A stretch of 64,000 bases of DNA, taken from Eubacteriales bacterium (GTDB lineage Bacteria > Bacillota > Clostridia > Lachnospirales > Lachnospiraceae). Positions 1 to 64,000 of this stretch are shown in pieces (positions within the stretch are counted from its first letter, which is position 1; every line of letters begins with the position of its first letter). The stretch is from assembly GCA_030533385.1 (NCBI GenBank), contig JAUNJG010000002.1:34501-98500 (forward strand), given 5' to 3'. The notes under the pieces were generated by a model. That model saw only the letters and a list, made by a program, of their open reading frames with translations. It did not search any database and was not told the DNA's origin. The position numbers and the translations under genes were made by a program.

Positions 1-443
1 GAGATTACGACAAAGGAGAGATGACGCCCAGCTTGTTGACCCATGATGTGGAACAATGGTCCATGGGAAGAAAGATTCATGCCGTGGAGCTGGATACGAT
101 GAGCCGATATGTCAATCTTGGCAATTGTCATCTGGAAGATGTGGAGCTGTGCGTTCACGGGCCGTTTTGTTACATGACTACGGGGAACATTTGCAAGTTT
201 GCCTCGATTCATAAGGAGACAGAGCAAAAGTTTCGCCCGAATGCTTCCTGCTCCATGGAGTGTGCCGGAATCTATGAGCATTACCGGAGAAAATTTGCGG
301 AGAGAGACACGGACGTGGTGCGCTTTGGAAGAACGGTGTACTATTTGAATAATGAGAGCAGAATTGTCGGAAAAGGGATTGGCAGGAAGCTGTACTTTCC
401 GTTGAGGGAGGCAAAAGAAGTGATGAGAGGGGGGAAGGCGTGA
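1..443 (+). CDS. Peptidase U32-family protein, C-terminal part (cut by window start)
   Basis: The frame is open from the first bases of the window to a TGA at 441-443, so this is probably the 3' part of a longer gene. An ATG at 21 has a purine-rich stretch before it, but only 2 bases away, too close for a normal ribosome binding site. The visible 140 residues hold a cluster like that of U32 proteins: LCVHGPFCYMTTGN followed by Cys residues in NASCSMEC. In U32 proteins such cysteines can bind an iron-sulfur cluster (known for UbiU/UbiV and RlhA relatives). The next gene is also U32-type and starts in a TGATG overlap, so the two are probably translationally coupled and act as a pair. The substrate is unknown. 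Confidence 0.6.
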   Translation, partial: DYDKGEMTPSLLTHDVEQWSMGRKIHAVELDTMSRYVNLGNCHLEDVELCVHGPFCYMTTGNICKFASIHKETEQKFRPNASCSMECAGIYEHYRRKFAERDTDVVRFGRTVYYLNNESRIVGKGIGRKLYFPLREAKEVMRGGKA

Positions 444-1414
444 TGAAGGTTCTCGTTCCGCTGAATAATAAAGATTACATGGAAAAGCTGGTGGATGCAG
501 GCGCTGATGAGCTGTATCTTGGTTTTTATGATAAAGAGTGGTTTCGGATTTTTGGAGAGTACGCAGACATCAACCGCATGTCCGGATTTCGACAGAACGC
601 CAACCGCTATGATTTCTCAGAGATGATTGCACTGGCAAAAAGTATCAAGGACAAAGGAGCTGCCGCCTTTGTTACCATGAATGCCAATTGCTATAGTGCC
701 GCACAGGTGGAGTATGTGACAGAACATTATTTTCCTGCCATGAAGGAAGCGGGGATCAACGGTATCATTGTCTCAGATTTGCCTTTGGCGAGGGCGGCTC
801 ACGAGGCAGGACTGGCAACGGTGGCCAGCACAATGTGCGCCATCTATAACAAGGACATAGCGACTTGCTGGTACGAGACGGGAATGCGCCGCTTTATTTT
901 GCCAAGGGACTTGTCTCTCGACGAAATTTCTTCGATTTGCGAGGCGTACCCGGATGTGGAGTACGAAGTCTTTTTTATGAGAAACGGCTGTATCTTTTCT
1001 GACTGCTATTGCCTGGGAATGCATCGGAAAGAATGTGGTTCCACCTGCGGTTTTCTGCGAAACTGCGGCAAGCAGATAGTGACGGAACATACGGATTTTC
1101 ATGCAAAACAGCAGATAGATACCAACGATTATTTTTATAATAAACATTTTCATCACGACGCCTGTGGCATGTGTGCCCTGTATCGCATGAAGGAGATTGG
1201 CATCAGTGCCCTGAAAGTGGTGGGAAGGGCCGACCGCTGCGATTCAGTATGTGAGGATATCCGCCTGGCGAAGCGAAACATTGCCATCGCCGAGGCGGCA
1301 TCCTCGGAAGAAGAATATTTGAACAGGATGGAATACCCGGTTCGAGCAGGACAAAAATGTATGTGGGGGTTCTCCTGCTACTATCCGGAAGTCAGATTCC
1401 CGAAAAAACATTGA
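443..1414 (+). CDS. Peptidase U32-family protein
   Basis: A protein of 323 residues if it starts at the ATG at 443, which overlaps the previous stop and follows a GGGGGGAAGG ribosome binding site; a GTG three bases earlier is also possible. The opening MKVLVPLNNKDYMEKLVDAG and ADELYLGF are typical of the TIM-barrel-like U32 fold. A Cys-rich centre (NGCIFSDCYCLG, then CGSTCGFLRNCG) and DACGMCALYRMKEIG suggest an iron-sulfur site. Known relatives act in tRNA or rRNA hydroxylation and ubiquinone hydroxylation rather than as proven proteases. Pairing with the preceding U32 gene resembles UbiU-UbiV. Its 3' end overlaps the convergent cotJC frame by about 34 bases. The family is clear; the substrate is not. 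Confidence 0.75.
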   Translation: MKVLVPLNNKDYMEKLVDAGADELYLGFYDKEWFRIFGEYADINRMSGFRQNANRYDFSEMIALAKSIKDKGAAAFVTMNANCYSAAQVEYVTEHYFPAMKEAGINGIIVSDLPLARAAHEAGLATVASTMCAIYNKDIATCWYETGMRRFILPRDLSLDEISSICEAYPDVEYEVFFMRNGCIFSDCYCLGMHRKECGSTCGFLRNCGKQIVTEHTDFHAKQQIDTNDYFYNKHFHHDACGMCALYRMKEIGISALKVVGRADRCDSVCEDIRLAKRNIAIAEAASSEEEYLNRMEYPVRAGQKCMWGFSCYYPEVRFPKKH

Positions 1415-1923
1415 GAACAGCGCCATGTCAGGTGCTTCTGTGGCGGTGTGCGGAGCGGGGAACGAGGACGGCATACAGTCTGACAGAGAGTTTTTGTTGT
1501 GCGTATGCCAGCACCATCTGCTGCTAAGTCTTCCATTAAATCGGTGATGGGATCTCCGGTGGATTGGAAGGTGGCGGCAGAGAATGGTACGCCGCTGGAA
1601 GCCTGAGGCCACAGGCCCGTGGTGTGGTCAACATAGTAGTCGGCAAAGCCCTGCTCTTTAATCTGCTCCACCGTCAGATTTCGGGTGAGCTGGTGAACGA
1701 TAGTGCAGATCATCTCGATGTGATTTAATTCCTCTGTCCCGATATCTGTGAGGATTCCCATAACCTCCCGGTAAGGCATGGCGAAGCGCTGGGAGAGATA
1801 GCGCAAAGATGCCCCGGTTTCCCCGTCGGGGCCGCCAAATTGCGTGATGATTGCCTTTGCCATTTTTGCGTCGGTGCGGTGGATACGCACCGGATACTGT
1901 AATCTTTTTTCATAATTAAACAT
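1381..1923 (-). CDS. cotJC: CotJC spore coat protein (manganese catalase family), aberrant C-terminus
   Basis: Starts at 1923 after GGAGG with good spacing and encodes 180 residues. Residues 1 to about 135 match CotJC/manganese catalase well: YEKRLQYPVRI, ITQFGGPDGETGASLRYLSQ, LTDIGTEELNHIEM, TIVHQLTRNL and SGVPFSAA. The first half of the dimanganese site is therefore present (Glu in ETGASLRY; Glu and His in TEELNHIEM). After DPITDLMEDLAADG the sequence becomes Arg/Pro/Cys-rich (TLCQTVCRPRSPLRTPPQ) and no longer resembles the family, which normally continues with a helix carrying a second Glu and a FLREREVVHFQRF-like segment with the last His. Either a frameshift or a rearranged 3' end is likely. 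The tail overlaps the convergent U32 gene. Third gene of cotJABC, normally expressed in the mother cell. Confidence 0.75.
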   Translation of the reverse strand: MFNYEKRLQYPVRIHRTDAKMAKAIITQFGGPDGETGASLRYLSQRFAMPYREVMGILTDIGTEELNHIEMICTIVHQLTRNLTVEQIKEQGFADYYVDHTTGLWPQASSGVPFSAATFQSTGDPITDLMEDLAADGAGIRTTKTLCQTVCRPRSPLRTPPQKHLTWRCSQCFFGNLTSG

Positions 1924-1925
1924 AT

Positions 1926-2192
1926 TTAGCAATCCTCCATTTCCCAAGGCCAGGGTTGTTTTGCCCATTTCCAGAAATCACCGCAGTTGGCGGAGACAGA
2001 GTCCAGAGTCAGCGGGCCGAAGCGAAGGGCATATTCGTGGAGAGCCTGCTGTTTGGCCTGGCTATAGTGCCTAAAATAGTGCAGCGCCTCCTCATCTTCC
2101 GGATGAGAATCCAGGTAGAGAGAGATATCCAGCGCCGCAAAACTGACGGCGTCGATATAAAACAACAGATTTTTTCTTTCCATTTGAGACAT
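1926..2192 (-). CDS. cotJB: CotJB spore coat protein
   Basis: An 88-residue protein with the CotJB pattern: a helix containing FAALDISLYLDSHPEDEEAL, then HYSQAKQQALHEYALRFGPL and a Trp-rich end (FWKWAKQPWPWE). The start at 2192 overlaps the cotJA stop by one base (TAATG), with GGAAGGAG about 11 bases upstream, indicating translational coupling. CotJB is a small spore coat component encoded between cotJA and cotJC in sporulating Firmicutes. Its presence is direct evidence that the host lineage sporulates. Its length is normal for the family. Confidence 0.9.
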   Translation of the reverse strand: MSQMERKNLLFYIDAVSFAALDISLYLDSHPEDEEALHYFRHYSQAKQQALHEYALRFGPLTLDSVSANCGDFWKWAKQPWPWEMEDC

Positions 2193-2386
2193 TATTTTCC
2201 ACATCTCCTTCCCGTAAATGGCAGGTTTAAATCTATAAAAATCGTACCCTGCTTCAATCCATCTTCCGGTTTGTATAAATCGCCCCAGCGCTGCCATGGA
2301 ACATAGGCCATGGCGAGAGGAAGAGCGTCTATTTTTTTGACCGTGGATTCGCAGTGATGGGAGCAGGAAGTCTTCATTCCGTCCAT
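2192..2386 (-). CDS. cotJA: CotJA spore coat associated protein
   Basis: A 64-residue protein starting at the ATG at 2384-2386 after GAAAGGA. The core LPLAMAYVPWQRW followed by YKPEDGLKQGTIFIDLNLPF is the CotJA signature. It begins the cotJABC operon. The upstream minus-strand region (2387-2470) must contain the operon promoter, but I could not recognise a confident sporulation sigma factor site there. A longer in-frame reading to 2452 has no ribosome binding site and lacks family resemblance, so the shorter start is preferred. Confidence 0.88.
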   Translation of the reverse strand: MDGMKTSCSHHCESTVKKIDALPLAMAYVPWQRWGDLYKPEDGLKQGTIFIDLNLPFTGRRCGK

Positions 2387-2507
2387 AACAGATTCCTTTC
2401 GGACAATTTGTACAATACCAGTATATGAAAAGAGGGAGAAAATGGGACACAAAGAAATTTCTTGTTACAGTCCGGCGGGATTTCTAAAATAGCCGGGAAA
2501 CGTTCCC

Positions 2508-2535
2508 TTGCATTTTTTAGAAAAAACGGTACAAT
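2508..2535 (+). promoter_or_regulatory. Putative sigma-A promoter for the CobW operon
   Basis: TTGCAT at 2508-2513 and TACAAT at 2530-2535 are separated by 16 bases. It points at the CobW-type gene starting at 2806 and leaves a leader of about 260 bases containing the 54-bp repeat. No zinc-repressor operator was recognised. Confidence 0.5.
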
Positions 2536-2721
2536 ATATGGTAGTCTGGCAGGGAATATCCGTGCGGGCGCATTGGAATATTGTCCGTCGGGATGAAAGA
2601 ACGACGTTCCTGCGGATTTTTCTGCGAAGAAAGGCGCCGGGGAAAGAGAGGAGCAAGGAGCGGTGGCCTGTGTGCAAAAAGTGGGGAGCGTCAGAGTTGA
2701 CATGGGAAATGAACGAAGAGT

Positions 2722-2775
2722 AAGCAGCCTGCGTTCATGAGCAAGTAGCGAAGCGGATTGCGAATGTCCGCTTTA
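2722..2775 (+). repeat. 54-bp interspersed repeat, copy 1
   Basis: This stretch is identical over 54 bases to 42925-42978. It contains a 7-bp inverted repeat, AAGCGGA (2751-2757) and TCCGCTT (2767-2773), that can form a hairpin with a 9-base loop. It ends 30 bases before a start codon (2806), just upstream of that gene's ribosome binding site. The second copy has the same position relative to a gene, so it is probably transcribed as part of a 5' leader. Confidence 0.85.
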
Positions 2776-2805
2776 GTCATAAGTATAGAAAGAAGGAAGA
2801 TAAGA

Positions 2806-3849
2806 ATGACAAAGATAGATATTATCTCCGGTTTCCTTGGAGCCGGAAAGACCACATTGATTAAGAAGTTGATTGAGGAAGTCTTCAAGGGTCAGAAAGT
2901 GGTGCTGGTGGAAAATGAGTTTGGTGAGATTGGGATTGACGGCGGCTTTTTGAAAGAGTCCGGCATCCAAATCAATGAGATGAACTCCGGCTGTATCTGC
3001 TGTTCCCTGGTGGGAGATTTTAATGTGGCATTAAAAGAAGTACTGTCCCAGTATGAACCGGACAGAATCCTCATCGAGCCATCAGGAGTAGGAAAATTAT
3101 CTGATGTCATCAAGGCGGTACAGGAAGTGGTGGATGGTGAGACTGTCGTTCTCAACAGCCACATTGCGGTGTCTGATGTGAAGCGGGCCAAGATGTACCT
3201 GAAAAACTTTGGAGAGTTTTATGAGAACCAGATTGCATATGCCAATGCCATTTTGTTGAGCCGCACTCAGGAGGTCAAAGAGGCGCAGCTTGAAAAGACA
3301 GTGGAATTGCTTCGCACCAAAAATGAGAAGGCGCCTATCGTGACAACTCCTTGGGAGGAGCTGACGGGAGCGCAGATTTTGGCGGTCATGGAAGGAAAGA
3401 ATGATTTCACGGAGGAACTGCTGAGAGAGGCTGAGATTTGTCCGGAATGTGGCCATCATCACGAACCTGGTCACGAGCATCATCACGACCATGGCCACTG
3501 TGATCACGACCATGAGCATCATCACGACCATGAACATTGCGGCCACGACCATCATCATCACCATGCGGACGATGTATTTGCCAGCTGGGGAAAAGAGACG
3601 CCTAAGAAATATACCGAGGGAGAAATTAAGGAGATTTTGGACAAACTGGCGAAGGAGGATTCTGAGGAATACGGAATCGTTCTGCGTGCCAAGGGTATCG
3701 TTCCGGCAGAAGATGGAACATGGATTCATTTTGATTTGGTGCCGGGAGAGCAGGAAGTCAGAAAAGGTGCAGCAGAATACACGGGTCGGATTTGTGTCAT
3801 TGGCTCTAAGCTGAAGGAAGAGAAGCTGCAGGAACTGTTTGGATTATAG
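2806..3849 (+). CDS. CobW/G3E-family GTPase with His-rich metal-binding segment
   Basis: A 347-residue protein. The start at 2806 follows AGAAGGAAG and removes an unsupported 16-residue extension. Walker A is GFLGAGKTT (residues 9-17), ENEFGEIGID follows, the metal-binding CxCC motif is C63-C65-C66 and EPSG lies near 91-94. Residues about 216-253 are extraordinarily rich in His with Cys, Asp and Glu, which points to Zn, Ni or Co handling. The C-terminal CobW_C domain follows. G3E GTPases of this kind are metallochaperones that insert or traffic metal ions in the cytoplasm. The next gene is a second, divergent CobW GTPase 23 bases downstream, so the two are probably co-transcribed. The metal is inferred, not shown. 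Confidence 0.88.
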   Translation: MTKIDIISGFLGAGKTTLIKKLIEEVFKGQKVVLVENEFGEIGIDGGFLKESGIQINEMNSGCICCSLVGDFNVALKEVLSQYEPDRILIEPSGVGKLSDVIKAVQEVVDGETVVLNSHIAVSDVKRAKMYLKNFGEFYENQIAYANAILLSRTQEVKEAQLEKTVELLRTKNEKAPIVTTPWEELTGAQILAVMEGKNDFTEELLREAEICPECGHHHEPGHEHHHDHGHCDHDHEHHHDHEHCGHDHHHHHADDVFASWGKETPKKYTEGEIKEILDKLAKEDSEEYGIVLRAKGIVPAEDGTWIHFDLVPGEQEVRKGAAEYTGRICVIGSKLKEEKLQELFGL

Positions 3850-3872
3850 GAGTGTGAAAGGACAGGGAAGCT

Positions 3873-4838
3873 ATGGCAGGAAATAGAACGATGGAGATTC
3901 CGGTATATTTGTTCATGGGATTTCTGGAGAGCGGAAAGACCACCTTTATACAGGATACTTTGGAAGAAGATTATTTTAATGATGGGGAGCGCACTCTGCT
4001 GTTTGCATGTGAGGAGGGCATGGAAGAGTATGACGAGGAACTTTTAAAACGAACCAACACCACGGTGGTATATGTGGAAGAGGAAGAAGATTTTAATCGG
4101 GATTTTATGCTGGAGAAAGTATTACAGCATTATCCTGATCGGGTGATTATCGAGCACAACGGCATGTGGTCTGTGGAAAATCTGCTGACGGAGATGGACG
4201 AGACACCGCTCATGGTGTTTCAGACCATCGTGCTGGTCAACGGAGCAACCTTTGAACTATATATGAATAATATGCGCTCTCTGGCGGTGGAAATGTTTAA
4301 GATTGCGGAGATGGTCATTATGAATCGCTGTACGGAGGACACGCCAAGAGCCACCTACCGCCGCAGCATCAAGGCGGTAAACCGCCGGGTGCAGGTATTG
4401 TTTGAGTCGGAAGAAGACATGGGCGAGGAAGAGGAAATGCTGCCTTTCGATATTGACGGTGATGAAATTCATCTGGAAGATGAAGATTATGGCGTCTGGT
4501 TCATTGACGCCATGGAACGGCCGGAGGTCTACGATGGCAAAACTTTGGTGATGAAAAGCCGGGTGTATAAATCAATCCGTCTGCCAAAGGGGTGCTTTGT
4601 GCCGGGACGCCATGCCATGACCTGTTGCGCCGATGATATTCAGTTCATCGGTTATCTGTGTCATACCAACCATGCGAAATCATCCACGGTAAAGACTCTG
4701 AAAAATAAGATGTGGGTGACTGTCACCGCAGAGATTAAGGTGGAATACAACAAGGAATACGGGGAGGAAGGTCCTGTGCTGTATGCGAAAAGGATTGAGG
4801 CTGCAGAGCCTCCGGTGGACGAGCTGGTATATTTTTAG
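3873..4838 (+). CDS. CobW-like GTPase with C-terminal DUF1980-like domain
   Basis: A 321-residue protein. Walker A is GFLESGKTT (residues 16-24), and EHNGMWSVENL sits where EPSG occurs in relatives. The CxCC metal motif of canonical CobW proteins is absent. An acidic stretch (about residues 183-205, rich in Glu/Asp) separates the GTPase from a C-terminal part that includes GRHAMTCCADDIQFIGYL near residue 245. That segment resembles the C-terminal domain of the YcgQ/TIGR03943 (DUF1980) family, whose members pair with the YcgR permease and are linked to zinc/CobW genes. No ycgR permease is present here. The fusion assignment rests on motif resemblance only. It follows the His-rich CobW gene, so a joint metal-trafficking role is inferred. 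Confidence 0.7.
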   Translation: MAGNRTMEIPVYLFMGFLESGKTTFIQDTLEEDYFNDGERTLLFACEEGMEEYDEELLKRTNTTVVYVEEEEDFNRDFMLEKVLQHYPDRVIIEHNGMWSVENLLTEMDETPLMVFQTIVLVNGATFELYMNNMRSLAVEMFKIAEMVIMNRCTEDTPRATYRRSIKAVNRRVQVLFESEEDMGEEEEMLPFDIDGDEIHLEDEDYGVWFIDAMERPEVYDGKTLVMKSRVYKSIRLPKGCFVPGRHAMTCCADDIQFIGYLCHTNHAKSSTVKTLKNKMWVTVTAEIKVEYNKEYGEEGPVLYAKRIEAAEPPVDELVYF

Positions 4839-4976
4839 GAGGCCGGGGGAGGAGATTTCTTTATGTCGGTTAGCTGATGGCTGTTTGGAAAAGAAGACAT
4901 TGCCGGCGCAGCGGCTGCAAATCTGAGATGTAATGAAAAATAATGAATTTCTTCCTATTTAAATGTAAATTTAGTA

Positions 4977-5005
4977 TTGCACTGGAGAAGAACAAATGTT
5001 ACAAT
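4977..5005 (+). promoter_or_regulatory. Putative sigma-A promoter for the DUF1538-PII operon
   Basis: TTGCAC at 4977-4982 and TACAAT at 5000-5005 are separated by exactly 17 bases. It lies about 100 bases before the chosen start at 5108. This argues against the upstream in-frame start codons, which lie within or before the promoter. Confidence 0.65.
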
Positions 5006-5107
5006 ATTAGCATGGGTATTTTGTGGATTTTGTCAGAAGACACGAACAAAGGTACCTTTGTAACAATAGAATACAGCAATCGAAGAAAGGAGAAAGAGAA
5101 CTTCGTT

Positions 5108-6619
5108 ATGAACGAGAAGCTAAAAGAAAAAATAAAGGAATCGCTTTCCAGTGTTCTTCCGATTACCGTAATCGTTCTTATATTGAGTGTTACTCTAGTT
5201 CCCATGGAGATAGGCACTCTTGCATTGTTTTTGTTCGGAGCAATACTTTTGATTGTGGGAATGGGATTTTTTCAGCTTGGAGCCGAGATGTCCATGACCC
5301 CGTTGGGGCAGGGTGTAGGAGGAAAGCTGGTAAAAAGCAAACAAATCTTTTTCATTGTGATAATGTGTTTCCTCATGGGAACCATCATCACGATTGCAGA
5401 GCCGGATTTACAGGTCTTGGCCAATCAGGTCGCATCAATTCCAAATAATGTTTTAATCTGGACAGTTGCCGTCGGCGTGGGTATTTTTCTTGCAGCGGCG
5501 GTGTTGCGTATTTTATTCCATATCAGCCTTTCTAAAATGCTGATGGTATTATACGTTTTTTTATTTATATTATCTTTTTTTTCTCCATCAGAATTTACAG
5601 CAGTGGCTTTTGATGCAGGAGGAGTGACCACCGGCCCTATGACGGTGCCGTTCATTATGGCCTTCGGTATCGGTTTGTCAGCCTCCAGAAGTGATAAGGA
5701 AAGTGCCAATGACAGCTTTGGTTTGGTTGCTCTTTGTAGTATCGGCCCTATCATGATGGTTATGCTCCTCGGCATCTTTTATCATCCGACGGAAGCGGTG
5801 TACACGGCGGCGGAGATGACCCCGGTGGTGACGACGACGGATGTCTTGTTGCTTTTTGCGAGAGAGCTACCGGAATACGGTAAAGAAGTGCTGATGAGTA
5901 TGTCGCCGGTCATCGGCGTGTTTCTTCTGTTCCAGATGGTGACGAAGTATTATCATGGAAGACAGATTGCCCGGATGATAGTAGGTCTGGCCTATACCAT
6001 CGTGGGATTGATTCTGTTCCTTACAGGAGTAAATGTAGGTTTTGCCCCGGTGGGTAATCTTCTTGGAACAGGCATCGGGGAGACCAGTTTTGCCTGGGTT
6101 CTTATCCCGATAGGAGTGGTCATCGGCTATTACATTGTCAAGGCAGAGCCGGCGGTACAGGTATTGAATGAGCAGGTGGAGGAGATTACGGGAGGAGTCG
6201 TTTCCCGCAAGATGATGAACCTTGCTCTTTCTGGCGGAGTGGCCTGTGCAGTGGCTCTCTCCATGGTGAGAGTGCTGACGGGAATCAATATTTATTGGAT
6301 TATTATTCCGGGTTACATAGCTGCGCTGTTTATGAGCAGAATGGTACCGCCGATGTTTGTCGGCATTGCCTTTGACTCCGGTGGGGTGGCCAGCGGTCCG
6401 ATGACCTCAACCTTTTTGCTTCCTCTTGCCATGGGGGCCAGCACTGCCGTGGGAGGAAATGTGGTGACGGATGCCTTTGGCATTGTGGCGCTGGTAGCTT
6501 TGGCTCCCCTGATCGCCATTCAAATTATGGGGATTTTGTATGAGTATAAATCAAAAGGCGCTCCGCAATCAGAAGATACGTTGCCGGAAGATATTGTCAT
6601 TGAATTTGAGGAGGAGTAG
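5108..6619 (+). CDS. DUF1538 family membrane protein (two tandem copies)
   Basis: Starting at 5108 the protein has 503 residues; AAAGGAG lies about 15 bases upstream, a little far, but earlier starts would overlap the promoter. It is almost entirely hydrophobic, with about a dozen membrane segments. It is a clear internal duplication: AFDAGGVTTGPMTVP in the first half corresponds to AFDSGGVASGPMTST in the second, and EPDLQVLANQV to EPAVQVLNEQV. These GG..GPMT repeats in re-entrant-like segments are typical of the DUF1538 family, a presumed transporter of unknown substrate. The gene is followed after three bases by a tandem PII-like protein, suggesting that transport is controlled by a PII-type sensor, as for AmtB-GlnK and SbtA-SbtB. 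Confidence 0.8.
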   Translation: MNEKLKEKIKESLSSVLPITVIVLILSVTLVPMEIGTLALFLFGAILLIVGMGFFQLGAEMSMTPLGQGVGGKLVKSKQIFFIVIMCFLMGTIITIAEPDLQVLANQVASIPNNVLIWTVAVGVGIFLAAAVLRILFHISLSKMLMVLYVFLFILSFFSPSEFTAVAFDAGGVTTGPMTVPFIMAFGIGLSASRSDKESANDSFGLVALCSIGPIMMVMLLGIFYHPTEAVYTAAEMTPVVTTTDVLLLFARELPEYGKEVLMSMSPVIGVFLLFQMVTKYYHGRQIARMIVGLAYTIVGLILFLTGVNVGFAPVGNLLGTGIGETSFAWVLIPIGVVIGYYIVKAEPAVQVLNEQVEEITGGVVSRKMMNLALSGGVACAVALSMVRVLTGINIYWIIIPGYIAALFMSRMVPPMFVGIAFDSGGVASGPMTSTFLLPLAMGASTAVGGNVVTDAFGIVALVALAPLIAIQIMGILYEYKSKGAPQSEDTLPEDIVIEFEEE

Positions 6620-6622
6620 TAT

Positions 6623-7345
6623 ATGCAGCAGGATAAGAAACAATCTGCTCCGAGGATGCTGGTGTCCATCACCCCATTGAAGAATGGCAGTAAATTAGAA
6701 AAAATATTTGACATACTGCATATTCCCATTTATTATCAATGTCGGGGAAAAGGAACTGCGCCGTCGGAACTCATGGATATTTTCGGCCTGGGAGGATCGA
6801 CCCGGGTGCTTACTTTAGTTTTCGTGCCTAAATTTCAGGTAAAAGAACTATTTGACATGATGAAGGAAAAGCTTTTCTATAATCGAAGAGGTGGAGGCAT
6901 CGCCGTCACCGTGCCGATTACCGGCCTGCAAAATCCGGTGCATCAGGTGATGATGGAAGGTGCCAAGGTTTCTATGGAAAAGCTGGAAAAACTGGAAGGA
7001 GAAAGGACGGACAGAGATATGGCTGATATACAAAAAAAATCAGAGTATACTATGATATGGATATCAGTAGTCTGCGGCTACAGCGATGATGCCATTGATG
7101 CGGCCAGGGAAGCAGGTGCCCGGGGTGGTACTGTGCTGAGGGGCCGTCGGAGAAATTCGGAGCATATGAGTCAGCATTTGGGCATTAGTATGCAGGATGA
7201 ACAAGAGTTTGTGATGATTATCACCCGCACAGAAAATAAAAATAAAGTGATGGATGCTCTTTGCAAAGCCTGCGGACTGCGGACTCCGGCTCATGGAGTT
7301 GTCTTTTCCCTGCCGGTGGACGAGGCCATCGGACTGGAGGAGTAA
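6623..7345 (+). CDS. Tandem PII-like signalling protein
   Basis: A 240-residue protein whose GAGGAGG ribosome binding site lies in the end of the previous gene. The second half (from about residue 143) reads like a PII/GlnB domain: WISVVCGYSDDAIDAAREAG, then GARGGTVLRGRRR, then DEQEFVMIITRTENKNKVMDAL. The first half has the same order (MLVSITPLKNGSKLEKIFDIL, ... VLTLVFVPKFQVKELFDMM ... RGGGIAVTVPI), so two PII folds appear fused in one chain. No conserved T-loop uridylylation Tyr is evident. Immediate linkage to a DUF1538 membrane protein suggests that it gates or senses for that transporter. The ligand is unknown; nucleotides are the usual PII ligands. Confidence 0.75.
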   Translation: MQQDKKQSAPRMLVSITPLKNGSKLEKIFDILHIPIYYQCRGKGTAPSELMDIFGLGGSTRVLTLVFVPKFQVKELFDMMKEKLFYNRRGGGIAVTVPITGLQNPVHQVMMEGAKVSMEKLEKLEGERTDRDMADIQKKSEYTMIWISVVCGYSDDAIDAAREAGARGGTVLRGRRRNSEHMSQHLGISMQDEQEFVMIITRTENKNKVMDALCKACGLRTPAHGVVFSLPVDEAIGLEE

Positions 7346-7692
7346 ACGAGAGCCGGGTGTGCTGACGTGAATAGGAGAAAGATGCCGGCCATGCCGGAAT
7401 ATCATTTGATCAGGCTGTCGCTTTGTGCGGCAGCCTCCCTTTTGCAGTGCGGGAGTGCAGGATGTCCGCGTGCGAAAATCGACCGGAGTTATCCATTTCT
7501 TCCCATGTTGTCTTGCTGAAAAAATGTTCTGACGGATGATGACAGACAGGGTGACAGAGAAGATTTTTTCAGAAAGATACGGGAGGATCCGCCTGGCCAG
7601 GTAAAAAGGATCGGGGATTGTGCCGGATGTGGGCAGACGTGTTGTCGCTGATATTGGAAAGCCCCGGAGAAAGAGTAAAATAGGAGAGAATT
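7346..7692 (+). other. Intergenic region before prfC
   Basis: This stretch of 347 bases holds a rho-independent terminator for the PII gene at its start (7412-7444). The remainder up to the prfC ribosome binding site (AGGAGAGAATT before 7693) shows no recognised promoter or structured RNA. Confidence 0.5.
7412..7444 (+). terminator. Terminator after the DUF1538-PII operon
   Basis: AGGCTGTCGC and GCGGCAGCCT pair over 10 bases (one G-U) around a short loop, followed by CCCTTTTG. It lies 66 bases after the PII gene stop. Confidence 0.65.
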
Positions 7693-9276
7693 ATGATTGA
7701 AGAAATAAAAAAAAGACGTACCTTTGCCATCATTTCCCATCCCGATGCGGGAAAGACCACATTGACGGAGAAGTTTTTATTATATGGAGGAGCTATTAAC
7801 CAGGCCGGGTCCGTCAAGGGAAAGGCAACGGCGAAGCACGCCGTTTCCGACTGGATGGATATTGAGAAGGAACGAGGAATTTCCGTTACTTCCTCGGTGC
7901 TTCAGTTTGAATTTGGAGGCTGCTGTATCAATATTTTGGACACGCCGGGACATCAGGATTTCTCTGAGGACACTTACCGGACTTTGATGGCGGCGGATTC
8001 TGCCGTCATGGTCATTGATGCATCCAAGGGAGTGGAGGCTCAGACGAGGAAGCTGTTTAAGGTGTGTGCCATGCGGCATATTCCGATTTTTACATTCATC
8101 AACAAAATGGACAGGGAGGCGAGAGATACCTATGATCTTCTTGATGAGATTGAAAAAGAGCTGGGGATTCCGACTTGTCCGGTGAACTGGCCCATCGGGT
8201 CCGGAAAACAGTTCGCGGGAGTGTATGATCGGAGTCATAAAAAAATTGAACTGTTTGAAGATACGATGAAGGGAACCCGTGTGGGAACCACGAAGGAGAT
8301 TGGTCTGGATGACCCGCAGGTGACTTCCTATGTGTCGGAAGATGCTCTGGAACTGCTGAGGGAAGAGATTGAGCTTCTGGACGGAGCCAGTGCGGAGTTT
8401 GATCAGGAGGAAGTCGATGCCGGAAGGTTATCTCCGATATTTTTTGGTTCGGCGCTGATGAATTTTGGTGTGGAAACCTTCTTAAATCATTTCCTGGCGA
8501 TGACCACGCCGCCTTTGCCGAGGATGTCTGATCAGGGACTCATTGATCCGATGAAAGAAGAAGATTTTTCTGCGTTCGTCTTTAAGATTCAGGCCAACAT
8601 GAATAAAGCGCACAGAGATAGAATCGCTTTTATGCGCATTTGTTCGGGAGAGTTTGAGGCGGGCATGGATGCCTTTCATGTGCAGGGAGGGAAGAAGGTT
8701 CGTCTCGCCCAGCCGCAGCAGATGATGGCCAGTGAGCGAAAGATGATAGAGAAGGCTTATGGCGGCGACATCATCGGTATTTTTGATCCTGGCATTTTCG
8801 CCATCGGCGATACGATTACGGTATCTGATAAAAAATTTGCCTATGAAGGCATTCCGACCTTCGCGCCGGAACATTTTGCCAGGGTTCGCCAGGTCAACAC
8901 CATGAAACGGAAACAGTTCATCAAAGGAATCAGTCAGATTGCCCAGGAAGGAGCCATACAGATTTTTCAGGAGTTTAACACCGGCATGGAAGAAATCATT
9001 GTAGGCGTGGTGGGAACTTTGCAGTTTGATGTGTTGGAATACCGTCTGAAAAATGAGTACAATGTGGATATCATTTTGGAGAATCTTCCTTACGAATATA
9101 TTCGCTGGATTGAAAATACGGACATCGATTTGGAGGAGTTGAGAGGAACTTCCGACATGAAAAAAATCAAAGATTTGAAAGGACGCCCTCTGTTATTGTT
9201 TATTAATAGCTGGAGCATTGGAATGACGCTGGAGAGAAACGAAGGGCTGGAACTGTCTGAGTTTGGGCGCTCCTAA
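7693..9276 (+). CDS. prfC: Peptide chain release factor 3
   Basis: A 527-residue translational GTPase, the usual length for RF3. Visible motifs are HPDAGKTTLTEK (G1, residues 16-27), SDWMDIEKERGISVTSS (G2 region), DTPGHQDFSEDTYR (G3, the RF3-specific form) and NKMDR (G4). RF3 recycles RF1/RF2 from the ribosome after termination using GTP. The start follows AGGAGAG. It stands alone between a terminator upstream and an unrelated reductase downstream, so it is probably monocistronic. The SDWM and QDFSEDTYR signatures separate it from EF-G and TetM-type ribosome protection proteins. Confidence 0.95.
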   Translation: MIEEIKKRRTFAIISHPDAGKTTLTEKFLLYGGAINQAGSVKGKATAKHAVSDWMDIEKERGISVTSSVLQFEFGGCCINILDTPGHQDFSEDTYRTLMAADSAVMVIDASKGVEAQTRKLFKVCAMRHIPIFTFINKMDREARDTYDLLDEIEKELGIPTCPVNWPIGSGKQFAGVYDRSHKKIELFEDTMKGTRVGTTKEIGLDDPQVTSYVSEDALELLREEIELLDGASAEFDQEEVDAGRLSPIFFGSALMNFGVETFLNHFLAMTTPPLPRMSDQGLIDPMKEEDFSAFVFKIQANMNKAHRDRIAFMRICSGEFEAGMDAFHVQGGKKVRLAQPQQMMASERKMIEKAYGGDIIGIFDPGIFAIGDTITVSDKKFAYEGIPTFAPEHFARVRQVNTMKRKQFIKGISQIAQEGAIQIFQEFNTGMEEIIVGVVGTLQFDVLEYRLKNEYNVDIILENLPYEYIRWIENTDIDLEELRGTSDMKKIKDLKGRPLLLFINSWSIGMTLERNEGLELSEFGRS

Positions 9277-9339
9277 AGAAAGTATGAAGATAAATGAAGA
9301 GACAATGGATTTTTGTGATGCAGAATAGGAGGAAGGAAA

Positions 9340-9957
9340 ATGAAAGTATTGATGATTAACGGAAGCCCTCATGCCAACGGAAATACCGCCGTTGCACTGA
9401 ATGAAATGAAAACGGTGTTTGAGGCAAACGGCATAGAAGCGGAGATTGTTCAGGTGGGCAACAAGGCGATCCGGGGCTGCATTGCCTGTGGAGCCTGTGC
9501 GAAAAAAGGAGAGTGTGTCTTTGAGGATGAAGTGAATATGCTGGCAAAGAAATTTGAGGAGGCCGACGGTCTCGTGGTAGGAAGTCCGGTGTATTATGCT
9601 TCTGCCAATGCGACGCTGGTGGCCTGTCTTGACCGCCTGTTCCACAGTACTTCCTTTGATAAGACGATGAAGGTGGGGGCTGCCGTAGTGGCGGCCAGAA
9701 GAGGAGGACTGAGTGCTGCTTATGATGAGTTAAATAAATATTTTACCATCTCCGGTATGCCCGTGGCGGCGGGACAGTACTGGAACAGCATCCACGGTGC
9801 GGCGGCGGGAGAAGCTGCCAGAGATGAGGAAGGGCTGCAAATTATGAGGACGCTGGCTTCCAATATGTCTTTCCTCATAAAAAGCATTGCCCTCGGAAAA
9901 GAAAAGTACGGTTTGCCGGAAAAAGAAACTCCGGTACACACGAACTATATTCGATAA
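9340..9957 (+). CDS. NADPH-dependent FMN reductase / flavodoxin-like oxidoreductase
   Basis: A 205-residue flavodoxin-fold protein. GSPHANGNTA near residue 8 is the FMN phosphate-binding loop, GSPVYYASANATL the second flavin-binding loop, and CIACGACAKKGECVFEDE (about residues 47-64) the Cys-containing segment of iron-sulfur flavoprotein/NAD(P)H-quinone reductase-like members. The family reduces quinones, nitro- or azo-compounds or serves as a redox carrier; the substrate cannot be read here. The start follows AGGAGGAAGG. It lies 63 bases after prfC, with no sign of functional coupling. Confidence 0.85.
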   Translation: MKVLMINGSPHANGNTAVALNEMKTVFEANGIEAEIVQVGNKAIRGCIACGACAKKGECVFEDEVNMLAKKFEEADGLVVGSPVYYASANATLVACLDRLFHSTSFDKTMKVGAAVVAARRGGLSAAYDELNKYFTISGMPVAAGQYWNSIHGAAAGEAARDEEGLQIMRTLASNMSFLIKSIALGKEKYGLPEKETPVHTNYIR

Positions 9958-10292
9958 AAGAAAGGAAAGTTTCGTGACGACGTTGAGCGTCAGATGTAGG
10001 TTCTTCGCTGTAAATGTAATATTTTCTCATGAAGGGGAATGTGGTAGCCGTACTGCGGAGAATCAGAAAGTATAATTATTTATAAAATCTATAAATGCAT
10101 CCTGTCTATAAAAGTAATCAATTTTACCTCGATGATTTCCTTTGATACAATAAACAATAGAAGCGTTCTCCGTCCCGGGTGATGCCGGGGTCATGCTCTG
10201 TTTTTTCGGATGATGGCTGAAAGGAGAGACCGGCGTACCGAACGCCGGGGATGGAGAAGATAAAAATCTTTGTGAAAAAAGGAGTACAAGCG
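9958..10292 (+). other. Intergenic region with structured leader of the double-cubane operon
   Basis: The 335 bases hold a well-formed promoter at 10123-10151. From its expected start near 10158 runs a leader of about 130 bases. GCGTTCTCC near 10165 can pair with GGAG and GAACGC segments near 10220-10245, giving a branched fold that ends close to the ribosome binding site. I recognise no known riboswitch class in it. Nothing else is evident between 9958 and 10122. Confidence 0.4.
10123..10151 (+). promoter_or_regulatory. Putative sigma-A promoter for the yjiM-yjiL-like operon
   Basis: TTTACC at 10123-10128 and TACAAT at 10146-10151 are 17 bases apart, pointing at the gene starting at 10293. 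Confidence 0.6.
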
Positions 10293-11435
10293 ATGGAATT
10301 AAGAAAAAACTTGCCGGAAATATTCGAGGAGTTTGCCGAGGGAAGACAGAATGCATTTTTAAATGTGAAGAAGATCAAAGATGCCGATAAGCCGGTCATC
10401 GGAATTTTTTGTACTTATTTTCCGCAGGAATTGGCCGTTGCCATGGATGCGGCAGTGGTTTCTCTTTGCGCCACCTCCGATGAGACCATCCCGGCGGCGG
10501 AGCAGGATCTTCCAAAAAACCTCTGTCCGCTGATTAAATCCAGCTACGGTTTTGGAAAGACAGACAAATGTCCGTTTTTCTATTTCTCAGACATCGTGGT
10601 AGGAGAGACGACCTGTGACGGCAAAAAGAAAATGTATGAGTATATGGCGGAGTTTAAGCCGGTTCACATCATGGAACTGCCAAACAGAGTCAGTGAAGAT
10701 GGCATTACTTTATATAGAAATGAAATTATCCGCATGAAAGAAAAACTGGAAGAAGTTTTTGGTATCACAATTACGGAAGAGGACATCCGCCGGGGAATCC
10801 GGGTAAAAAATGCGGAGAGGGACGCCCTGAAAAGATTTTATTCTGTCATGAAGGCTGACCCGGCTCCGATCACCGGAACAGATTTGTTAAATGCCATGCT
10901 GGGAACGACTTTCCATTTTAACAGGGAGGAGATCCCGGCTCAGATGGATGCGCTTGTGGAGAAAATCAAAGCCGAGGGTACCAAAGGAGAAAAGAAACCT
11001 CGTATCATGCTTACGGGATGTCCGACGGGCGGCGCTACCATGAAGGTGGTCAAAGCCATTGAGGACAGCGGGGCGTCCGTTGTCTGTTTTGAAAATTGCA
11101 GCGGCGCAAAGGCCGTGGAAGAAAATGTGGATGAATCCAATCCGGATGTTTATGATGCACTGGCAAGAAAATATATCAACATCGGCTGCTCCTGCATGTC
11201 TCCGAATGACAACCGAATCAAGCTAATGGGAGAGATGATTGATGAGTACCGGGTGGACGGAGTCATTGACATGGAATTGCAGGCGTGCCACACTTATGCC
11301 GTGGAAGGTCTTAGAATCAAGCGTTTCGTAAATGGAGAGAAAGGGATTCCGTATATGCAGCTGGAGACCGATTATTCTCAGGCGGATGTGGGACAGTTGA
11401 CAACGAGAGTGGCAGCCTTTGTGGAAATGCTGTAA
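10293..11435 (+). CDS. yjiM: YjiM-type double-cubane cluster protein (2-hydroxyacyl-CoA dehydratase D-like)
   Basis: A 380-residue protein. The start at 10293 follows AAGGAG at good spacing; an ATG at 10251 has no such site. The sequence closely follows E. coli YjiM as I recall it, for example NLCPLIKSSYGFGKTDKCP, FSDIVVGETTCDGKKKM, YEYMAEFKPVH and a C-terminal ACHTYAVE. Family knowledge: this branch of the HgdB/BcrC superfamily includes the double-cubane [8Fe-9S] proteins, which carry out low-potential two-electron reductions of small molecules. The cysteines in NLCPLIK, DKCPFF and ETTCDG fit cluster binding. It has only one dehydratase-type subunit, unlike the two-subunit acyl-CoA dehydratases. 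The activator gene follows 11 bases later. The natural substrate is unknown. Confidence 0.85.
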   Translation: MELRKNLPEIFEEFAEGRQNAFLNVKKIKDADKPVIGIFCTYFPQELAVAMDAAVVSLCATSDETIPAAEQDLPKNLCPLIKSSYGFGKTDKCPFFYFSDIVVGETTCDGKKKMYEYMAEFKPVHIMELPNRVSEDGITLYRNEIIRMKEKLEEVFGITITEEDIRRGIRVKNAERDALKRFYSVMKADPAPITGTDLLNAMLGTTFHFNREEIPAQMDALVEKIKAEGTKGEKKPRIMLTGCPTGGATMKVVKAIEDSGASVVCFENCSGAKAVEENVDESNPDVYDALARKYINIGCSCMSPNDNRIKLMGEMIDEYRVDGVIDMELQACHTYAVEGLRIKRFVNGEKGIPYMQLETDYSQADVGQLTTRVAAFVEML

Positions 11436-11446
11436 GAGGAAACGAA

Positions 11447-12220
11447 ATGTATTATGTTGGAATTGACATCGGTTCTACTGCGTCAAAAGTCTATACTCTG
11501 GGAGAAAAAGAATTTTATTTTGTGCAGCCTACCGGGTGGAGCAGCAAAGAGACAGCACGAAAAATTCAGGAAAAGCTGAAAGAGAACGGTGTGGATGTGG
11601 GTGCGGAAGATGTCTTTGTCATTGCCACCGGTTATGGAAGGGTATCTGTAGATTATGCAGACAAAACCATAACAGAGATTACCTGCCACGGAAGAGGCGG
11701 CAGAGAGCTGTTTGGCGGCGATTGCAGTGTGATTGACGTGGGAGGACAGGATACGAAGGTTATTGTAGTAGAAAATGGGGCGGTGTCTGATTTCTTGATG
11801 AACGATAAGTGTTCCGCAGGCACAGGAAAATTTCTGGAAATCATGGCAAACCGCATGGGAGTGACTCTGGAGGAGCTGTTTTTGTTGGCGGAGGAAGGAA
11901 CGATACTTCCAATCAGCTCCCTGTGTACCGTCTTTGCCGAATCAGAAGTCATCAGCTATATCGGGGAGGGACAGCCGAGAGAAAATATTGCAGCGGGCAT
12001 TGTGGATTCCGTCGCAAATAAAGTGGCGCAGCTTGCGCAGAAAAAAAGGATCGGTTCTCAGGTCATCCTGACGGGAGGGCTAAGCTTCAGCCCTTATTTC
12101 ACCAGAATTCTGGGAGAAAAGTTGCAGGTTTCCCTCGTTGCCCTGGAAAAAGGACGATATGCGGGGGCCTATGGGGCGGCACTTCTCGGGCGGGAGAGAA
12201 ACATGAAAAAGAGAGCGTGA
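11447..12220 (+). CDS. yjiL: ATP-dependent activator of the double-cubane protein (BadF/HgdC family)
   Basis: A 257-residue ASKHA-fold ATPase. GIDIGSTASK (residues 5-14) is the phosphate 1 loop, VIDVGGQDTK the second and ILTGGLSFSP the adenosine-binding motif. NDKCSAGTGKFLE and SLCTVFAESEV carry the two cysteines that in HgdC-type activators hold a [4Fe-4S] cluster between two subunits. Such proteins use ATP hydrolysis to inject one low-potential electron into a dehydratase or double-cubane partner. It lies 11 bases after the YjiM-like gene, which is its probable partner. The length matches YjiL. Confidence 0.9.
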   Translation: MYYVGIDIGSTASKVYTLGEKEFYFVQPTGWSSKETARKIQEKLKENGVDVGAEDVFVIATGYGRVSVDYADKTITEITCHGRGGRELFGGDCSVIDVGGQDTKVIVVENGAVSDFLMNDKCSAGTGKFLEIMANRMGVTLEELFLLAEEGTILPISSLCTVFAESEVISYIGEGQPRENIAAGIVDSVANKVAQLAQKKRIGSQVILTGGLSFSPYFTRILGEKLQVSLVALEKGRYAGAYGAALLGRERNMKKRA

Positions 12221-12604
12221 GAATGTCGAAGAAGGAGGAACAGATACTGTTTTTTGATGTCTGTAAATAAGAATTCGCAGACCAGAATTTACAAATATTT
12301 TTCCCAAAAACCGGATAAAATTTACAAAACTTCGCTATAATATGCTGGAGACGTGACGGCAGTTTGGCCGCATTCCGGGCGAATAAGACAGGTTGTGACA
12401 GCATGAATTTGTCTGTTGCAAAAGATGTGGGTGGAGCAGGCTGCAGAGGGGATCAATATCTCCGATAGGTGCTTTGCCCGTGGCCGGGAGAGCTGGTTGG
12501 ACTGCCATAAAACGCAGGTAAAGAAATAAGCCGGAAAGCAACTGACAAATGCTCGCCGCAAAGGGGGGCCTTTTTAATAAGGTAAGCGGAAAGAAGGGGA
12601 AAGG
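12221..12604 (+). other. Intergenic region and long leader before a small alarmone synthetase
   Basis: This stretch of 384 bases contains a TATAAT at 12336-12341 without a good -35, and two TTTACA hexamers (12288-12293 and 12321-12326) that are 33 bases apart. Downstream, GGCAGT (12358-12363) can pair with ACTGCC (12501-12506), closing a 150-base region, and a CCGC...GCGG hairpin lies just before the ribosome binding site. I could not match this to a known RNA class. Confidence 0.35.
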
Positions 12605-13237
12605 GTGGTAAAAGAAGCAGGATGCGAGGAAGAGGTTAAGCGGTTAAAGAAAGAACTGAAGGAATATGGATTCAAACAGCTTTACTCAGAGGTTATCCGG
12701 GATATGATACCGGAAATCAATGAGATAGGCGGCCGATTATCAAAAAAATATGGCAGGCCGGTGATGGATAATATCTCCTGGCGGGTGAAATCGCCGGAGA
12801 GCATTGCGAAAAAGCTTTTGAGGAAGGGAAAGACCGTCTCTGCGGAAAATGCACTGGAGACTTTGAATGATTTGGCGGGAATCCGCATCGTATGCTCTTT
12901 TCAGGATGATGTATTCAGAATGTCAAGGGCGATTCAGAAAATTCCGGGATTCACGGTGGTGAAGGTGAAAAACTATATCATCAAGCCGAAAGCCAGCGGC
13001 TACAGGAGCATTCACATTATAGGGGAAGTTCTGTACGGGGAAGAGACGGTTCGCATAGAAGTGCAGGTGCGCTCAGTGGCAATGAATTACTGGGCGATTC
13101 TGGACCACCAGCTGTGTTATAAAAACGATAATAAAGAATCAGAGAAACTCAGGAAAGAATTAAGGGACTGCGCCATTGCCATCGCAAATATCGACAAACA
13201 GTTTCTGAAACTTAGAAGACAAATCGAAAGAATATAA
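12605..13237 (+). CDS. Small alarmone synthetase (GTP pyrophosphokinase, RelP/RelQ type)
   Basis: A 210-residue protein starting with GTG at 12605 after AAGGGG. It contains only the RelA/SpoT synthetase domain: WRVKSPESIAKKLLRKG, LNDLAGIRIVCSF, KPKASGYRSIHIIGEV and EVQVRSVAMNYWAILDH, which form the ATP- and GTP-binding sites and the catalytic Glu region. There is no HD hydrolase, TGS or ACT domain, so it makes (p)ppGpp but cannot degrade it. Family members are cytoplasmic tetramers induced by stress such as cell-wall damage. A strong terminator follows immediately. I do not distinguish RelP from RelQ. Confidence 0.9.
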   Translation: MVKEAGCEEEVKRLKKELKEYGFKQLYSEVIRDMIPEINEIGGRLSKKYGRPVMDNISWRVKSPESIAKKLLRKGKTVSAENALETLNDLAGIRIVCSFQDDVFRMSRAIQKIPGFTVVKVKNYIIKPKASGYRSIHIIGEVLYGEETVRIEVQVRSVAMNYWAILDHQLCYKNDNKESEKLRKELRDCAIAIANIDKQFLKLRRQIERI

Positions 13238-13292
13238 AGAATCCGAAACACGGTTCTCTGGCTGGGAAAGACGTGTTCGGGTTCTTTTTTTT
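13237..13292 (+). terminator. Terminator of the small alarmone synthetase gene
   Basis: AAGAATCCGAAACACG and CGTGTTCGGGTTCTT pair with one bulged base, followed by a run of eight T. It begins at the last base of the gene's stop codon. Confidence 0.85.
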
Positions 13293-13443
13293 ATGCATAT
13301 TTCGGCATTGGCGTCAGCATTTGGAAATTCAGGGGACAGAATATGGATGGCATTTGATAAGATGACAGTCAGATTGCAAGATATCGCAGTGCAAAAACGA
13401 AGAATGAATGAGAGGCTTGGAATGTGAGATATCATACATAAAC

Positions 13444-13483
13444 TTTTCATGGATTTTACATTAGTTCGGTTTCGGACTTTACA
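13444..13483 (+). promoter_or_regulatory. Putative Pho-box array upstream of pstS
   Basis: TTTTCA (13444-13449), TTTACA (13455-13460) and TTTACA (13478-13483) are spaced 11 and 23 bases apart. This resembles the TT(A/T/C)ACA repeats with 11-bp phasing bound by PhoP in Bacillus. A similar and stronger array precedes the Na/Pi cotransporter gene (17734-17793), and a PhoB/PhoR-type pair is encoded in the same locus. Confidence 0.6.
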
Positions 13484-13555
13484 TAGAAGGATTAATCTAT
13501 GAAAGTAACACAGAAAAATACTTTATAAAGTCGAAATGTGTAAGTACAAAAAGTA

Positions 13556-13600
13556 AGAAAAGAAAAAGAAAAAGAAAAAGAAGAAGGAAGGAAAAATAGT
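13556..13600 (+). repeat. Homopurine A/G tract before pstS
   Basis: About 45 bases made almost only of A and G, with the unit AAAAAG repeated several times, end in the AAGGAAGG ribosome binding site of pstS. It could be prone to slippage or favour an unstructured leader. Confidence 0.6.
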
Positions 13601-13601
13601 T

Positions 13602-14483
13602 ATGAAAAAGTTTTTGGGAACAGCGTTGGCAGTGGTATTATCTATGACTTGCCTGGTAGGCTGCGGTGGAGGAAACAGCCCTGAAGGAGGAAGTGCAGAC
13701 GCAGAAATTACAGTATTATCCAGAGAGGACGGTTCCGGAACAAGAGGAGCGTTCATCGAGTTGTTCGGGATTGAAGAAAAAGACGAAAACGGTGAAAAGA
13801 TAGATAGAACTACGGCGAGCGCCGGCATCACCAACAGCACATCCGTCATGATGTCCTCTGTTGCCAATGATGTCAATGCTATTGGATACATTTCCCTTGG
13901 CTCTTTAAATGACACGGTAAAGGCAGTAAAGATTGATGGTGCAGAGCCATCTGTAGAGAACGTAACCAACGGAAGCTACGGTGTGGTAAGACCGTTTAAT
14001 ATCGTGGTAAAAGAGGGTGAGATGTCCCCGGTTGCCAATGATTTCATCAGCTACATCATGAGTGCAGATGGACAGGCAGTAGTGGAAGAAACCGGATATA
14101 TTCCAGTTTCTGATCAGGCGGCCTTCACTTCTGATAACTCCGAAGGTAAGGTAGTCGTTGGTGGTTCTTCTTCCGTATCTCCGGTTATGGAAAAATTAGC
14201 GGAAGCGTACATGGGAGTGAATCCGAATGCGGACATTGAGTTACAGACGACAGACAGTACTACCGGAGTATCTTCCACAGTAGAAGGAAGCTATGACATC
14301 GGTATGGCTTCCAGAGAGTTAAAGGACGAAGAACAGTCTCAGGGTGTGACAGCCATGGTTATCGCACAGGATGGTATCGCAGTGGTTGTAAACAATGAGA
14401 ACGGAGTGGAAGATTTAACTTCTGATCAGGTGAAAAGCATCTTTACAGGTGAGACTACCACATGGGGAGAAGTTACAGAATAA
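13602..14483 (+). CDS. pstS: Phosphate-binding lipoprotein PstS with permuted domain order
   Basis: A 293-residue lipoprotein: signal peptide with lipobox LVGC (residues 18-21), then a Gly/Ser linker. Usual PstS proteins begin with the GSSSVSP phosphate-binding segment and have SREDGSGTR in the middle. Here SREDGSGTRGAF comes first (about residue 40), continues to ISYIMSADGQAVVEETGYIP, and only then comes VVVGGSSSVSPVMEKLAEAY (about residue 187), IGMASRELKDEE and finally SIFTGETTTWGEV at the very end. The break falls exactly at the usual WxEV/SREDGSGTR junction, so the halves are swapped, a circular permutation. All binding segments are present. It heads pstSCAB-phoU and captures phosphate outside the membrane. 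Confidence 0.92.
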   Translation: MKKFLGTALAVVLSMTCLVGCGGGNSPEGGSADAEITVLSREDGSGTRGAFIELFGIEEKDENGEKIDRTTASAGITNSTSVMMSSVANDVNAIGYISLGSLNDTVKAVKIDGAEPSVENVTNGSYGVVRPFNIVVKEGEMSPVANDFISYIMSADGQAVVEETGYIPVSDQAAFTSDNSEGKVVVGGSSSVSPVMEKLAEAYMGVNPNADIELQTTDSTTGVSSTVEGSYDIGMASRELKDEEQSQGVTAMVIAQDGIAVVVNNENGVEDLTSDQVKSIFTGETTTWGEVTE

Positions 14484-14496
14484 GGAGTGCTGACAC

Positions 14497-15351
14497 ATGG
14501 CAAAATATAAAGAAAAAGTGATGGAGATAGTCTTTCTCCTGGCAGCCTGTGTCTCAATTCTTGCGGTGGCTTTGATTTGTGCGTTTCTGTTTGCAAACGG
14601 AGTTCCGGCCATGAAGGAAATCGGCTTTGCCGATTTCCTCCTGGGAAAGGAATGGAGACCGGGAAATGATATATATGGAATCTTCCCGATGATTTTAGGA
14701 AGTATCTATGTGACAGCGGGAGCAATTGTCATCGGTGTTCCGGTTGGACTTCTGACGGCAGTGTTTATGGCAAAGTATTGTCCGGCAGGTCTTTATAAAG
14801 TGATCAAACCGGGCGTGGAGCTTCTGGCGGGTATTCCGTCTGTTGTATACGGTTTCTTTGGTATGGTGGTTATCGTACCGTTCATTCGCGGTTATATCGG
14901 TGGGAACGGAAGCAGTATTTTATCAGCTTCTGTCCTTCTTGGCTTGATGATTCTTCCTACTATCATCAGCCAGTCAGAAGCATCTATTCGGGCGGTGCCG
15001 GAAAGTTATTATGAAGGTTCCCTGGCTCTGGGGGCAACCCATGAGAGAAGTGTCTTCTGTGCAGTGTTGCCGGCAGCGAAATCTGGTATTTTGGCAGGTA
15101 TTATTCTCGGCGTGGGCAGAGCCATCGGAGAGACCATGGCTGTGATCATGGTGGCAGGTAACCAGGCTGTGATGCCGCAGGGTATTTTAAAAGGAATCCG
15201 CACGCTGACCGCCAACATCGTTTTGGAAATGGGATATGCACAGGGACTTCACAGAGAGGCTCTTATCGCCACCGGCGTTGTGCTTTTCGTGTTTATTCTT
15301 ATCATTAATATATCATTTTCCGTTGTGAAGATGAGGGGAGAAAGGAACTGA
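14497..15351 (+). CDS. pstC: Phosphate ABC transporter permease PstC
   Basis: A 284-residue membrane protein with about six transmembrane segments, starting at 14497 after AAGGAG. Characteristic PstC segments are ANGVPAMKEIGFADFLLG near the N-terminus, AGIPSVVYGFFGMVV and GVGRAIGETMAVIMVAGN; the latter is the cytoplasmic loop that contacts the ATPase. It forms the membrane channel with PstA. It lies 13 bases after pstS and two bases before pstA, consistent with one operon. Confidence 0.95.
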   Translation: MAKYKEKVMEIVFLLAACVSILAVALICAFLFANGVPAMKEIGFADFLLGKEWRPGNDIYGIFPMILGSIYVTAGAIVIGVPVGLLTAVFMAKYCPAGLYKVIKPGVELLAGIPSVVYGFFGMVVIVPFIRGYIGGNGSSILSASVLLGLMILPTIISQSEASIRAVPESYYEGSLALGATHERSVFCAVLPAAKSGILAGIILGVGRAIGETMAVIMVAGNQAVMPQGILKGIRTLTANIVLEMGYAQGLHREALIATGVVLFVFILIINISFSVVKMRGERN

Positions 15352-15353
15352 TT

Positions 15354-16271
15354 ATGGTGGCATCTGAAAAGATTGAAAATACGAAAGAGATAAATGTTGA
15401 AAATATTCCGGCGATGAACACGCAGACTTGGAAAGAACGTCTTGCCTCTTACAAGAGGACGCCGGGTTCCCTGGCCGTCATGGTGATGGTTCTTCTGGCG
15501 TCATGTATTACAATTGCAGCCCTGTTATTTCTTCTTATATATATTCTCGCCAATGGAATCCCATATCTGAATGCAGATTTGTTTTCCTGGACTTACACCT
15601 CAGAGAATGTGTCGGTTGTACCGGCATTGATAAATACAGTATTAATGGCTGGAATTTCCCTGCTTTTGGCTGTACCGTTTGGAATCGGTTCCGCCATTTA
15701 TCTGGTGGAATACGCTAAAAAGGGAAACAAGCTGGTGAAGCTGGTTCGCGTGACGGCAGAAACACTGACCGGTATCCCGTCCATTGTGTACGGTTTGTTC
15801 GGTATGCTTTTTTTCGTCACGGCACTTCATTGGAAATTCTCCATTCTTGCAGGTGGATGTACGCTGGCGATTATGGTTCTGCCGATTATTCTGCGTACGA
15901 CGGAAGAAGCTTTGATAGCAGTTCCGGATTCTTTCAGAGAGGGAAGTTTCGGGCTGGGAGCAGGAAAACTTCGCACAATTTTTAAGATTATTTTGCCTTC
16001 GGCAGTTCCGGGCATCCTTTCCGGTATCATTCTGTCCACAGGACGTATCGTAGGAGAAACCGCAGCTTTGATTTATACTGCCGGTACCGTAGCAGCAATA
16101 CCAAAAGATTTGTTTTCATCAGGAAGAACTTTGGCGGTGCATATGTATGTGCTTTCCAACGAGGGACTTCATGTGAACCAGGCCTACGCAACGGCGGTGG
16201 TACTGCTTGTGCTTGTGATTTTAATCAATGCTTTATCTTCGTTTTTAGCAAAGAAGATTCAAAAGGTATGA
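15354..16271 (+). CDS. pstA: Phosphate ABC transporter permease PstA
   Basis: A 305-residue membrane protein. A polar N-terminal stretch of about 40 residues precedes six hydrophobic segments. [17 protein letters not shown] and [19 protein letters not shown] are the PstA counterparts of the conserved PstC loops. The start at 15354 follows GGGAGAAAGGA two bases after the pstC stop. It pairs with PstC in the inner-membrane phosphate channel. Confidence 0.95.
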
Positions 16272-16299
16272 TAGATACAGGAGATTTGGAAGGAGTATT

Positions 16300-17058
16300 A
16301 TGTTAAATACAACGAAAATGATGATTGAAGACCTGGACTTATATTATGGACAGTTTCATGCGTTAAAGGATCTGTCTTTAAAGATTTATGAAAATGAGAT
16401 TACCGCTTTTATTGGTCCGTCCGGCTGTGGAAAATCCACGTTGTTAAAGTCTTTGAACAGAATGAATGATTTAGTAGAAGGATGTAAAATTACCGGAAAA
16501 ATAACACTCGACAACCAGGATATTTATCGGGGAATGGATGTGAACCTGCTTCGTAAGAGAGTGGGTATGGTATTCCAGAAACCGAATCCGTTTCCGATGA
16601 GTGTATATGATAATGTGGCTTATGGCCCAAGAACCCACGGTGTGCGTTCCAAGGCGAAACTGGATGAGATTGTGGAGGATGCACTTCGCAAGGCCGCCAT
16701 TTGGGATGAGTTAAAAGATCGTCTGAAAAAAAGTGCTCTTGGGTTATCCGGCGGACAGCAACAAAGACTTTGCATTGCCCGCGCACTGGCGGTACAGCCG
16801 GAAGTGCTTTTGATGGATGAGCCGACATCAGCTCTCGACCCGATTTCTACGATTAAGATTGAGGAGCTGGCCATGGAGCTGAAAAAAGATTACACGATTG
16901 TCATGGTTACACATAACATGCAGCAGGCAACCCGTGTGTCGGACAAAACCGTATTTTTCCTTTTGGGAGAGATTGTGGAGTCAGGTAAGACAGATGAATT
17001 GTTCTCCATGCCAAAGGATAAGAGAACAGAGGATTATATTACAGGAAGGTTCGGTTGA
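16300..17058 (+). CDS. pstB: Phosphate ABC transporter ATPase PstB
   Basis: A 252-residue ABC ATPase: Walker [17 protein letters not shown]-loop [21 protein letters not shown] (PstB-specific PNPFP), signature [15 protein letters not shown], Walker [14 protein letters not shown] and H-loop VTHNMQQA. It powers phosphate import by PstCA. The start follows GGAAGGAG; the stop overlaps the region of the phoU start. Confidence 0.97.
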
Positions 17059-17060
17059 TT

Positions 17061-17702
17061 ATGCGGATTCATTTTGATGACCAGTTGGAACAGCTTAACA
17101 AAGATATGATTGACATGGGCAGCCTGATTGAGAAAGCTATCGGTATGGCTGTGGAGGCGCTGATTCAGCAGGATGTGGAGAAGTCCCGCAAGGCCATGGA
17201 GTTTGATGATGAAGTTGACAGAAAGTATAGAGACATCGAGGGATTATGTCTTCGTCTCCTTCTTCACCAGCAGCCGGTGGCAACAGATTTGCGGACGATT
17301 TCCGCTGCTCTGAAAATGATAACCGATATGGAGAGGATTGGAGACCATGCCACGGATATCTCCGAACTTGCCATTGCCTTATCAGAAAAAGAGAGCATAG
17401 AGCAGTTTACCCATATTGAGCAGATGGCAAAAGAGACGATGCTTATGCTGATTCATGGAGTGGAAGCTTATGTGGAGCAGGATTATGATAAGGCGGTACA
17501 GGTAATCAATAATGATGATGTGATTGATGATCTGTTTTGTAAGGTCAGGGATGAAATCATAAATGTGATTCAGAGTAAGCCGGAAGTAGCCAGCCAGGCT
17601 GCGGATTTATTGATGGCTGCAAAATACTTTGAGAGAATTGGAGACCATGCCACAAACATCGCAGAGTGGGTCATTTTTTCAATCACGGGGAATAAAGAGT
17701 AA
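17061..17702 (+). CDS. phoU: Phosphate signalling complex protein PhoU
   Basis: A 213-residue all-helical protein. The ATG at 17061 follows AGGAAGG; a TTG six bases earlier is the only alternative. Two PhoU repeats carry the metal-binding motifs TDMERIGDHATDI and KYFERIGDHATNI. PhoU links the Pst transporter to the PhoR kinase and represses the Pho response when phosphate is plentiful. Last gene of the pst operon. Confidence 0.95.
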   Translation: MRIHFDDQLEQLNKDMIDMGSLIEKAIGMAVEALIQQDVEKSRKAMEFDDEVDRKYRDIEGLCLRLLLHQQPVATDLRTISAALKMITDMERIGDHATDISELAIALSEKESIEQFTHIEQMAKETMLMLIHGVEAYVEQDYDKAVQVINNDDVIDDLFCKVRDEIINVIQSKPEVASQAADLLMAAKYFERIGDHATNIAEWVIFSITGNKE

Positions 17703-17733
17703 CCTTTCTTTTGGCGTAAGAATTCCGAAAAAA

Positions 17734-17793
17734 TTTACATATATTTTACATAATGTTTCTTGCGATTTTACATAGTTATGCTAGATTTTTACA
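17734..17793 (+). promoter_or_regulatory. Pho-box array upstream of the Na/Pi cotransporter
   Basis: Four TTTACA hexamers start at 17734, 17745, 17767 and 17788, that is at offsets of 11, 22 and 21 bases, almost one helical-turn phasing throughout; each is followed by T. A TAAAAT at 17807-17812 could be the -10. This is the layout expected for tandem PhoP dimers. It is the clearest candidate regulatory site in the phosphate region. Confidence 0.72.
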
Positions 17794-17828
17794 TAGAATC
17801 TATATGTAAAATACAAAGGAGAGTTATC

Positions 17829-19634
17829 ATGGATTTTTTCGGGATTTTGACGATGGTTGGCGGCCTGGCGTTGTTCCTGTATGGGATGGATGCCATGGGA
17901 CAGGGGCTGTCTAAACTGTCTGGGGGAAGAATGGAACGGCTTCTTGAGAAGCTGACTTCAAAAAAAATAATGGCAGTATTATTGGGGGCTGGTGTGACTG
18001 CGGTCATTCAGTCTTCTTCTGCTACTACCGTAATGGTGGTAGGATTTGTAAACTCCGGGATTATGAAGCTGTCTCAGGCGGTAGGAATTATCATGGGTGC
18101 CAACATTGGTACGACTGTGACATCCTGGCTGCTTAGTCTTACGGGAATCGAGGGAGAAAGCTTCTTTCTTCAGCTTTTAAAACCATCCACCTTCTCGCCG
18201 ATTCTTGCGGTGATTGGCGTGTTTTTTATTATGTTCACGAAAGATGAGAAGAAAAAGGATGTCGGCCTTATTTTTGTCGGTTTTGCCATTTTGATGACAG
18301 GAATGGACACGATGAGTGGTGCGGTGAAGCCTTTGGCTGAGAACAAGAGCTTTACAAGTATGCTCACTATGTTCTCTAATCCGATTCTTGGCATGGTGGC
18401 AGGTGCGGTTTTGACTGCGGTGATTCAGAGTTCTTCCGCTTCCGTTGGTATTTTACAGGCCCTCTGCGCCACCGGAGCGGTGGGGTATAGCACAGCCATT
18501 CCGATTATCATGGGGCAAAATATCGGAACTTGTATTACGGCGATTATGTCCAGCATCGGAGCCAGCAAAAATGCAAAGCGGGCGGCGGCGGTGCATCTGT
18601 ACTTTAATCTGATTGGAACTATTCTTTTCATGGTCGTATTTTATGCAGTCAATGCTGTCGTGCACTTCTCGTTTATGGGGTGGGCAGCCAATGCTGCGGG
18701 CATTGCCGTTGTACACAGCCTGTTTAATGTGGCAGCAACTATTGTGCTGTTCCCGTTTTCCAGACAGCTGGAACGACTTGCCATCCTCACAATTCCTGAG
18801 AAAAAAAGCGAGGAAGAAGAACAGGCTGTTGATGCGCTGAGAAAGGATTTCGGACGTCTGGATGAGCGTTTCCTGAATAAGCCGGGATTGGCAGTCAATG
18901 AATGTCAGATTGTTGCTGTGAATATGGCAAAGAAGGCAAAAAAAGCTTTGGTAATGGCGATTGATCTTATAACCCAATACGAAGAAAAGACGGCGGACAA
19001 GGTAGTGAGGCTGGAGGAAGAGATTGATAAGTACGAAGATATTTTAGGTACTTATCTGGTCAAGCTTTCCGCAAAAGACCTCTCTCAAAAGGACAGCCGA
19101 AGACTGTCCATCATTCTTCATTGTATTGGTGATTTTGAGCGTATTTCCGACCACGCCGTGAATATTTTGGAGGCGGCAAAGGAGATGCATAATAAGGGAT
19201 TAAGATTCTCGGAGAAGGCGAGGGAGGAGCTGGCTATTTTCTCCAACGCAATTATAGAAATTTTGTCTTTGGCAGTGGAAGTGTTTGAGAGTGGAGACCT
19301 GGATAAGGCAAAAGAGATCGAACCGCTGGAGCAGGTTGTGGATTATCTGAATATGGAAGAAAAGCAGCGGCATATCAGCAGATTGCGTCAGGGCAAATGC
19401 ACGATTGAGCTTGGGTTTATACTCTCTGATATTTCCACGAATTTTGAGAGGGTGGCGGATCACTGCTCTAACATTGCCCTTTGTATTTTACAGGTGAACG
19501 AAGGTGTGTTTGATACACATGAGTATTTGAATTTATTAAAAGCAGACGATGATAAGTTCCAGAATGAATATCTGGAGTACAGTGAAAAATATACGTTGCC
19601 TGCCAGCACACATTCAACGAGCAGGCCGTCTTAA
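17829..19634 (+). CDS. Na/Pi cotransporter family protein with C-terminal PhoU-like domain
   Basis: A 601-residue protein; the start at 17829 follows AAAGGAG, since an upstream in-frame ATG lies inside the Pho-box array. The N-terminal half is a NptA/PNaS-type carrier with duplicated QSSSATT (QSSSATTVMVVGF) and QSSSASV (QSSSASVGILQAL) motifs and about eight membrane segments. From about residue 350 a cytoplasmic helical domain with FERISDHAVNI and FERVADHCSNI resembles PhoU. It imports phosphate, probably coupled to sodium. It has its own promoter next to phoU, separate from pst, and probably forms an alternative phosphate route under the same control. Confidence 0.93.
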   Translation: MDFFGILTMVGGLALFLYGMDAMGQGLSKLSGGRMERLLEKLTSKKIMAVLLGAGVTAVIQSSSATTVMVVGFVNSGIMKLSQAVGIIMGANIGTTVTSWLLSLTGIEGESFFLQLLKPSTFSPILAVIGVFFIMFTKDEKKKDVGLIFVGFAILMTGMDTMSGAVKPLAENKSFTSMLTMFSNPILGMVAGAVLTAVIQSSSASVGILQALCATGAVGYSTAIPIIMGQNIGTCITAIMSSIGASKNAKRAAAVHLYFNLIGTILFMVVFYAVNAVVHFSFMGWAANAAGIAVVHSLFNVAATIVLFPFSRQLERLAILTIPEKKSEEEEQAVDALRKDFGRLDERFLNKPGLAVNECQIVAVNMAKKAKKALVMAIDLITQYEEKTADKVVRLEEEIDKYEDILGTYLVKLSAKDLSQKDSRRLSIILHCIGDFERISDHAVNILEAAKEMHNKGLRFSEKAREELAIFSNAIIEILSLAVEVFESGDLDKAKEIEPLEQVVDYLNMEEKQRHISRLRQGKCTIELGFILSDISTNFERVADHCSNIALCILQVNEGVFDTHEYLNLLKADDDKFQNEYLEYSEKYTLPASTHSTSRPS

Positions 19635-19664
19635 AGTACGCCTTTGCGTATACAAGGAAATCTG

Positions 19665-19697
19665 GGGCAGGGCAGTTCAGTGAGAGACGCCCTGCCC
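19665..19697 (+). terminator. GC-rich hairpin after the Na/Pi cotransporter gene
   Basis: GGGCAGGGC (19665-19673) and GCCCTGCCC (19689-19697) form a perfect 9-bp stem with a 15-base loop. No T-run follows, so termination is uncertain. A second small inverted repeat (ATGCGTC...GACGCAT) follows at 19700-19724. Confidence 0.4.
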
Positions 19698-19896
19698 TGA
19701 TGCGTCATGTATGCGGGGTGACGCATATTTGTATGAAATGGCATTTGGCGGAGCGAGGGCATGAAACATGTTGGTGTGGCATGTTTGGGAGAAAAGATTG
19801 AGAGGGCGTTTTTTCGCTTCGGATTGATTTCAGGATGTGTAATTTTGACAGGAGATTTTTTGATTTGATAAGAAACGAAAATTAAAGGGGAAAAAC

Positions 19897-20568
19897 ATGG
19901 CATTAATTTATATAGTAGAGGACGATGCGAATATACAGGAGATAGAGTCTATTGCGTTAAAAAACAGCGGACATAAAGTATATGTTTTTGACAACGCTTC
20001 TCATTTTTATAAAAAAATCAAAGAAAAGGTGCCTGATTTGGCAATTCTTGATGTGATGCTTCCGGATGAGGATGGGTATGAAATTGTAAAAAAAATTCGC
20101 CAAAATCCGATTACGAGAAAGATGCCGGTGATTATGGTCACGGCGAAGACTTCGGAGATCGATATGGTGAGAGGGCTGGACATCGGTGCTGATGACTATA
20201 TCAAAAAACCCTTTTCCATCATTGAGTTTATCACCAGGGTGAAGGCCGTGCTTAGAAGGACGGTGGATCAGTCTGAAAACAAGTATATGAGCATCGGCGA
20301 AGTCTTTTTGGATGATGAGAGGCATATGGCGTATGTGCAGAATGAAGCAGTGGAGCTTACTTATAAAGAATATGAGCTGTTAAAGCTGCTGATGCGGAAC
20401 GCAGGCATCGTGATGACGAGGGAGATCATCATGCAAAGAGTGTGGGATACGGAGTTTGAGGGAGAGTCCCGCACAGTGGATATGCATATTAAAACTTTGC
20501 GAAAAAAGCTGGGTGAAAATGGCGCACACATCAAGACGGTGCGCAACGTAGGATATGTAATGGAGTAG
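19897..20568 (+). CDS. PhoB/PhoP-type response regulator
   Basis: A 223-residue OmpR-family regulator. Receiver domain (about 1-120): acidic pocket IVEDD, phosphorylation site in LAILDVMLPDEDGYE, conserved Thr in MVTAKT and Lys in YIKKPF. C-terminal winged helix: VELTYKEYELLKLL, MQRVWDTEFEGESRTVDMHI and VRNVGYVME. It starts after AAAGGGGAAAAAC. The cognate kinase starts three bases after its stop. Position after pst-phoU and the phosphate carrier, plus the Pho-box arrays, make it the likely phosphate-response regulator, though the sequence alone cannot prove that. Confidence 0.88.
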   Translation: MALIYIVEDDANIQEIESIALKNSGHKVYVFDNASHFYKKIKEKVPDLAILDVMLPDEDGYEIVKKIRQNPITRKMPVIMVTAKTSEIDMVRGLDIGADDYIKKPFSIIEFITRVKAVLRRTVDQSENKYMSIGEVFLDDERHMAYVQNEAVELTYKEYELLKLLMRNAGIVMTREIIMQRVWDTEFEGESRTVDMHIKTLRKKLGENGAHIKTVRNVGYVME

Positions 20569-20571
20569 GCA

Positions 20572-21885
20572 ATGAAAAGAAAGATTAAGTATCAGTTGAT
20601 TGGAATCTCGGTGGTGGCAATTTTAATCACAATGATACTGATGTTCAGCATTTTTTATGATGTGTATAAAGAACAGGTAAAGAGCGATTTAAAAACCATA
20701 GCGGTGACGTTGAAAGAAACCGGGATTTTTGACAAAGAGAAGGAAACCGGATTTTATTTCAACAACAATTATCTTCGGGTGACCTGGATAGATACGGATG
20801 GGACGGTTCTCTACGACAACGGAGTGGACTATAAGGTGATGGAGAATCATGCCGACCGCCCGGAGGTGAGAGCTGCCTTTCGTTATGGACACGGCTCTGC
20901 CATCAGGGAATCTGCGACGATGAATCAAAGTACGTTCTATTATGCTGTGCAGCTGGATGATGGAGCGGTTTTGCGCATCTCGAAGGTGGAAGGAAATTTG
21001 TGGAGCCTGGCGGAAAATATTATTCCGATTGCGGCTTCGGTCATGTTGTTCATGGTTGCAATTTGTATCATTTTGGCGCAGATTATGACAAAAAGCATCA
21101 TAAATCCAATCGAGGAGATGATTTTGAACGTGGATGATTACAATGCTTCCACCCCTTATGAGGAATTCACTCCCCTGGTCAGGACAATCAGGAAACAGCA
21201 CACGGATATTTTAGAGGCGGCAAAGATGAGACAGGATTTTACGGCCAATGTATCCCATGAATTAAAAACACCTCTGACGGCCATTTCAGGATATGCGGAA
21301 CTGATGGAAAATAATATGGTCAGAGAGGAAGAGGTGGCCGTATTTTCCGGCAAGATCCGTCAGAATGTGGATCGACTGCTCTTTCTCATCAATGACACCA
21401 TTCGCCTTTCTGAGTTGGATAACGAGGGAAGACAGGAGACGATGGAAACCTTTGATCTGAACGAGTTGGCGAGAAAATGTGTGGAGAACCTGAAAATATA
21501 CGCCCATAAACATGACGTAGTCATCGTCAGCATTGGGGTTGCCACCTCCGTGACGGGGCATAAGGAAATGATCATCGAGCTGATTGATAATTTATGCAAC
21601 AATGCCATACGTTACAACAATAAAAACGGAAATGTGCTGGTCGAAGTGGGAGCAGAGGAAGGGCATGCCTTTTTGAGGGTAAAAGATACCGGAATCGGAA
21701 TACCGAAGGAACAGCAGGAGAGAGTTTTTGAACGTTTTTATCGGGTAGATAAAAGTCGTTCCAAGGAGACGGGAGGCACCGGCCTTGGCCTTGCCATCGT
21801 CAAACATATCGTGGCGATTCATAATGCGACGATTCATTTGAAAAGTGATTTGGGAAAAGGAACAGAAATCACTGTCACTTTCTAA
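20572..21885 (+). CDS. PhoR-type sensor histidine kinase
   Basis: A 437-residue membrane kinase. Membrane segments lie at about residues 9-27 and 152-172, with an extracytoplasmic sensor of about 125 residues between. The HisKA site is DFTANVSHELKTPLTAISGY; the ATPase domain has N box DNLCNNAIRYNN, G1 VKDTGIGIPKEQ and G2 TGGTGLGLAIVKHI. PhoR proteins sense phosphate status through PhoU/Pst. The gene ends the phosphate region; no obvious terminator follows immediately. Confidence 0.88.
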   Translation: MKRKIKYQLIGISVVAILITMILMFSIFYDVYKEQVKSDLKTIAVTLKETGIFDKEKETGFYFNNNYLRVTWIDTDGTVLYDNGVDYKVMENHADRPEVRAAFRYGHGSAIRESATMNQSTFYYAVQLDDGAVLRISKVEGNLWSLAENIIPIAASVMLFMVAICIILAQIMTKSIINPIEEMILNVDDYNASTPYEEFTPLVRTIRKQHTDILEAAKMRQDFTANVSHELKTPLTAISGYAELMENNMVREEEVAVFSGKIRQNVDRLLFLINDTIRLSELDNEGRQETMETFDLNELARKCVENLKIYAHKHDVVIVSIGVATSVTGHKEMIIELIDNLCNNAIRYNNKNGNVLVEVGAEEGHAFLRVKDTGIGIPKEQQERVFERFYRVDKSRSKETGGTGLGLAIVKHIVAIHNATIHLKSDLGKGTEITVTF

Positions 21886-21913
21886 CAAATGCCTTTTTGT
21901 GTCGAAAAAACAA

Positions 21914-21942
21914 TTGCATTGTTAATCGGAACATGTTAAAAT
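21914..21942 (+). promoter_or_regulatory. Putative sigma-A promoter of a short transcript
   Basis: TTGCAT at 21914-21919 and TAAAAT at 21937-21942 are 17 bases apart. The first downstream element is a terminator rather than a gene. Confidence 0.55.
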
Positions 21943-21948
21943 ATACAT

Positions 21949-22052
21949 ATTTATAGGGTATTACAGGTTGCAGGATTACAATATCGGCAGAATATGGATG
22001 TAAGGCTATGATTTCAAAGGGGAAAATCCGGCTTGGGGTTCTCCCTTTTTTT
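21949..22052 (+). ncRNA. Candidate small RNA or attenuated leader
   Basis: A promoter ends at 21942 and a hairpin with a T-run ends at 22052, which would give a transcript of about 104 bases with no open reading frame or ribosome binding site. It could be an independent small RNA or a premature-termination leader of the amino-acid ABC operon 420 bases downstream. No known RNA family was recognised. Confidence 0.3.
22016..22052 (+). terminator. Terminator-like hairpin
   Basis: AAAGGGG (22016-22022) pairs with TCCCTTT, followed by a run of T to 22052. The stem is short, so strength is uncertain. Confidence 0.45.
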
Positions 22053-22475
22053 GTTGCACAGGCACGATAAAGGATGTTCCGTGAAAGCGGAGAGCCATTT
22101 GCCGGGCGCAAGAACATGGAGCTGATGTCAAAGAATTGCTTCTGAAGGGAAAGACGTTACATCCTGCAAAACGGTTTGCTTTATTGGGGCAAATCTGATA
22201 ACATATCCTTATTATGATTTTCTGATGTGCTGTAGCGCAGAAGGGCGCAGGGATAGTTTATGTGGAAATACAAGATTTTTGTAAACCTCAGTCCGGGATG
22301 CGAGCATATCTGCATGAAAAGGGACCGACGGATACTCTCCCTGAAAAGACATCAGAAAAAGCCTCCTTGATTATGAGGGGGATGGGCAACTGTTAGATGG
22401 TTCGGTGGATTTCCGGAAAAAGAGCGACGTTGGAAGTTTGCCGGAAGATTTTATTTGCAAAAAAGGAGAACTGGT

Positions 22476-23333
22476 ATGAGGAAGAAATTATTAAGCATGA
22501 TTCTCGCAGCAAGCATGGTAGTGGGACTGGCAGGATGCGGCAGTTCGGGAGATAAGCAGTCAGATTCCAAACAGGAAGAAGGAAAGAAGACATTAACCGT
22601 GGCGATGGAATGTGGTTATGCGCCTTATAACTGGACGCAGGCGGATGATTCCAATGGAGCGGTTCCGATTAAAGACAGCAAAGATTACGCCTACGGTTAT
22701 GATGTTATGATGGCAAAAACCATCGCGGACAAACTGGGTTATGATTTGGAAATCGTGAAGCTTGACTGGGATTCTCTGGTGCCGGCGGTGCAGTCCGGCA
22801 GTGTGGACTGCGTCATTGCGGGACAGTCCATCACCTCCGAGAGAAAAGAGATGGTTGACTTTTCAGAGCCATATTATTACGCTTCCATCGTTACTCTCGT
22901 GACGGAAGACGGAAAATATGCGGACGCAAAGAGTGTGGCGGATCTGGAAGGAGCAACCTGTACTTCTCAGCTTGGAACCATCTGGTATGACGTGTGCCTT
23001 CCGCAGATTAAAGATGCAAATATTCAGCCTGCGCAGGAATCAGCACCGGCGATGCTTGTGGCTCTGAACAGCGGACGTACAGATCTGGTTGTGACCGATA
23101 TGCCTACAGGTATGGCGGCCATTGACGCCTATCCGAACTTCAAGCTTTTGAACTTTGAAGGAACAGGAGATGATTTTGAGGTTTCCGAGGAGGAGATCAA
23201 CATCGGTATCTCCATGCAGAAAGGAAATACTGAGCTGCGTGATGCGATCAATTCTGTGTTAAGCGAGATGACTACCGAGGATTATGATGCAATGATGAAC
23301 GATGCGATTGCAGTTCAGCCATTGTCTGAATAA
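22476..23333 (+). CDS. Amino-acid ABC transporter substrate-binding lipoprotein
   Basis: A 285-residue lipoprotein starting at 22476 after AAAAGGAG; signal peptide with lipobox LAGC near residue 20. The mature part is a family 3 solute-binding fold: TVAMECGYAPYNW, YGYDVMMAKTIADKLGY, LVPAVQSGSVDCVIAGQSIT and ERKEMVDFSEPYY, the usual sites for polar amino acids. It captures the substrate outside and hands it to the permease encoded next. The exact amino acid cannot be told; an insert NGAVPIKDSKDYA near the first loop is unusual. First gene of a three-gene operon. Confidence 0.93.
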   Translation: MRKKLLSMILAASMVVGLAGCGSSGDKQSDSKQEEGKKTLTVAMECGYAPYNWTQADDSNGAVPIKDSKDYAYGYDVMMAKTIADKLGYDLEIVKLDWDSLVPAVQSGSVDCVIAGQSITSERKEMVDFSEPYYYASIVTLVTEDGKYADAKSVADLEGATCTSQLGTIWYDVCLPQIKDANIQPAQESAPAMLVALNSGRTDLVVTDMPTGMAAIDAYPNFKLLNFEGTGDDFEVSEEEINIGISMQKGNTELRDAINSVLSEMTTEDYDAMMNDAIAVQPLSE

Positions 23334-23347
23334 GGAGACAGGATATC

Positions 23348-24142
23348 ATGATTTCGCAAATGAATTTTCTGGAGAGGATTATTTATCTTCTCCAGAACTA
23401 TGGTACTTCATTTTTAAAAGGAGCGGGAACAACCCTGGTGATTGCCGTGGTGTCCACTTTCATTGGATGTATCATCGGTTTTGCGGTGGGCATTGTCCAG
23501 ACGATTCCCGTGAACACCGGGAGAGACAGCCTTCTCAAGCGGGTGTTATTACGGATTGTTAAGATTTTTCTGAGGATTTATGTGGAAGTATTCCGTGGCA
23601 CCCCGATGATTGTGCAGGCGGTGTTCATTTATTACGGTGCGGCCCAGCTGTTCAACATTCAGTTTGGAATGTGGACGTCAGCATTCTTTGTGGTGTCCAT
23701 TAACACTGGGGCTTACATGGCAGAATCAGTCCGAGGCGGTATCATATCCGTGGATCCGGGACAGATGGAAGGGGCAAAGGCCATCGGCATGACCCACTTT
23801 CAGGCCATGCTTCATGTCATTATTCCACAGGCATTCCGAAACATTATTCCACAGATTGGAAATAACTTTATCATCAATATCAAAGATACCTCGGTGCTGT
23901 CCATCATCAGTATTGTGGATTTGTTCTTTGTGCATAAAAGTGTGGCGGGGGCGCTGTACACATACTTTGAGTCAGCCACCATCGTTATGGCCATGTATCT
24001 TGTGATGACGTTGGTGTCCTCCCGACTTCTTCTGCTCTGGGAGAAAAAACTTGACGGAGATGATAATTATGAGCTGGTAGATACCATGGGCGTCGGCAGA
24101 CAGTTTGGCGGTACCGATGCTCCGACGAGGGAGGGAAGATAA
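23348..24142 (+). CDS. Amino-acid ABC transporter permease
   Basis: A 264-residue HisM/GlnP-type permease with about five membrane segments. The motif [18 protein letters not shown] and the ATPase-contact loop [21 protein letters not shown] are diagnostic for polar amino-acid importers. It starts after GGAGACAGG, 14 bases after the binding protein. Only one permease gene is present, so it probably acts as a homodimer. The C-terminal 30 residues are polar and unusual for the family in length. Confidence 0.94.
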
Positions 24143-24144
24143 GA

Positions 24145-24891
24145 ATGGAAAACGATAATAAGATTCTGGAGATCTCTCACCTGGTTAAAAGCTTCGGAAA
24201 TCATGAGGTACTGAGGGATATTGATTTTTCTGTCAACAAAGGAGACGTTATTTCCATTATTGGTGCGTCAGGTTCAGGAAAATCCACCATGCTCCGCTGT
24301 ATCAATCTGCTGGAGATTCCGACAGGGGGAAGCATTTTATATCATGGGGAAGATATTACTGACCCTAAGATGTCCATCCCGACCTACCGGGAGAAAGTGG
24401 GAATGGTATTTCAGAATTTTAATTTATTCAATAACCTTACTGTTTTGGAAAACTGCATGATTGGTCCGGAGAAGGTGGCGAAGAAAAGTAAAGAGACGGC
24501 CAGGGAGCTGGCACTGAAATTTTTGGAAAAGGTGGGCATGGAACAGTATATCAATGCCAAGCCAAGACAGCTTTCCGGTGGACAAAAGCAGAGGGTTGCC
24601 ATTGCCAGAGCGCTGGCGATGAAGCCGGAAGTTCTTTTGTTTGACGAACCTACCTCAGCCCTTGATCCCCAGATGGTGGGAGAGGTCTTAAATGTCATGA
24701 GCGCATTGGCTGCCGAGGGTATGACGATGCTCATCGTAACCCATGAGATGGCTTTTGCCAAAGACATTTCCAGTCATGTGATTTTCATGGCGGATGGCGT
24801 GATTGAAGAAGAGGGAACCAGCGAAGATATTTTTGGCAATCCCCGCAAAGAGAAAACAAAAGAGTTTTTGAGTCGATTCAGAAATCTCTAA
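24145..24891 (+). CDS. Amino-acid ABC transporter ATPase
   Basis: A 248-residue ABC ATPase of the GlnQ type: Walker [17 protein letters not shown]-loop [13 protein letters not shown], signature [15 protein letters not shown], Walker [14 protein letters not shown] and H-loop [10 protein letters not shown]. It powers the importer formed with the two preceding genes. It starts two bases after the permease stop and is followed by a strong terminator. Confidence 0.96.
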
Positions 24892-24913
24892 TATAAAAGA
24901 ATATCAGAGTGAT

Positions 24914-24964
24914 ATACTCCGACAGCCAGACTGAAAAGTCTGCGCATTGTCGGAGTATTTTTTT
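24914..24964 (+). terminator. Terminator of the amino-acid ABC operon
   Basis: A perfect 11-bp stem, ATACTCCGACA (24914-24924) with TGTCGGAGTAT (24948-24958), encloses a nested AGACT/AGTCT hairpin and is followed by seven T. Confidence 0.92.
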
Positions 24965-25354
24965 GCAAATCTGTCAGGGGACATGACGCTTGCAGGAGAC
25001 GATAGTTTTCAGGCATAAGGTACGGGGTATGGAAATACAGAGTGCCTGCGAGGCGGAAGAGACATATCATTTTGTGTTGGCGTTCATTCGGCTCTACTGG
25101 CACGCCGTCACAAAAATTTTAAAAAATTTTGCAGATAAAGTTTGACTAATGATGGAATAAATTGTAAAATAAAATAAAAAATTACAGAAAAGAAAAATAA
25201 TGGTACAAAAAGCGCTGTCTCTTTTTGTGGAGATTTGGAGAGAGATGATGCCGCATATGGCCCGACAGGATGCTTTATATTGTAAATGGATCGGGTGTGT
25301 TCGGATGCGACCTGTCTGTCTAAATTGTGGGAGAGAATAAAGAAAGGAGAAAAG
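24965..25354 (+). other. Leader and promoter region of the kinase cluster
   Basis: After the preceding terminator, 24965-25141 shows no gene. A strong promoter lies at 25142-25170, and from about 25177 to 25354 runs an AT-rich leader of about 178 bases, ending in AAAGGAG. No riboswitch was recognised. Confidence 0.5.
25142..25170 (+). promoter_or_regulatory. Sigma-A promoter of the kinase/phosphatase/FHA cluster
   Basis: TTGACT at 25142-25147 and TAAAAT at 25165-25170 are 17 bases apart, in a very AT-rich stretch. It is the only clear promoter before the co-directional genes that run to 36615. Confidence 0.7.
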
Positions 25355-27508
25355 ATGAATATCAGCAAAGAAAGACATCGATGTCTTGGATGCATGGAAA
25401 TGTATCTCTCTTTTGATGAGGTGTGTCCCTACTGTGGGTATGCCAATGGCGCACCGCCGAAAGAAATGTACCATCTCGCTCCGGGAACCTGGCTGGAACA
25501 GCGATATCTGATTGGGAGAGTGCTTGGATTCGGGGGTTTCGGAATTACATATGTTGGATGGGATGATAAGCTAGAAAGAAAGGTGGCAGTGAAGGAGTAT
25601 CTGCCGGGAGACTGTTCCACCAGGATTCCTGGTTCTGAGGCGGTGACGGTGTTTGAAGGAGAAAAAGAAGAACAATATCACAAAGGATTTCAAATGTTCA
25701 TGGAAGAGGGGGAGAAATTGATGAAATTTCAGATGTTCCCTGCTATCGTAAATGTCTTTGACTGTTTGGAGGCCAACGGAACCGCCTATCTGATTATGGA
25801 ATATTTGGATGGATGCACTTTGAGAGAAGTTCTGGAAGAAAGAAAAAGGCTGGATATTGATGAGACGCTAAGAATGATGCTCCCTGTTATGAATGATCTG
25901 GAAAAGATTCATGAGGCGGGATTGATTCACAGAGACATTGCGCCGGACAATATTTTCATCACAAAAGAAAATAAGGTGAAGCTGCTGGATTTCGGTTCTG
26001 CACGCTATGTGACGTTGACACATAGCAAAAGTCTGAGTGTGATTATCAAGGCGGGATATGCACCTCCGGAGCAATACCAGTCTCACGGAAGACAGGGAAG
26101 CTGGACAGATGTTTACGGTTTGGCAGCGACGATGTATCGTATGTTGACGGGAATCCCCCCGGAAGATGCCATGGAAAGAATGGAAAAGGATCGTCTGGAA
26201 TTGCCGTCGAAAAATGGAGCGGATTTACTGAAAAATCAGGAGATTGCCCTGATGAACGCATTAAATACTGCTGTAGATAGCAGGACGGCCACGATGGGAG
26301 AGTTCAAAGCTCAGCTATTTTCAGAAGGAACGCTGACAAGGCAGAAAGATGAGAAAAGGGATAATCATAGCGGAAAAGGACTTCCTCTATTTTGGATGGG
26401 AACGCTGGCAGTCCTTTGTTTCTCCGCAGGAATGGGAGTCCTCTTTTTTTCCGGTTTCTCTCGAATAGGAGGGACTCCTCAGAAAAAGATGACGGCTCCC
26501 GCTACCGGACTGATAGGAAATTACAGAGGCTTTCTTTATGATGAGGTGGTAGAGGAAGCCAAAAAAAATGGAATTATACTGGAAATCGTCAATACAAGCA
26601 ACGAGGTGAACGGGGAAAAACTGACGGACGATACCATCGGTAAAATATTGAGTCAGATGCCGGAGGCAGGCACTTTTCCGAAAGACTGGGACGGAAAGCT
26701 CTCGGTGGTGGTCAGTGCCGGGACGAAGAAGAGTAAGGTGGGAAATTATGGAGGGTATTCTCTGGATGATGTGAAGGAAATGATGCAAAAAGAACATATT
26801 CTGCTGCAAGAAGGAGAGGAATTCTCAAGCAATATCATCAAGGGCTATGTGGCGGGCCAATCTTTTCCCAAGGGGGAGGAAGTGCCTGCGGGTTCTGCCG
26901 TCGTCGTAAACGTTTCTGCGGGAGAGGCAGACATAGACAAGACAAAGACGTTTCAGATGCCGGAGATGTCGGGCAAAACCTTTGGAGAGGCGCTGCAGCT
27001 GGCAGAAAGAAAGGGATTTTATGTGGGCATTTCGGAACACAGATACAGTGCGAAGGAGAAGAAGGGAACTGTTTGTGGTCAGTCGGTGCCGGCCAAAACG
27101 GAGAGCAGAGAAGGGACAGAAGTCTTTTTGGTCATCAGCGACGGGCCGGAGCAAAAGAACGTGCCGAATGTAATAGGACGAGAGCAGACAGATGCTGAAA
27201 AAGAACTGCAAGCACAAAAACTGAAAGTAAAAGTCGTCCATGATTACAATGATTCTTATGGTGCCGGATATGAAAAAGGCATCGTCATGGAACAGAGTAA
27301 AAAAGGAGGGACGACAGTGAACGAGGGAACCGAAGTTACGCTGACAATCAGCCGGGGTTCCGAACCGACGACACAGGAAAGAGCAACTAGGAGAAGCTCC
27401 GTTGGACGCGGCAGCAAAAAAACGACCCGGAATACCCAAAAGAAAAAGAGGAGACAGACTAAAGAATATAAGAAGAAATGGACGGATATCAAGCCGAGAA
27501 AGAAATAG
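25355..27508 (+). CDS. Membrane Ser/Thr protein kinase with N-terminal zinc ribbon and four PASTA domains
   Basis: A 717-residue protein; the start at 25355 follows AAAGGAG. A zinc ribbon (C10, C13, C24, C27) leads into a full kinase domain (about 48-325): glycine loop GFGGFG (58-63), VAVK with K80, HRDIAPDN (H192-D194), DFG (212-214), APPEQY and TDVYGLAATMYRMLTG. One membrane helix follows (about 344-366). The extracellular part contains four PASTA-like repeats, each ending in a VSAG, VISDG or ISRG strand, then a very basic Lys/Arg tail. PASTA kinases sense muropeptides or lipid II and phosphorylate cell-wall and division proteins. The zinc ribbon recurs in four other proteins of this cluster. 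Catalytic residues are all intact. Confidence 0.92.
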   Translation: MNISKERHRCLGCMEMYLSFDEVCPYCGYANGAPPKEMYHLAPGTWLEQRYLIGRVLGFGGFGITYVGWDDKLERKVAVKEYLPGDCSTRIPGSEAVTVFEGEKEEQYHKGFQMFMEEGEKLMKFQMFPAIVNVFDCLEANGTAYLIMEYLDGCTLREVLEERKRLDIDETLRMMLPVMNDLEKIHEAGLIHRDIAPDNIFITKENKVKLLDFGSARYVTLTHSKSLSVIIKAGYAPPEQYQSHGRQGSWTDVYGLAATMYRMLTGIPPEDAMERMEKDRLELPSKNGADLLKNQEIALMNALNTAVDSRTATMGEFKAQLFSEGTLTRQKDEKRDNHSGKGLPLFWMGTLAVLCFSAGMGVLFFSGFSRIGGTPQKKMTAPATGLIGNYRGFLYDEVVEEAKKNGIILEIVNTSNEVNGEKLTDDTIGKILSQMPEAGTFPKDWDGKLSVVVSAGTKKSKVGNYGGYSLDDVKEMMQKEHILLQEGEEFSSNIIKGYVAGQSFPKGEEVPAGSAVVVNVSAGEADIDKTKTFQMPEMSGKTFGEALQLAERKGFYVGISEHRYSAKEKKGTVCGQSVPAKTESREGTEVFLVISDGPEQKNVPNVIGREQTDAEKELQAQKLKVKVVHDYNDSYGAGYEKGIVMEQSKKGGTTVNEGTEVTLTISRGSEPTTQERATRRSSVGRGSKKTTRNTQKKKRRQTKEYKKKWTDIKPRKK

Positions 27509-27578
27509 AGAAAAGTACATCACGAAAAAGGAGACAGAGCAGGAAATATCCTAAAGACAGGGGAGACAGGAGGGAAAA

Positions 27579-27974
27579 ATGAGGAGAAGAGGCGGCATGA
27601 TGAAAAAATTTTTGATTATTCTTCTGGTGTTGACAGGAGGTTTTGCCATGGTAAAAGCGGAGGCCTTGGCCGGAAGAAGGATGCCAGGGATAAAGTTGAA
27701 AACCGCAAAGAGATATAAAAAGTATATCAAAGTAACCTGGGGCAGAAATACAAGGGTGGATGGATATAAAATTTATGCGGCGAAAGATAAAAAATTTCAT
27801 CATTGTCTCGGCGGAGTCAATGTGAAAGGTAATCATTATACAGAGTATAAAATTCGTGTGAATCAAAGGAAGCTGAAAAAGATGAGATATGTACAGATTG
27901 TCGGCTGGAAAAAGAAAAAAGGAAAAGTGTATCATACCAGACTGACGAGGCGTTCGATAAGAAAGGTAAAGTAG
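27579..27974 (+). CDS. Small secreted protein with FnIII-like domain
   Basis: A 131-residue basic protein, with start at 27579 after CAGGAGG (an ATG 21 bases later is also possible). A signal peptide (KKFLIILLVLTGGFAMVKA) is followed by LKTAKRYKKYIKVTWGRNT and VDGYKIYAAKDKKF, the pattern of fibronectin type III-like domains found in surface proteins of Clostridia. It ends in a Lys/Arg-rich segment. There is no sorting signal. It sits between two PASTA receptor genes, so a role as extracellular partner or wall-bound protein is inferred. It cannot be assigned further. Confidence 0.65.
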   Translation: MRRRGGMMKKFLIILLVLTGGFAMVKAEALAGRRMPGIKLKTAKRYKKYIKVTWGRNTRVDGYKIYAAKDKKFHHCLGGVNVKGNHYTEYKIRVNQRKLKKMRYVQIVGWKKKKGKVYHTRLTRRSIRKVK

Positions 27975-28054
27975 TTTTTCTCGTCGGAATCGTGGAAGGG
28001 ATGCGGCAAATTTTGGGATTGTAACGGTTTTTAGCTGATGAATGGAGGAAAGAA

Positions 28055-30232
28055 ATGAAAATAAGATGTATGGGATGTATGGAGGAATACGATTCTTATT
28101 TTGAGATATGCCCCCTGTGCGGTATGATGAAAAAACCCATGCGGCATCATGGATTCGGATTGAGGCCGGAAACGATATTGAACCAGAAATATATGGCGGG
28201 GGTACTCCTTGATTGTGATGACAGCACAACGACTTATATTGGATACGATTTGATGAACCTAAGGAAGGTCATTCTCAATGAGTATGAAGCATTGCCTGAA
28301 ATTGCCCCGCAGTTTTTTCGCGTGAGAATTCCGGGGTTGTTTCAGGTGTACGATACCTTTTCACAGGGGGCGAAATGGTATGTCGTCACAGAGTATGCCT
28401 CCGGCATCGCACTGGGACAGCGCATGATAGCGGAAGGGAAAATGAGCATGGAAAGGGCGCTTGAATTCATGATGCCCGTCATGGAGATATTAAACCGGAT
28501 GCACAGTCGGGGAATGTACCATTTGAGGGTCAACCCCAATGCAATTTTTCTTACAGAAAATGGGGAAGTCAAGTTGATGGTTCCGGGGGTGTACCAGTCT
28601 GTCATCGGTTCACATAGAAGAAAAAATGTTTTGTCAGAAGAATCTTTTTATATGGCTCCCGAGGTGAAGGAGGCAAAAAGGAGCGAAAGGGAAAAATCGG
28701 ATGTGTATAGCGTGTGCGCTGTATTTTATAAGATACTCACCGGAGAAGTTCCTGTCAAAGGAGCGGTGAGAGAGTGGGAGGAGGCTCTGGACGTATCAAA
28801 AAAGAGAGGAGAGATTCTCTCGGAATCTCGAAAAAATATTTTGATGAACGGCTTGCTGTTTCGGCAGGATGCTGAGACGGGGAGCATGAAAAAGTTGCTT
28901 TGGCAGTTTTCGTCCATCAGGACAATAAAAAGAGAAGGACAGACGGAGAAAGCAAGCGAGGAGAAAAAAAGAGAAGACACCCGGGAAGAACTCTGCGGAT
29001 ACCATCAAGAGGGCGAGACGCATATGGAAGAGGGGAAAAAGATAAAGAGGAAAAGAGAGGAAAGATTGCCGATGACCCTGGGATTTTTTCTTGTGTGCGG
29101 GATTGTCATCGTCGCTGTTACCAGATTTTGGTGGAGTGGCCAGACGGAGAATGTGGGGAAGAAAATAACGCAAGAGGCGTTTTCCTCCTATGTGCCAAAT
29201 CTCATCGGCAGTAATTATGAGAGGGCAAAAAAGGAAGCAGACATAGAGATAATGGATAGATTAAATGATGAGAAAAAGGCAGGAGACATATTGAAGCAGG
29301 TGCCGGAGCCGGGAACAGTGTTGCAGGAGAACCAGAAAATAAATGTGATTGTCAGTGCGGGGAGTCAAAAGGTGTCTCTAAAGGAGGCGGTAGGAATGGT
29401 CAGAGGTCGTGATAAAGAGGAAAAGATGGAAGAAGCCGGATTCCTCATAAAGAAAGAGGAAGTGGAGAGCAACATTCTTCCGGGATATGTTGTTTCCGTC
29501 GAGAGGGAGGAGAGAGGGGAAATTCCCCGAAAGATTGTGTTATCAGATGCAGAGTATGCAGATTATGAAATTCCAGCGGGCTGTTCCATAATGGTGGAGG
29601 TTTCCTCGGGGACGGAGAGGGTTGACAATAGAGATGTATCACTTCCTCCGGCCGAAAAATTGCTGGGAGAAAGCTTTGAGTCTGTATTAGAGCAAGCTGA
29701 AAAAAATAATTTTTATGTCGGTCTATGTGAGGAGACGGAGTATTCTCTGGAAATTCCTGCAGGGAAAGTCTGCGGAATCAAAAAGATAAAAAGCAGACCG
29801 AAAATAGACTACAAAGATGCCGTTTTGGTGACGTTAAGCAGGGGATTGCGGTCGTTTCATGTGTCCGCCTGTAGGGGAGAGGTGGAACAAAAAGTAGAAC
29901 AAATGTTAAAAAAATATAATATAAAAATTGAAAAGAAAAGGGAATACAGTAACGTTGATGCGCCGGGAACGGTGATGAAAGCATATGCGAATTGTAAACA
30001 TAAGACCGATGAGGTGGAAAAATGGGGGGAAGGAGAGGTTCACTGGGGAGATGAAGTGACGCTTGTTTTGAGCAGAGGATCGGAGCCAAAAACGGCAAGA
30101 AAAATAGAGACGATTCCGCAAAAGCCGTCGGGGAATTCCGCAGAACCCCAAAAAGAAGGAGGACGGAAAAAACAAAATCAGCGTTCGCGCAAAAAGAATC
30201 CGTCCAGGCCGGACGCCTTAAAAGACAGGTAG
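28055..30232 (+). CDS. PASTA-domain membrane pseudokinase with zinc ribbon
   Basis: A 725-residue protein with the same architecture as the kinase at 25355: zinc ribbon (C5, C8, C19, C22), kinase fold (about 38-300), membrane helix (about 345-365) and four divergent PASTA-like repeats ending in VSAG, VSSG and LSRG strands. The active site is dismantled: no glycine loop (VLLDCDDSTTTYIG), the VAVK lysine replaced (VILN, residues 72-75), HRD-PxN reads YHLRVNPN, and DFG is replaced by MVPG. APE and SDVYS of the C-lobe remain. It is therefore most likely a non-catalytic regulator, perhaps an allosteric partner of the flanking kinases. The length and intact frame argue against a decaying pseudogene. 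Confidence 0.85.
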   Translation: MKIRCMGCMEEYDSYFEICPLCGMMKKPMRHHGFGLRPETILNQKYMAGVLLDCDDSTTTYIGYDLMNLRKVILNEYEALPEIAPQFFRVRIPGLFQVYDTFSQGAKWYVVTEYASGIALGQRMIAEGKMSMERALEFMMPVMEILNRMHSRGMYHLRVNPNAIFLTENGEVKLMVPGVYQSVIGSHRRKNVLSEESFYMAPEVKEAKRSEREKSDVYSVCAVFYKILTGEVPVKGAVREWEEALDVSKKRGEILSESRKNILMNGLLFRQDAETGSMKKLLWQFSSIRTIKREGQTEKASEEKKREDTREELCGYHQEGETHMEEGKKIKRKREERLPMTLGFFLVCGIVIVAVTRFWWSGQTENVGKKITQEAFSSYVPNLIGSNYERAKKEADIEIMDRLNDEKKAGDILKQVPEPGTVLQENQKINVIVSAGSQKVSLKEAVGMVRGRDKEEKMEEAGFLIKKEEVESNILPGYVVSVEREERGEIPRKIVLSDAEYADYEIPAGCSIMVEVSSGTERVDNRDVSLPPAEKLLGESFESVLEQAEKNNFYVGLCEETEYSLEIPAGKVCGIKKIKSRPKIDYKDAVLVTLSRGLRSFHVSACRGEVEQKVEQMLKKYNIKIEKKREYSNVDAPGTVMKAYANCKHKTDEVEKWGEGEVHWGDEVTLVLSRGSEPKTARKIETIPQKPSGNSAEPQKEGGRKKQNQRSRKKNPSRPDALKDR

Positions 30233-30244
30233 TGAGGAGGAAAT

Positions 30245-31210
30245 ATGAAAAAGATAGGCAAATTGATACGGATAGGGCTATTTGGCATGATATGCATGAT
30301 GATAGCTGCAACGAAGGCGGAAGCAACAGCGGCAGAGGGCTTGGAAAGGAGGGTGGCAGGATTTGACCTGTCCGCAGAAACGATGACCATGGATAAGGTC
30401 AATCAGGCGAAGGCAGTCATTGCAGAGTATGACGCACTTTCGGTGAAAGAGCAAAGAGCATTGAATGTGGAGACGAGGGAGAAGATTTTGTCGGTCAGAA
30501 AGGGCATAAACGATGTGTTTCGTTGTGGACCGGAAGCTTGGTATCGTTATAAAGATGGAGTGCTGACTGTTTTTGGCAGAGGAGTTTTGTACGATTACAT
30601 AGAAAATTTTGACGAGAAAAATTTAGAAAATGATGTGAGAAAGCGCTCTTATCAAAACTATGCTTCTGATACAAAGAAAGTGGTGATAGAGGATGGAATT
30701 ACCAAAATCGGGAGAGGTGCTTTTGCCTGTTTTTCCGGCATGGAAGAACTTCAGATTCGGAGAAGACAGACGAAAGTAATCATAGGGAAAGCGGCTTTTT
30801 TTGAATGCACTAATTTAAAAATAATTTCCATGAAAAATGTGAGTGCCATCGAATTTTGTGGGTTTGGCAAATGTAAAAAATTAAAAAAGGCAGACTTGCC
30901 GGAGGGGCTTGTCTCTGTTGGAAAATCTGCATTTTTGGAGTGCGTCGGTCTAAAAATGGTCGTTTTTCCCGTCTCTTTGCGAAAGGTGGGAGATTATTGT
31001 TTCTTTGGGTGTAAGAGGCTGTCTGTTGTGGAGGAAAAAGGCAGAGTGAAACAATGTGGAAAATTTATATTTTATGAGGCAAAGAAAAAGGGAAAAGTGA
31101 TATGCCGGTCAAAAAAGGCTGCCCGATCTACATTTGTGAAAAAGGCGAAGGCATCCGGGTGGAAGATATTGCCAAAAGGCACAAAGAAAGGAGTACATAC
31201 AGGAAAATAA
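30245..31210 (+). CDS. Secreted leucine-rich-repeat (BspA-type) protein
   Basis: A 321-residue protein with a signal peptide (hydrophobic residues about 8-22, ending near ATKAEA). After a helical region of about 80 residues come LRR_5-type repeats: VVIEDGITKIGRGAFACFSG, VIIGKAAFFECTNL, LPEGLVSVGKSAFLECVGL and VSLRKVGDYCFFGCKRL. These repeats form extracellular binding surfaces in many gut Firmicutes. A basic tail follows; no anchor is seen. It starts 12 bases after the pseudokinase stop and 19 bases before the next kinase, so it is almost certainly in the same transcript. It may be a ligand or co-receptor of the kinases. Confidence 0.78.
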   Translation: MKKIGKLIRIGLFGMICMMIAATKAEATAAEGLERRVAGFDLSAETMTMDKVNQAKAVIAEYDALSVKEQRALNVETREKILSVRKGINDVFRCGPEAWYRYKDGVLTVFGRGVLYDYIENFDEKNLENDVRKRSYQNYASDTKKVVIEDGITKIGRGAFACFSGMEELQIRRRQTKVIIGKAAFFECTNLKIISMKNVSAIEFCGFGKCKKLKKADLPEGLVSVGKSAFLECVGLKMVVFPVSLRKVGDYCFFGCKRLSVVEEKGRVKQCGKFIFYEAKKKGKVICRSKKAARSTFVKKAKASGWKILPKGTKKGVHTGK

Positions 31211-31229
31211 AGGAGATGAGAAGAAGAAA

Positions 31230-33257
31230 ATGGTGGAAAAACGTTGTTTGAATTGTTTTAAAGAATATGGTGGCGAGTATGAGGTATGTCCTCATTGTGG
31301 ATTCGTGGAAGGGACTCCTCCGAAAGAATTATACCATTTGCATCCGGGGGAAATGTTACATAAAAGGTATCTTGTGGGTACTGTAATTGGATACGGAGGG
31401 TTCGGCATCATTTACCGGGTGTGGGATGACCAGATGAGGCAGATTGTGGCGGTGAAAGAATATTTTCCCGGAGGACTGGTCAACAGGACGCCGGGTGAGA
31501 GGGAGGTTGTCGTATACTCGGGAAACAATCGTGATGTTTTTGAGGCGGGACTGGAAAGATATATGTTGGAAGCGAGAACTATGGCGGCTTTTTCTCATCC
31601 GAACATTGTCCGTCTGTTTGACTATTTTGAAGAAAATAATACGGCATATATTGTGATGGAATTGCTGGACGGCATTTCTTTAAAGAAATTTTTGCTCCAA
31701 AATGGAGGGAAACTGTCGATAGAAGACATGAAATCGGTGATTCTGCCGGTTTTGGATGCTCTGGGAGAAATGCACAGCCACAATATTATTCATCGGGACG
31801 TCAGTCCGGACAATATTTTTTTATGTGTTGGGCAGACCATCAAATTAATTGATTTCGGCGCCGCAAGGTTTTCTGATTCTCAGAAAGAGAAACAATTTTC
31901 TGTCGTGCTAAAGCCCGGATATGCTCCTCCGGAGCAATATAGAGGAAAGAGCCGGCAGGGAAGTTTTACGGATATTTACGCAGTGGGGGCCTGCATGTAT
32001 CGGATTCTTACGGGTGTCATGCCGGAAGAATCCTTGAACAGAATGATGGAAGATAGATTAAAAGAACCGGGAGAGTTGCTGCCTGACTTGCCTTCAAATA
32101 TAAACAATATCATTTTGAAAGCGATGGCCCTTTCCGTAGAATACCGTTTTCAGACCGTCTTTGAAATGAGGGACGCTCTGGAAGGAAAGGAAACTGTTAT
32201 TTCTTATAAAGCAGAACTGAAAAAACGAAAAGCAAGAAGAAAAGTGATGACGGTTCTTGGGATTTGCGGTGCAGCGGCAGTGTGTGTGACAACATATTTT
32301 TTCATTGTTTATCACACTAGGTTGATTCGGGTGAGAGAATACACAAAAGAAATATATTTTTATGTCCCGGAAAGTCAGACGGAATATTATGAAGCCATTG
32401 AAAAAGATTTTGAGACAGATAATGCGAGAGGGGATATTTCCATTGTGAGCGTGCCGGAATCGTCCTATAAATCAGAGGTGTTGCGGAATGTAGGAGGGGA
32501 GAAGGCGGCGGTTCTCTTTTTTAGCGACGGGTTTGAGGAAGGAGAGCTGGACATGGCAGAGAGTTTAAAAAAGCCGGTCATCGACAAGCTGGAAAATCTG
32601 GAATCCCGTTTTTATTATCTCGATGAGTATTATAAATATGAAAAAAATTATACAAGGCTTCCGCTGAGCTTCTCTGTGCCAATTATTGTGGAAAATAAAA
32701 AAGCAGGGAAAACTATGGGCGTCCCGGTGCGAACAGCAGGAGATTTTGCCTTGAAAAAGAAGAAAAAAGGGAAGGCGTCTTTATATAAAGTAAAGGATAC
32801 GGTGGCGATGCAGGTGCAGGCTCTTGCCATTGATGAGCATCAGATTTCAGCGGGGGAAGAAGGATTGACGGCCTTTCTGGATAACAGGCTGGCCTATTAT
32901 GTTACAGACTGGCAGGAATATAAGCAGATGATTACCAACGTGGTAAAAGTGGATCTGGATATTTTGTATCCGGCAGAAGGGACGAAGCTGGAAGCAAGGC
33001 TGGAAGATTATGTGAGCATTTCGGAGGAGGCGGACATGCAGGCGAAAATGATTGCCGAAGATTTTGTCCAGTACATCATCAACAGCCAGGCAGCCTATCT
33101 TCCCAAGCAAAGTAAGGATGTGTTTCCGATTAACAGCCAGGCGATGGAAGTGTTTTCTGATATCTGGATTTTAAGTCTTGCATCTTCTGTCAATCAAGAG
33201 GAAACTGGAAAGGCTCAATTCATCCATTATCTGCATCGGTGCAGTCCGATGGAGTAA
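31230..33257 (+). CDS. Ser/Thr protein kinase with zinc ribbon and solute-binding-protein-like ectodomain
   Basis: A 675-residue protein. Zinc ribbon: C6, C9, C20, C23. Kinase domain (about 45-320): GYGGFG loop, VAVK (K76), HRDVSPDN (188-195), DFG (208-210) and APPEQY. One membrane helix lies at about 339-361. The extracellular 310 residues open with IYFYVPESQTEYYEAIEKDF and continue through AAVLFFSDGFEEGEL, FSVPIIVENKKAGKTMGVPV and a C-terminal AKMIAEDFVQYIINSQAAYL. This resembles type 1 extracellular solute-binding proteins used as sensor domains; it is not PASTA. It therefore probably senses a small soluble ligand. Catalytic residues are intact. The ectodomain assignment is from pattern only. 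Confidence 0.82.
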   Translation: MVEKRCLNCFKEYGGEYEVCPHCGFVEGTPPKELYHLHPGEMLHKRYLVGTVIGYGGFGIIYRVWDDQMRQIVAVKEYFPGGLVNRTPGEREVVVYSGNNRDVFEAGLERYMLEARTMAAFSHPNIVRLFDYFEENNTAYIVMELLDGISLKKFLLQNGGKLSIEDMKSVILPVLDALGEMHSHNIIHRDVSPDNIFLCVGQTIKLIDFGAARFSDSQKEKQFSVVLKPGYAPPEQYRGKSRQGSFTDIYAVGACMYRILTGVMPEESLNRMMEDRLKEPGELLPDLPSNINNIILKAMALSVEYRFQTVFEMRDALEGKETVISYKAELKKRKARRKVMTVLGICGAAAVCVTTYFFIVYHTRLIRVREYTKEIYFYVPESQTEYYEAIEKDFETDNARGDISIVSVPESSYKSEVLRNVGGEKAAVLFFSDGFEEGELDMAESLKKPVIDKLENLESRFYYLDEYYKYEKNYTRLPLSFSVPIIVENKKAGKTMGVPVRTAGDFALKKKKKGKASLYKVKDTVAMQVQALAIDEHQISAGEEGLTAFLDNRLAYYVTDWQEYKQMITNVVKVDLDILYPAEGTKLEARLEDYVSISEEADMQAKMIAEDFVQYIINSQAAYLPKQSKDVFPINSQAMEVFSDIWILSLASSVNQEETGKAQFIHYLHRCSPME

Positions 33258-33423
33258 GACGGAAGGAATGGGAAGGGCAAGGTGGGTTGCTTCTGATATG
33301 CCGTTGGCGGAAACAGGGCTGCGAAAATACAGCTTTAAAAAATGGGGGAAGATAGAAACGAGGGATATTGCATTTTGCCGCAGCACAGGATAGCGGCGAC
33401 AATGAAGATTTTGGAGGAAAGTT

Positions 33424-34335
33424 ATGATTACATTTGCGCAGTTATCAGAGACAGGAGGGCGAAAAGTGAATGAGGACAGCGTAGGATTTGTCGATGTCGG
33501 CCCGGAGATCAGAATGTTTGCATTGGCGGATGGACTGGGCGGTCACGGAAGAGGAGAAGATGCTTCGTCATTGATTGTCCGGGAGGCTGAGGAAACCTTT
33601 CTTCTTAATTATCAGAAGGAAAACTGTCTGCATCTTTGTTTCGAGGAAGGACAGAGGGCGCTGCTGCAAAAGCAGGAGGAGGAGAATGCAAAGGAAGATT
33701 TAAAGAGTACTATGGTTCTGCTGACGATTTGCAATGCGAAGATTCAATGGGGGCATGTGGGAGATTCCAGACTGTATTATTTTGAGGACAGGCATCTGGT
33801 GAAGAGAACGATGGATCACAGTGTTCCTCAGATGCTTGTCAATGCAGGGGAGCTGAAAGAGAGAGAAATTCGGCATCATCCGGATAGAAACCGGTTGCTG
33901 CGGGTGATGGGGATGGAGTGGGAAGTTCCTCAATACCAGATTTCCCCGCCTCTTTTCATGCATACCGGAGAAGAAAGTCGTCAGTTTTTACTTTGTTCTG
34001 ATGGTTTTTGGGAATATATTACGGAAATCCAGATGGAATCTTGTTTACAAAAGGCGGAAACGGTGCAAGACTGGCTAAAAAAGATGGAAAAGATCGTCCT
34101 GGTCAGCGGGAAAGGAGCCAACATGGATAATTTTTCAGCGATTGCGGTGTGGATGTTCGAGGATGATGAAAGGGGTGAGAAAAAATGGGCAGAATTGTTC
34201 AATGCAACGGTGGGCACTACTACGATGCCGAAAAATTTGAGACCTGTCCGCACTGTGTGGAGGGGGAGGAAGAATCTGATCGGAAGCAGGAGAAGGAGTT
34301 CAGGGAAAGTTTGGATGCCAAGCCAACAGCCGTGA
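33424..34335 (+). CDS. PP2C-type Ser/Thr phosphatase
   Basis: A 303-residue cytoplasmic protein. PP2C motifs: RKVNEDSVG (metal-binding Asp), ADGLGGHGRG, the GHVGDSRLYYF strand, CSDGFWEYI and DNFSAIAVW. It would reverse phosphorylation by the cluster's kinases. The recognisable domain ends near residue 245 (VWMFEDDE); the last 50 residues are Arg-rich and unlike the family. This tail is encoded by 151 bases that overlap the start of the next gene in another frame. The overlap begins at a run of six A (in GAGAAAAAATGG), where one extra A would fuse the phosphatase in frame to the FHA protein. The C-terminus is therefore uncertain. Confidence 0.85.
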   Translation: MITFAQLSETGGRKVNEDSVGFVDVGPEIRMFALADGLGGHGRGEDASSLIVREAEETFLLNYQKENCLHLCFEEGQRALLQKQEEENAKEDLKSTMVLLTICNAKIQWGHVGDSRLYYFEDRHLVKRTMDHSVPQMLVNAGELKEREIRHHPDRNRLLRVMGMEWEVPQYQISPPLFMHTGEESRQFLLCSDGFWEYITEIQMESCLQKAETVQDWLKKMEKIVLVSGKGANMDNFSAIAVWMFEDDERGEKKWAELFNATVGTTTMPKNLRPVRTVWRGRKNLIGSRRRSSGKVWMPSQQP

Positions 34336-34862
34336 AACATATTTTCGGAGGGAATCGAAGATTTAGGAAGAAGACAGAGGTTGGGCTGATAGAGAAGCCA
34401 CCGATGGAGAATCTGAGGAGGAATGTTACGGAAGAAATGCTTCAGGTACAGAAAAAAGCGGCGGAGCAAAGGGGAGAAAGGGAGGAAGATGTGACTTTCC
34501 GCTATGAGTTGGAAGAAAGTGGATTGGAGCCGGTGACAGGCTGGCTGGTGTGCGTCAGTGGGAAGGAAAAGGGAAAGGATTACCGAATTGAGGCAGGATT
34601 TAATTATGTGGGAAGAGGGAGAAAGATGGATGTTGTTCTCTCCGATGATTTGTCTGTTGCCAGGGAGAGGCATTGCGCCATTGTTTACGATAAGAAATCA
34701 AACGAAACTTTTCTGACGCCGGGAAAGGGAGCTGAGACATACTATAAAAAGAAGCTGGTGACAAAACCGGTGAAGATTTATTCTGGAGATGAAATAGAGC
34801 TGGGGGAGACAAAATATATATTTATCAGTTTTTGTGAGGGAGGACGGTCTTGGGAAAAATAG
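34185..34862 (+). CDS. FHA domain protein with N-terminal zinc ribbon
   Basis: A 225-residue cytoplasmic protein. The N-terminus CNGGHYYDAEKFETCPHC (C7, H11, C21, C24) matches the start of the second FHA protein at 35947, which supports this start although it lies inside the phosphatase gene. After a charged linker the FHA domain (about 110-215) reads GWLVCVSGKEKGKDYRI, YVGRGRKMDVVLSDD and SVARERHCAIVYD. FHA domains bind phosphothreonine, so this should recognise products of the kinases. The ribosome binding site is AAAGGGG at moderate spacing. Its end overlaps the next gene by 13 bases. Confidence 0.85.
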   Translation: MGRIVQCNGGHYYDAEKFETCPHCVEGEEESDRKQEKEFRESLDAKPTAVKHIFGGNRRFRKKTEVGLIEKPPMENLRRNVTEEMLQVQKKAAEQRGEREEDVTFRYELEESGLEPVTGWLVCVSGKEKGKDYRIEAGFNYVGRGRKMDVVLSDDLSVARERHCAIVYDKKSNETFLTPGKGAETYYKKKLVTKPVKIYSGDEIELGETKYIFISFCEGGRSWEK

Positions 34863-35806
34863 GAAGGCGGGTAACGGGATTCTTTTTATTGTTTTTTCAT
34901 TTGAATAAGGAAAAGCCGGGGATGGTGACACGGATAGAGGTTGGGAAAGACAACTCTTCGTGGAGAAAAGAAGAATCTGAGGCATGGCAGTGCGAAATTG
35001 TTGCGAAAGATCATCCGAAATATAAAGTTGTGGGACATCTCAGCACTGTGGTGGGAACGAGGGCAAATCAACAGGATGCTTGTTATGTCAGTGTAGAGAA
35101 AGATAGCAATGCCATCGGAGTCGTGTGTGATGGTATGGGAGGGATGTGGGGCGGAGAGATTGCCAGCCGGGTTGCCCTGCAAACTTTTGTGGAAGATTTT
35201 GAAGGGGTGCGTTACAGGGAAAATGATTTTTATAACTTTTTTTGCGAGGAGATGAAAAAGATAGATCAGATAGTGGCAGATTTGGAAGACGACGGAGGGC
35301 GGGCTTTGTCAGCCGGAACTACTTTTCTGGCTGCTTCCATCGTGGAGAACCGGCTTCGGTTCGTGTCAGTGGGAGACAGTAAATTATACATCATACGAGG
35401 AGAGAAGATACAGTGTGTGAACCGGGAGCACAATTATCTCATGTTATTGAAAGAGCAGTATCAGAGGGGAGAAATTACGGGGGAAGTGTTTTGGCGGGAA
35501 AAGTCGAAAGGAGCTGCCTTGATTAGTTATCTTGGAATGGGAAATGTGGATATGATAGATGTAACACCCCGGTGCTTTCGGCTTAGAGAAGGAGATATTG
35601 TAGTTTTGTGCAGCGACGGGCTGTACAAGGCCTTGACAGAAGATCAGATTTTGGCGATTGTAAGAAAAAATCCCATCCATCTGGAAAAAACCTTGCAGGA
35701 GCTTCAGACAGAAGCGAAGACAGCCTCGGGGATATCTCAGGATAATACGTCCATCGTGATGATGTCCTGTCGGAGAAATGCAGACAGGGCCGGTTGGACG
35801 GTGTGA
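34850..35806 (+). CDS. PP2C-type Ser/Thr phosphatase, second copy
   Basis: A 318-residue protein. TTG at 34850 has a strong GAGGGAGG site six bases upstream; an ATG at 34922 with AAGGA is the alternative and would remove a hydrophobic patch (FFLLFF). Motifs: GTRANQQDACYV, VVCDGMGGMWGGEIAS, SVGDSKLYIIRG, LCSDGLYKALT and SQDNTSIVMM, giving all metal-coordinating Asp residues. It is only distantly similar to the first PP2C, so the two are not a recent duplication. It overlaps the FHA gene by 13 bases, suggesting coupled translation. Confidence 0.88.
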   Translation: MGKIGRRVTGFFLLFFHLNKEKPGMVTRIEVGKDNSSWRKEESEAWQCEIVAKDHPKYKVVGHLSTVVGTRANQQDACYVSVEKDSNAIGVVCDGMGGMWGGEIASRVALQTFVEDFEGVRYRENDFYNFFCEEMKKIDQIVADLEDDGGRALSAGTTFLAASIVENRLRFVSVGDSKLYIIRGEKIQCVNREHNYLMLLKEQYQRGEITGEVFWREKSKGAALISYLGMGNVDMIDVTPRCFRLREGDIVVLCSDGLYKALTEDQILAIVRKNPIHLEKTLQELQTEAKTASGISQDNTSIVMMSCRRNADRAGWTV

Positions 35807-35946
35807 AAAAGCGGATAAAAAAGAGCGGCACGATTGGATGTGTCCGGATACTGATACCCGCCTTGTGCAGGCAGTCCTATATCTGAATATTTGGGTAGAC
35901 AAAACATAACGATTCCCAAGAGGATGAGGGAGGGGAGGAAAACGGA

Positions 35947-36615
35947 ATGAATTTAACGAGATGCAGCAATGGACATTTTTATGATATGGAAAAATTTCAA
36001 AATTGTCCCCATTGCTCCCACAGACAAAATATTTCGCAGGAGAATGTCTCTGCCGCATTCGGGGATAAGATAATGCCGAAGGATGGAGCGGCGGAGGAAG
36101 ATGGCATTTTAGAGGTGGCGAATATAGACTGGTCAAAAAAGGACGCTTCTGTTATCAATGCGGGGAGTGATCAGGTGGACGACGATTTGCAAAATCCTGA
36201 CGGGGAGAAGACAATCGGGATTTTTATGTTGAATCATGATAAAAAAGAAAACATCAATCCGGTAACCGGATGGCTGGTGTGCGTCAGGGGAGAAGAGTTC
36301 GGGAAAAGTTATCCGTTGAAAAGCGGGAGGAATTTTATCGGAAGAGATTGTTCCATGGATGTGGTGATTGGAGGAGACAAAGCCATCTCAAGGAAATGTC
36401 ATGCAGTTATCTTGTACGATCCAAAGAGCAGGATGTTTCTGGTTCAGCCCGGAACGTCGCGGGAATTATTTTATCTCAATGATAAAGTTGTTCTCGGAGG
36501 AGAACCTATTGGGGCTTATGAGATTTTGACTGTCGGAAATACAGAGTTGATGTTGATTCCGTGCTGTGGAGAGAAGTTTACCTGGGAGGAACAAAGAAGA
36601 AAGAGTGAAAAATAA
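35947..36615 (+). CDS. FHA domain protein with N-terminal zinc ribbon, second copy
   Basis: A 222-residue protein starting after GGGGAGG. Zinc ribbon CSNGHFYDMEKFQNCPHC (C6, H10, C20, C23), an acidic linker of about 80 residues, then an FHA domain: GWLVCVRGEEFGKSYPL, FIGRDCSMDVVIGGD, AISRKCHAVILYD. It has the same layout as the FHA protein at 34185 but with diverged linkers. It binds phosphothreonine by family knowledge. It is the last gene of the block; 140 bases without a gene separate it from the second phosphatase. A hairpin follows its stop. Confidence 0.88.
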   Translation: MNLTRCSNGHFYDMEKFQNCPHCSHRQNISQENVSAAFGDKIMPKDGAAEEDGILEVANIDWSKKDASVINAGSDQVDDDLQNPDGEKTIGIFMLNHDKKENINPVTGWLVCVRGEEFGKSYPLKSGRNFIGRDCSMDVVIGGDKAISRKCHAVILYDPKSRMFLVQPGTSRELFYLNDKVVLGGEPIGAYEILTVGNTELMLIPCCGEKFTWEEQRRKSEK

Positions 36616-36616
36616 A

Positions 36617-36660
36617 AAGGGCATCCTGGGGGATATTGCATTTCCCCGGATACCCTTCTT
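36617..36660. terminator. Hairpin terminator between FHA gene and feoAB
   Basis: AAGGG(C)ATCC with GGAT(A)CCCTT, plus an inner GGGGGA/TTCCCC stem, close a 7-base loop. On the minus strand it is followed by a T-rich run, so it fits termination of feoAB transcripts; on the plus strand the T-run is poor but it directly follows the FHA gene. Confidence 0.6.
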
Positions 36661-36740
36661 AAAAAAGAGAGAAAAGTATGAAAAAATCTATGACTATCAA
36701 AACATGTTCCCTTGTTTTGATGAGTTTAGTATACACTACT

Positions 36741-36773
36741 TTTGTGAGAAATATGTCAAGTTTTTCTCACAAA
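36741..36773. repeat. Inverted repeat between convergent genes
   Basis: TTTGTGAGAAA and TTTCTCACAAA form perfect 11-bp arms around 11 bases. On the minus strand the centre contains TTGACA, with TATACT 20 bases further, a poor promoter spacing. A 10-base direct repeat, TTCATAAGGC, occurs nearby at 36786-36795 and 36810-36819. No gene uses these obviously. Confidence 0.6.
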
Positions 36774-36837
36774 TTTCTGACGATTTTCATAAGGCGTCGT
36801 AAGATATCCTTCATAAGGCAAAATAGGAGGTATTTTG

Positions 36838-38982
36838 TTATAGAAGGTGACAACTGATCCATTGAATGCACACGCACAGTCCCACGCCCAAAGCAGTTGG
36901 AAGAAGGGCTGCCAGTGCCGTCCATTTCCAGTTTCCCGTCTCTTTTTTGATGGTGAGGAGAGTGGTGGCGCATGGCCAGTGGAATAAGAAGAATACGAGG
37001 GTACATAAAGCGGTGGTCATGGTCCAGCCATTGGCGACGAGGAGCTGGTGAAATTCGGTCAGGCTTCCCATTTCCACAAGGGTTCCTCCGGAAAGATAGG
37101 CCATGAGAATAATGGGAATGATAATTTCGTTGGCGGGAAAACCGAGGAGAAAGGCGAGGAGAATCACGCCGTCCAATCCCATAATCCGGGCAAAGGGGTC
37201 AAGGGTTCCGGAACACAGGGACAGCAGGTTGTCTCCGTTTATGGTTACATTGCCAAATATCCAAAGGAGCATTCCGGCGGGAGCGGCAGAGAGTATGGCT
37301 CTTCCAAGCACAAAGAGGGTGCGGTCCATGACGGAGCGGACAATGACCTTGCCGATTTGAGGACGTCGGTAGGGAGGCAGCTCCAGCAGGAAGGAGGAAG
37401 GTGTACCTTTTAGCACAGTGGAAGACAGAAATTTTGTGGCGGCAAAGGTCATAAGGATACTGAGAAGAAGAAACAAAGTCAGTAAAAAAGCGGAGGAAAA
37501 AGAGGAAAAAAGGCCGACGGCATTTCCGGCAAAAAACATGGTAATCAGAGTGATGAGGGCAGGGAAACGGCCGTTGCAAGGCACCAGGCTGTTGGTCAAA
37601 ATGGCGAGCAGACGCTCTCTCGGGGAATCTATGATGCGGCATCCTACCACGCCGGCGGCATTGCACCCAAAACCCATGCACATGGTGAGGGCCTGTTTTC
37701 CGCAGGAGCGGCAGCATTGGAATGGTCTATCCAGATTGTAGGCAATGCGAGGCAGAAAGCCGGAGTCTTCCAGCAGAGTAAAAAGGGGGAAGAAAATAGC
37801 CATGGGCGGCAGCATCACCGACACCACCCAGGCGACCACCCGGTATATTCCAAGTACGAAAAGTCCGTGTAGCCAGTCGGGGGCGTGAATGTTTTGAAAA
37901 AATACAGTGAGCGTATCCTGAAATCCGAACAGGAGCGAGGACAGCAATTCTGACGGATAGTTTGCTCCCACGATGGTAATCCAAAATAAAAAAAGAAGGA
38001 GAAGCAGCATCAGTGGAAATCCGATCCACGGGCTGGTGATGATGCGATCTATGGCGAAATCTCGCTTGTGGTATGCCTTGTCGTGAAAAGTAATGGTCTG
38101 TCTGCAAATATTTTCTGCCCGGTTCATGAGAGTGGATACGATAACGTCGTCAAGAGTCTGGTTTTCCGGCAGGCGGGGGAGCAATCGGCGAAGAGACAGT
38201 GCGGCTCCCCTTAGAAGTTCCTGGTCGTCATAGATGGATGTGCCTGTTTCCTTATCCAGACTTTTTAAAAATGTGTTCTCTTTTTGCAGCAGCTTTAAAC
38301 TGATCCAGCGGCTGCTGACCAATCCGCCGGTTTTCTCTTCCACAAGAGGTTCCAGCTGCAAGATGGCCTGTTCCACTGCCGCAGGATAGCGGATGACGGC
38401 TGGGTGGGAAGGATGCCTTTGTTCCGTCTGTCTGTCGAGGGCGAAGAGCAGGGGTGACAGCGTCTCAGGGTGGTGTCCCGATACCCCGATGACCGGTATG
38501 CCCATCAGGCGGGATAAGCCGTCGATGGAAACGGATATGTTTTTCTTCCGGGCTTCGTCCATGAAGTTGACGCATAGGATAACATTTGATGAAATTTCAA
38601 GGATTTGCAATGCCAGATTCAGATTTCTTTCCAGACAGGTGACGTCACAGACGACAACGATGGCGTCGGCCTGCCCCATACATAAAAAATCTCTGGCGAC
38701 TTCCTCTTCCGGGGAATGGGCGGATAAGGAGTAGGTTCCCGGCAAATCAATGATGCAGTAGGCATGGCGCTCGGAGCGGCAATGACCGCAGGCTGTTGCC
38801 ACTGTTTTTCCCGGCCAGTTTCCAGTGTGCTGGTTCATGCCGGTGAGAGCATTGAAGATGGTGCTTTTTCCTACGTTGGGATTTCCTGCCAGCGCAATCA
38901 ATTTTTCGTCGGAATGTGATTGAAAAGAAAGAAGAGAGGAGCGGAGAGCATTTTTCCCCACAGAATGATTGGTCAATCCCAT
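36838..38982 (-). CDS. feoB: Ferrous iron transporter FeoB
   Basis: A 714-residue protein. The N-terminal G domain has GNPNVGKSTIFNALTG, NWPGKTV, DLPGTYSLSAHSPEE and CVNFMDEA (the last in place of the usual NxxD). The membrane part has Gate motifs, including ALTMCMGFGCNAAGVVGCRI and NSLVPCNGRFPALI. It imports Fe(II) across the inner membrane. The start follows AGGAGGAAG and overlaps the end of feoA by 10 bases, so the two are coupled. No feoC is present. A hairpin about 180 bases downstream probably ends the transcript. Confidence 0.95.
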   Translation of the reverse strand: MGLTNHSVGKNALRSSLLSFQSHSDEKLIALAGNPNVGKSTIFNALTGMNQHTGNWPGKTVATACGHCRSERHAYCIIDLPGTYSLSAHSPEEEVARDFLCMGQADAIVVVCDVTCLERNLNLALQILEISSNVILCVNFMDEARKKNISVSIDGLSRLMGIPVIGVSGHHPETLSPLLFALDRQTEQRHPSHPAVIRYPAAVEQAILQLEPLVEEKTGGLVSSRWISLKLLQKENTFLKSLDKETGTSIYDDQELLRGAALSLRRLLPRLPENQTLDDVIVSTLMNRAENICRQTITFHDKAYHKRDFAIDRIITSPWIGFPLMLLLLLFLFWITIVGANYPSELLSSLLFGFQDTLTVFFQNIHAPDWLHGLFVLGIYRVVAWVVSVMLPPMAIFFPLFTLLEDSGFLPRIAYNLDRPFQCCRSCGKQALTMCMGFGCNAAGVVGCRIIDSPRERLLAILTNSLVPCNGRFPALITLITMFFAGNAVGLFSSFSSAFLLTLFLLLSILMTFAATKFLSSTVLKGTPSSFLLELPPYRRPQIGKVIVRSVMDRTLFVLGRAILSAAPAGMLLWIFGNVTINGDNLLSLCSGTLDPFARIMGLDGVILLAFLLGFPANEIIIPIILMAYLSGGTLVEMGSLTEFHQLLVANGWTMTTALCTLVFFLFHWPCATTLLTIKKETGNWKWTALAALLPTALGVGLCVCIQWISCHLL

Positions 38983-39308
38983 GGCGCTTCCTCCTGAATG
39001 TACGGTTGAGATGCCTGCTCCGGTTGAGGTTCCATCGTCGGATCAGGTTCCTCTTGCGTGTAGGATTGAGATTTTTTCTTTTCAATCAAAATTTTTCTGC
39101 AATCCTGCCGCCGCAGGGCGATGACGGTTCCTCGGACGAAGAAGGCAGACGGGTCTCCCAGCGGGCTGCGACCGAGACAGCATAGTGTTGTCTCCGGGGT
39201 CAGTCCCATATCCAGAAGACGGCGGCGGAGTTCCCCGGTAGTGAGAAGACTTTTTACAGTGGCGCATTGTCCCGGATTTATATCATTCAAATTAAGAGAA
39301 GTGTTCAT
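38973..39308 (-). CDS. feoA: Ferrous iron transport protein FeoA
   Basis: A 111-residue protein with an SH3-like FeoA domain (residues about 5-75): GQCATVKSLLTTGELRRRLL, DMGLTPETTL and RGTVIALRRQDCRKILI. The C-terminal 35 residues are rich in Gln, Glu and Pro and not typical of FeoA. It supports FeoB function. It starts at 39308. An inverted repeat lies upstream (39357-39418). Confidence 0.9.
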   Translation of the reverse strand: MNTSLNLNDINPGQCATVKSLLTTGELRRRLLDMGLTPETTLCCLGRSPLGDPSAFFVRGTVIALRRQDCRKILIEKKKSQSYTQEEPDPTMEPQPEQASQPYIQEEAPWD

Positions 39309-39356
39309 ATAAGAGATGCCTTTCCATGAGAGGTCCTGTATTATGGTATGATGTCA

Positions 39357-39418
39357 GGGTCAAAAGGTCACAAATCTGATGCAAGTTTACTTGCAGGAAG
39401 AAGGGACTCTTTTGACCC
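39357..39418. repeat. Inverted repeat upstream of feoAB
   Basis: GGGTCAAAAG (39357-39366) and CTTTTGACCC (39409-39418) are perfect 10-bp arms. Between them a second hairpin, TGCAAG...CTTGCA (39380-39395), is nested. It lies 49 bases upstream of the feoA start on the minus strand and could be an operator or an RNA structure; no good -10 fits the TTGACC it contains. Confidence 0.55.
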
Positions 39419-39439
39419 GCACAAAAGATAAAGAGGTGA

Positions 39440-39475
39440 CAAAAGAGTTTGTCGGAAATCTTGGGTACAAACTCT
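39440..39475 (-). terminator. Terminator of the padR-DUF1700-DUF4097 operon
   Basis: Read on the minus strand, AGAGTTTGT and ACAAACTCT form a perfect 9-bp stem followed by TTTTGT. The stem begins within the last gene's stop codon. Confidence 0.75.
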
Positions 39476-40451
39476 ATTTTGTTTTTATGACAATATCTCC
39501 GTCGTCAGAGCGGATGGAGAGCATTTGTTCCGGGTGAGTTCCGGTTTTTTCATAGTGATTGACATCATCGGAATCCATGGAAAGATTGTCCACCGTAATC
39601 TCTCCGTAAGAGGTGTCCAACAGAAGAGAAAGGGTGTCAAACTCCTCTTTTTCCAATGACAACTTTCCATCCCCATAGGCGAGAATGACATCCACTTTAC
39701 CGATAAAGGACGTATCTTTTGCAATAAAATCTCCATCATCTATACGAATGGCTCCGTCTTTTATGGAAGAGTGCCTCATTGTCAAATCGCCGTAATTTAA
39801 GGTCAGATTACATTTATCTGAAGAAAAATCGGTCACTGACACATCTCCGTCAGAGGTGGTAATGTGCGAGGTGGAAGACTGAACGTTTTTCAAGGAAAGA
39901 TCCCCATAGTCCAGGGTCAGATTCATGGTGTCACACAAAGTCCCGTCCAAAAAGGCATCGCCGTCTTTGAGATGGCCATCCAATTGCTCTAGGCGGAAGG
40001 AAGCTGGTACATACAGTACGACTTGCTCTTCTTCCAGCGGAGCGCTGGCTTTGCCGCGGAGCAGATTTGACAGAAAAGAAAAGTTGACGGAAATATAAAC
40101 GTTAGACTTTTGCTGTTCTGTGAGGGTCAGTTGTCCGTCTTCTGTCTGGTAGGAGACTGGGTTGGCTTTTTTGTTCCCTGTGAGATGATAAGAAAGATAA
40201 CAAGAATCATCATCGGAGGGTTTCAGGATAAAATCAGCGGTGTCAAGATTTACTTTCAGATGGTTGAAAGGTTCCAGTTTAGTTTTTTCCATGGAGTAGA
40301 TTTTTCCGTTGCCGCCCCAGGCGGCTGTGCTGTGGTCGGAAGCGGTCAGTTTGCCCAGACCGCCGGTGGCAAGGCCGCCCACGAAAAACACTCCACCTAC
40401 AAGACAAAGCATAGAGGCGATGATCAAAACGGTTTTTGTCAGTTTATTCAT
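39474..40451 (-). CDS. DUF4097-family beta-strand repeat protein
   Basis: A 325-residue protein with an N-terminal membrane anchor (residues about 7-30), then a repetitive beta-helix-like region: LDYGDLSLKNV, TSDGDVSVTDF, LNYGDLTMRHS, IDDGDFIAKDT, YGDGKLSLEKE, TSYGEITVDNL and SDDGDIVIKTK. The DGD/YGD turns are typical of DUF4097 proteins, which are commonly encoded with padR and DUF1700 genes and linked to envelope functions. The start follows AAAGGAG. It is the third gene of that operon. The biochemical role is unknown. Confidence 0.82.
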   Translation of the reverse strand: MNKLTKTVLIIASMLCLVGGVFFVGGLATGGLGKLTASDHSTAAWGGNGKIYSMEKTKLEPFNHLKVNLDTADFILKPSDDDSCYLSYHLTGNKKANPVSYQTEDGQLTLTEQQKSNVYISVNFSFLSNLLRGKASAPLEEEQVVLYVPASFRLEQLDGHLKDGDAFLDGTLCDTMNLTLDYGDLSLKNVQSSTSHITTSDGDVSVTDFSSDKCNLTLNYGDLTMRHSSIKDGAIRIDDGDFIAKDTSFIGKVDVILAYGDGKLSLEKEEFDTLSLLLDTSYGEITVDNLSMDSDDVNHYEKTGTHPEQMLSIRSDDGDIVIKTK

Positions 40452-40582
40452 AGTGAGTCTCCTTTCGATGAATGATTGGAATATCCGGTCTTCTGAATTT
40501 TCTCAGTCAACATAAGGGTATGGTCGTTTATAAATTGTTTTTTATTTTAAGATGTAAAGAGACCTATGTCGGCCGGGGACTT

Positions 40583-41215
40583 TTACCGGCGTCGGATCAT
40601 GCGGTTTATCATGGAAATCAGGGTAAAAATCATCCATTTGGAGAGGAAGATTCCTGCAACAAAGAGAAAGATTCCTAGACCGATAAAAAGCAGGCTGACG
40701 CCGAAGGTCATGGCAAAGACGGCGAAAGAGCCGGCTAATAGTGTAAAGCTTTGCACTGCGGCCGTTATTCCGGCACCTATCAGGGCGATGCCGACGGTGA
40801 ACAGACAAAAGAGCATGCAGAGAATGAGCAGGACTCCGCATAATAAAAATATCACAGCCGTAATTGCCAGCGGTGCAGCGATGGGAGCGGCGCAGATGGT
40901 GAGAACTACAAGCAAAATTACGGAGAAAAGAGACCCTTTTCTTTTGGGACTGCCGTCGTTACTTTCCTTTGCATGGGAACCCGTGGAAGGCAGGAGTAAT
41001 TCATTATGCCGCTCCATTTGTTTATCCAAAAGAGCCGATAGAATCTCTGCGGACGCCTCCTTCGGACTTCCCAGGTCTGCGATGACCTCCGCCTCTCTTT
41101 CCGGGCCGGCTTCATCAAAAAGCTCGGTGAAATAGTCTATGGCATTTTGATAATCCTCCGACGGGAGTCGTCGCAGATACTTTTCCAATTGCTTCAAATA
41201 TTCTTTTCGGTTCAT
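40583..41215 (-). CDS. DUF1700 family membrane protein
   Basis: A 210-residue protein. The N-terminal MNRKEYLKQLEKYLRRLPSE and YFTELFDEAGPEREAEVIADLGSP are the DUF1700 cytoplasmic segment. Four or so membrane helices follow (about residues 95-200). Its start overlaps the padR stop by four bases. DUF1700 proteins are regular partners of PadR regulators and are thought to act as membrane-bound anti-regulators or envelope sensors; this is family knowledge, not visible here. Confidence 0.88.
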   Translation of the reverse strand: MNRKEYLKQLEKYLRRLPSEDYQNAIDYFTELFDEAGPEREAEVIADLGSPKEASAEILSALLDKQMERHNELLLPSTGSHAKESNDGSPKRKGSLFSVILLVVLTICAAPIAAPLAITAVIFLLCGVLLILCMLFCLFTVGIALIGAGITAAVQSFTLLAGSFAVFAMTFGVSLLFIGLGIFLFVAGIFLSKWMIFTLISMINRMIRRR

Positions 41216-41529
41216 TTTCGTAACCTCCCTTCAATAATGCTATCAATGGTATCCTTGTAGCACTGCCATTCTTCCTTTAAAGATGTCAGCTTTTCCTGCC
41301 CCGCCTCGGTGATAGAATAATATTTACGGTTTCTTCCCTGAAACTCCTGATTATAGGTGGTAAGAAAACCTGCCTGTTCCAGTTTCCGCAAGATGGGATA
41401 CAGAGTGGATTCCTTAATGTTGGCTGCCAGCTTTACTGTCTGGCTGATTTCATATCCATAAGAATCGTTTTGTTTTACCACAGAAAGAATCAGGCACTCC
41501 ATGAGCAGTGATGATACGGGATAATACAT
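41212..41529 (-). CDS. PadR-family transcriptional regulator
   Basis: A 105-residue winged-helix regulator of the short PadR type: LLMECLILSVVKQNDSYGYEI, STLYPILRKLEQAGFLTTY and GRNRKYYSITEAGQEKL. It probably represses its own operon (padR-DUF1700-DUF4097). A perfect 25-bp AT palindrome at 41642-41666, just downstream of the promoter -10, is the likely operator. The signal that relieves repression is unknown. Confidence 0.92.
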   Translation of the reverse strand: MYYPVSSLLMECLILSVVKQNDSYGYEISQTVKLAANIKESTLYPILRKLEQAGFLTTYNQEFQGRNRKYYSITEAGQEKLTSLKEEWQCYKDTIDSIIEGRLRK

Positions 41530-41641
41530 AAGTCTTTCCTTTCTAGCTGCTGCATTCCTTTTCCGATAAGTTGCTTTGATGTAGGCATCTGTGTTCCAAA
41601 GACCTTGCCGGTCTGGAAAAGGAGCAATAGCAATATTAAAT

Positions 41642-41666
41642 TTATATATAAAAATTTTATATATAA
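41642..41666. promoter_or_regulatory. Perfect AT-rich palindrome, putative PadR operator
   Basis: Arms TTATATATAAAA and TTTTATATATAA (12 bp each) flank a single central A, giving a perfect 25-bp palindrome. It begins one base downstream of the -10 box of the padR promoter and covers the predicted transcription start, as expected for an autorepressor site. Confidence 0.65.
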
Positions 41667-41667
41667 G

Positions 41668-41695
41668 ATAATAACATATATATAAAAAATGTCAA
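41668..41695 (-). promoter_or_regulatory. Sigma-A promoter of the padR operon
   Basis: On the minus strand, TTGACA (41695-41690) and TATTAT (41673-41668) are 16 bases apart. The start would fall inside the adjacent palindrome. Confidence 0.68.
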
Positions 41696-41715
41696 GAGAT
41701 AGGAATAAAAGATAT

Positions 41716-42005
41716 CGAATTCCTGGAAATGATGCGGGAGGACGGCGAGGAACCAAACATATCTGCCTCTGGAATGGGGATAACAAATAGCTCCCGGAGG
41801 CGGGAATCTCCTCCGGGAGCGAAAAAAGTTTTTGTGAAGTTGCAAAAAATATCGGCTGGTATGATGCGTCTCATTTTTTGTATGCGTAAAGGCGGAAGCA
41901 GTCTCTTAAATTTGCGGTTTTCTCAGTTCTGGTTTTTCTGTATCCATAATGGCAGAAGAAATTACGGCCTTTGGCCGGGAGTATGGAGCAGGCAGACATT
42001 GTTAC
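41716..42005. other. Intergenic region between PepSY lipoprotein and padR operon
   Basis: This region of about 290 bases carries a strong hairpin (41790-41820) and no convincing gene. Short open frames here lack ribosome binding sites. Confidence 0.5.
41790..41820. terminator. GC-rich hairpin after the PepSY lipoprotein gene
   Basis: GCTCCCGGAGG and CCTCCGGGAGC are perfect 11-bp arms with a 9-base loop. The only gene running into it is the minus-strand PepSY gene, 186 bases away. The following T-run is weak on both strands. Confidence 0.5.
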
Positions 42006-42530
42006 TCAATCATCATAAATAGATTCGCTTTCCCATTCGATGATTTCACCGGTGGAAGCGTCGATTTCAAAATCGTATTCCATTTCGTGATAAACGATGG
42101 AACCTTCATAGATTTCTTTTCCATCTTCGGTATCTTTGTGGATTCTCAAATCGGATTTTGTGGCTCCGGATACTTGTTCTAAAGCGATGTTGGAAGCTTC
42201 TTCTTCTGAAAGATGGTTTTTGAGATTTTGTCCTACGTCGTTTGTCCGGTCATCTGCTTCACCTGTTAGAGGGACATCATCTGCAAAGTCTGAATCAGTA
42301 CTCTCTGTGGTGCCGGACATATCGGTTGTCATGCTGTTTTCCGGCACCTCATTGTCTGCGTCCCGGTTATCGTCGGAAATTTGCTTGTCGGATTCATTCT
42401 GTGCGGTGGAGACGGCACTTTGCTGATCCGCTGGGGGCTTGGTTTCCTGACGGGAAGAGCCGGAGCATCCGGTGAGGATGCCGGCACATAACATGGCGGT
42501 GGTCATAAATAAAATCGGTAGTTTTTTCAT
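42006..42530 (-). CDS. PepSY domain lipoprotein
   Basis: A 174-residue lipoprotein: signal peptide with lipobox LTGC (about residue 22), a long acidic Ser/Thr/Asp-rich linker to about residue 105, then a PepSY domain: LSEEEASNIALEQVSGATK, LRIHKDTEDGKEIYEGSIVY and YDFEIDASTGEIIEWESES. PepSY domains are inhibitors or modulators of extracellular proteases or binding modules at the cell surface. It starts after AAGGAGGAG. It stands alone, with a hairpin downstream. Confidence 0.9.
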   Translation of the reverse strand: MKKLPILFMTTAMLCAGILTGCSGSSRQETKPPADQQSAVSTAQNESDKQISDDNRDADNEVPENSMTTDMSGTTESTDSDFADDVPLTGEADDRTNDVGQNLKNHLSEEEASNIALEQVSGATKSDLRIHKDTEDGKEIYEGSIVYHEMEYDFEIDASTGEIIEWESESIYDD

Positions 42531-42760
42531 GGTAACTCCTCCTTAAAATAAAAATGCGTGTTCCGATTAGCGTCCCGGTGAGTAGTATCGGAAGGAAGAT
42601 GATGCTGCCTCCGGCCTGATGGAAATGTTCCTGATGTCGGCTGACGAAAGCATTCGGACGAGGCCGGGACGGGTACATCATGGAATAATAATAGCATGGA
42701 TAAAGAAACGAAAAATAAACATATTTTTTAATTTTTTCAAGGAAGCAGACTGAAAGATTC

Positions 42761-42789
42761 TTGACATCTTTTGTATGAAAGCGTATACT
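42761..42789 (+). promoter_or_regulatory. Sigma-A promoter of the YtrA-type GntR/ABC operon
   Basis: TTGACA at 42761-42766 and TATACT at 42784-42789 are exactly 17 bases apart, one of the best matches to consensus in the window. Confidence 0.85.
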
Positions 42790-42816
42790 AAGTGTACTAA
42801 TAGTATTAATACACTT
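42790..42816. promoter_or_regulatory. Palindromic operator for the GntR/YtrA regulator
   Basis: A 27-bp near-perfect palindrome with outer arms AAGTGTA and TACACTT and inner AATA/TATT. GTGTA...TACAC is the type of site reported for YtrA-subfamily GntR regulators. It abuts the -10 and covers the transcription start, so binding would block transcription of the operon. Confidence 0.75.
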
Positions 42817-42924
42817 ATTTGAACGCAGAATAAGCAGTCTCCGATTTCAAATGCGCAAAGCATTAAGTGGAAGTAAGGGACCCTTATTTCAGTAGGAGAT
42901 GCAAAGCATTTATTGGAAGCTGCG

Positions 42925-42978
42925 AAGCAGCCTGCGTTCATGAGCAAGTAGCGAAGCGGATTGCGAATGTCCGCTTTA
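42925..42978 (+). repeat. 54-bp interspersed repeat, copy 2
   Basis: Identical over 54 bases to 2722-2775. The hairpin arms are AAGCGGA (42954-42960) and TCCGCTT (42970-42976). It ends 17 bases before the GntR gene start, beside the GGAGGAGGG ribosome binding site. The flanking leader appears to continue the element on its left side. Confidence 0.85.
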
Positions 42979-42995
42979 CATTGGAGGAGGGTGTT

Positions 42996-43367
42996 ATGAT
43001 TATCATTGATTATAGTGATAAGAGACCCATTTATGAGCAGGTGGCAGATAAGTTACAGCTCTTGATTGTCAATGGCGTTTTGGAGCCGGACAGCAAACTA
43101 CCCTCGGTGCGCTCTTTGGCGGTGGAGCTTTCCATCAATCCAAATACGATACAGAGGGCATACAGTGAGTTGGAGCGAAGCGGATTTATCTATGCTGTAA
43201 AGGGGCGAGGAAACTTTGTGAAGGCGGACAGCAGCCTGAAAGAAAAACAGCAGGAAAAGCTGCTGGACACATTGGAAAAGCAGATTCAAACCTGCAAGGA
43301 GCAGGGAATCACGAAAGAAGCTGTGGAAAAAAGGGTGAATCAGGTATATGAGGAGGAAACAAGATGA
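42996..43367 (+). CDS. GntR-family transcriptional regulator, YtrA type
   Basis: A 123-residue protein; ATG at 42996 follows GGAGGAGGG. The winged-helix domain reads RPIYEQVADKLQLLIVNGVL, SKLPSVRSLAVELSINPNTI and RAYSELERSGFIYAVKGRGNF. The short C-terminal helix (LLDTLEKQIQTCKEQG) without an effector domain is typical of the YtrA subfamily, which represses linked ABC transporters in response to cell-envelope antibiotics. Its stop overlaps the ABC ATPase start by four bases. The palindrome at 42790 is its likely operator. Confidence 0.93.
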   Translation: MIIIDYSDKRPIYEQVADKLQLLIVNGVLEPDSKLPSVRSLAVELSINPNTIQRAYSELERSGFIYAVKGRGNFVKADSSLKEKQQEKLLDTLEKQIQTCKEQGITKEAVEKRVNQVYEEETR

Positions 43368-44263
43368 TTGAAATAAAGAAGGTAAGAAAGTCTTTTGACG
43401 GGATTCCTGCCGTATCGGATGTAAGCCTGACCTTGCAGGAGGGGAATGTGTTCGGTATGCTGGGAACCAATGGAGCAGGAAAAAGCACCTTGCTTAGAAT
43501 GATGGCAGGTGTTTTGAAGGCCGACGAGGGGGAAATATTTATTGACGGCGAGCCGGTGTGGGAAAATCCATTGGCAAAAGAAAAAATATTTTACATTTCT
43601 GATGACCAGTTTTATTTTTCAAATGCCACTCCGGCGGATATAGCAACATTTTACAGTACTTTTTACAAGGATTTTGATGCCAGAAGATTTTCCAAATTTC
43701 TGCTGCGGTTTCAGCTGGAGGAGAGGAGGAAAATCCGAACCTTTTCTAAAGGAATGAAAAAGCAGCTTTCTATCCTGCTGGGCATCTGTGCCAACGTGCC
43801 ATATTTGTTTTGTGATGAGACCTTTGACGGCCTGGACCCGGTGATGCGCCAGGGAATCAAGGCCATTTTTGCAAGAGAAATGGATGAAAAGGGCATGACG
43901 CCGATTATTGCCTCCCACAATCTGCGGGAGCTGGAAGATATTTGCGACCACATCGGTCTGCTCCATCAGGGTGGCGTACTGCTCTCAAAGGAGCTGGATG
44001 AGTTGAAATGTAATCTCCACAAAATTCAATGTGTTCTGCCGGAGGAGGTAGATGAAACCCTCAAGGAGCGACTGGACATTTTGAACATGAATCGAAGAGG
44101 TAAATTGCTCACAATGACGGTGCGGGGGGACATTGAGAAGATTTTGTCTAAGGTAAAAGCGATGGAGCCGGTGTATTGCGAGGCTCTTCCATTGTCTCTG
44201 GAAGAGATATTTATCAGTGAAACGGAGGTAGTCGGATATGACATCAAAAATATCATTTTCTAA
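43364..44263 (+). CDS. ABC transporter ATPase of the YtrA-linked type
   Basis: A 299-residue ATPase: Walker A GTNGAGKSTLLRMMAG, signature FSKGMKKQLSI, Walker B LFCDETFDGLDPVMRQ and H-loop IIASHNLRELED. The signature uses SKGM rather than SGGQ, as usual for exporters of the bacitracin/bacteriocin-resistance type. A C-terminal extension (about 215-299) precedes the permease, whose start lies 26 bases inside this gene. Function in drug or peptide efflux or sensing is inferred from the GntR/YtrA context. Confidence 0.92.
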   Translation: MIEIKKVRKSFDGIPAVSDVSLTLQEGNVFGMLGTNGAGKSTLLRMMAGVLKADEGEIFIDGEPVWENPLAKEKIFYISDDQFYFSNATPADIATFYSTFYKDFDARRFSKFLLRFQLEERRKIRTFSKGMKKQLSILLGICANVPYLFCDETFDGLDPVMRQGIKAIFAREMDEKGMTPIIASHNLRELEDICDHIGLLHQGGVLLSKELDELKCNLHKIQCVLPEEVDETLKERLDILNMNRRGKLLTMTVRGDIEKILSKVKAMEPVYCEALPLSLEEIFISETEVVGYDIKNIIF

Positions 44264-46187
44264 ATTGCAAAAGGAGAATTTAAGACATCGTATCGGCACT
44301 ATACTTATAGCATTGTTTTATTTTCTGCTTATGATACTGACTCTGGTGATACGGATACAGGGGATGATGGCAGAGGAGGGCTGGAGGCTTTCCGATATGA
44401 GAGATATGCTGATGTTTTTTGCAAAACCGAATCCTCTCATGTTGCCGGCATCCATTTTCTTAGGAGTGTTCATGGCAATCAGCGGGTTTGCCTATTTACA
44501 TTCCCGGACAAAAGTGGATTTTTACCACTCCATGGCGGTAAAGCGGCAGCAGTATTTTGATGTGATAGCTGCAAGCAGCCTGCTTATCTTTGCGGCAGCC
44601 CAGATTCTGATTACGGCAGTGTCTTTGATTATCATCAATGTCATGGGCTTTGGAACGGCGGCTATGACGAGGAGCTTTTTGTTCTCCATCCTGTATTACT
44701 GTCTGATTTTTGCTATGTCCTTTCTCACGGCGGCGCTGGCCATGATTATGACGGGAACGATGGTCGTGGGTGTGCTGGGAACGATTGTATTTCTTATCTA
44801 TCCCATCGTTATCCGCTGGATGCCATCCATGCTGGGGAGCATGTTTTTCCGCACCTATGCGGATGCGCCGTCCATGCTGAATAAGCTGGATTATTTCTCG
44901 GTGCTGACGGTAGCTGTGAAAGGCTCCATGGCAGGAAAATACATGGTTTCGCTGCTCATTGGAACGGTTCTTCTGAGTGTTCTCTGCCGCTGGCTGTTTG
45001 TCAAAAGACCTTCCGAGGCGGCGGGACAGTCCATGGCTTTTCCGAAAGTCAATGGCGTTATTCGAGTATTGCTGGTGGTTCCCGCAGCGATGTATGCCGG
45101 AGGGTATTTTTTCAATATTACCATAGAAGCTTCCCTGATGTGGATGCTCTTTGGCGTGGTGGCAGGAACCATCGAGTTCCACGGTGTGGTGGAGGCTATT
45201 TTTCAGGCGGATATCCGGGCCCTTTGGTCTAAGAAAAAGCAGATGGCGGCCACCATGGTTGCGGTGCTGGGCATTGTAGGATGCTTTTATTTCGATATCT
45301 TTGGATATGAAAGCTATGTGCCGAAGACAGAGGATCTTGCCTATGTGAAGGTGGTAAATGACGGGATGCTTCAGCGGAAATGGATCTTCTGGGGAGAGGA
45401 TTCCAAAGGTGCCCGGGCAGAGGAGGCAGGAAAGACCATGGAACTTCTCAGAGAAGTGGCAAAAAGCCAGAGGAAGATGGAGACAGAGAATACCCCTGAT
45501 GCAGCCTACATCACCTATTATTTGAAAAACGGTGCCGTGAAAAAGCGGAATTATATACTGACCGGGGAACAGTATGACGCCATTGTGGAGGAGCTGATGC
45601 AGTCAAAGGGGTATAAAGAAGCTTTGTATTCTCTTTACACTGCGGATTGGAGTAAAATTAACAATATCCGCTGGGAGACCATTGGCCGCCAGGAGAGGAT
45701 GAATCTCACAGAGGAGGAAAAACAACAGTTTCTCACCATCTATTTGTCGGAGCTGGATGCCCTCACCTACGAGGAGATGAAGACGGTTATGCCGACAGCG
45801 GAGCTGATTGTCAGCCATGGAAGCGAAAGCCAACCGGACGATTACTATTTCATTTACCCGTCCTTCACCAAAACTCTGGCGTTTCTGGAAAGTCAGGGCA
45901 AGGAGAGCCGGACCGTCAGCCAGCTGGATATCACAAAAATTGAAGTGATAAAATACGACGAGTATGCCAACGATACAAAATATCGGGTGACGGACCCGGC
46001 TGTGATAGCCAAAGTAAAGGACCATCTTTGGTCCAATGAATTTACCTACGGGCCGGAAGCCGCCGGCTTTAGGATGAATGTGGTTGCCGATGCTGAAGTC
46101 ACAGTCTATTATCTGGAAAATGGAAAAAGAAAAACATTGTCAGTCACACCAGATGAGGCGGGACTGTCGATGCTGGATATAAAATAA
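44238..46187 (+). CDS. ABC transporter permease with large extracytoplasmic domain
   Basis: A 649-residue protein with about eight to ten membrane segments in residues 20-360 (for example GTILIALFYFLLMILTLVI, MLPASIFLGVFMAISGFAYL). SRTKVDFYHSMAVKRQQYF is a conserved coupling-loop sequence of these permeases. Residues about 365-649 form a soluble domain with KVVNDGMLQRKWIF, YLKNGAVKKRNYILTGEQYD and VTVYYLENGKRKTLSVTPDE, as in DUF6449-type proteins. It is the transmembrane partner of the preceding ATPase. A terminator lies 16 bases after its stop. Confidence 0.85.
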   Translation: MTSKISFSKLQKENLRHRIGTILIALFYFLLMILTLVIRIQGMMAEEGWRLSDMRDMLMFFAKPNPLMLPASIFLGVFMAISGFAYLHSRTKVDFYHSMAVKRQQYFDVIAASSLLIFAAAQILITAVSLIIINVMGFGTAAMTRSFLFSILYYCLIFAMSFLTAALAMIMTGTMVVGVLGTIVFLIYPIVIRWMPSMLGSMFFRTYADAPSMLNKLDYFSVLTVAVKGSMAGKYMVSLLIGTVLLSVLCRWLFVKRPSEAAGQSMAFPKVNGVIRVLLVVPAAMYAGGYFFNITIEASLMWMLFGVVAGTIEFHGVVEAIFQADIRALWSKKKQMAATMVAVLGIVGCFYFDIFGYESYVPKTEDLAYVKVVNDGMLQRKWIFWGEDSKGARAEEAGKTMELLREVAKSQRKMETENTPDAAYITYYLKNGAVKKRNYILTGEQYDAIVEELMQSKGYKEALYSLYTADWSKINNIRWETIGRQERMNLTEEEKQQFLTIYLSELDALTYEEMKTVMPTAELIVSHGSESQPDDYYFIYPSFTKTLAFLESQGKESRTVSQLDITKIEVIKYDEYANDTKYRVTDPAVIAKVKDHLWSNEFTYGPEAAGFRMNVVADAEVTVYYLENGKRKTLSVTPDEAGLSMLDIK

Positions 46188-46202
46188 AAAAGGATGGAAA
46201 AA

Positions 46203-46236
46203 GAGCCGTCGGGGAATGATTCCCGGCGGCCTTTTG
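46203..46236 (+). terminator. Terminator of the GntR/ABC operon
   Basis: GCCGTCGGGGAA and TTCCCGGCGGC pair with one bulge and a four-base loop, followed by CTTTTG. Confidence 0.8.
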
Positions 46237-46245
46237 TCAGAGTGA

Positions 46246-46274
46246 TTGACCTGATGGTATGGGATGGATATAAT
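46246..46274 (+). promoter_or_regulatory. Sigma-A promoter of yaaA
   Basis: TTGACC at 46246-46251 and TATAAT at 46269-46274 are 17 bases apart. The leader to the start at 46446 is about 165 bases with no recognised element. Confidence 0.72.
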
Positions 46275-46445
46275 GTATAAGGTAGCATAGAATCATTTCT
46301 CGGATGGACAGGAATATGGTCAATGGCGTTCATATGCCAGGTTGCCAGAAGGACCGGGCTGGTTTATCCGATCATAATAAAAGGGATGCTGGGGTCAAAG
46401 GATGTTTGAAGTCTGGTGTCATGGAAGAGGAGAGAGTGCGAAAGC

Positions 46446-47219
46446 ATGAGTCAAAAAGAGATAAAAATTATAATTTCTCCGGCGAAGAAAATGAAGGAGA
46501 AGGATGCGCTGGCCTCGGAAACTGTGCCGGCTTTTTTGCCGTATACGGAAAAACTGCTGGGGCATATGCGGGAAATGTCAGAAAGTCAGCTTAGAGAGTT
46601 GTGGAGGTGTAATGCATCCATTGCGAAAGAAAATTATGAGCGGATTCAGAATATGGACTTGCGGAAGAATCTGACGCCGGCGGTGCTTTCTTATGAGGGT
46701 ATCCAGTACAAATACATGGCGCCCGCCGTGTTTGAGGAAGAAGCCTATGAATATTTGCAGAAGCATTTGTATATTTTGTCAGGATTTTATGGAGCGGTGA
46801 GGGCCTTTGACGGAGTGACGCCGTACCGCCTGGAAATGCAGGCAAGGTTTCGGCAAAAGGATATAGATTCCTTGTATTGTTTTTGGGGGGATGTCATCGC
46901 AAAAGAAATCTTGAAGGATTGCAGCGGTCTGGTCAATCTGGCCTCCAAAGAGTACAGCAAGGCAGTTTTGCCCTATGTGCCTGCGTCGATACCTTGCATC
47001 ACCTGCGTGTTTGGAGAAGTGACAGACGGGAAGGTGAGGGAGAAGGGGACGTATGCAAAGATGGCCAGAGGAGAGATGGTACGTTTTATGGCGGAATATC
47101 AAATAGAATCACTGGAAGACATCAAAAAGTTTGACAGTCACGGATACCGATATGCGAAAGAATATTCCGATATACAAAAATATGTGTTTGTTCGGCAGGA
47201 GATGGAAAAAGGTCGATGA
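46446..47219 (+). CDS. yaaA: Peroxide stress protein YaaA
   Basis: A 257-residue protein; start at MSQKEIKIIISPAKKM (46446), with a weak GAGGAG site about 13 bases upstream. The opening IIISPAKKM, YILSGFYGAVRAFDGVTPYRLEM and YCFWGDVIAKEI, VNLASKEYSKAV and MARGEMVRFM are diagnostic. YaaA lowers free iron and protects DNA under hydrogen peroxide and binds DNA by family knowledge. It appears monocistronic. Confidence 0.94.
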   Translation: MSQKEIKIIISPAKKMKEKDALASETVPAFLPYTEKLLGHMREMSESQLRELWRCNASIAKENYERIQNMDLRKNLTPAVLSYEGIQYKYMAPAVFEEEAYEYLQKHLYILSGFYGAVRAFDGVTPYRLEMQARFRQKDIDSLYCFWGDVIAKEILKDCSGLVNLASKEYSKAVLPYVPASIPCITCVFGEVTDGKVREKGTYAKMARGEMVRFMAEYQIESLEDIKKFDSHGYRYAKEYSDIQKYVFVRQEMEKGR

Positions 47220-47342
47220 GAAGATAACTTTGGTTTTCTTGTCTCGTCTGCTGCTGCGGCATTAGCTGCGAGCCGGGGATATGATGACTGCATCGTTACT
47301 GTTCTAGCAAAATTTGATAAAAATAAAAAGAAGGAGGAATCT

Positions 47343-47714
47343 ATGGTGAGTTTGAAAGAAAGAGCAAGAAAATTAAAATCAGACATTCCCGTAGTCTTTC
47401 TCTCCCTGAAAGATGGAGATACGCCGCTTGGGGCAAAAATAATGGCCGCAATAGTAGTCGTATACGCTCTGTCCCCCATTGATTTGATACCGGATATGAT
47501 ACCGGTTCTCGGTTATTTCGATGATGTGATTTTGCTTCCTGTTTTAGTTGCGGTGACGATAAAGATGATACCAAAAGAAATATGGGAGAAAAATAAGCTG
47601 GCGGCGAAGGATTTATGGAAAGACGGCAAACCGAAACAATGGTATTATGCTATACCGATCGCTCTGATTTGGCTTCTGATTTTATGGTGGATTATAGACA
47701 AAATACTGTGGTAA
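47343..47714 (+). CDS. DUF1232 (YkvA-type) membrane protein
   Basis: A 123-residue protein starting after AGAAGGAGG. The core IMAAIVVVYALSPIDLIPDMIPVLGYFDDVILL contains the DUF1232 signature SPIDLIPD with GYxDD. Two or three membrane segments, the last near residues 100-120 (IPIALIWLLILWWIID). Function unknown; the family is widespread and often linked to envelope stress. Confidence 0.9.
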   Translation: MVSLKERARKLKSDIPVVFLSLKDGDTPLGAKIMAAIVVVYALSPIDLIPDMIPVLGYFDDVILLPVLVAVTIKMIPKEIWEKNKLAAKDLWKDGKPKQWYYAIPIALIWLLILWWIIDKILW

Positions 47715-47859
47715 AAGTCAGGTATGATAAGAGGATGTGTTATAGTTGTTAGAAAAGCAGGATGTGCATCCATCGAAATTTAGCAGAGAGTCGATGTGAA
47801 AATGAGCGATAGAATGAGAAGAAGCTGCGCATACTGTATAAAAAACAGGAGGGCAAAAG

Positions 47860-48387
47860 GTGAATACGGAACAAAAGCTGGGATTGCTTCGGGTGTTGGT
47901 AGAAAATGTGACGGAGGATTTTAGTGAGGAAGATATTCTTCATATGATGCTGGAAAAGAAAATTGCATCGAATCCGGAGGACAATCCGCTGAAAAAACAG
48001 ACTTTGGGGCAGAGGACGGCGGATAAGATTGCAAAATTTGCGGGCAGCTGGACTTTTATTTTCTCTTTTACGGCGGTACTTCTTTTGTGGATGCTGGGAA
48101 ATAATTGGCTAAAAAATAATGCCTTTGATGCCTACCCTTACATTTTGCTGAATTTGGTGTTATCCTGTGTGGCGGCGGTGCAGGCCCCTCTTATTATGAT
48201 GAGTCAGAACCGAAGGGAGGAGAGGGATCGGCGGCGTTCGGAGAATGATTATAAAATCAATTTGAAAGCAGAATTTATCATAGAAGATCTTCATAAAAAA
48301 ATGGATAAAATTTTAGAAAATCAGGATGAGATTCTAAGTTTCGTCGGAGAACAGAGAAAGAAAATGGTGGAGAAAGAAGAAAAGTGA
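47860..48387 (+). CDS. DUF1003 family membrane protein
   Basis: A 175-residue protein beginning with GTG at 47860 after CAGGAGGG. Residues about 50-125 match DUF1003: TADKIAKFAGSWTFI, LLLWMLGNNWL, FDAYPYILLNLVLSCVAAVQ and PLIMMSQNRREERDRRRSEND. Two membrane helices are flanked by cytoplasmic segments; the C-terminal part is coiled-coil-like (EDLHKKMDKILENQDEIL). Related to the cyclic-regulated DUF1003 membrane proteins, function unknown. Confidence 0.9.
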   Translation: MNTEQKLGLLRVLVENVTEDFSEEDILHMMLEKKIASNPEDNPLKKQTLGQRTADKIAKFAGSWTFIFSFTAVLLLWMLGNNWLKNNAFDAYPYILLNLVLSCVAAVQAPLIMMSQNRREERDRRRSENDYKINLKAEFIIEDLHKKMDKILENQDEILSFVGEQRKKMVEKEEK

Positions 48388-48579
48388 CGAGATAGATGTT
48401 GTGGTTCCCGGAAAATAATGGTATCATTGCCAAGAAGAAAAGGGACAATCGGAGCGGAAGATGAGCCGTCCCGGGAGATATATCATGGCAGGAGAAAAGG
48501 GATGATCGCTACGATGAAAGAGGACTGTAAAATTTTCTGCTGTCCATTTTTGTCCGATCAGACGAAAGGAACAGGACAC

Positions 48580-49662
48580 ATGATAACACAGAAACAAAAA
48601 CGTATCAGAGGAACCATTCTGGCGTTGACAGGGGGAACGGCCTGGGGCTTTTCCGGCACCTGTGGCCAGTATATTTTTGCCCACAGTGATATGGCATCGG
48701 GAACGCTGGCCGCCATCCGCATGTTGGGAGCAGGGGGAATCCTGCTTCTTTTTTGTGTCTGTCGACTGCTTTTTTCTCGAAGAAAGGACGGTGGGAAGGA
48801 CAGAAAAAAACAGGAGATGGCACATGGGCGGAAGGAAGACGTGGAGACGGGGCGCCAGGGAAAAGGTGAAACGCTGCGCCGTGGAGAGAGTGAAATAAAA
48901 AAAGGGTTGCTTGATATATGGAAGCAGCCGAAAGATGCCGTCAGGCTTGTATTGTTTGCACTTTTTGGCCTGATGTTTTCCCAGTATGCCTATCTGACGG
49001 CCATCAGTTATTCTAATTCGGGGACGGCCACCGTATTTCAAAATACCGGAATTATCATGGTGATGGCGCTGTCCTGTCTGTTTGGGAGAAGATGGCCAAA
49101 AAAGAACGAGGTTGCCGCCGCTGTCCTGACTCTTGTGGGTGTGGTGCTGATTGCGACTCACGGAAATCTGAGCGGCCTGGTGATTTCCCGGGCTGCGTTG
49201 ACCTGGGGGGTGCTGGCTGCCATTGCCCTGGTGAGCTATACATTGCTGCCGGGGAAATTACTGGATAGATGGGGAACACCTCTGGTCAACGGATATGCCA
49301 TGCTGTTAGGAGGCATCGTGATGGGTGTGAAGTTCCACATCTGGCAGGAGGGCTGGGATTTTTCCCGTTCCATTTTTATGGCGCTGATTGTGATGATAGT
49401 GTTTGGGACGGTCATTTCTTTTACCTTTTATATGCAAGGCGTGGCGGATGTGGGGCCGGTGAAGGCGAGTATGTTAGCATGTATTGAGCCGGTGGTGGCG
49501 ACGACAGTGTCCGCCCTGTGGCTCAAGACGGAGTTTGCTGCCATTGATTTAATTGGGTTTGTGTTGATTATCGGCGCCTGCCTTCTGGTATCAGTAAAAG
49601 GGAAAGAGGATAGAGAGGAGAATACTTATGAGAAAAAAAGAGAGAGCTGCAATTGTAATTGA
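48580..49662 (+). CDS. EamA/DMT-family transporter
   Basis: A 360-residue membrane protein; the ATG at 48580 follows AAAGGA, while the in-frame extension to 48418 lacks hydrophobicity and homology. Ten membrane segments form two EamA halves: GGTAWGFSGTCGQYIF in the first, and FTFYMQGVADVGPVKASMLACIEPVVA in the second. A highly charged insertion of about 45 residues (near 65-110) separates helices 2 and 3 and is not usual. The substrate is unknown; many DMT members export amino acids or metabolites. The 3' end overlaps nth by 35 bases. Confidence 0.88.
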   Translation: MITQKQKRIRGTILALTGGTAWGFSGTCGQYIFAHSDMASGTLAAIRMLGAGGILLLFCVCRLLFSRRKDGGKDRKKQEMAHGRKEDVETGRQGKGETLRRGESEIKKGLLDIWKQPKDAVRLVLFALFGLMFSQYAYLTAISYSNSGTATVFQNTGIIMVMALSCLFGRRWPKKNEVAAAVLTLVGVVLIATHGNLSGLVISRAALTWGVLAAIALVSYTLLPGKLLDRWGTPLVNGYAMLLGGIVMGVKFHIWQEGWDFSRSIFMALIVMIVFGTVISFTFYMQGVADVGPVKASMLACIEPVVATTVSALWLKTEFAAIDLIGFVLIIGACLLVSVKGKEDREENTYEKKRESCNCN

Positions 49663-50290
49663 AAGATTAAAGAAGGAGTATCCTGATGCAGATTGTACGC
49701 TGGATTATAATGAAGCATGGAAGCTTTTGGTCAGCGTGCGTCTGGCGGCCCAGTGTACTGACGAGAGAGTCAATGTGATCGTAAAGGATTTGTTTGCAAA
49801 GTATCCCAATGTGGAGGCGCTGGCGGCAGCTGAACCGGAAGAAATTGAGGAGATTGTCCGCCCCTGCGGCCTGGGCAGAAGCAAGGCGAGAGACATCAGC
49901 AAATGTATGCGGATGCTTCGGGATGAATTTGACGGTAAGGTTCCTGACCAATTTGATGATTTGATGAAACTGCCGGGGGTGGGAAGAAAAAGTGCCAACC
50001 TCATCATGGGAGACGTGTTTGGACAGCCGGCCATTGTCACGGATACCCACTGCATTCGCCTGTGCAACCGCATTGGTCTGGTGGATAAGGAAAAGGATCC
50101 CAAAAAGGTGGAGATGGCATTGTGGAAAATCATACCGCCGGAAGAGGGCAATGATTTTTGTCATCGTCTGGTATTTCATGGCAGGGAGGTGTGTACGGCC
50201 AGAACCACGCCATACTGTGAAAAGTGCTGCCTGAGTGATGTGTGTAAAGAATATCCTATATGGCAAAAGAAAAAGGCAAATAAAAAATAG
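49628..50290 (+). CDS. nth: Endonuclease III
   Basis: A 220-residue DNA glycosylase/AP lyase. The helix-hairpin-helix LPGVGRKSANLI carries the catalytic Lys; VTDTHCIRLCNRIGL contains the catalytic Asp. The C-terminal C-x6-C-x2-C-x5-C (CTARTTPYCEKCCLSDVC) binds the [4Fe-4S] cluster. It removes oxidised pyrimidines in base excision repair. Its start lies inside the end of the transporter gene, suggesting coupled translation. It is followed by a strong terminator. Confidence 0.95.
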   Translation: MRKKERAAIVIERLKKEYPDADCTLDYNEAWKLLVSVRLAAQCTDERVNVIVKDLFAKYPNVEALAAAEPEEIEEIVRPCGLGRSKARDISKCMRMLRDEFDGKVPDQFDDLMKLPGVGRKSANLIMGDVFGQPAIVTDTHCIRLCNRIGLVDKEKDPKKVEMALWKIIPPEEGNDFCHRLVFHGREVCTARTTPYCEKCCLSDVCKEYPIWQKKKANKK

Positions 50291-50404
50291 GAATGAAAGA
50301 TAAACAAGGATGTTGGAATACAAATGTTAGAATACATAAGAAGGGGCAAAACGATCGGGAGCATCTGAGATAGAGGATGAAAAAGCAAAAGTTTGGAAAC
50401 CGCA

Positions 50405-50459
50405 GGCCGAAGCGCAGAGACATAAAAAAGTACAGTCTTTGCGCTTCGGCCCGTTTTTT
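50405..50459 (+). terminator. Terminator after nth
   Basis: GGCCGAAGCGCAGAGAC (50405-50421) and GTCTTTGCGCTTCGGCC (50435-50451) pair over 17 bases (one G-U), followed by CGTTTTTTG. It also separates nth from the convergent purC. Confidence 0.92.
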
Positions 50460-50483
50460 GCAGTGTAAATCCGGATCGGAACA

Positions 50484-51359
50484 CTAGGCTTCTAAAGGAT
50501 GCCCCGTTAGAAGCTCATAAGCTTCCTTGTATTTATCAATGGTCTTGTCGATGACTTCGTCCGGCAAGAGATAATCACTGTCAGGGTTGGCTTTTAGCCA
50601 GTCTCTGACGAACTGTTTGTCATAGGAAGGCTGTCCTTGTCCCGGCTGATAGCCTTCTTTTGGCCAAAAGCGGGAGCTGTCCGGCGTGAGCATCTCATCG
50701 CCCAGGACGATATTTCCATCTTCATCCAGCCCGAACTCAAATTTAGTATCAGCGATGATGATGCCCTTGCTCAAGGCGTAATCGGCACATTTTTTATAAA
50801 GTGCGAGGGTCTTTTCCTTTAGCTGAGCCGCATAATATTCCCCTTTGCCCGGGTAAGCTTTTTCTAAAATCTCAATGGTTTTTTCAAAGGAAACATTTTC
50901 ATCATGGTCTCCGAGTTCTGCCTTGGTGGAAGGGGTGTAGATTGGTTCAGGAAGCCGCTCTGATTCCCGCAGGCCGGCAGGGAGACGGATGCCGCAGACC
51001 GTACCGTTTTCCTGATAGCTTGCCCAGCCGCTTCCGGTGATGTAGCCCCGGACGATACATTCCACCGGGAACATGGTGAGCTTTTTACACATCATGCTTC
51101 TTCCGGCATAAGCTTCCTGTCGAAAATACTCCGGCATATCCTTTGGGTCAGTGGAAATCATATGGTTTGGAATCAAATCGCTGGTATAATCAAACCAAAA
51201 TTTTGACATCTGGGTAAGTACGGTGCCCTTCTCCGTGATCTTGTTTTTCAAAATGACATCGAATGCGGAAATGCGGTCGGTTGCTACGATAATCAGGCTG
51301 TCTCCGTTATCATAGATTTCCCGGACTTTTCCTTCTTTCATTGGTTTAAATTCTTTCAT
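50484..51359 (-). CDS. purC: SAICAR synthetase PurC
   Basis: A 291-residue protein; start at 51359 (MKEFKPMKEGKVREIYDNGD) after AAGGATG. An upstream in-frame extension to 51443 overlaps the promoter zone and is not supported. Motifs: ATDRISAFDVIL, ECIVRGYITGSGWASY, STKAELGDHDENVSF, ADTKFEFGLDEDG and PDSSRFWPKEGYQPG. It converts CAIR and aspartate to SAICAR in purine synthesis with ATP. The length of about 290 is the longer form of the family. It is monocistronic here, away from other pur genes; no purine riboswitch was found in its leader. Confidence 0.96.
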   Translation of the reverse strand: MKEFKPMKEGKVREIYDNGDSLIIVATDRISAFDVILKNKITEKGTVLTQMSKFWFDYTSDLIPNHMISTDPKDMPEYFRQEAYAGRSMMCKKLTMFPVECIVRGYITGSGWASYQENGTVCGIRLPAGLRESERLPEPIYTPSTKAELGDHDENVSFEKTIEILEKAYPGKGEYYAAQLKEKTLALYKKCADYALSKGIIIADTKFEFGLDEDGNIVLGDEMLTPDSSRFWPKEGYQPGQGQPSYDKQFVRDWLKANPDSDYLLPDEVIDKTIDKYKEAYELLTGHPLEA

Positions 51360-51453
51360 GACATGACCATCCTTTTCCCTGAAATTCTTTCTGATGCCTG
51401 AAACAGAAGTCTCTTCTGTTCTATCAGATAAAATAAAATACATTTACTGCCTC

Positions 51454-51482
51454 ATTGTACTACAATCTTCTTTTGAAGACAA
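51454..51482 (-). promoter_or_regulatory. Sigma-A promoter of purC
   Basis: On the minus strand TTGTCT (51482-51477) and TACAAT (51459-51454) are 17 bases apart, about 95 bases before the purC start. Confidence 0.62.
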
Positions 51483-51592
51483 ATTTTTTTCAGATGATTT
51501 TGATGGGGGGATAAAACACATTGCAGCTGCTCCGGTTTATCACCTGTCTGAACGCGACCTAGCCATCCGCCCTAAAAAAGCATTGGAATTCA

Positions 51593-51620
51593 TTTACACG
51601 GTTTGTATATGTGCTATAAT
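51593..51620 (+). promoter_or_regulatory. Sigma-A promoter of the hybrid sensor kinase
   Basis: TTTACA at 51593-51598 and TATAAT at 51615-51620 are 16 bases apart. The leader to 51755 is about 128 bases. Confidence 0.65.
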
Positions 51621-51754
51621 GACCCTGTACCCTTGTAGTGGTGTATGAATTAGCGAGTGCTGGCATGATACAAAGTGTGAGTCTGACATTTGCCAGTCGG
51701 ATGTCAGTGTAATACTGTCGGTTGCCGGGAAACGGAATAAGGAGCTGAGGCGTG

Positions 51755-54676
51755 ATGTCTATGCGGGAGAAAAGAAAAAAATGGTATATGGTTATGACGG
51801 GCATTTTCATGATAGCTATTTTGTTCGGGCTTTTTATGAAATATATTTCTTTTATCGGAGAGACCCTCGACAAGGAGGTCGCCAGTCAGCTTTCAGAGGT
51901 CTATGGACAGATAAACACTCAGTTTAATGAGATGTCGGAGGAAAACTGGAATTTGCTCAACGATGGTATGCTTGCCTATGAATTATCAGGGAGTGAGGCC
52001 CTTTTAGATTCCTATGTGGAGCAATTAAAAAAACAGTGGCACTTTAATCAATGGTTTTTCGTGGACGAAAATGGAAGCTATATTGACACCGAAGGAAAGA
52101 GGGGCTATCTGAATCTGGGCAAAGATTTTTCACTCCTGACGAATGGACAGGAGCAGATTGTGGTAGATGGCACGCTGGCAGGGTCGGAATCGGTCATGTT
52201 GTTTGCTATTCCCGCGACGAAAGGCACATACAAAGGGTTTGCTTTTTCGGCGGCGGCATTGGTGTACGACAAGGCATCCATGAGGCAGGCTCTGCACAAT
52301 AAGGCCTATGAAGGGAAGGCGGATTGCTTTTTGCTTTATCCCGATGGGCGGATGTTGCTGTCCATGCAGGACGAGACGGAAGAAAATAAAAATCTTTATA
52401 CGTTGTTAAGAAAAGTTAAGTTTGAGAACACGACCTATGAAGAAGTGCATGAGCAGATCCACGGCGGAGAGAGTGCGACCTGGCGGTACGTTGGGGAGAA
52501 AAAGAAAAAATATCTTTACTATCAGCCGGTTGGGTTCCAGAACTGGATGCTGGTAGGTCTGGTGCCCCAAAATGTGGTGGGGCGGTATGTGGAACAGGTT
52601 TTAAGGCAGACCATCGTTCTGACTTCCTTATCTTTCGGAGTGGTGGTGGCATTGATGGCGGGGCTGCTTTACACGAGAAACAGAAGGACGATCACCCGGA
52701 AAAATCAGGAAATTGCCTATAGAGAGCAGATATTTGAGCTATTATCCAGCAATACTTTCAATATGTTCGTCGTGATAGAGCCGGGAACGAATCAAATAGA
52801 GTACGCCAGCTCCAACATAAAGAGAATTTTAGGATTTTCTGATGAAGATATGAAGGATACCTTCTCTCTTTTAAAAAAGGCGGAATACATCGATCACCCT
52901 GATTTGAAGTGGGAGGATTTGGAGAATATTCCCGTCGGGGGGAATCGGACGCTGGAAACTGCCAGAAGGCATGCGAAAACGGGGGAAAAGCTCTGGTTTG
53001 ACGAGCTGGTTTATCATGTAAAAATCGGGGAGGTGGAGCGGTACATCGTCCTGCTTCAGGACAAGACCAAGGAGAGAGAAGATAAACGAAATCTGAAGAT
53101 TGCCCTGGATGTTGCCAAGGCCGCCAATGAGTCCAAGAGTGCTTTTTTAAGCAATGTGAGCCATGACATCAGAACGCCGATGAACGTGATCATAGGATTT
53201 ATGCCCCTGTTGCAGCGGGATGCGGAAAATGCGGATAAGGTCAGGGAGTACGCGCAAAAAATCAATGCGTCCAGCTGTCACCTGCTGGGCTTGATTAACG
53301 ATGTTTTGGATATGAGCAAAATTGAGAGCGGAAAGACTTCGCTCAACATCAGGGAGTTTCACCTGGCCAATCTTATAGACGAGGTCTCCATGCTGATAAG
53401 ACCGCAGGCTGCCGCAAAGAAACAGGAGTTCGACATCTATGTCAGAGATATCCGATATGAAAATCTGCTGGGTGATTCTATGAAAATCAGTCAGATTATC
53501 GTCAATATTTTATCCAATGCAGTAAAGTATACCTTCATCGGCGGAAAGATAGAAATGAGGGTACAGCAGCTCCCTCAGACAACGAAAAATATAGTGACGA
53601 CGCAGTTTGTGATTTCTGACAATGGGGTCGGAATGTCGGAGGAGTATCAAAAAAGAATTTTTGAGCCTTTCAGCCGGGAAGAAAACGCAAAAACCTCTAA
53701 AGTAAGAGGAACCGGGCTGGGGATGCCTATTGTGAAAAATCTGGTGGATGTGATGGGCGGCTCCATCTCGATTTCCAGCAAGCCTGGGGAGGGAAGTACG
53801 TTTGTCATCGAACTGGGTATCAGAATTTGTGAAGAAGAGGTAGATGCGGAATTTTGGACGAAACATCACCTGTTCCGGGGGCTGGTGGTAGATGATGACA
53901 AGGACATTTGTGACAATGTGGTGGACGCTGTAAGACACAGCGGACTGGAGGTGGAGTATGCGTTGAGCGGAGAGGAGGCGGTAGAGAAAGTGAAGTTGTC
54001 CCGTGAGCAGCACAGAGAATATAACGTTGTCCTTCTGGATTGGAAAATGCCGGGTATGGACGGGCTGGAGACTGCAAGGCAGATTAGGAAATTCGCGTCG
54101 GAGGAACTGTCGATTTTGATTCTGAGCGCCTATGATTGGAGTCACATCGAGATGGAAGCGAGAGATGCGGGGATTGATGGATTTTTATCCAAGCCTTTTT
54201 TCCTGTCCAATTTTAAGAAGACGGTGGAACAGATTCACGATGCGGATACTGCGAAGATTACAGCGGGAAACAGCGAAAGCCGCATGAAAGGAAAGAGGTT
54301 TCTGGTTGCGGAAGACTATGCTCTGAATGCAGAGATTCTTGTGGGCATTCTGGAAATGTACGGGGTGAGCTGTGATGTTTGTGAAAACGGGATGGAAGTA
54401 AGCAGAAAGTTTGAAAATACGGATCCGGGCTATTATAGCCTGATTCTCATGGACATTCAGATGCCCGTCATGAACGGGTACGAGGCGACAAGAAGGATCC
54501 GGGAAAGTTCTCACCCGGAGGCGACATCCATCCCGATCGTGGCCATGTCGGCCAACGCCTTCGCCGAGGATGTGCAGGAGGCGACGGCGGCGGGAATGAA
54601 CGCTTATCTGACAAAGCCGGTTAACGCTGCTCTGCTGGAATCCACGCTGGTTGAGGTGCTGGAGGGGCGATCGTGA
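51755..54676 (+). CDS. Hybrid sensor histidine kinase with two receiver domains
   Basis: A 973-residue membrane protein; ATG at 51755 after AATAAGGAG, with a GTG one codon earlier. Membrane helix at about 10-30, an extracellular dCache-like sensor (to about 283; QWFFVDENGSYID, LLYPDGRMLLSM, YYQPVGFQNWMLVGLVP), second helix (about 290-310), a PAS domain (FNMFVVIEPGTNQIEYASSN), HisKA (FLSNVSHDIRTPMNVIIGF), ATPase (NILSNAVKYTF, VISDNGVGMSEEYQ, RGTGLGMPIVKNL) and two receivers (LLDWKMPGMDG and LMDIQMPVMNG with Lys in KPF and KPV). There is no output domain, so it probably signals through a phosphorelay or protein contacts. The next gene encodes a lipoprotein that may supply the ligand. Confidence 0.93.
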   Translation: MSMREKRKKWYMVMTGIFMIAILFGLFMKYISFIGETLDKEVASQLSEVYGQINTQFNEMSEENWNLLNDGMLAYELSGSEALLDSYVEQLKKQWHFNQWFFVDENGSYIDTEGKRGYLNLGKDFSLLTNGQEQIVVDGTLAGSESVMLFAIPATKGTYKGFAFSAAALVYDKASMRQALHNKAYEGKADCFLLYPDGRMLLSMQDETEENKNLYTLLRKVKFENTTYEEVHEQIHGGESATWRYVGEKKKKYLYYQPVGFQNWMLVGLVPQNVVGRYVEQVLRQTIVLTSLSFGVVVALMAGLLYTRNRRTITRKNQEIAYREQIFELLSSNTFNMFVVIEPGTNQIEYASSNIKRILGFSDEDMKDTFSLLKKAEYIDHPDLKWEDLENIPVGGNRTLETARRHAKTGEKLWFDELVYHVKIGEVERYIVLLQDKTKEREDKRNLKIALDVAKAANESKSAFLSNVSHDIRTPMNVIIGFMPLLQRDAENADKVREYAQKINASSCHLLGLINDVLDMSKIESGKTSLNIREFHLANLIDEVSMLIRPQAAAKKQEFDIYVRDIRYENLLGDSMKISQIIVNILSNAVKYTFIGGKIEMRVQQLPQTTKNIVTTQFVISDNGVGMSEEYQKRIFEPFSREENAKTSKVRGTGLGMPIVKNLVDVMGGSISISSKPGEGSTFVIELGIRICEEEVDAEFWTKHHLFRGLVVDDDKDICDNVVDAVRHSGLEVEYALSGEEAVEKVKLSREQHREYNVVLLDWKMPGMDGLETARQIRKFASEELSILILSAYDWSHIEMEARDAGIDGFLSKPFFLSNFKKTVEQIHDADTAKITAGNSESRMKGKRFLVAEDYALNAEILVGILEMYGVSCDVCENGMEVSRKFENTDPGYYSLILMDIQMPVMNGYEATRRIRESSHPEATSIPIVAMSANAFAEDVQEATAAGMNAYLTKPVNAALLESTLVEVLEGRS

Positions 54677-54787
54677 GGTGTGGGGGAATTTCCGAAAGAA
54701 AAAACGTCATATGATTTTTTTGCCGGATGTGACCAGACCGTGCGGTGTCTGGAGGCCGGCAGAAAAAAGAGAGGGGAGGGGAATGTA

Positions 54788-56680
54788 TTGAAATGTAGGA
54801 AACAGATGACATTTCTGGTGGCGCTGACATTGATATTGTCACTTGCCGCCTGTGAGGGAAAGCAGGAAAGGAAGAAAAGCGAAAGCGGGGAAAGAGAGAC
54901 GGTTACCGTATGTTGTTGGAGTGAGCACATGATTTACAGCGGCTATGCGGCCTACGTCCAGTCTCAGGTACCCGATGCGGATGTTGTGTTTGTGGCCGGA
55001 CATAACAGCATGGATTATTATGAATTTATGAAAGAAAACGGGGCATTGCCGGATATTCTCACCGTGCGCCGCATGTCCATGATTGATGCGGAAAATCTCA
55101 GGGAGGATTTACTGGATTTGTCGGAGACAGAAACAGCAGCGGCATTTCATAACATTTATCTGGAAAATTATCGGTTTGATGATGGGACAATCAACTGGCT
55201 TCCTGCTTGCGGGGAGGTGGACGGCTACATTGCCAATCTGGATTTATTTGAGCAATATAATGTGCCGGTGCCAACGGACAGAGCGTCCTTTGACGCTGCC
55301 TGCGAGGCCTTTCGGTCGGCGGGGGTGATGCCTTACAGCAATGATTTCGGGAAAGACTATACATGTCTGGAAACTTTGCAGGGTCTGTCCATCCAGGAAT
55401 TGATGAGCGGAGAGGGTATTCAGTGGAGAACCGCTTATGAAAGCGGCGAGGAAAGGCAGCTGGATGACCTCGTGTGGCCTGCCGCCTTCGAGAGACTGGA
55501 ACGGCAGCTTAGAGTGTGGGATATTCCGAAAGAGGCGGCACAAAATACTTTCGAGGACATGGTGAAGCCATTTAGGGAAGGAAAGGCGGCCATAATGAGA
55601 GGGACGGGTAATGATGTGATTGCTTTCAAGGAAGAGGGAATGAATGTGGGGATGCTCCCTTATTTCGGGGATACCCAGGAGGACAATTGGCTTTTGACCT
55701 ATCCGTCCTTTAATGCGGCGGTGAACCGGGCGGTTGCGCAGGACAGCGAGAAGGAGCGGATTTGCCTGGAAGTGTTTGACGTCATGTTTTCGGAAGGAGC
55801 GCAAAATATTCTTGCGGGCAGTCACAACATGATTCCGTACAACACGGGAGTGAAGCTGGAACTGGATGAGAGCATGAAGAATCTGGAACCGTATATTCAG
55901 AAAAATTATCTGTATCTGCGTCTGGCTTCCACGGAGATTTTCAGTGCGTCGCTGGACACGGTGGGAAAGATGGTTGCGGGAGAATATACGGCAAAGGAAG
56001 CTTACGAGGCGTTTAATCAGCTTCTCATGAAGGGAAAGAAGGAAGAGGAGAAGCCGGTGGTGCGTTTTGAGAAAGGCTATCCGAATGTATTTGATCCGGC
56101 AGGAGGCAATCCGGCGGCTTCTGCGGTAACCAACACGCTCCGAAATTATTTTGGATCGGACATCGTTATCGCTCAGGGCGTCAGCTATGCCGGAATCGTA
56201 TATCCGACAACTTATACTCAGCGTCAGCTGGATTATATGATCACGGACACGACCATACGAAATTATACGAAGGAGCTGACGGGAGCGCAGCTTAGGCAGA
56301 TGATAGAATGTCTGCTGACCAAAGAGTATGGCGGCATCTCCGTCATCAACCGCTATTTTCTGCCCATATTATCGGGCTGCGAAATGACTGTCACTCGGAG
56401 CGGAGAAGAATATTGTCTGGAAAAACTGACAAGAAACGGAAAAGAAATTTCAGATGCGGATGTCTTCACCGTGACATACATCGGCAGTTTATACCAGGCG
56501 GTTCCGATGCTGGAAGAACTATGGAAGAAGGAAGGCGGACTGGAAGCGTGGATGCTGACGGAGGAGAATGTGCAGCAACATTGGAGAAACTGTATCCTTG
56601 GCGGCGAGGGAAGTGCGCCTTGCAAGTTGGAGGAGCCGACGGCATATATCACGATGCGAGAGGAAGAAGATAGCAAATGA
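54788..56680 (+). CDS. Lipoprotein joining a solute-binding domain to a 5'-nucleotidase C-terminal-like domain
   Basis: A 630-residue protein. TTG at 54788 after GGGAGGGG gives a proper lipoprotein signal (Lys/Arg start, then FLVALTLILSLAAC); the longer frame from 54680 does not. Residues about 35-430 look like a type 1 extracellular solute-binding protein: TVCCWSEHMIYSGYAAY, INWLPACGEVDGYIANLDLF and FREGKAAIMRGTGNDVIAF. From about 445, FDPAGGNPAASAVTNTLRN, SYAGIVYPTTYT, TKELTGAQLRQMIE and NGKEISDADVFTVTY resemble the substrate-specificity domain of secreted 5'-nucleotidases, without the catalytic metallophosphatase domain. It lies 111 bases after the hybrid kinase, so a sensory role is inferred. 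Confidence 0.75.
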   Translation: MKCRKQMTFLVALTLILSLAACEGKQERKKSESGERETVTVCCWSEHMIYSGYAAYVQSQVPDADVVFVAGHNSMDYYEFMKENGALPDILTVRRMSMIDAENLREDLLDLSETETAAAFHNIYLENYRFDDGTINWLPACGEVDGYIANLDLFEQYNVPVPTDRASFDAACEAFRSAGVMPYSNDFGKDYTCLETLQGLSIQELMSGEGIQWRTAYESGEERQLDDLVWPAAFERLERQLRVWDIPKEAAQNTFEDMVKPFREGKAAIMRGTGNDVIAFKEEGMNVGMLPYFGDTQEDNWLLTYPSFNAAVNRAVAQDSEKERICLEVFDVMFSEGAQNILAGSHNMIPYNTGVKLELDESMKNLEPYIQKNYLYLRLASTEIFSASLDTVGKMVAGEYTAKEAYEAFNQLLMKGKKEEEKPVVRFEKGYPNVFDPAGGNPAASAVTNTLRNYFGSDIVIAQGVSYAGIVYPTTYTQRQLDYMITDTTIRNYTKELTGAQLRQMIECLLTKEYGGISVINRYFLPILSGCEMTVTRSGEEYCLEKLTRNGKEISDADVFTVTYIGSLYQAVPMLEELWKKEGGLEAWMLTEENVQQHWRNCILGGEGSAPCKLEEPTAYITMREEEDSK

Positions 56681-56747
56681 TTGACGGCTGCCGCTGCTGT
56701 GGAGTCGGGGAAGATTCCTGTATCTGCGTGGTAGAAAGGGAGAACAT

Positions 56748-57146
56748 ATGGGTAAAATAAAAGAATATTGCAAAAAGTATCAAGAGTGGATTCGATATCT
56801 CTTCTTCGGGGGATGGACCACGGTGGTCAGTCTTGCTTCCTTTGCTGTCTGTGTCAAAATCGCAGGGATGAACCCGCTTGCTGCCAATGTGATTTCGTGG
56901 ATTTTATCTGTGAGCTTTGCTTATGTGACCAATAAAAAATGGGTGTTTTCCTCTGAAAAAGAAACCGGGGCATTGAAACAGATGCTCCGGTTTTATGGAG
57001 GAAGGTTCTCCACCCTGGTGATGGAAGAACTTATTCTTGTCGTATTGATTTCGGTGCTTCATTTTCCGGACATGCCGGTGAAGATTGCCGCTCAGTTTCT
57101 GGTGCTGGTGGCCAACTATGTCATAAGCAAATGGTTTGTATTTTAA
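56748..57146 (+). CDS. GtrA-family membrane protein
   Basis: A 132-residue protein with four membrane helices, starting after AAAGGGAG. IRYLFFGGWTTVVSLASFAV, ANVISWILSVSFAYVTNKKWVF and a C-terminal YVISKWFVF are GtrA signatures. GtrA proteins act as flippases or facilitators for polyprenyl-linked sugars in cell-surface glycosylation. Its stop codon is within a bidirectional terminator shared with rnpB. Confidence 0.92.
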   Translation: MGKIKEYCKKYQEWIRYLFFGGWTTVVSLASFAVCVKIAGMNPLAANVISWILSVSFAYVTNKKWVFSSEKETGALKQMLRFYGGRFSTLVMEELILVVLISVLHFPDMPVKIAAQFLVLVANYVISKWFVF

Positions 57147-57196
57147 CAGGGGGGACAACATCTGCTGCCTGTCAGATGCTGTCCCCCCTGTTAAAA
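57141..57196. terminator. Bidirectional terminator between gtrA-like gene and rnpB
   Basis: Two 24-base arms (57141-57164 and 57173-57196) pair at 23 of 24 positions around an 8-base loop. The outer ends are TTTT on the left and AAAA on the right, so each strand ends its hairpin in a T-run. It overlaps the stop codon of the GtrA gene and directly follows the 3' end of rnpB. Confidence 0.95.
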
Positions 57197-57558
57197 TGCA
57201 GAGCCGGACGATAAGCCGGGTTATGTCGTGAATGATCATCTGTCTGATTCTGTCGTTGCCGACAGACTTTAGCGACCCACCTGAGAACAATCCGGGCCGG
57301 ATTATCGTTCTCTGTTCGGTCTTGCTTCGGATGGGGTTTACATGGCATTTCCTGTTACCAGAAAATCGGTGGGCTCTTACCCCGCCTTTCCACCCTTACC
57401 GCCGGAGACTGGGTCTTCGGGGCGGTATCTCTCTGTTGCACTTTCCTTGGAGTCACCTCCACCGGACGTTATCCGGCATCCTGCCCTGCGAAGCCCGGAC
57501 TTTCCTCTCCTTCAATCTTTCGATATCAAAAGGAGCGATCATTTATCCGACTCTGAAT
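57197..57558 (-). ncRNA. rnpB: RNase P RNA, bacterial type A
   Basis: On the minus strand it has the conserved regions GAGGAAAGTCCGGGCT (near 57516-57501), GGAAAGTGCAACAGAGAG and, near the 3' end, a form of ACATAACCCGGCTTA. The P1 helix is visible: CAGAGTCGGA at the 5' end (57556-57547) pairs with TCCGGCTCTG at the 3' end (57208-57199). The length of about 362 bases is normal. It is the catalytic RNA that matures tRNA 5' ends. Ends are inferred from P1, the promoter and the terminator, to within a few bases. Confidence 0.95.
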
Positions 57559-57565
57559 CTTTCCC

Positions 57566-57594
57566 ATTCTAGCAAAGCAGCGCAAAAAAGTCAA
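57566..57594 (-). promoter_or_regulatory. Sigma-A promoter of rnpB
   Basis: On the minus strand TTGACT (57594-57589) and TAGAAT (57571-57566) are 17 bases apart; transcription would begin near 57559, matching the P1 end of rnpB. Confidence 0.85.
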
Positions 57595-57630
57595 GGTAAG
57601 AAGTTCTTAAGGACTTTTTACGAGGAAGTA

Positions 57631-57639
57631 TGATAAAAT
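57631..57639 (+). promoter_or_regulatory. Extended -10 promoter of the VanR-like operon
   Basis: TGATAAAAT (TG plus -10 TAAAAT) lies in the gap divergent from rnpB. No good -35 is present. A CGCCCGG...CCGGGCG hairpin follows in the leader, near 57651-57681. Confidence 0.45.
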
Positions 57640-57787
57640 ATCGGCAGGTACGCCCGGGCGTAAGAGACGTTTTTTTGCCGGGCGTGAGGACGTGAGACGC
57701 ACGGTTGAGAAAGGTTCATGTGCGAAAACCGGGAGGGGTCTTCTCCCGCTGTCCGATGGAGAAAAGACAAGTACGGAGGAATGAATC

Positions 57788-58498
57788 ATGGAGCAAAATA
57801 CAAGTGTTTTGGTTGTAGATGACGATAAAGAAATTGCGGATTTGGTGGAGATTTATCTGGTCAATGACGGCTATAAGGTGCTGAAGGCATCCGATGGGGA
57901 ACAATGTCTTTCCATGCTGGCAGAACATCCGGAGATTCGTATGCTGATTTTAGATGTGATGATGCCGGGAATCGACGGGTTGGAGGTGTGCCGTACCATC
58001 AGAAAGACGAGCAATATTCCGATTTTGATTTTGTCTGCCAAGGCGGAGGACATGGATAAAATTGTAGGGTTTGGTACGGGGGCGGATGATTATCTGACGA
58101 AGCCGTTTCACCCGCTGGAGCTGCTGGCGAGGGTGAAGTCCCAGATGAAGCGGTACACAGCCATTGAGACGGGAACCGGAAATGATGCAGAAAAAAAAGA
58201 AGAAATTGAGATTCAGAACCTGACCATCAACAAGGCGGCCCACGTTGTGAGAAAAAACGGAGAGGAGATTGCCCTGACCCCGATTGAGTTCGACATCTTA
58301 TACCTTCTGGCTTCCAACAAAGACCGGGTGTTTAGCACCGACGAAATTTTTGAGAGGGTGTGGAATGAAAAAGTTTATGAGGTGAATAATACGGTGATGG
58401 TACATATTCGGCGCCTCAGAGAAAAAATCGAAGACAATTCCAGAAGTCCTAAGATTTTAAAGACCGTGTGGGGGGTAGGCTACAAAATTGAAGGTTAA
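57788..58498 (+). CDS. VanR-like OmpR-family response regulator
   Basis: A 236-residue regulator starting after ACGGAGG. Receiver: VLVVDDDKEIADLV, phosphorylation Asp in LILDVMMPGIDGLE, Thr/Ser in ILSAKAE and Lys in YLTKPFHPLELLARV. DNA-binding winged helix: IALTPIEFDILYLLASN, FERVWNEKVYEVNNTVMVHI and WGVGYKIEG. It resembles the VanR branch but no vancomycin-resistance genes are present. Its stop overlaps the kinase start by 11 bases. The downstream three-gene cassette (59656-63929) is the likely target or partner. Confidence 0.9.
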   Translation: MEQNTSVLVVDDDKEIADLVEIYLVNDGYKVLKASDGEQCLSMLAEHPEIRMLILDVMMPGIDGLEVCRTIRKTSNIPILILSAKAEDMDKIVGFGTGADDYLTKPFHPLELLARVKSQMKRYTAIETGTGNDAEKKEEIEIQNLTINKAAHVVRKNGEEIALTPIEFDILYLLASNKDRVFSTDEIFERVWNEKVYEVNNTVMVHIRRLREKIEDNSRSPKILKTVWGVGYKIEG

Positions 58499-59666
58499 AA
58501 GATTTAAAAGCTTTCGTTTTAAAATGGTTTTTTATATGTTTTTGAGCGTGCTTGCCACGGTGGCCACCGAGGGGCTCATCTTTGCGGGAATCTATTTTTA
58601 TGAGACGGAGATTCTTGCGGGAGAGTACAAGCGAGTGTGGGGGGCGGCAGGGCAGGGCAGGATGAGCGTCAACATGATGACCATGTCGGAGACTACGATG
58701 TTGGACATCATGGTGATTCTCATTTTTACAATGCTTCTGCTGGTGATGTATTTCATCCTGATCTCTCATAGTTTTGTTACCTATGTGAGAGAGATTATTA
58801 GCGGGGTGGAAAAAATGAAATCCGGGGATTTCCAGGAGGAGATTCCGGTCCGGGGCGAGGATGAATTTTCAGAAATTGCTTATTCTATCAATGAAATGTG
58901 CCGGAACCTTTCTGAGACGCTGGAGGCACAAAGGGCGGTGGAAAAGACGAAGGACGAGCTGATAACCAACGTGGCCCATGATTTGCGGACGCCTCTTACG
59001 TCCATTCTCGGATATCTGGATCTGCTCTCCCAGGGAGATTTTCTGACGGAAGACCAGAAACAAAAGTACCTGGGCATCGTTTCTTCCAAGGCGAGGCAGC
59101 TGGAGACGCTGATCAAAGATTTGTTTGATTATACCCGCTACGACCGGGACAAGGTCAAGATAAAAAAGGAGATTCTGGATTTGAACTTATTTATGCCGCA
59201 GATTGTAGATGAGTTTTATCCGAGTCTGATGGAATACCGGTTGGAATGTCGCACCGAATTTTATGAGGGAGCGCTGAATGTGGAGGCAAACGGAGAACTT
59301 TTGGCCAGAGCTATCGGAAATTTGATGTCCAATGCCATAAAATATGGCGCAGAGGGAAAGGTTATTGAGGTAAAAACCGGACGGCTGGAGAACAAAGTGT
59401 TTGTGGCCGTCATTAACTATGGAAAGCTGATTCCCTCTGAAAAGCTTCACAAAATTTTTGACAAGTTTTATCGGGTGGAATCCTCCCGATCTTTAAAAAC
59501 CGGGGGCACGGGACTTGGGTTGGCCATTGCCAAAAACATTGTAAGTCTTCACGATGGGAATATCTGGGCGACCAGTGACGAATATGGCACCCGGTTCCAG
59601 ATTGAGCTTCCGGTTGTGGCTCCCCATGGCGGCGGAAATGCAATGAGGACAAATTATGCTCAATGA
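58488..59666 (+). CDS. VanS-like sensor histidine kinase
   Basis: A 392-residue kinase. TTG at 58488 gives a Lys/Arg-rich N-terminus; no later ATG has a ribosome binding site, and coupling to the regulator explains the weak site. Two membrane helices (about 12-34 and 72-92) bracket a short loop. HAMP-like region (VEKMKSGDFQEEIPVRGEDE), HisKA with NVAHDLRTPLTSILGY, ATPase with NLMSNAIKYG and TGGTGLGLAIAKNI. The catalytic set is intact, although in place of a canonical G1 box it has VAVINYGKLIPSEK. The signal is unknown. Confidence 0.9.
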   Translation: MKVKRFKSFRFKMVFYMFLSVLATVATEGLIFAGIYFYETEILAGEYKRVWGAAGQGRMSVNMMTMSETTMLDIMVILIFTMLLLVMYFILISHSFVTYVREIISGVEKMKSGDFQEEIPVRGEDEFSEIAYSINEMCRNLSETLEAQRAVEKTKDELITNVAHDLRTPLTSILGYLDLLSQGDFLTEDQKQKYLGIVSSKARQLETLIKDLFDYTRYDRDKVKIKKEILDLNLFMPQIVDEFYPSLMEYRLECRTEFYEGALNVEANGELLARAIGNLMSNAIKYGAEGKVIEVKTGRLENKVFVAVINYGKLIPSEKLHKIFDKFYRVESSRSLKTGGTGLGLAIAKNIVSLHDGNIWATSDEYGTRFQIELPVVAPHGGGNAMRTNYAQ

Positions 59667-62082
59667 TTTATTTAGAACCTACAAAAAAATAATTATCCTC
59701 GTTTTAATCTTACTCAGCGGGGTGGTGTTCTGGTTTTACGGATGTCATCGTCAAAAAGGCGGAGGGGAGGCCGCGCAGACATGGGAGGAAACCAGGCTGT
59801 CAGAATCCGGTGGGAAAGGATATCATTTCCAGACATCATCCCTGGAAGGAAATGTGATATTTGGCACGAGAGGCTACATGGCAAAGCATAAAATTGTGCC
59901 GGTTCTTATGGAAATTTCCTGCCGGGAGGACTCTTTTACGGGAACGCTGCGAATCACCCTGCCGGGCATAGATGGAAAGGGCGTCTCGCATCAATCAGCG
60001 GTCAGCTGTAAAAAAGGCTCCAAAAGCAAGGTTGTCATGGAGGTGCCGGGACTGGGAGATGTGTCCTGGTTTTCTTTTGAATTGCTGGATTCCTTTGGGG
60101 CCGTGCGATTTTCGGAAGAGGTGATTTGTAAAGAAAAGACGGCAAAGGAGCCGTCTCAGATACGAGATGTATATCTGGGTGTGCTTAGCAGCCAGTACGC
60201 CGCGTTGAAATATATCGACGAGCAGATTATGGAGATAGACAGCGAGGAGGTCTGCGTTCATCTGGTACGTTTTTTGGAAAAAGATTTCCCCGTGGATATC
60301 AGAGAGCTGGATTGTCTTTCAGCGATGATGATTGACGGTTTCGAGACGTCATCCCTTTCTAAGATGCAAAGGGAGTGTTTGTTTCAATGGGTGGAAGAAA
60401 AAGGCGGAACCCTTCTTCTTGGCACGGGAGAGAGGGCGGACATGGTGCTGTCCGGTTTGAAGCGCCTGCTGGGAATTCGGATAAAAAAAATGGCGGAACA
60501 ACAGTACGATTTTTCCAGCGAACTGTCCTACGCCGGAAATGTGAGGCTTGACAGTGCAGGGTTGTCCTTGTCTCCAAAGTGGCAGGAACTTTCCTTATCG
60601 TCTCCGTGCAGCGCCTATGAGAGAGAACAGGGGGAGGGGAAAGTGCTGCTGCTCCCCTACAGTCTCGGAGACAGGACCTTTTTACAATGGACGGGCAGAG
60701 ATCAGGTCGTGCAGCGTTTGATGCAGAAATGCATAGCGGAGGATCTTTCGCAGAACCGTCAGGGAGACACCAGCCTTTGGTATATAAAAAAGGCGTTGTA
60801 CGCCTTCATGAATGCCAGACATCCAAACACTTTTTATTATGCATTATTCTTTATCTGTTATTTGTGTGCGCTTGGATTTTTTTCCTATTATCTTTTGAGA
60901 AAACTAAAAAAAAGAGAGTATATCTGGGAGGTCGTTCCTCTGCTTGCTCTCGTGTTCACAGCTTTGCTGTTATTTTATTCCGGGGGAAGAACCAAGACAT
61001 CTCAACAAGAGTTTTCGGCGCTGCGGGTGTATGATGCATCAGAAAAAAAGGACGAATATTACTTTTTATATCAGAACAATGAGGGGGCGGCGGAAAGTGT
61101 AGATCTGATTTCGGAGATACAGAGAGTGGAGCCGCTGGACTACTCTTATGAGGTGGATGGGGTGGATCGCTCCTCCCTGCAAAACATCAGCCGGGACTAT
61201 ACGATTAATAATGCCAGAAATGGATTTGATATCGTGTTTGAGGAGACTGCGCCGGGAAATTCTTACATTCTCAAATGCTCTGCCGGGGCAAAAAAGGAAG
61301 AGGAGGCGAATTGTTTTTCCCTGAATGTGGAGGCGGAGGACACTTCTTTCGGAGGGACTGTGACCAACGTGTCCCGGTGGAATTTTAATAAAGTTGTTCT
61401 GATTCGGGGAAGGCAGTATTATGTGATGGATGAAGTGAAGCCGGGAGAGGAAAAAAACATTGACGCACAGAAGGTAAGCTTTTGGACCGGATACAAGGAG
61501 GAGACAGCGTTTTTAGGAAACAGAGAGGAAGCCTCTGCCATTGGAAATATGGTGGAATATTTGCAGCAGGAGTATATTTTAGAAAACCAACAGCAAAATA
61601 CGATCATTGCGGTGGGAATTACCAATGAGAATAAGTTTCGCCTTTTTTCCGGAAAGGGAGAGCTGGGTAATCACCTGACTTTGTATATCAATCGGTATGA
61701 GCTGCCGGAAGTAGAAGGAGAGCGATGTGTGGTCAATATCAATGATTCCTGTCTGGATGAGGAGAGTCGGAACCAGGCGTTGGAGTATGATATCCTGGAG
61801 AAAAATGAGACAAAGGTCACCTATCGATTTGATGCAAATAAAGTCGTTTGGAAAATGTTTCGGAATCGGGATGGATTTGAGGGGACAATTTACGCTTATA
61901 ACTATCTCACCGGAAAGATGGATGAGATTTTTAAAAACGAGGATGATGTGATGAACTGTGGACAGATGGAGCCTTATGTCTCAGACATGAACCGCATGAT
62001 TTTCACCTTCTGTCTGTCTAAAGGTTCTGACTACGGGGGCGCTCCGGTGCTGTCCGTAGTGTTAAAAGAGTTTGAGTCATGA
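59656..62082 (+). CDS. Uncharacterised 808-residue membrane protein with amidotransferase-like region
   Basis: Not recognised with confidence. N-terminal membrane helix (about 10-28), then an extracytoplasmic region with beta-rich segments (YLGVLSSQYAALKYIDEQ, then MMIDGFETSSLSKMQRECLF and EEKGGTLLLGTGERADMV), which resembles a class I glutamine-amidotransferase-like fold as seen in GldG-type and related transport-associated proteins. Two membrane helices lie near residues 394-410 and 424-440. A second extracytoplasmic region (about 450-808) has EKKDEYYFLYQNNEG and IILIR-like strands. Its first bases overlap the kinase gene by 11. It is followed by an ABC ATPase and a permease, so it is probably the accessory component of that transporter. 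No catalytic triad is evident. Confidence 0.5.
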   Translation: MLNDLFRTYKKIIILVLILLSGVVFWFYGCHRQKGGGEAAQTWEETRLSESGGKGYHFQTSSLEGNVIFGTRGYMAKHKIVPVLMEISCREDSFTGTLRITLPGIDGKGVSHQSAVSCKKGSKSKVVMEVPGLGDVSWFSFELLDSFGAVRFSEEVICKEKTAKEPSQIRDVYLGVLSSQYAALKYIDEQIMEIDSEEVCVHLVRFLEKDFPVDIRELDCLSAMMIDGFETSSLSKMQRECLFQWVEEKGGTLLLGTGERADMVLSGLKRLLGIRIKKMAEQQYDFSSELSYAGNVRLDSAGLSLSPKWQELSLSSPCSAYEREQGEGKVLLLPYSLGDRTFLQWTGRDQVVQRLMQKCIAEDLSQNRQGDTSLWYIKKALYAFMNARHPNTFYYALFFICYLCALGFFSYYLLRKLKKREYIWEVVPLLALVFTALLLFYSGGRTKTSQQEFSALRVYDASEKKDEYYFLYQNNEGAAESVDLISEIQRVEPLDYSYEVDGVDRSSLQNISRDYTINNARNGFDIVFEETAPGNSYILKCSAGAKKEEEANCFSLNVEAEDTSFGGTVTNVSRWNFNKVVLIRGRQYYVMDEVKPGEEKNIDAQKVSFWTGYKEETAFLGNREEASAIGNMVEYLQQEYILENQQQNTIIAVGITNENKFRLFSGKGELGNHLTLYINRYELPEVEGERCVVNINDSCLDEESRNQALEYDILEKNETKVTYRFDANKVVWKMFRNRDGFEGTIYAYNYLTGKMDEIFKNEDDVMNCGQMEPYVSDMNRMIFTFCLSKGSDYGGAPVLSVVLKEFES

Positions 62083-62143
62083 AGTGACCAGTCAGTAACC
62101 GGGCAAGACGATGACCGTGGACTTGTGCAGAGGGGGCAGGATA

Positions 62144-63049
62144 ATGTTGGAATTTCAAAATACTTCGATTTATCGGCAGGAAAAGAGAATATTGGATGAT
62201 TTTAGTCTGCGGGTGCCGGACGGCGCCATCATGGGACTGCTCGGATCGGACAACAGGGCGAAGTCTATGATTTTGGCGGCGGCCAGCGGCAGTCAGGCTC
62301 CAGATTATGGAAGAATCCTTTTGGATGATGTCCCGGTTTATCAGAACCGGAATAATTCTTATTTGAATTTCGGATATATGCCGAAGGAGTACGGATTTTA
62401 TGATTTGCTTCGGGTGGACGAATATTTTGATTTGTTTTTGTCTTTGTACCGGGTAAACGGAAGATATCGCCAAAAAAGAATGGAGGAGGTGGCGGAGCTG
62501 TTTGGGCTTCGCCAGTACATGAGCTCCTTTATTATGGAGCTTCCCCAGGATGTCCTTCCCTTTCTCTGTCTGGCAAAAACTGTTTTGCATGACCCGAAAT
62601 GGCTTCTTCTGGATGAACCTTTCGCAGGTCTGAATGCATCGGGAAGAAATGCCATGGTAAAGACCCTGCTTATTCTTCAGGAGTCGGGAAAATCCATGAT
62701 AGTCAACACCCAGCTTTTCGTGGAGACGAGGGATTTTTTCACCCATGTTGCGATGATAGAAGAAGGGAAGATGGTGGCGGAAGGATTGACGGAGGAGATT
62801 TTTGAAAATGCCTTGAAAAGCAGTCCGGTAAGAATGTGCGTTCTGGCCGGAATGGAGCAGGCGCTCGGAGTGTTGAAGGAAAATGCGCTGGTGGACCGGG
62901 TGACGGTAGATGAAAAGGATGTTATTTTCCGCTTTAATGGAGGAGAGCGGGAAGAGGCGGAGCTGTTGGCAGATTTGGTGGCGGCGGGTTCCCTGATACA
63001 AAATTACATGAGAGACCGCATTGATATAGAGGAAATCTTTCGGAGGTAG
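62144..63049 (+). CDS. ABC transporter ATPase with degenerate motifs
   Basis: A 301-residue protein; ATG at 62144 after GAGGGGGCAGGAT. The fold of an ABC-2 exporter ATPase is clear, but key motifs have decayed: the P-loop reads GLLGSDNRAKSM where GLLGPNGAGKST is expected (both central glycines lost, Lys-Ser kept), the signature reads ELPQDVLPFLCLAK in place of LSGGxxQR, and the H-loop His is missing (VNTQLFVE). Walker B, WLLLDEPFAGLN, is intact. It may bind nucleotide poorly or act as a structural half. The frame is long and intact, so it is not simply a pseudogene. Its partner permease follows four bases later. Confidence 0.8.
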   Translation: MLEFQNTSIYRQEKRILDDFSLRVPDGAIMGLLGSDNRAKSMILAAASGSQAPDYGRILLDDVPVYQNRNNSYLNFGYMPKEYGFYDLLRVDEYFDLFLSLYRVNGRYRQKRMEEVAELFGLRQYMSSFIMELPQDVLPFLCLAKTVLHDPKWLLLDEPFAGLNASGRNAMVKTLLILQESGKSMIVNTQLFVETRDFFTHVAMIEEGKMVAEGLTEEIFENALKSSPVRMCVLAGMEQALGVLKENALVDRVTVDEKDVIFRFNGGEREEAELLADLVAAGSLIQNYMRDRIDIEEIFRR

Positions 63050-63053
63050 CGCT

Positions 63054-63929
63054 ATGATAAATCCGTTTTTAAAAGCCGGATGGCTGCGGGAAGGGAGAAA
63101 TATACGTCTCCCCCTGACAATTATTTTTTATAATGCGATTATGGCCTTCGTCATGATTTTGTTCATGGTCTTTAATGAAGAATCCTTTCAGAAGGGCTAC
63201 TATTATGATACTTCCACCTATCAATATCAATTTTTGATTATTTGTAGTTTCCAGATTCTTGCGGTTTTTCTCATGATGCCCTTTTCCGTGTCCAGGCTTT
63301 TTTTGACCGATAAAGAAAAAAATATGATAGAGCAATTCGAGATGATACCGGGAGTATCCATCCAGTATATCATGGCAAAGCTTTGTCTTGTGGTCGAAAT
63401 CAACGGCCTTTTGTTTTTTTCCTCTCTGCCCGTGATGACGCTGTGCTGCATATATACCGGGATCAGTGGGATGAAGATACTGAGACTTGGAGCGATGATT
63501 TTACTTTACACCTTCTGGGGGGCGTCTATCTCCATATTTTTCTACACGGTATGTGAGAAGACGATATGGGCATTTGCAGGAACGGTGTGCGCCTACCTGG
63601 CCTTCTGTTTCGGAACGCTGGTGATGGCAGATATGATCAGAAACACTGCCCTCATGATGAGTCAGGCCGGAGAGATGACGGATGTTTCTTCTCACCTGTG
63701 TCTCGTTTTGCTGTTGTTGAATCCCCTGTCGTCTTACATGGGATACTATGGCAGCGTGACGGGGGATGTGGGGATTTTTTCTACCCTTTGCAGCCATCTG
63801 GGGATTGATACCACGAAAAAGATGTTCATTTTTTTATTTTATAAAACTTCCAGTCTGCTTTGTGTTCTTGTCGGCTGTCTATTTCTTGCGCTGTCAGTCT
63901 GGTACATGGAAAAAAGACGGACGAGCTGA
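63054..63929 (+). CDS. ABC-2 type permease
   Basis: A 291-residue membrane protein with about six helices: IIFYNAIMAFVMILFMVF, FLIICSFQILAVFLMMPFSV, GLLFFSSLPVMTLCCIYTGI, GAMILLYTFWGASISIFFYT, TIWAFAGTVCAYLAFCFGTL and LVGCLFLALSVWYMEKRR. PFSVSRLFLTDKEKNMIEQF is the coupling-type cytoplasmic stretch of ABC-2 permeases. It forms a transporter with the preceding atypical ATPase. The ribosome binding site is within the end of the ATPase gene (CGGAGG). The substrate is unknown. Confidence 0.8.
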   Translation: MINPFLKAGWLREGRNIRLPLTIIFYNAIMAFVMILFMVFNEESFQKGYYYDTSTYQYQFLIICSFQILAVFLMMPFSVSRLFLTDKEKNMIEQFEMIPGVSIQYIMAKLCLVVEINGLLFFSSLPVMTLCCIYTGISGMKILRLGAMILLYTFWGASISIFFYTVCEKTIWAFAGTVCAYLAFCFGTLVMADMIRNTALMMSQAGEMTDVSSHLCLVLLLLNPLSSYMGYYGSVTGDVGIFSTLCSHLGIDTTKKMFIFLFYKTSSLLCVLVGCLFLALSVWYMEKRRTS

Positions 63930-64000
63930 AAAGGCGGCAAAGAAGGATCTTAGAGTATAATTATCATTGGCAAAAAAGAAAAAAATAAAGGGAAGAGATC

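Follow-up and report, generated by a model that had tools for sequence, protein, structure and literature searches.

The nine neighbouring same-strand genes at positions 25355–36615 of the window, by which we mean the whole stretch of 64,000 nucleotides that was analysed, are a member of a widely conserved, little-described signalling cassette and not a local oddity. With slightly better than even confidence, we read them as the trimmed form of a transmembrane Ser/Thr phospho-signalling cassette that is conserved in Clostridia and would work as a Thr switch. That the plus strand carries a nine-gene phosphosignalling block had been predicted beforehand and was confirmed by an ORF check and Pfam: every ORF is present and open, and the order is as proposed (PASTA kinase, secreted protein, PASTA pseudokinase, secreted LRR protein, kinase, two PP2C phosphatases and two FHA proteins). 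Pfam reports Pkinase and PASTA in 25355 (four PASTA stretches) and in 28055, Pkinase in 31230, LRR_5 in 30245, PP2C_2 in 33424 and 34850, and FHA in 34185 and 35947, with no match for the 27579 protein. The close packing originally described holds, with the gaps corrected to 70, 80, 12, 19, 166 and 140 nt and with two overlapping gene pairs: the PP2C ORF 33424–34335 enters the FHA gene 34185 by 151 nt, and 34850 and 34185 share 13 nt. These 11.3 kb of a 2.7 Mb genome hold three of its six Pkinase matches, two of its five PP2C_2 matches and two of its four FHA genes; three of the four FHA genes are hits of a six-frame Pfam scan, and the fourth, 35947, went undetected in it.

A promoter-like site lies upstream of the block at 25142–25170 (plus strand), with only a 10/12 consensus match and in a region where such sites number 27 against 17.2 expected; terminators number 17 against 8.9 expected, and the terminator scan lists no plus-strand terminator 3' of 36615. 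A horizontal island is not supported by GC content (45.0% in the block and 46.2% in the window). When the SBP kinase (31230) was compared with plasmid records, 18 gave a match and none reached 80% coverage. PADLOC, whose output carries no cut-offs, gave many kinase-domain matches, the best to the PD-T4-6 and mad6 models, one weak match for the first PP2C and none for the other five proteins.

The prediction that these genes form one system was examined in a neighbourhood test of homologues, in which the labelled genes were not scattered. The cassette recurs at 79 named loci of relatives, where all 482 labelled genes are on the same strand and the median gap is 14 nt. A PASTA kinase occurs in 62 of the 79 loci, any FHA protein in 63, a ribbon-FHA protein in 43, a pseudokinase in 23, at least one PP2C in 61 and at least two in 47, while the SBP kinase count of 67 is not independent because this kinase served to find the loci; SBP kinase, PASTA kinase, PP2C and FHA are present jointly in 44. 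Among 392 genomes of the class, 44 have ribbon kinases, 39 have ribbon-FHA proteins and 25 have both, within 8 kb of each other in 23 (Fisher p = 5e-18, uncorrected for kinship). Three sister species carry colinear orthologues, and the sister-species version is longer, including VWA-FHA genes, membrane FHA genes and an FHA-ABC exporter; in G206 the location may differ, because FeoB and the cassette are on different contigs there. Literature searches among open-licence papers yielded no description that we recognised as this cassette. The claim that it had not been described as one system has to be qualified, since kinase, PPM phosphatase and FHA sets are published for T7SSc–T7SSj loci in the accessible part of PMC11217815.

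The first kinase (25355–27508) has intact active-site residues, a transmembrane segment and four PASTA domains, and catalytic residues are likewise kept in the second kinase (31230–33257). The ectodomain of the latter (32310–33254) went undetected by Pfam. The proposal that it is a binding-protein sensor is backed by the fold: the best PDB matches of its AF2 model (pLDDT 91) in Foldseek are family-1 sugar-type solute-binding proteins (SBPs), with GacH, MalE and UgpB showing the bilobal SBP fold at E values of 1e-12 to about 1e-10, a TM score by query of 0.5–0.7 and an rmsd of about 5–8 Å over the whole chain. Both phosphatases, at 33424–34335 and at 34922–35806, retain the metal-binding Asp and their catalytic residues.

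With its PASTA kinase, PP2C and PknB-like fold, the cassette resembles the PrkC/PrpC (Stk1/Stp1) pair. A simple local duplication of this housekeeping pair, with no dedicated circuit, would account for the relatedness of the kinase domains and PP2Cs to PknB/Stp1 models, and a canonical PrkC-PrpC-RsgA locus does exist elsewhere in the genome. However, the three kinase-fold proteins score 296 (25355), 157 and 187 bits on NCBIfam Stk1/PrkC (NF033483, cut-off 450) and the PP2Cs 154 and 134 bits on Stp1/IreP (NF033484, cut-off 230), whereas the genome's own C130 pair passes both cut-offs with 543 and 268 bits. The cassette also differs from PrkC/PrpC in having ribbons, several kinases and FHA readers, its ribbons and Thr motif accompany it, and kinase-FHA fusions form one clade in three trees while SBP kinases form one clade, or nearly so, in two IQ-TREE trees. 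Duplication is highly improbable in our view. The kinase slots are largely separate lineages; in a 238-row FastTree the labels required 5 changes for SBP, 11 for PASTA and 7 for the pseudokinase.

The pseudokinase (28055–30232) has a kinase fold without the catalytic Lys, HRD Asp, Asn or DFG Asp, as had been predicted: at these four positions the HMM alignment gives a gap, R, A and V. Its Gly loop is degenerate, and the structural model shows merely a 5-residue helix at the expected place of αC. Among bacterial pseudokinases, EssB is likewise a membrane protein of kinase fold that has lost catalytic motifs, according to the portion of PMC12599244 at hand, the headings of which name ActPs1-3, GLW, CP1, DYD and DLHK; compared with the families covered there, 28055 has a PASTA ectodomain, a ribbon and a slot between active kinases. 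Quick trees placed the four-species pseudokinase clade of the window beside the PASTA kinases of the genus and a 14-row pseudokinase clade elsewhere. The repeated origin that they suggested was not retained, since an AU test did not reject a single pseudokinase clade (p = 0.61 with 18 rows, where the constrained tree even scored better, and p = 0.295 with 21 rows). Rows L050 and L105 had been dropped from a preceding tree as fragments or very long branches, and for the AU test L059, L136 and L056 were dropped as well.

Compared with its sister species, the window block lacks the membrane FHA, VWA-FHA, kinase-FHA and exporter genes and looks, from sequence comparison, like a deletion derivative. 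In sister species a VWA-FHA gene follows the first FHA gene; at this place the window has a probable deletion scar (34850–34903, plus strand), a remnant of the signal-peptide start of the VWA-FHA gene. The first codons from TTG 34850 are scar-like, and ATG 34922 is the probable true start of the second PP2C. The first PP2C has lost a stop: in three sister species the orthologous proteins stop at 242 aa, whereas here homology ends at about 34155 and the ORF continues into the FHA gene. This lost stop and the deletion could reflect decay, and the pseudokinase is the fastest-diverging member, at 31–33% identity to its orthologues versus 43–65% for the kinases and PP2Cs. We nevertheless give little credence to a decaying relic, in which a cassette that has already lost genes would be degenerating further and its inactive kinase disappearing: nine frames are open, both kinases and both PP2Cs keep their catalytic residues, and the pseudokinase, although the HRD Asp is missing in all four species of its clade, retains its ribbon, transmembrane segment and PASTA domains in a frame of 725 codons.

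All five kinase-fold and FHA proteins carry the predicted N-terminal Cys/His ribbon, located on the plus strand at 25382–25435 (25355; C10, C13, C24, C27), 28067–28120 (28055), 31245–31298 (31230), 34203–34256 (34185; C7, H11, C21, C24) and 35962–36015 (35947). The four ligands stand as first noted, except that the first pair of the FHA proteins is corrected to C-x3-H (CNGGH, CSNGH). The idea of one shared ribbon module is not supported in that form; there are two types: a kinase type with CxxC and GCMEEY...CPxCGY-like residues, and an FHA type with C-x3-H (CxNGHxYD...CPHC, in 63 of 74 FHA ribbons). A common docking surface would be a guess. Ribbons are present in 72/72 SBP kinases, 70/72 PASTA kinases, 15/15 kinase-FHA fusions, 34/41 other kinases, 29/29 non-canonical kinases (some of them partial domains) and 74/96 soluble FHA proteins, in contrast to 0/79 membrane FHA proteins, and none was found in the genome's own PrkC; judged by these distributions, the ribbons go with the cassette system.

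The two ribbon-FHA proteins (34185–34862 and 35947–36615) carry candidate phospho-acceptors at T104 (34494–34496) and T89 (36211–36213; DGEKTIGIF). In the first, Ala replaces the conserved FHA Ser, and the acceptor sequence (REEDVTFRY) is shifted. Among aligned ribbon-FHA rows, 34 of 36 have the FHA Arg and 33 of 36 have the Thr of a motif, acidic-K-T-[VI]-[SG]-[YFI], about 16 residues N-terminal to the FHA domain, which is close for binding in cis; this Thr ranks second in conservation among 79 linker columns (median 27%). The motif pattern matches 48 of 74 ribbon-FHA proteins (shuffling gives an expectation of 0.0), 0 of 20 soluble FHA proteins without a ribbon, 1 of 52 membrane FHA proteins and 0 of 120 PP2Cs; an alternative pattern matches 34 of 74 ribbon-FHA proteins, 2 of 22 soluble FHA proteins without a ribbon and 0 of 79 membrane FHA proteins, and two motif patterns were unmatched in 26 and 27 of the 74. 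We regard this Thr motif as a new observation, with a layout that looks, at the sequence level, like the GarA/OdhI phospho-switch.

The best PDB matches of the ribbon-FHA profile are GarA entries, Rv1827 included. The similarity is one of layout: on NCBIfam OdhI (cut-off 200 bits) the first FHA protein scores 18.8 bits and the second has no match, and the N-G of GarA in the loop before Y-x-N occurs in 0 of 36 rows. As far as the available sections of PMC8546545 describe it, the actinobacterial GlnH-GlnX-PknG-OdhI/GarA pathway shares with the cassette a binding-protein input, a Ser/Thr kinase and a phosphorylatable (here candidate) Thr N-terminal to an FHA domain, and in mycobacteria and most other actinobacteria a rubredoxin-like domain adjoins the kinase core of PknG. 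By comparison, the cassette unites binding protein, transmembrane segment and kinase in one polypeptide, has a ribbon in place of rubredoxin and no TPR that was found, gives the FHA protein a ribbon of its own, resides in Bacillota and has the motif DDxKT[VI][SG][YF] versus ETTSVF. In the part of PMC6733907 consulted, GarA/OdhI/DgcB tails have hydrophobic residues at -3 and +2 and Ser at +1, and position +3 is stressed for FHA self-tails; the cassette motif differs in its flanks except at +3, which is hydrophobic in 33 of 33 Thr-bearing rows (-3 in 1 and +2 in 4 of 33, with +1 mostly V/I). ReoM/IreB was discarded as a motif parallel, being too loose (the own IreB homologue begins MGRNNTQFF).

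Kinase, PPM phosphatase and FHA genes also stand together in T7SSc–T7SSj loci, and for T7SSe the portion of PMC11217815 accessible to us names one kinase, one PPM phosphatase and one protein with DUF6382 and FHA; its main text does not use the words zinc, PP2C or PASTA. The cassette could be the regulatory half of a T7SS left after loss of the secretion genes, gating an EssC-type ATPase by phosphorylation. WXG100-like or EssC-like genes adjoin 11 of the 79 cassettes, with an EssC-like ATPase in 8 of the 11 (phmmer E 1e-97 or better), and the first PP2C of L108 and of L115 is preceded by a WXG100-like gene at a distance of 6 and 18 nt, respectively. On four contigs searched with NCBIfam, EssC was the best match in each, above the cut-off in two and in cut fragments in the other two, and two of four WXG100-like proteins exceeded theirs. 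However, 68 loci have no T7SS gene within the fetched flank (many contigs being cut), only one of 23 pseudokinase-bearing loci is T7SS-linked, the own genome (92% complete) has no EssC above the cut-off and hence no EssC/EccC mark of a T7SS, and among the three cassette-bearing sister species only G206 has one. We consider such a remnant unlikely.

Under the preferred reading of a phospho-signalling cassette acting as a Thr switch, the SBP kinase would probably sense an oligosaccharide or other small solute outside the cell and the PASTA kinase peptidoglycan fragments, while the pseudokinase may pair with the kinases as a non-catalytic receptor subunit. Outside partners or ligands may be the BspA-type LRR protein (30245–31210), which has an orthologous slot in three sister species, and the small protein with a signal-peptide-like N-terminus (27579–27974), whose slot is occupied in G211 by a secreted protein without Pfam match (31% over 91 aa) and in G207 by an fn3 protein. 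The kinases would phosphorylate the conserved linker Thr of the ribbon-FHA proteins, whose FHA domain would bind the phosphorylated Thr of its own chain or of a neighbouring copy and thereby change which targets are held, as in GarA/OdhI; the two PP2Cs would reset the switch, and ribbons on kinases and soluble readers may help them meet. In the sister species the targets likely include the membrane FHA proteins and the two-FHA ABC exporter, whose position beside kinases in the sister-species cassettes is a feature shared with PknF-Rv1747 (PMC3908365). The window block, unlike that pair, is missing the transporter. Its lineage appears to have deleted the targets of the sister species, which means that the readers would have to work on different ones.

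More tentatively, and as a possibility short of probable, the cassette may represent an undescribed class of bacterial receptor-kinase relay. In it, PASTA kinases and SBP kinases made as a single polypeptide, together with a pseudokinase receptor dedicated to the relay, would mark one conserved Thr on self-reading zinc-ribbon FHA adaptors, and the module would be coupled to different surface machinery (T7SS, FHA-ABC exporters and perhaps Tad pili) in different Clostridia. If our reading is true, Clostridia, including gut and rumen species, would possess a modular Ser/Thr signalling system that leads from the outside to the inside of the cell and acts on a defined substrate residue, and direct tests would become possible for the roles of their uncharacterised kinases, a bacterial receptor pseudokinase and phosphorylation at T7SS loci.

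All nine genes of the original prediction are present in the genome of the Eubacteriales bacterium (2.7 Mb, 92% complete), where the window was located on contig C108: a PASTA kinase (25355), a small secreted protein (27579), a PASTA pseudokinase (28055), an LRR protein (30245), a kinase with a solute-binding-protein-like ectodomain (SBP kinase, 31230), a first PP2C (33424), FHA a (34185), PP2C b (34850/34922) and FHA b (35947). They lie on one strand (25355-36615, +) with open frames and the domains expected from Pfam, which finds none in 27579. While genes and strand were as described, the layout had to be corrected in its details, namely two overlaps, one lost stop codon and a C-x3-H ligand pair in the FHA ribbons. 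The housekeeping PrkC/PrpC pair is encoded at a separate locus and scores above NCBIfam cut-offs that the cassette proteins miss. A hairpin (AAGGGCATCC...GGATACCCTT) was spotted by eye after the last FHA gene (36616-36665); it is absent from the terminator-scan listing.

Named genomes were scanned with an SBP-kinase alignment, and 79 loci were retained from the best 80 of 461, i.e., a best-scoring sample, labeled by home-made annotation and including many cut contigs. The expectation of a conserved neighborhood was borne out: the cassette recurs among these best-scoring loci, with all 482 labeled genes sharing the query kinase's strand and a median spacing of 14 nt (412 gaps between consecutive labeled genes). 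An SBP kinase was labeled in 67 of the 79 loci, a PASTA kinase in 62, a PP2C in 61 (two or more in 47), any FHA protein in 63, a soluble FHA protein with a ribbon (ribbon-FHA) in 43, a pseudokinase in 23, a VWA-FHA protein in 19, a kinase-FHA fusion in 18 and an FHA-ABC transporter in 8; SBP kinase, PASTA kinase, PP2C and FHA occur jointly in 44, despite the many cut contigs. By record title, the best-scoring loci belong mostly to Lachnospiraceae and other Clostridia. One is from Coriobacteriia (L106) and another, perhaps misbinned, from a Prevotella MAG (L141). In a class sweep of 392 genomes, ribbon kinases were found in 44, ribbon-FHA proteins in 39 and both in 25, at most 8 kb apart in 23 of these 25 (kinship among genomes uncorrected); 19 genomes had a ribbon kinase without ribbon-FHA and 14 a ribbon-FHA profile match without the kinase.

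Interstitial cassette genes encode a hydrophobic N-terminus in 20/29 cases (a rough criterion, under which a prepilin peptidase, represented twice in the set, scores as well), and a choline-binding-repeat-like protein occurs in 17/79 best-scoring loci (Pfam confirms that of L104). Response-regulator-like genes lie inside three cassettes (L106:12337-13065, with LytTR and receiver domains by Pfam; L097:21876-22577; L081:17568-18299), and a cluster of similar proteins is found near cassettes at 17 loci. The window genome carries a second phosphosignaling locus (L055, C94:787-14747) with a membrane FHA protein, an FtsW/RodA-like protein, a PP2C, a kinase and weak DO-GTPase2 and VWA_4 matches; it recalls GTPase-centered systems, for which kinase, PP2C and vWA are described as components (PMC7159879).

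A search of 24 genomes of the genus with the pseudokinase gave kinase matches in all 24 and strong orthologs with an N-terminal ribbon in three sister species (G206, G207, G211) besides the window. Their loci are colinear with the window block but longer. The order, taken mainly from G206 and G211, is membrane FHA (with WG repeats in G206), PASTA kinase, secreted protein (G211; none in G206), pseudokinase, LRR protein, membrane FHA (DUF4234 in G206), SBP kinase, membrane FHA, two-FHA ABC transporter, PP2C, ribbon-FHA, VWA-membrane-FHA, ribbon kinase-FHA, PP2C, ribbon-FHA (the last in G207 and G211) and then more kinase genes. As far as the sister contigs extend, clear orthologs in the same order exist for eight of the nine genes; the small secreted gene 27579 has a weak match in G211 only (31% over 91 aa). 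The VWA-FHA gene of the sister species starts within the 3' end of FHA a, and in the window a signal-peptide-like start is still readable at the same bases, from TTG 34850, continuing directly into PP2C b, in front of which there is probably a scar. Because of the longer colinear sister loci and this remnant, the window block is best explained as the product of a deletion that spared the signaling core but removed the membrane readers and the transporter; the reverse, a gain of the extra genes by the relatives, is less likely. On a 5 kb contig (C176, L050), G207 has another region, where fragments of a PASTA kinase and a pseudokinase lie in disrupted frames.

The three kinase-fold and two FHA proteins of the block had been predicted to share one zinc ribbon. 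Among the proteins that could be judged, a ribbon is present in 72/72 SBP kinases, 29/29 non-canonical kinases, 15/15 kinase-FHA fusions, 70/72 PASTA kinases, 34/41 other kinases and 74/96 soluble FHA proteins. Membrane FHA proteins have none (0/79). This distribution fits a role where kinases and soluble readers meet. However, the ribbons are not alike: kinases carry CxxC and 63/74 FHA proteins C-x3-H, and the conserved neighboring residues differ. Two ribbon-starting proteins with neither kinase nor FHA label follow a T7SS-linked cassette (L107:11980-12609 and 13932-14534) and are possibly free ribbon adaptors, and in Clostridium asparagiforme (L111:1826-18396) SBP and PASTA kinases are surrounded by several proteins opening with CxxC...CPxCG.

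In kinase-domain trees, the kinase-FHA fusions form a single clade in each of three trees (support 97-99). SBP kinases form a single clade of 9 rows in one tree (support 99) and of 26 rows, including a long intruder, in another (support 98); in a 238-row FastTree their label needs five changes. A single pseudokinase clade was not rejected by AU tests (p = 0.61 and 0.295); pseudokinases may have arisen once or several times.

When the ribbon-FHA profile (36 proteins) was compared with solved structures, GarA entries ranked top, Rv1827 among them. The linker between ribbon and FHA domain is otherwise poorly conserved, with one outstanding column, a Thr in 33/36 rows (candidate acceptors T104 of FHA a and T89 of FHA b). 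Acidic residues and frequently Lys (19/36) stand before this Thr, and V/I, S/G and Y/F/I after it. This pattern matches 48/74 ribbon-FHA proteins against 0.0 by shuffling, a count that is not independent, as the pattern was drawn from 36 of these rows. Elsewhere it matches 0/20 soluble FHA proteins without ribbon, 1/52 membrane FHA proteins, 0/120 PP2Cs, 3/72 PASTA kinases and 0/665 neighbors, a contrast that is informative. Another Thr pattern gave 34/74, 2/22 and 0/79 for ribbon-FHA, soluble FHA without ribbon and membrane FHA, respectively; a third matched 47/74 ribbon-FHA proteins, its Thr lying a median of 16 residues N-terminal to the FHA start. Within the FHA domain, Arg, Ser and His are found in 34, 29 and 32 of the 36 rows; FHA b keeps all three, and FHA a has Ala in place of Ser.

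For GarA, OdhI and DgcB, the FHA domain is described as binding a Thr of the tail that precedes it, once this Thr is phosphorylated (PMC6733907, PMC8546545). As in these proteins, position +3 after the ribbon-FHA Thr is hydrophobic (33/33 rows); in contrast to the motifs given there, -3 and +2 are hydrophobic in only 1/33 and 4/33 rows, and +1 is mostly V/I where theirs is Ser (PMC6733907). The N-G loop of GarA is absent from all 36 ribbon-FHA rows, and its tail Thr was not matched to the Thr column in the profile-to-structure alignment. Since the flanks differ, the loop is missing and the tail Thr is off the column, the parallel is one of layout and not of aligned residues. Logically, the cassette has the components of the actinobacterial pathway made up of the binding protein GlnH, the membrane protein GlnX, the kinase PknG and OdhI/GarA (PMC8546545); mycobacteria and most other actinobacteria are described as having a PknG with a rubredoxin-like domain. 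Unlike that pathway, the cassette combines the binding protein, a membrane segment, the kinase and its ribbon in a single chain.

In the proposed mechanism, the two receptor kinases would phosphorylate T89 and T104 of the ribbon-FHA proteins, the FHA domains would read the phosphorylated residues, and the mark would be erased by the PP2Cs, the metal Asp being intact in both. PknB-family kinases form dimers, and by analogy the pseudokinase would most likely pair with the PASTA kinase and modulate it.

As to possible outputs, T7SS-type genes adjoin 11/79 best-scoring loci (EssC was named by NCBIfam on the four contigs tested), and in some of these (L081, L088, L101, L121) the FHA label lies on EssC itself. 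Kinases, phosphatases and FHA proteins have been reported at T7SSc-j loci (PMC11217815). TadE-like genes, recognized by pattern, adjoin 2/79 best-scoring loci, and the FHA-ABC transporter lies inside eight and is missing from the window cassette. No EssC scored above cut-off in the 92% complete window genome.

Taken together, the cassette is a real, conserved system; its general kind, signaling by Hanks kinase, PP2C and FHA proteins, is known, and in architecture it is an apparently new variant. It offers a specific testable residue and is more interesting than the original prediction could show from the sequence alone.
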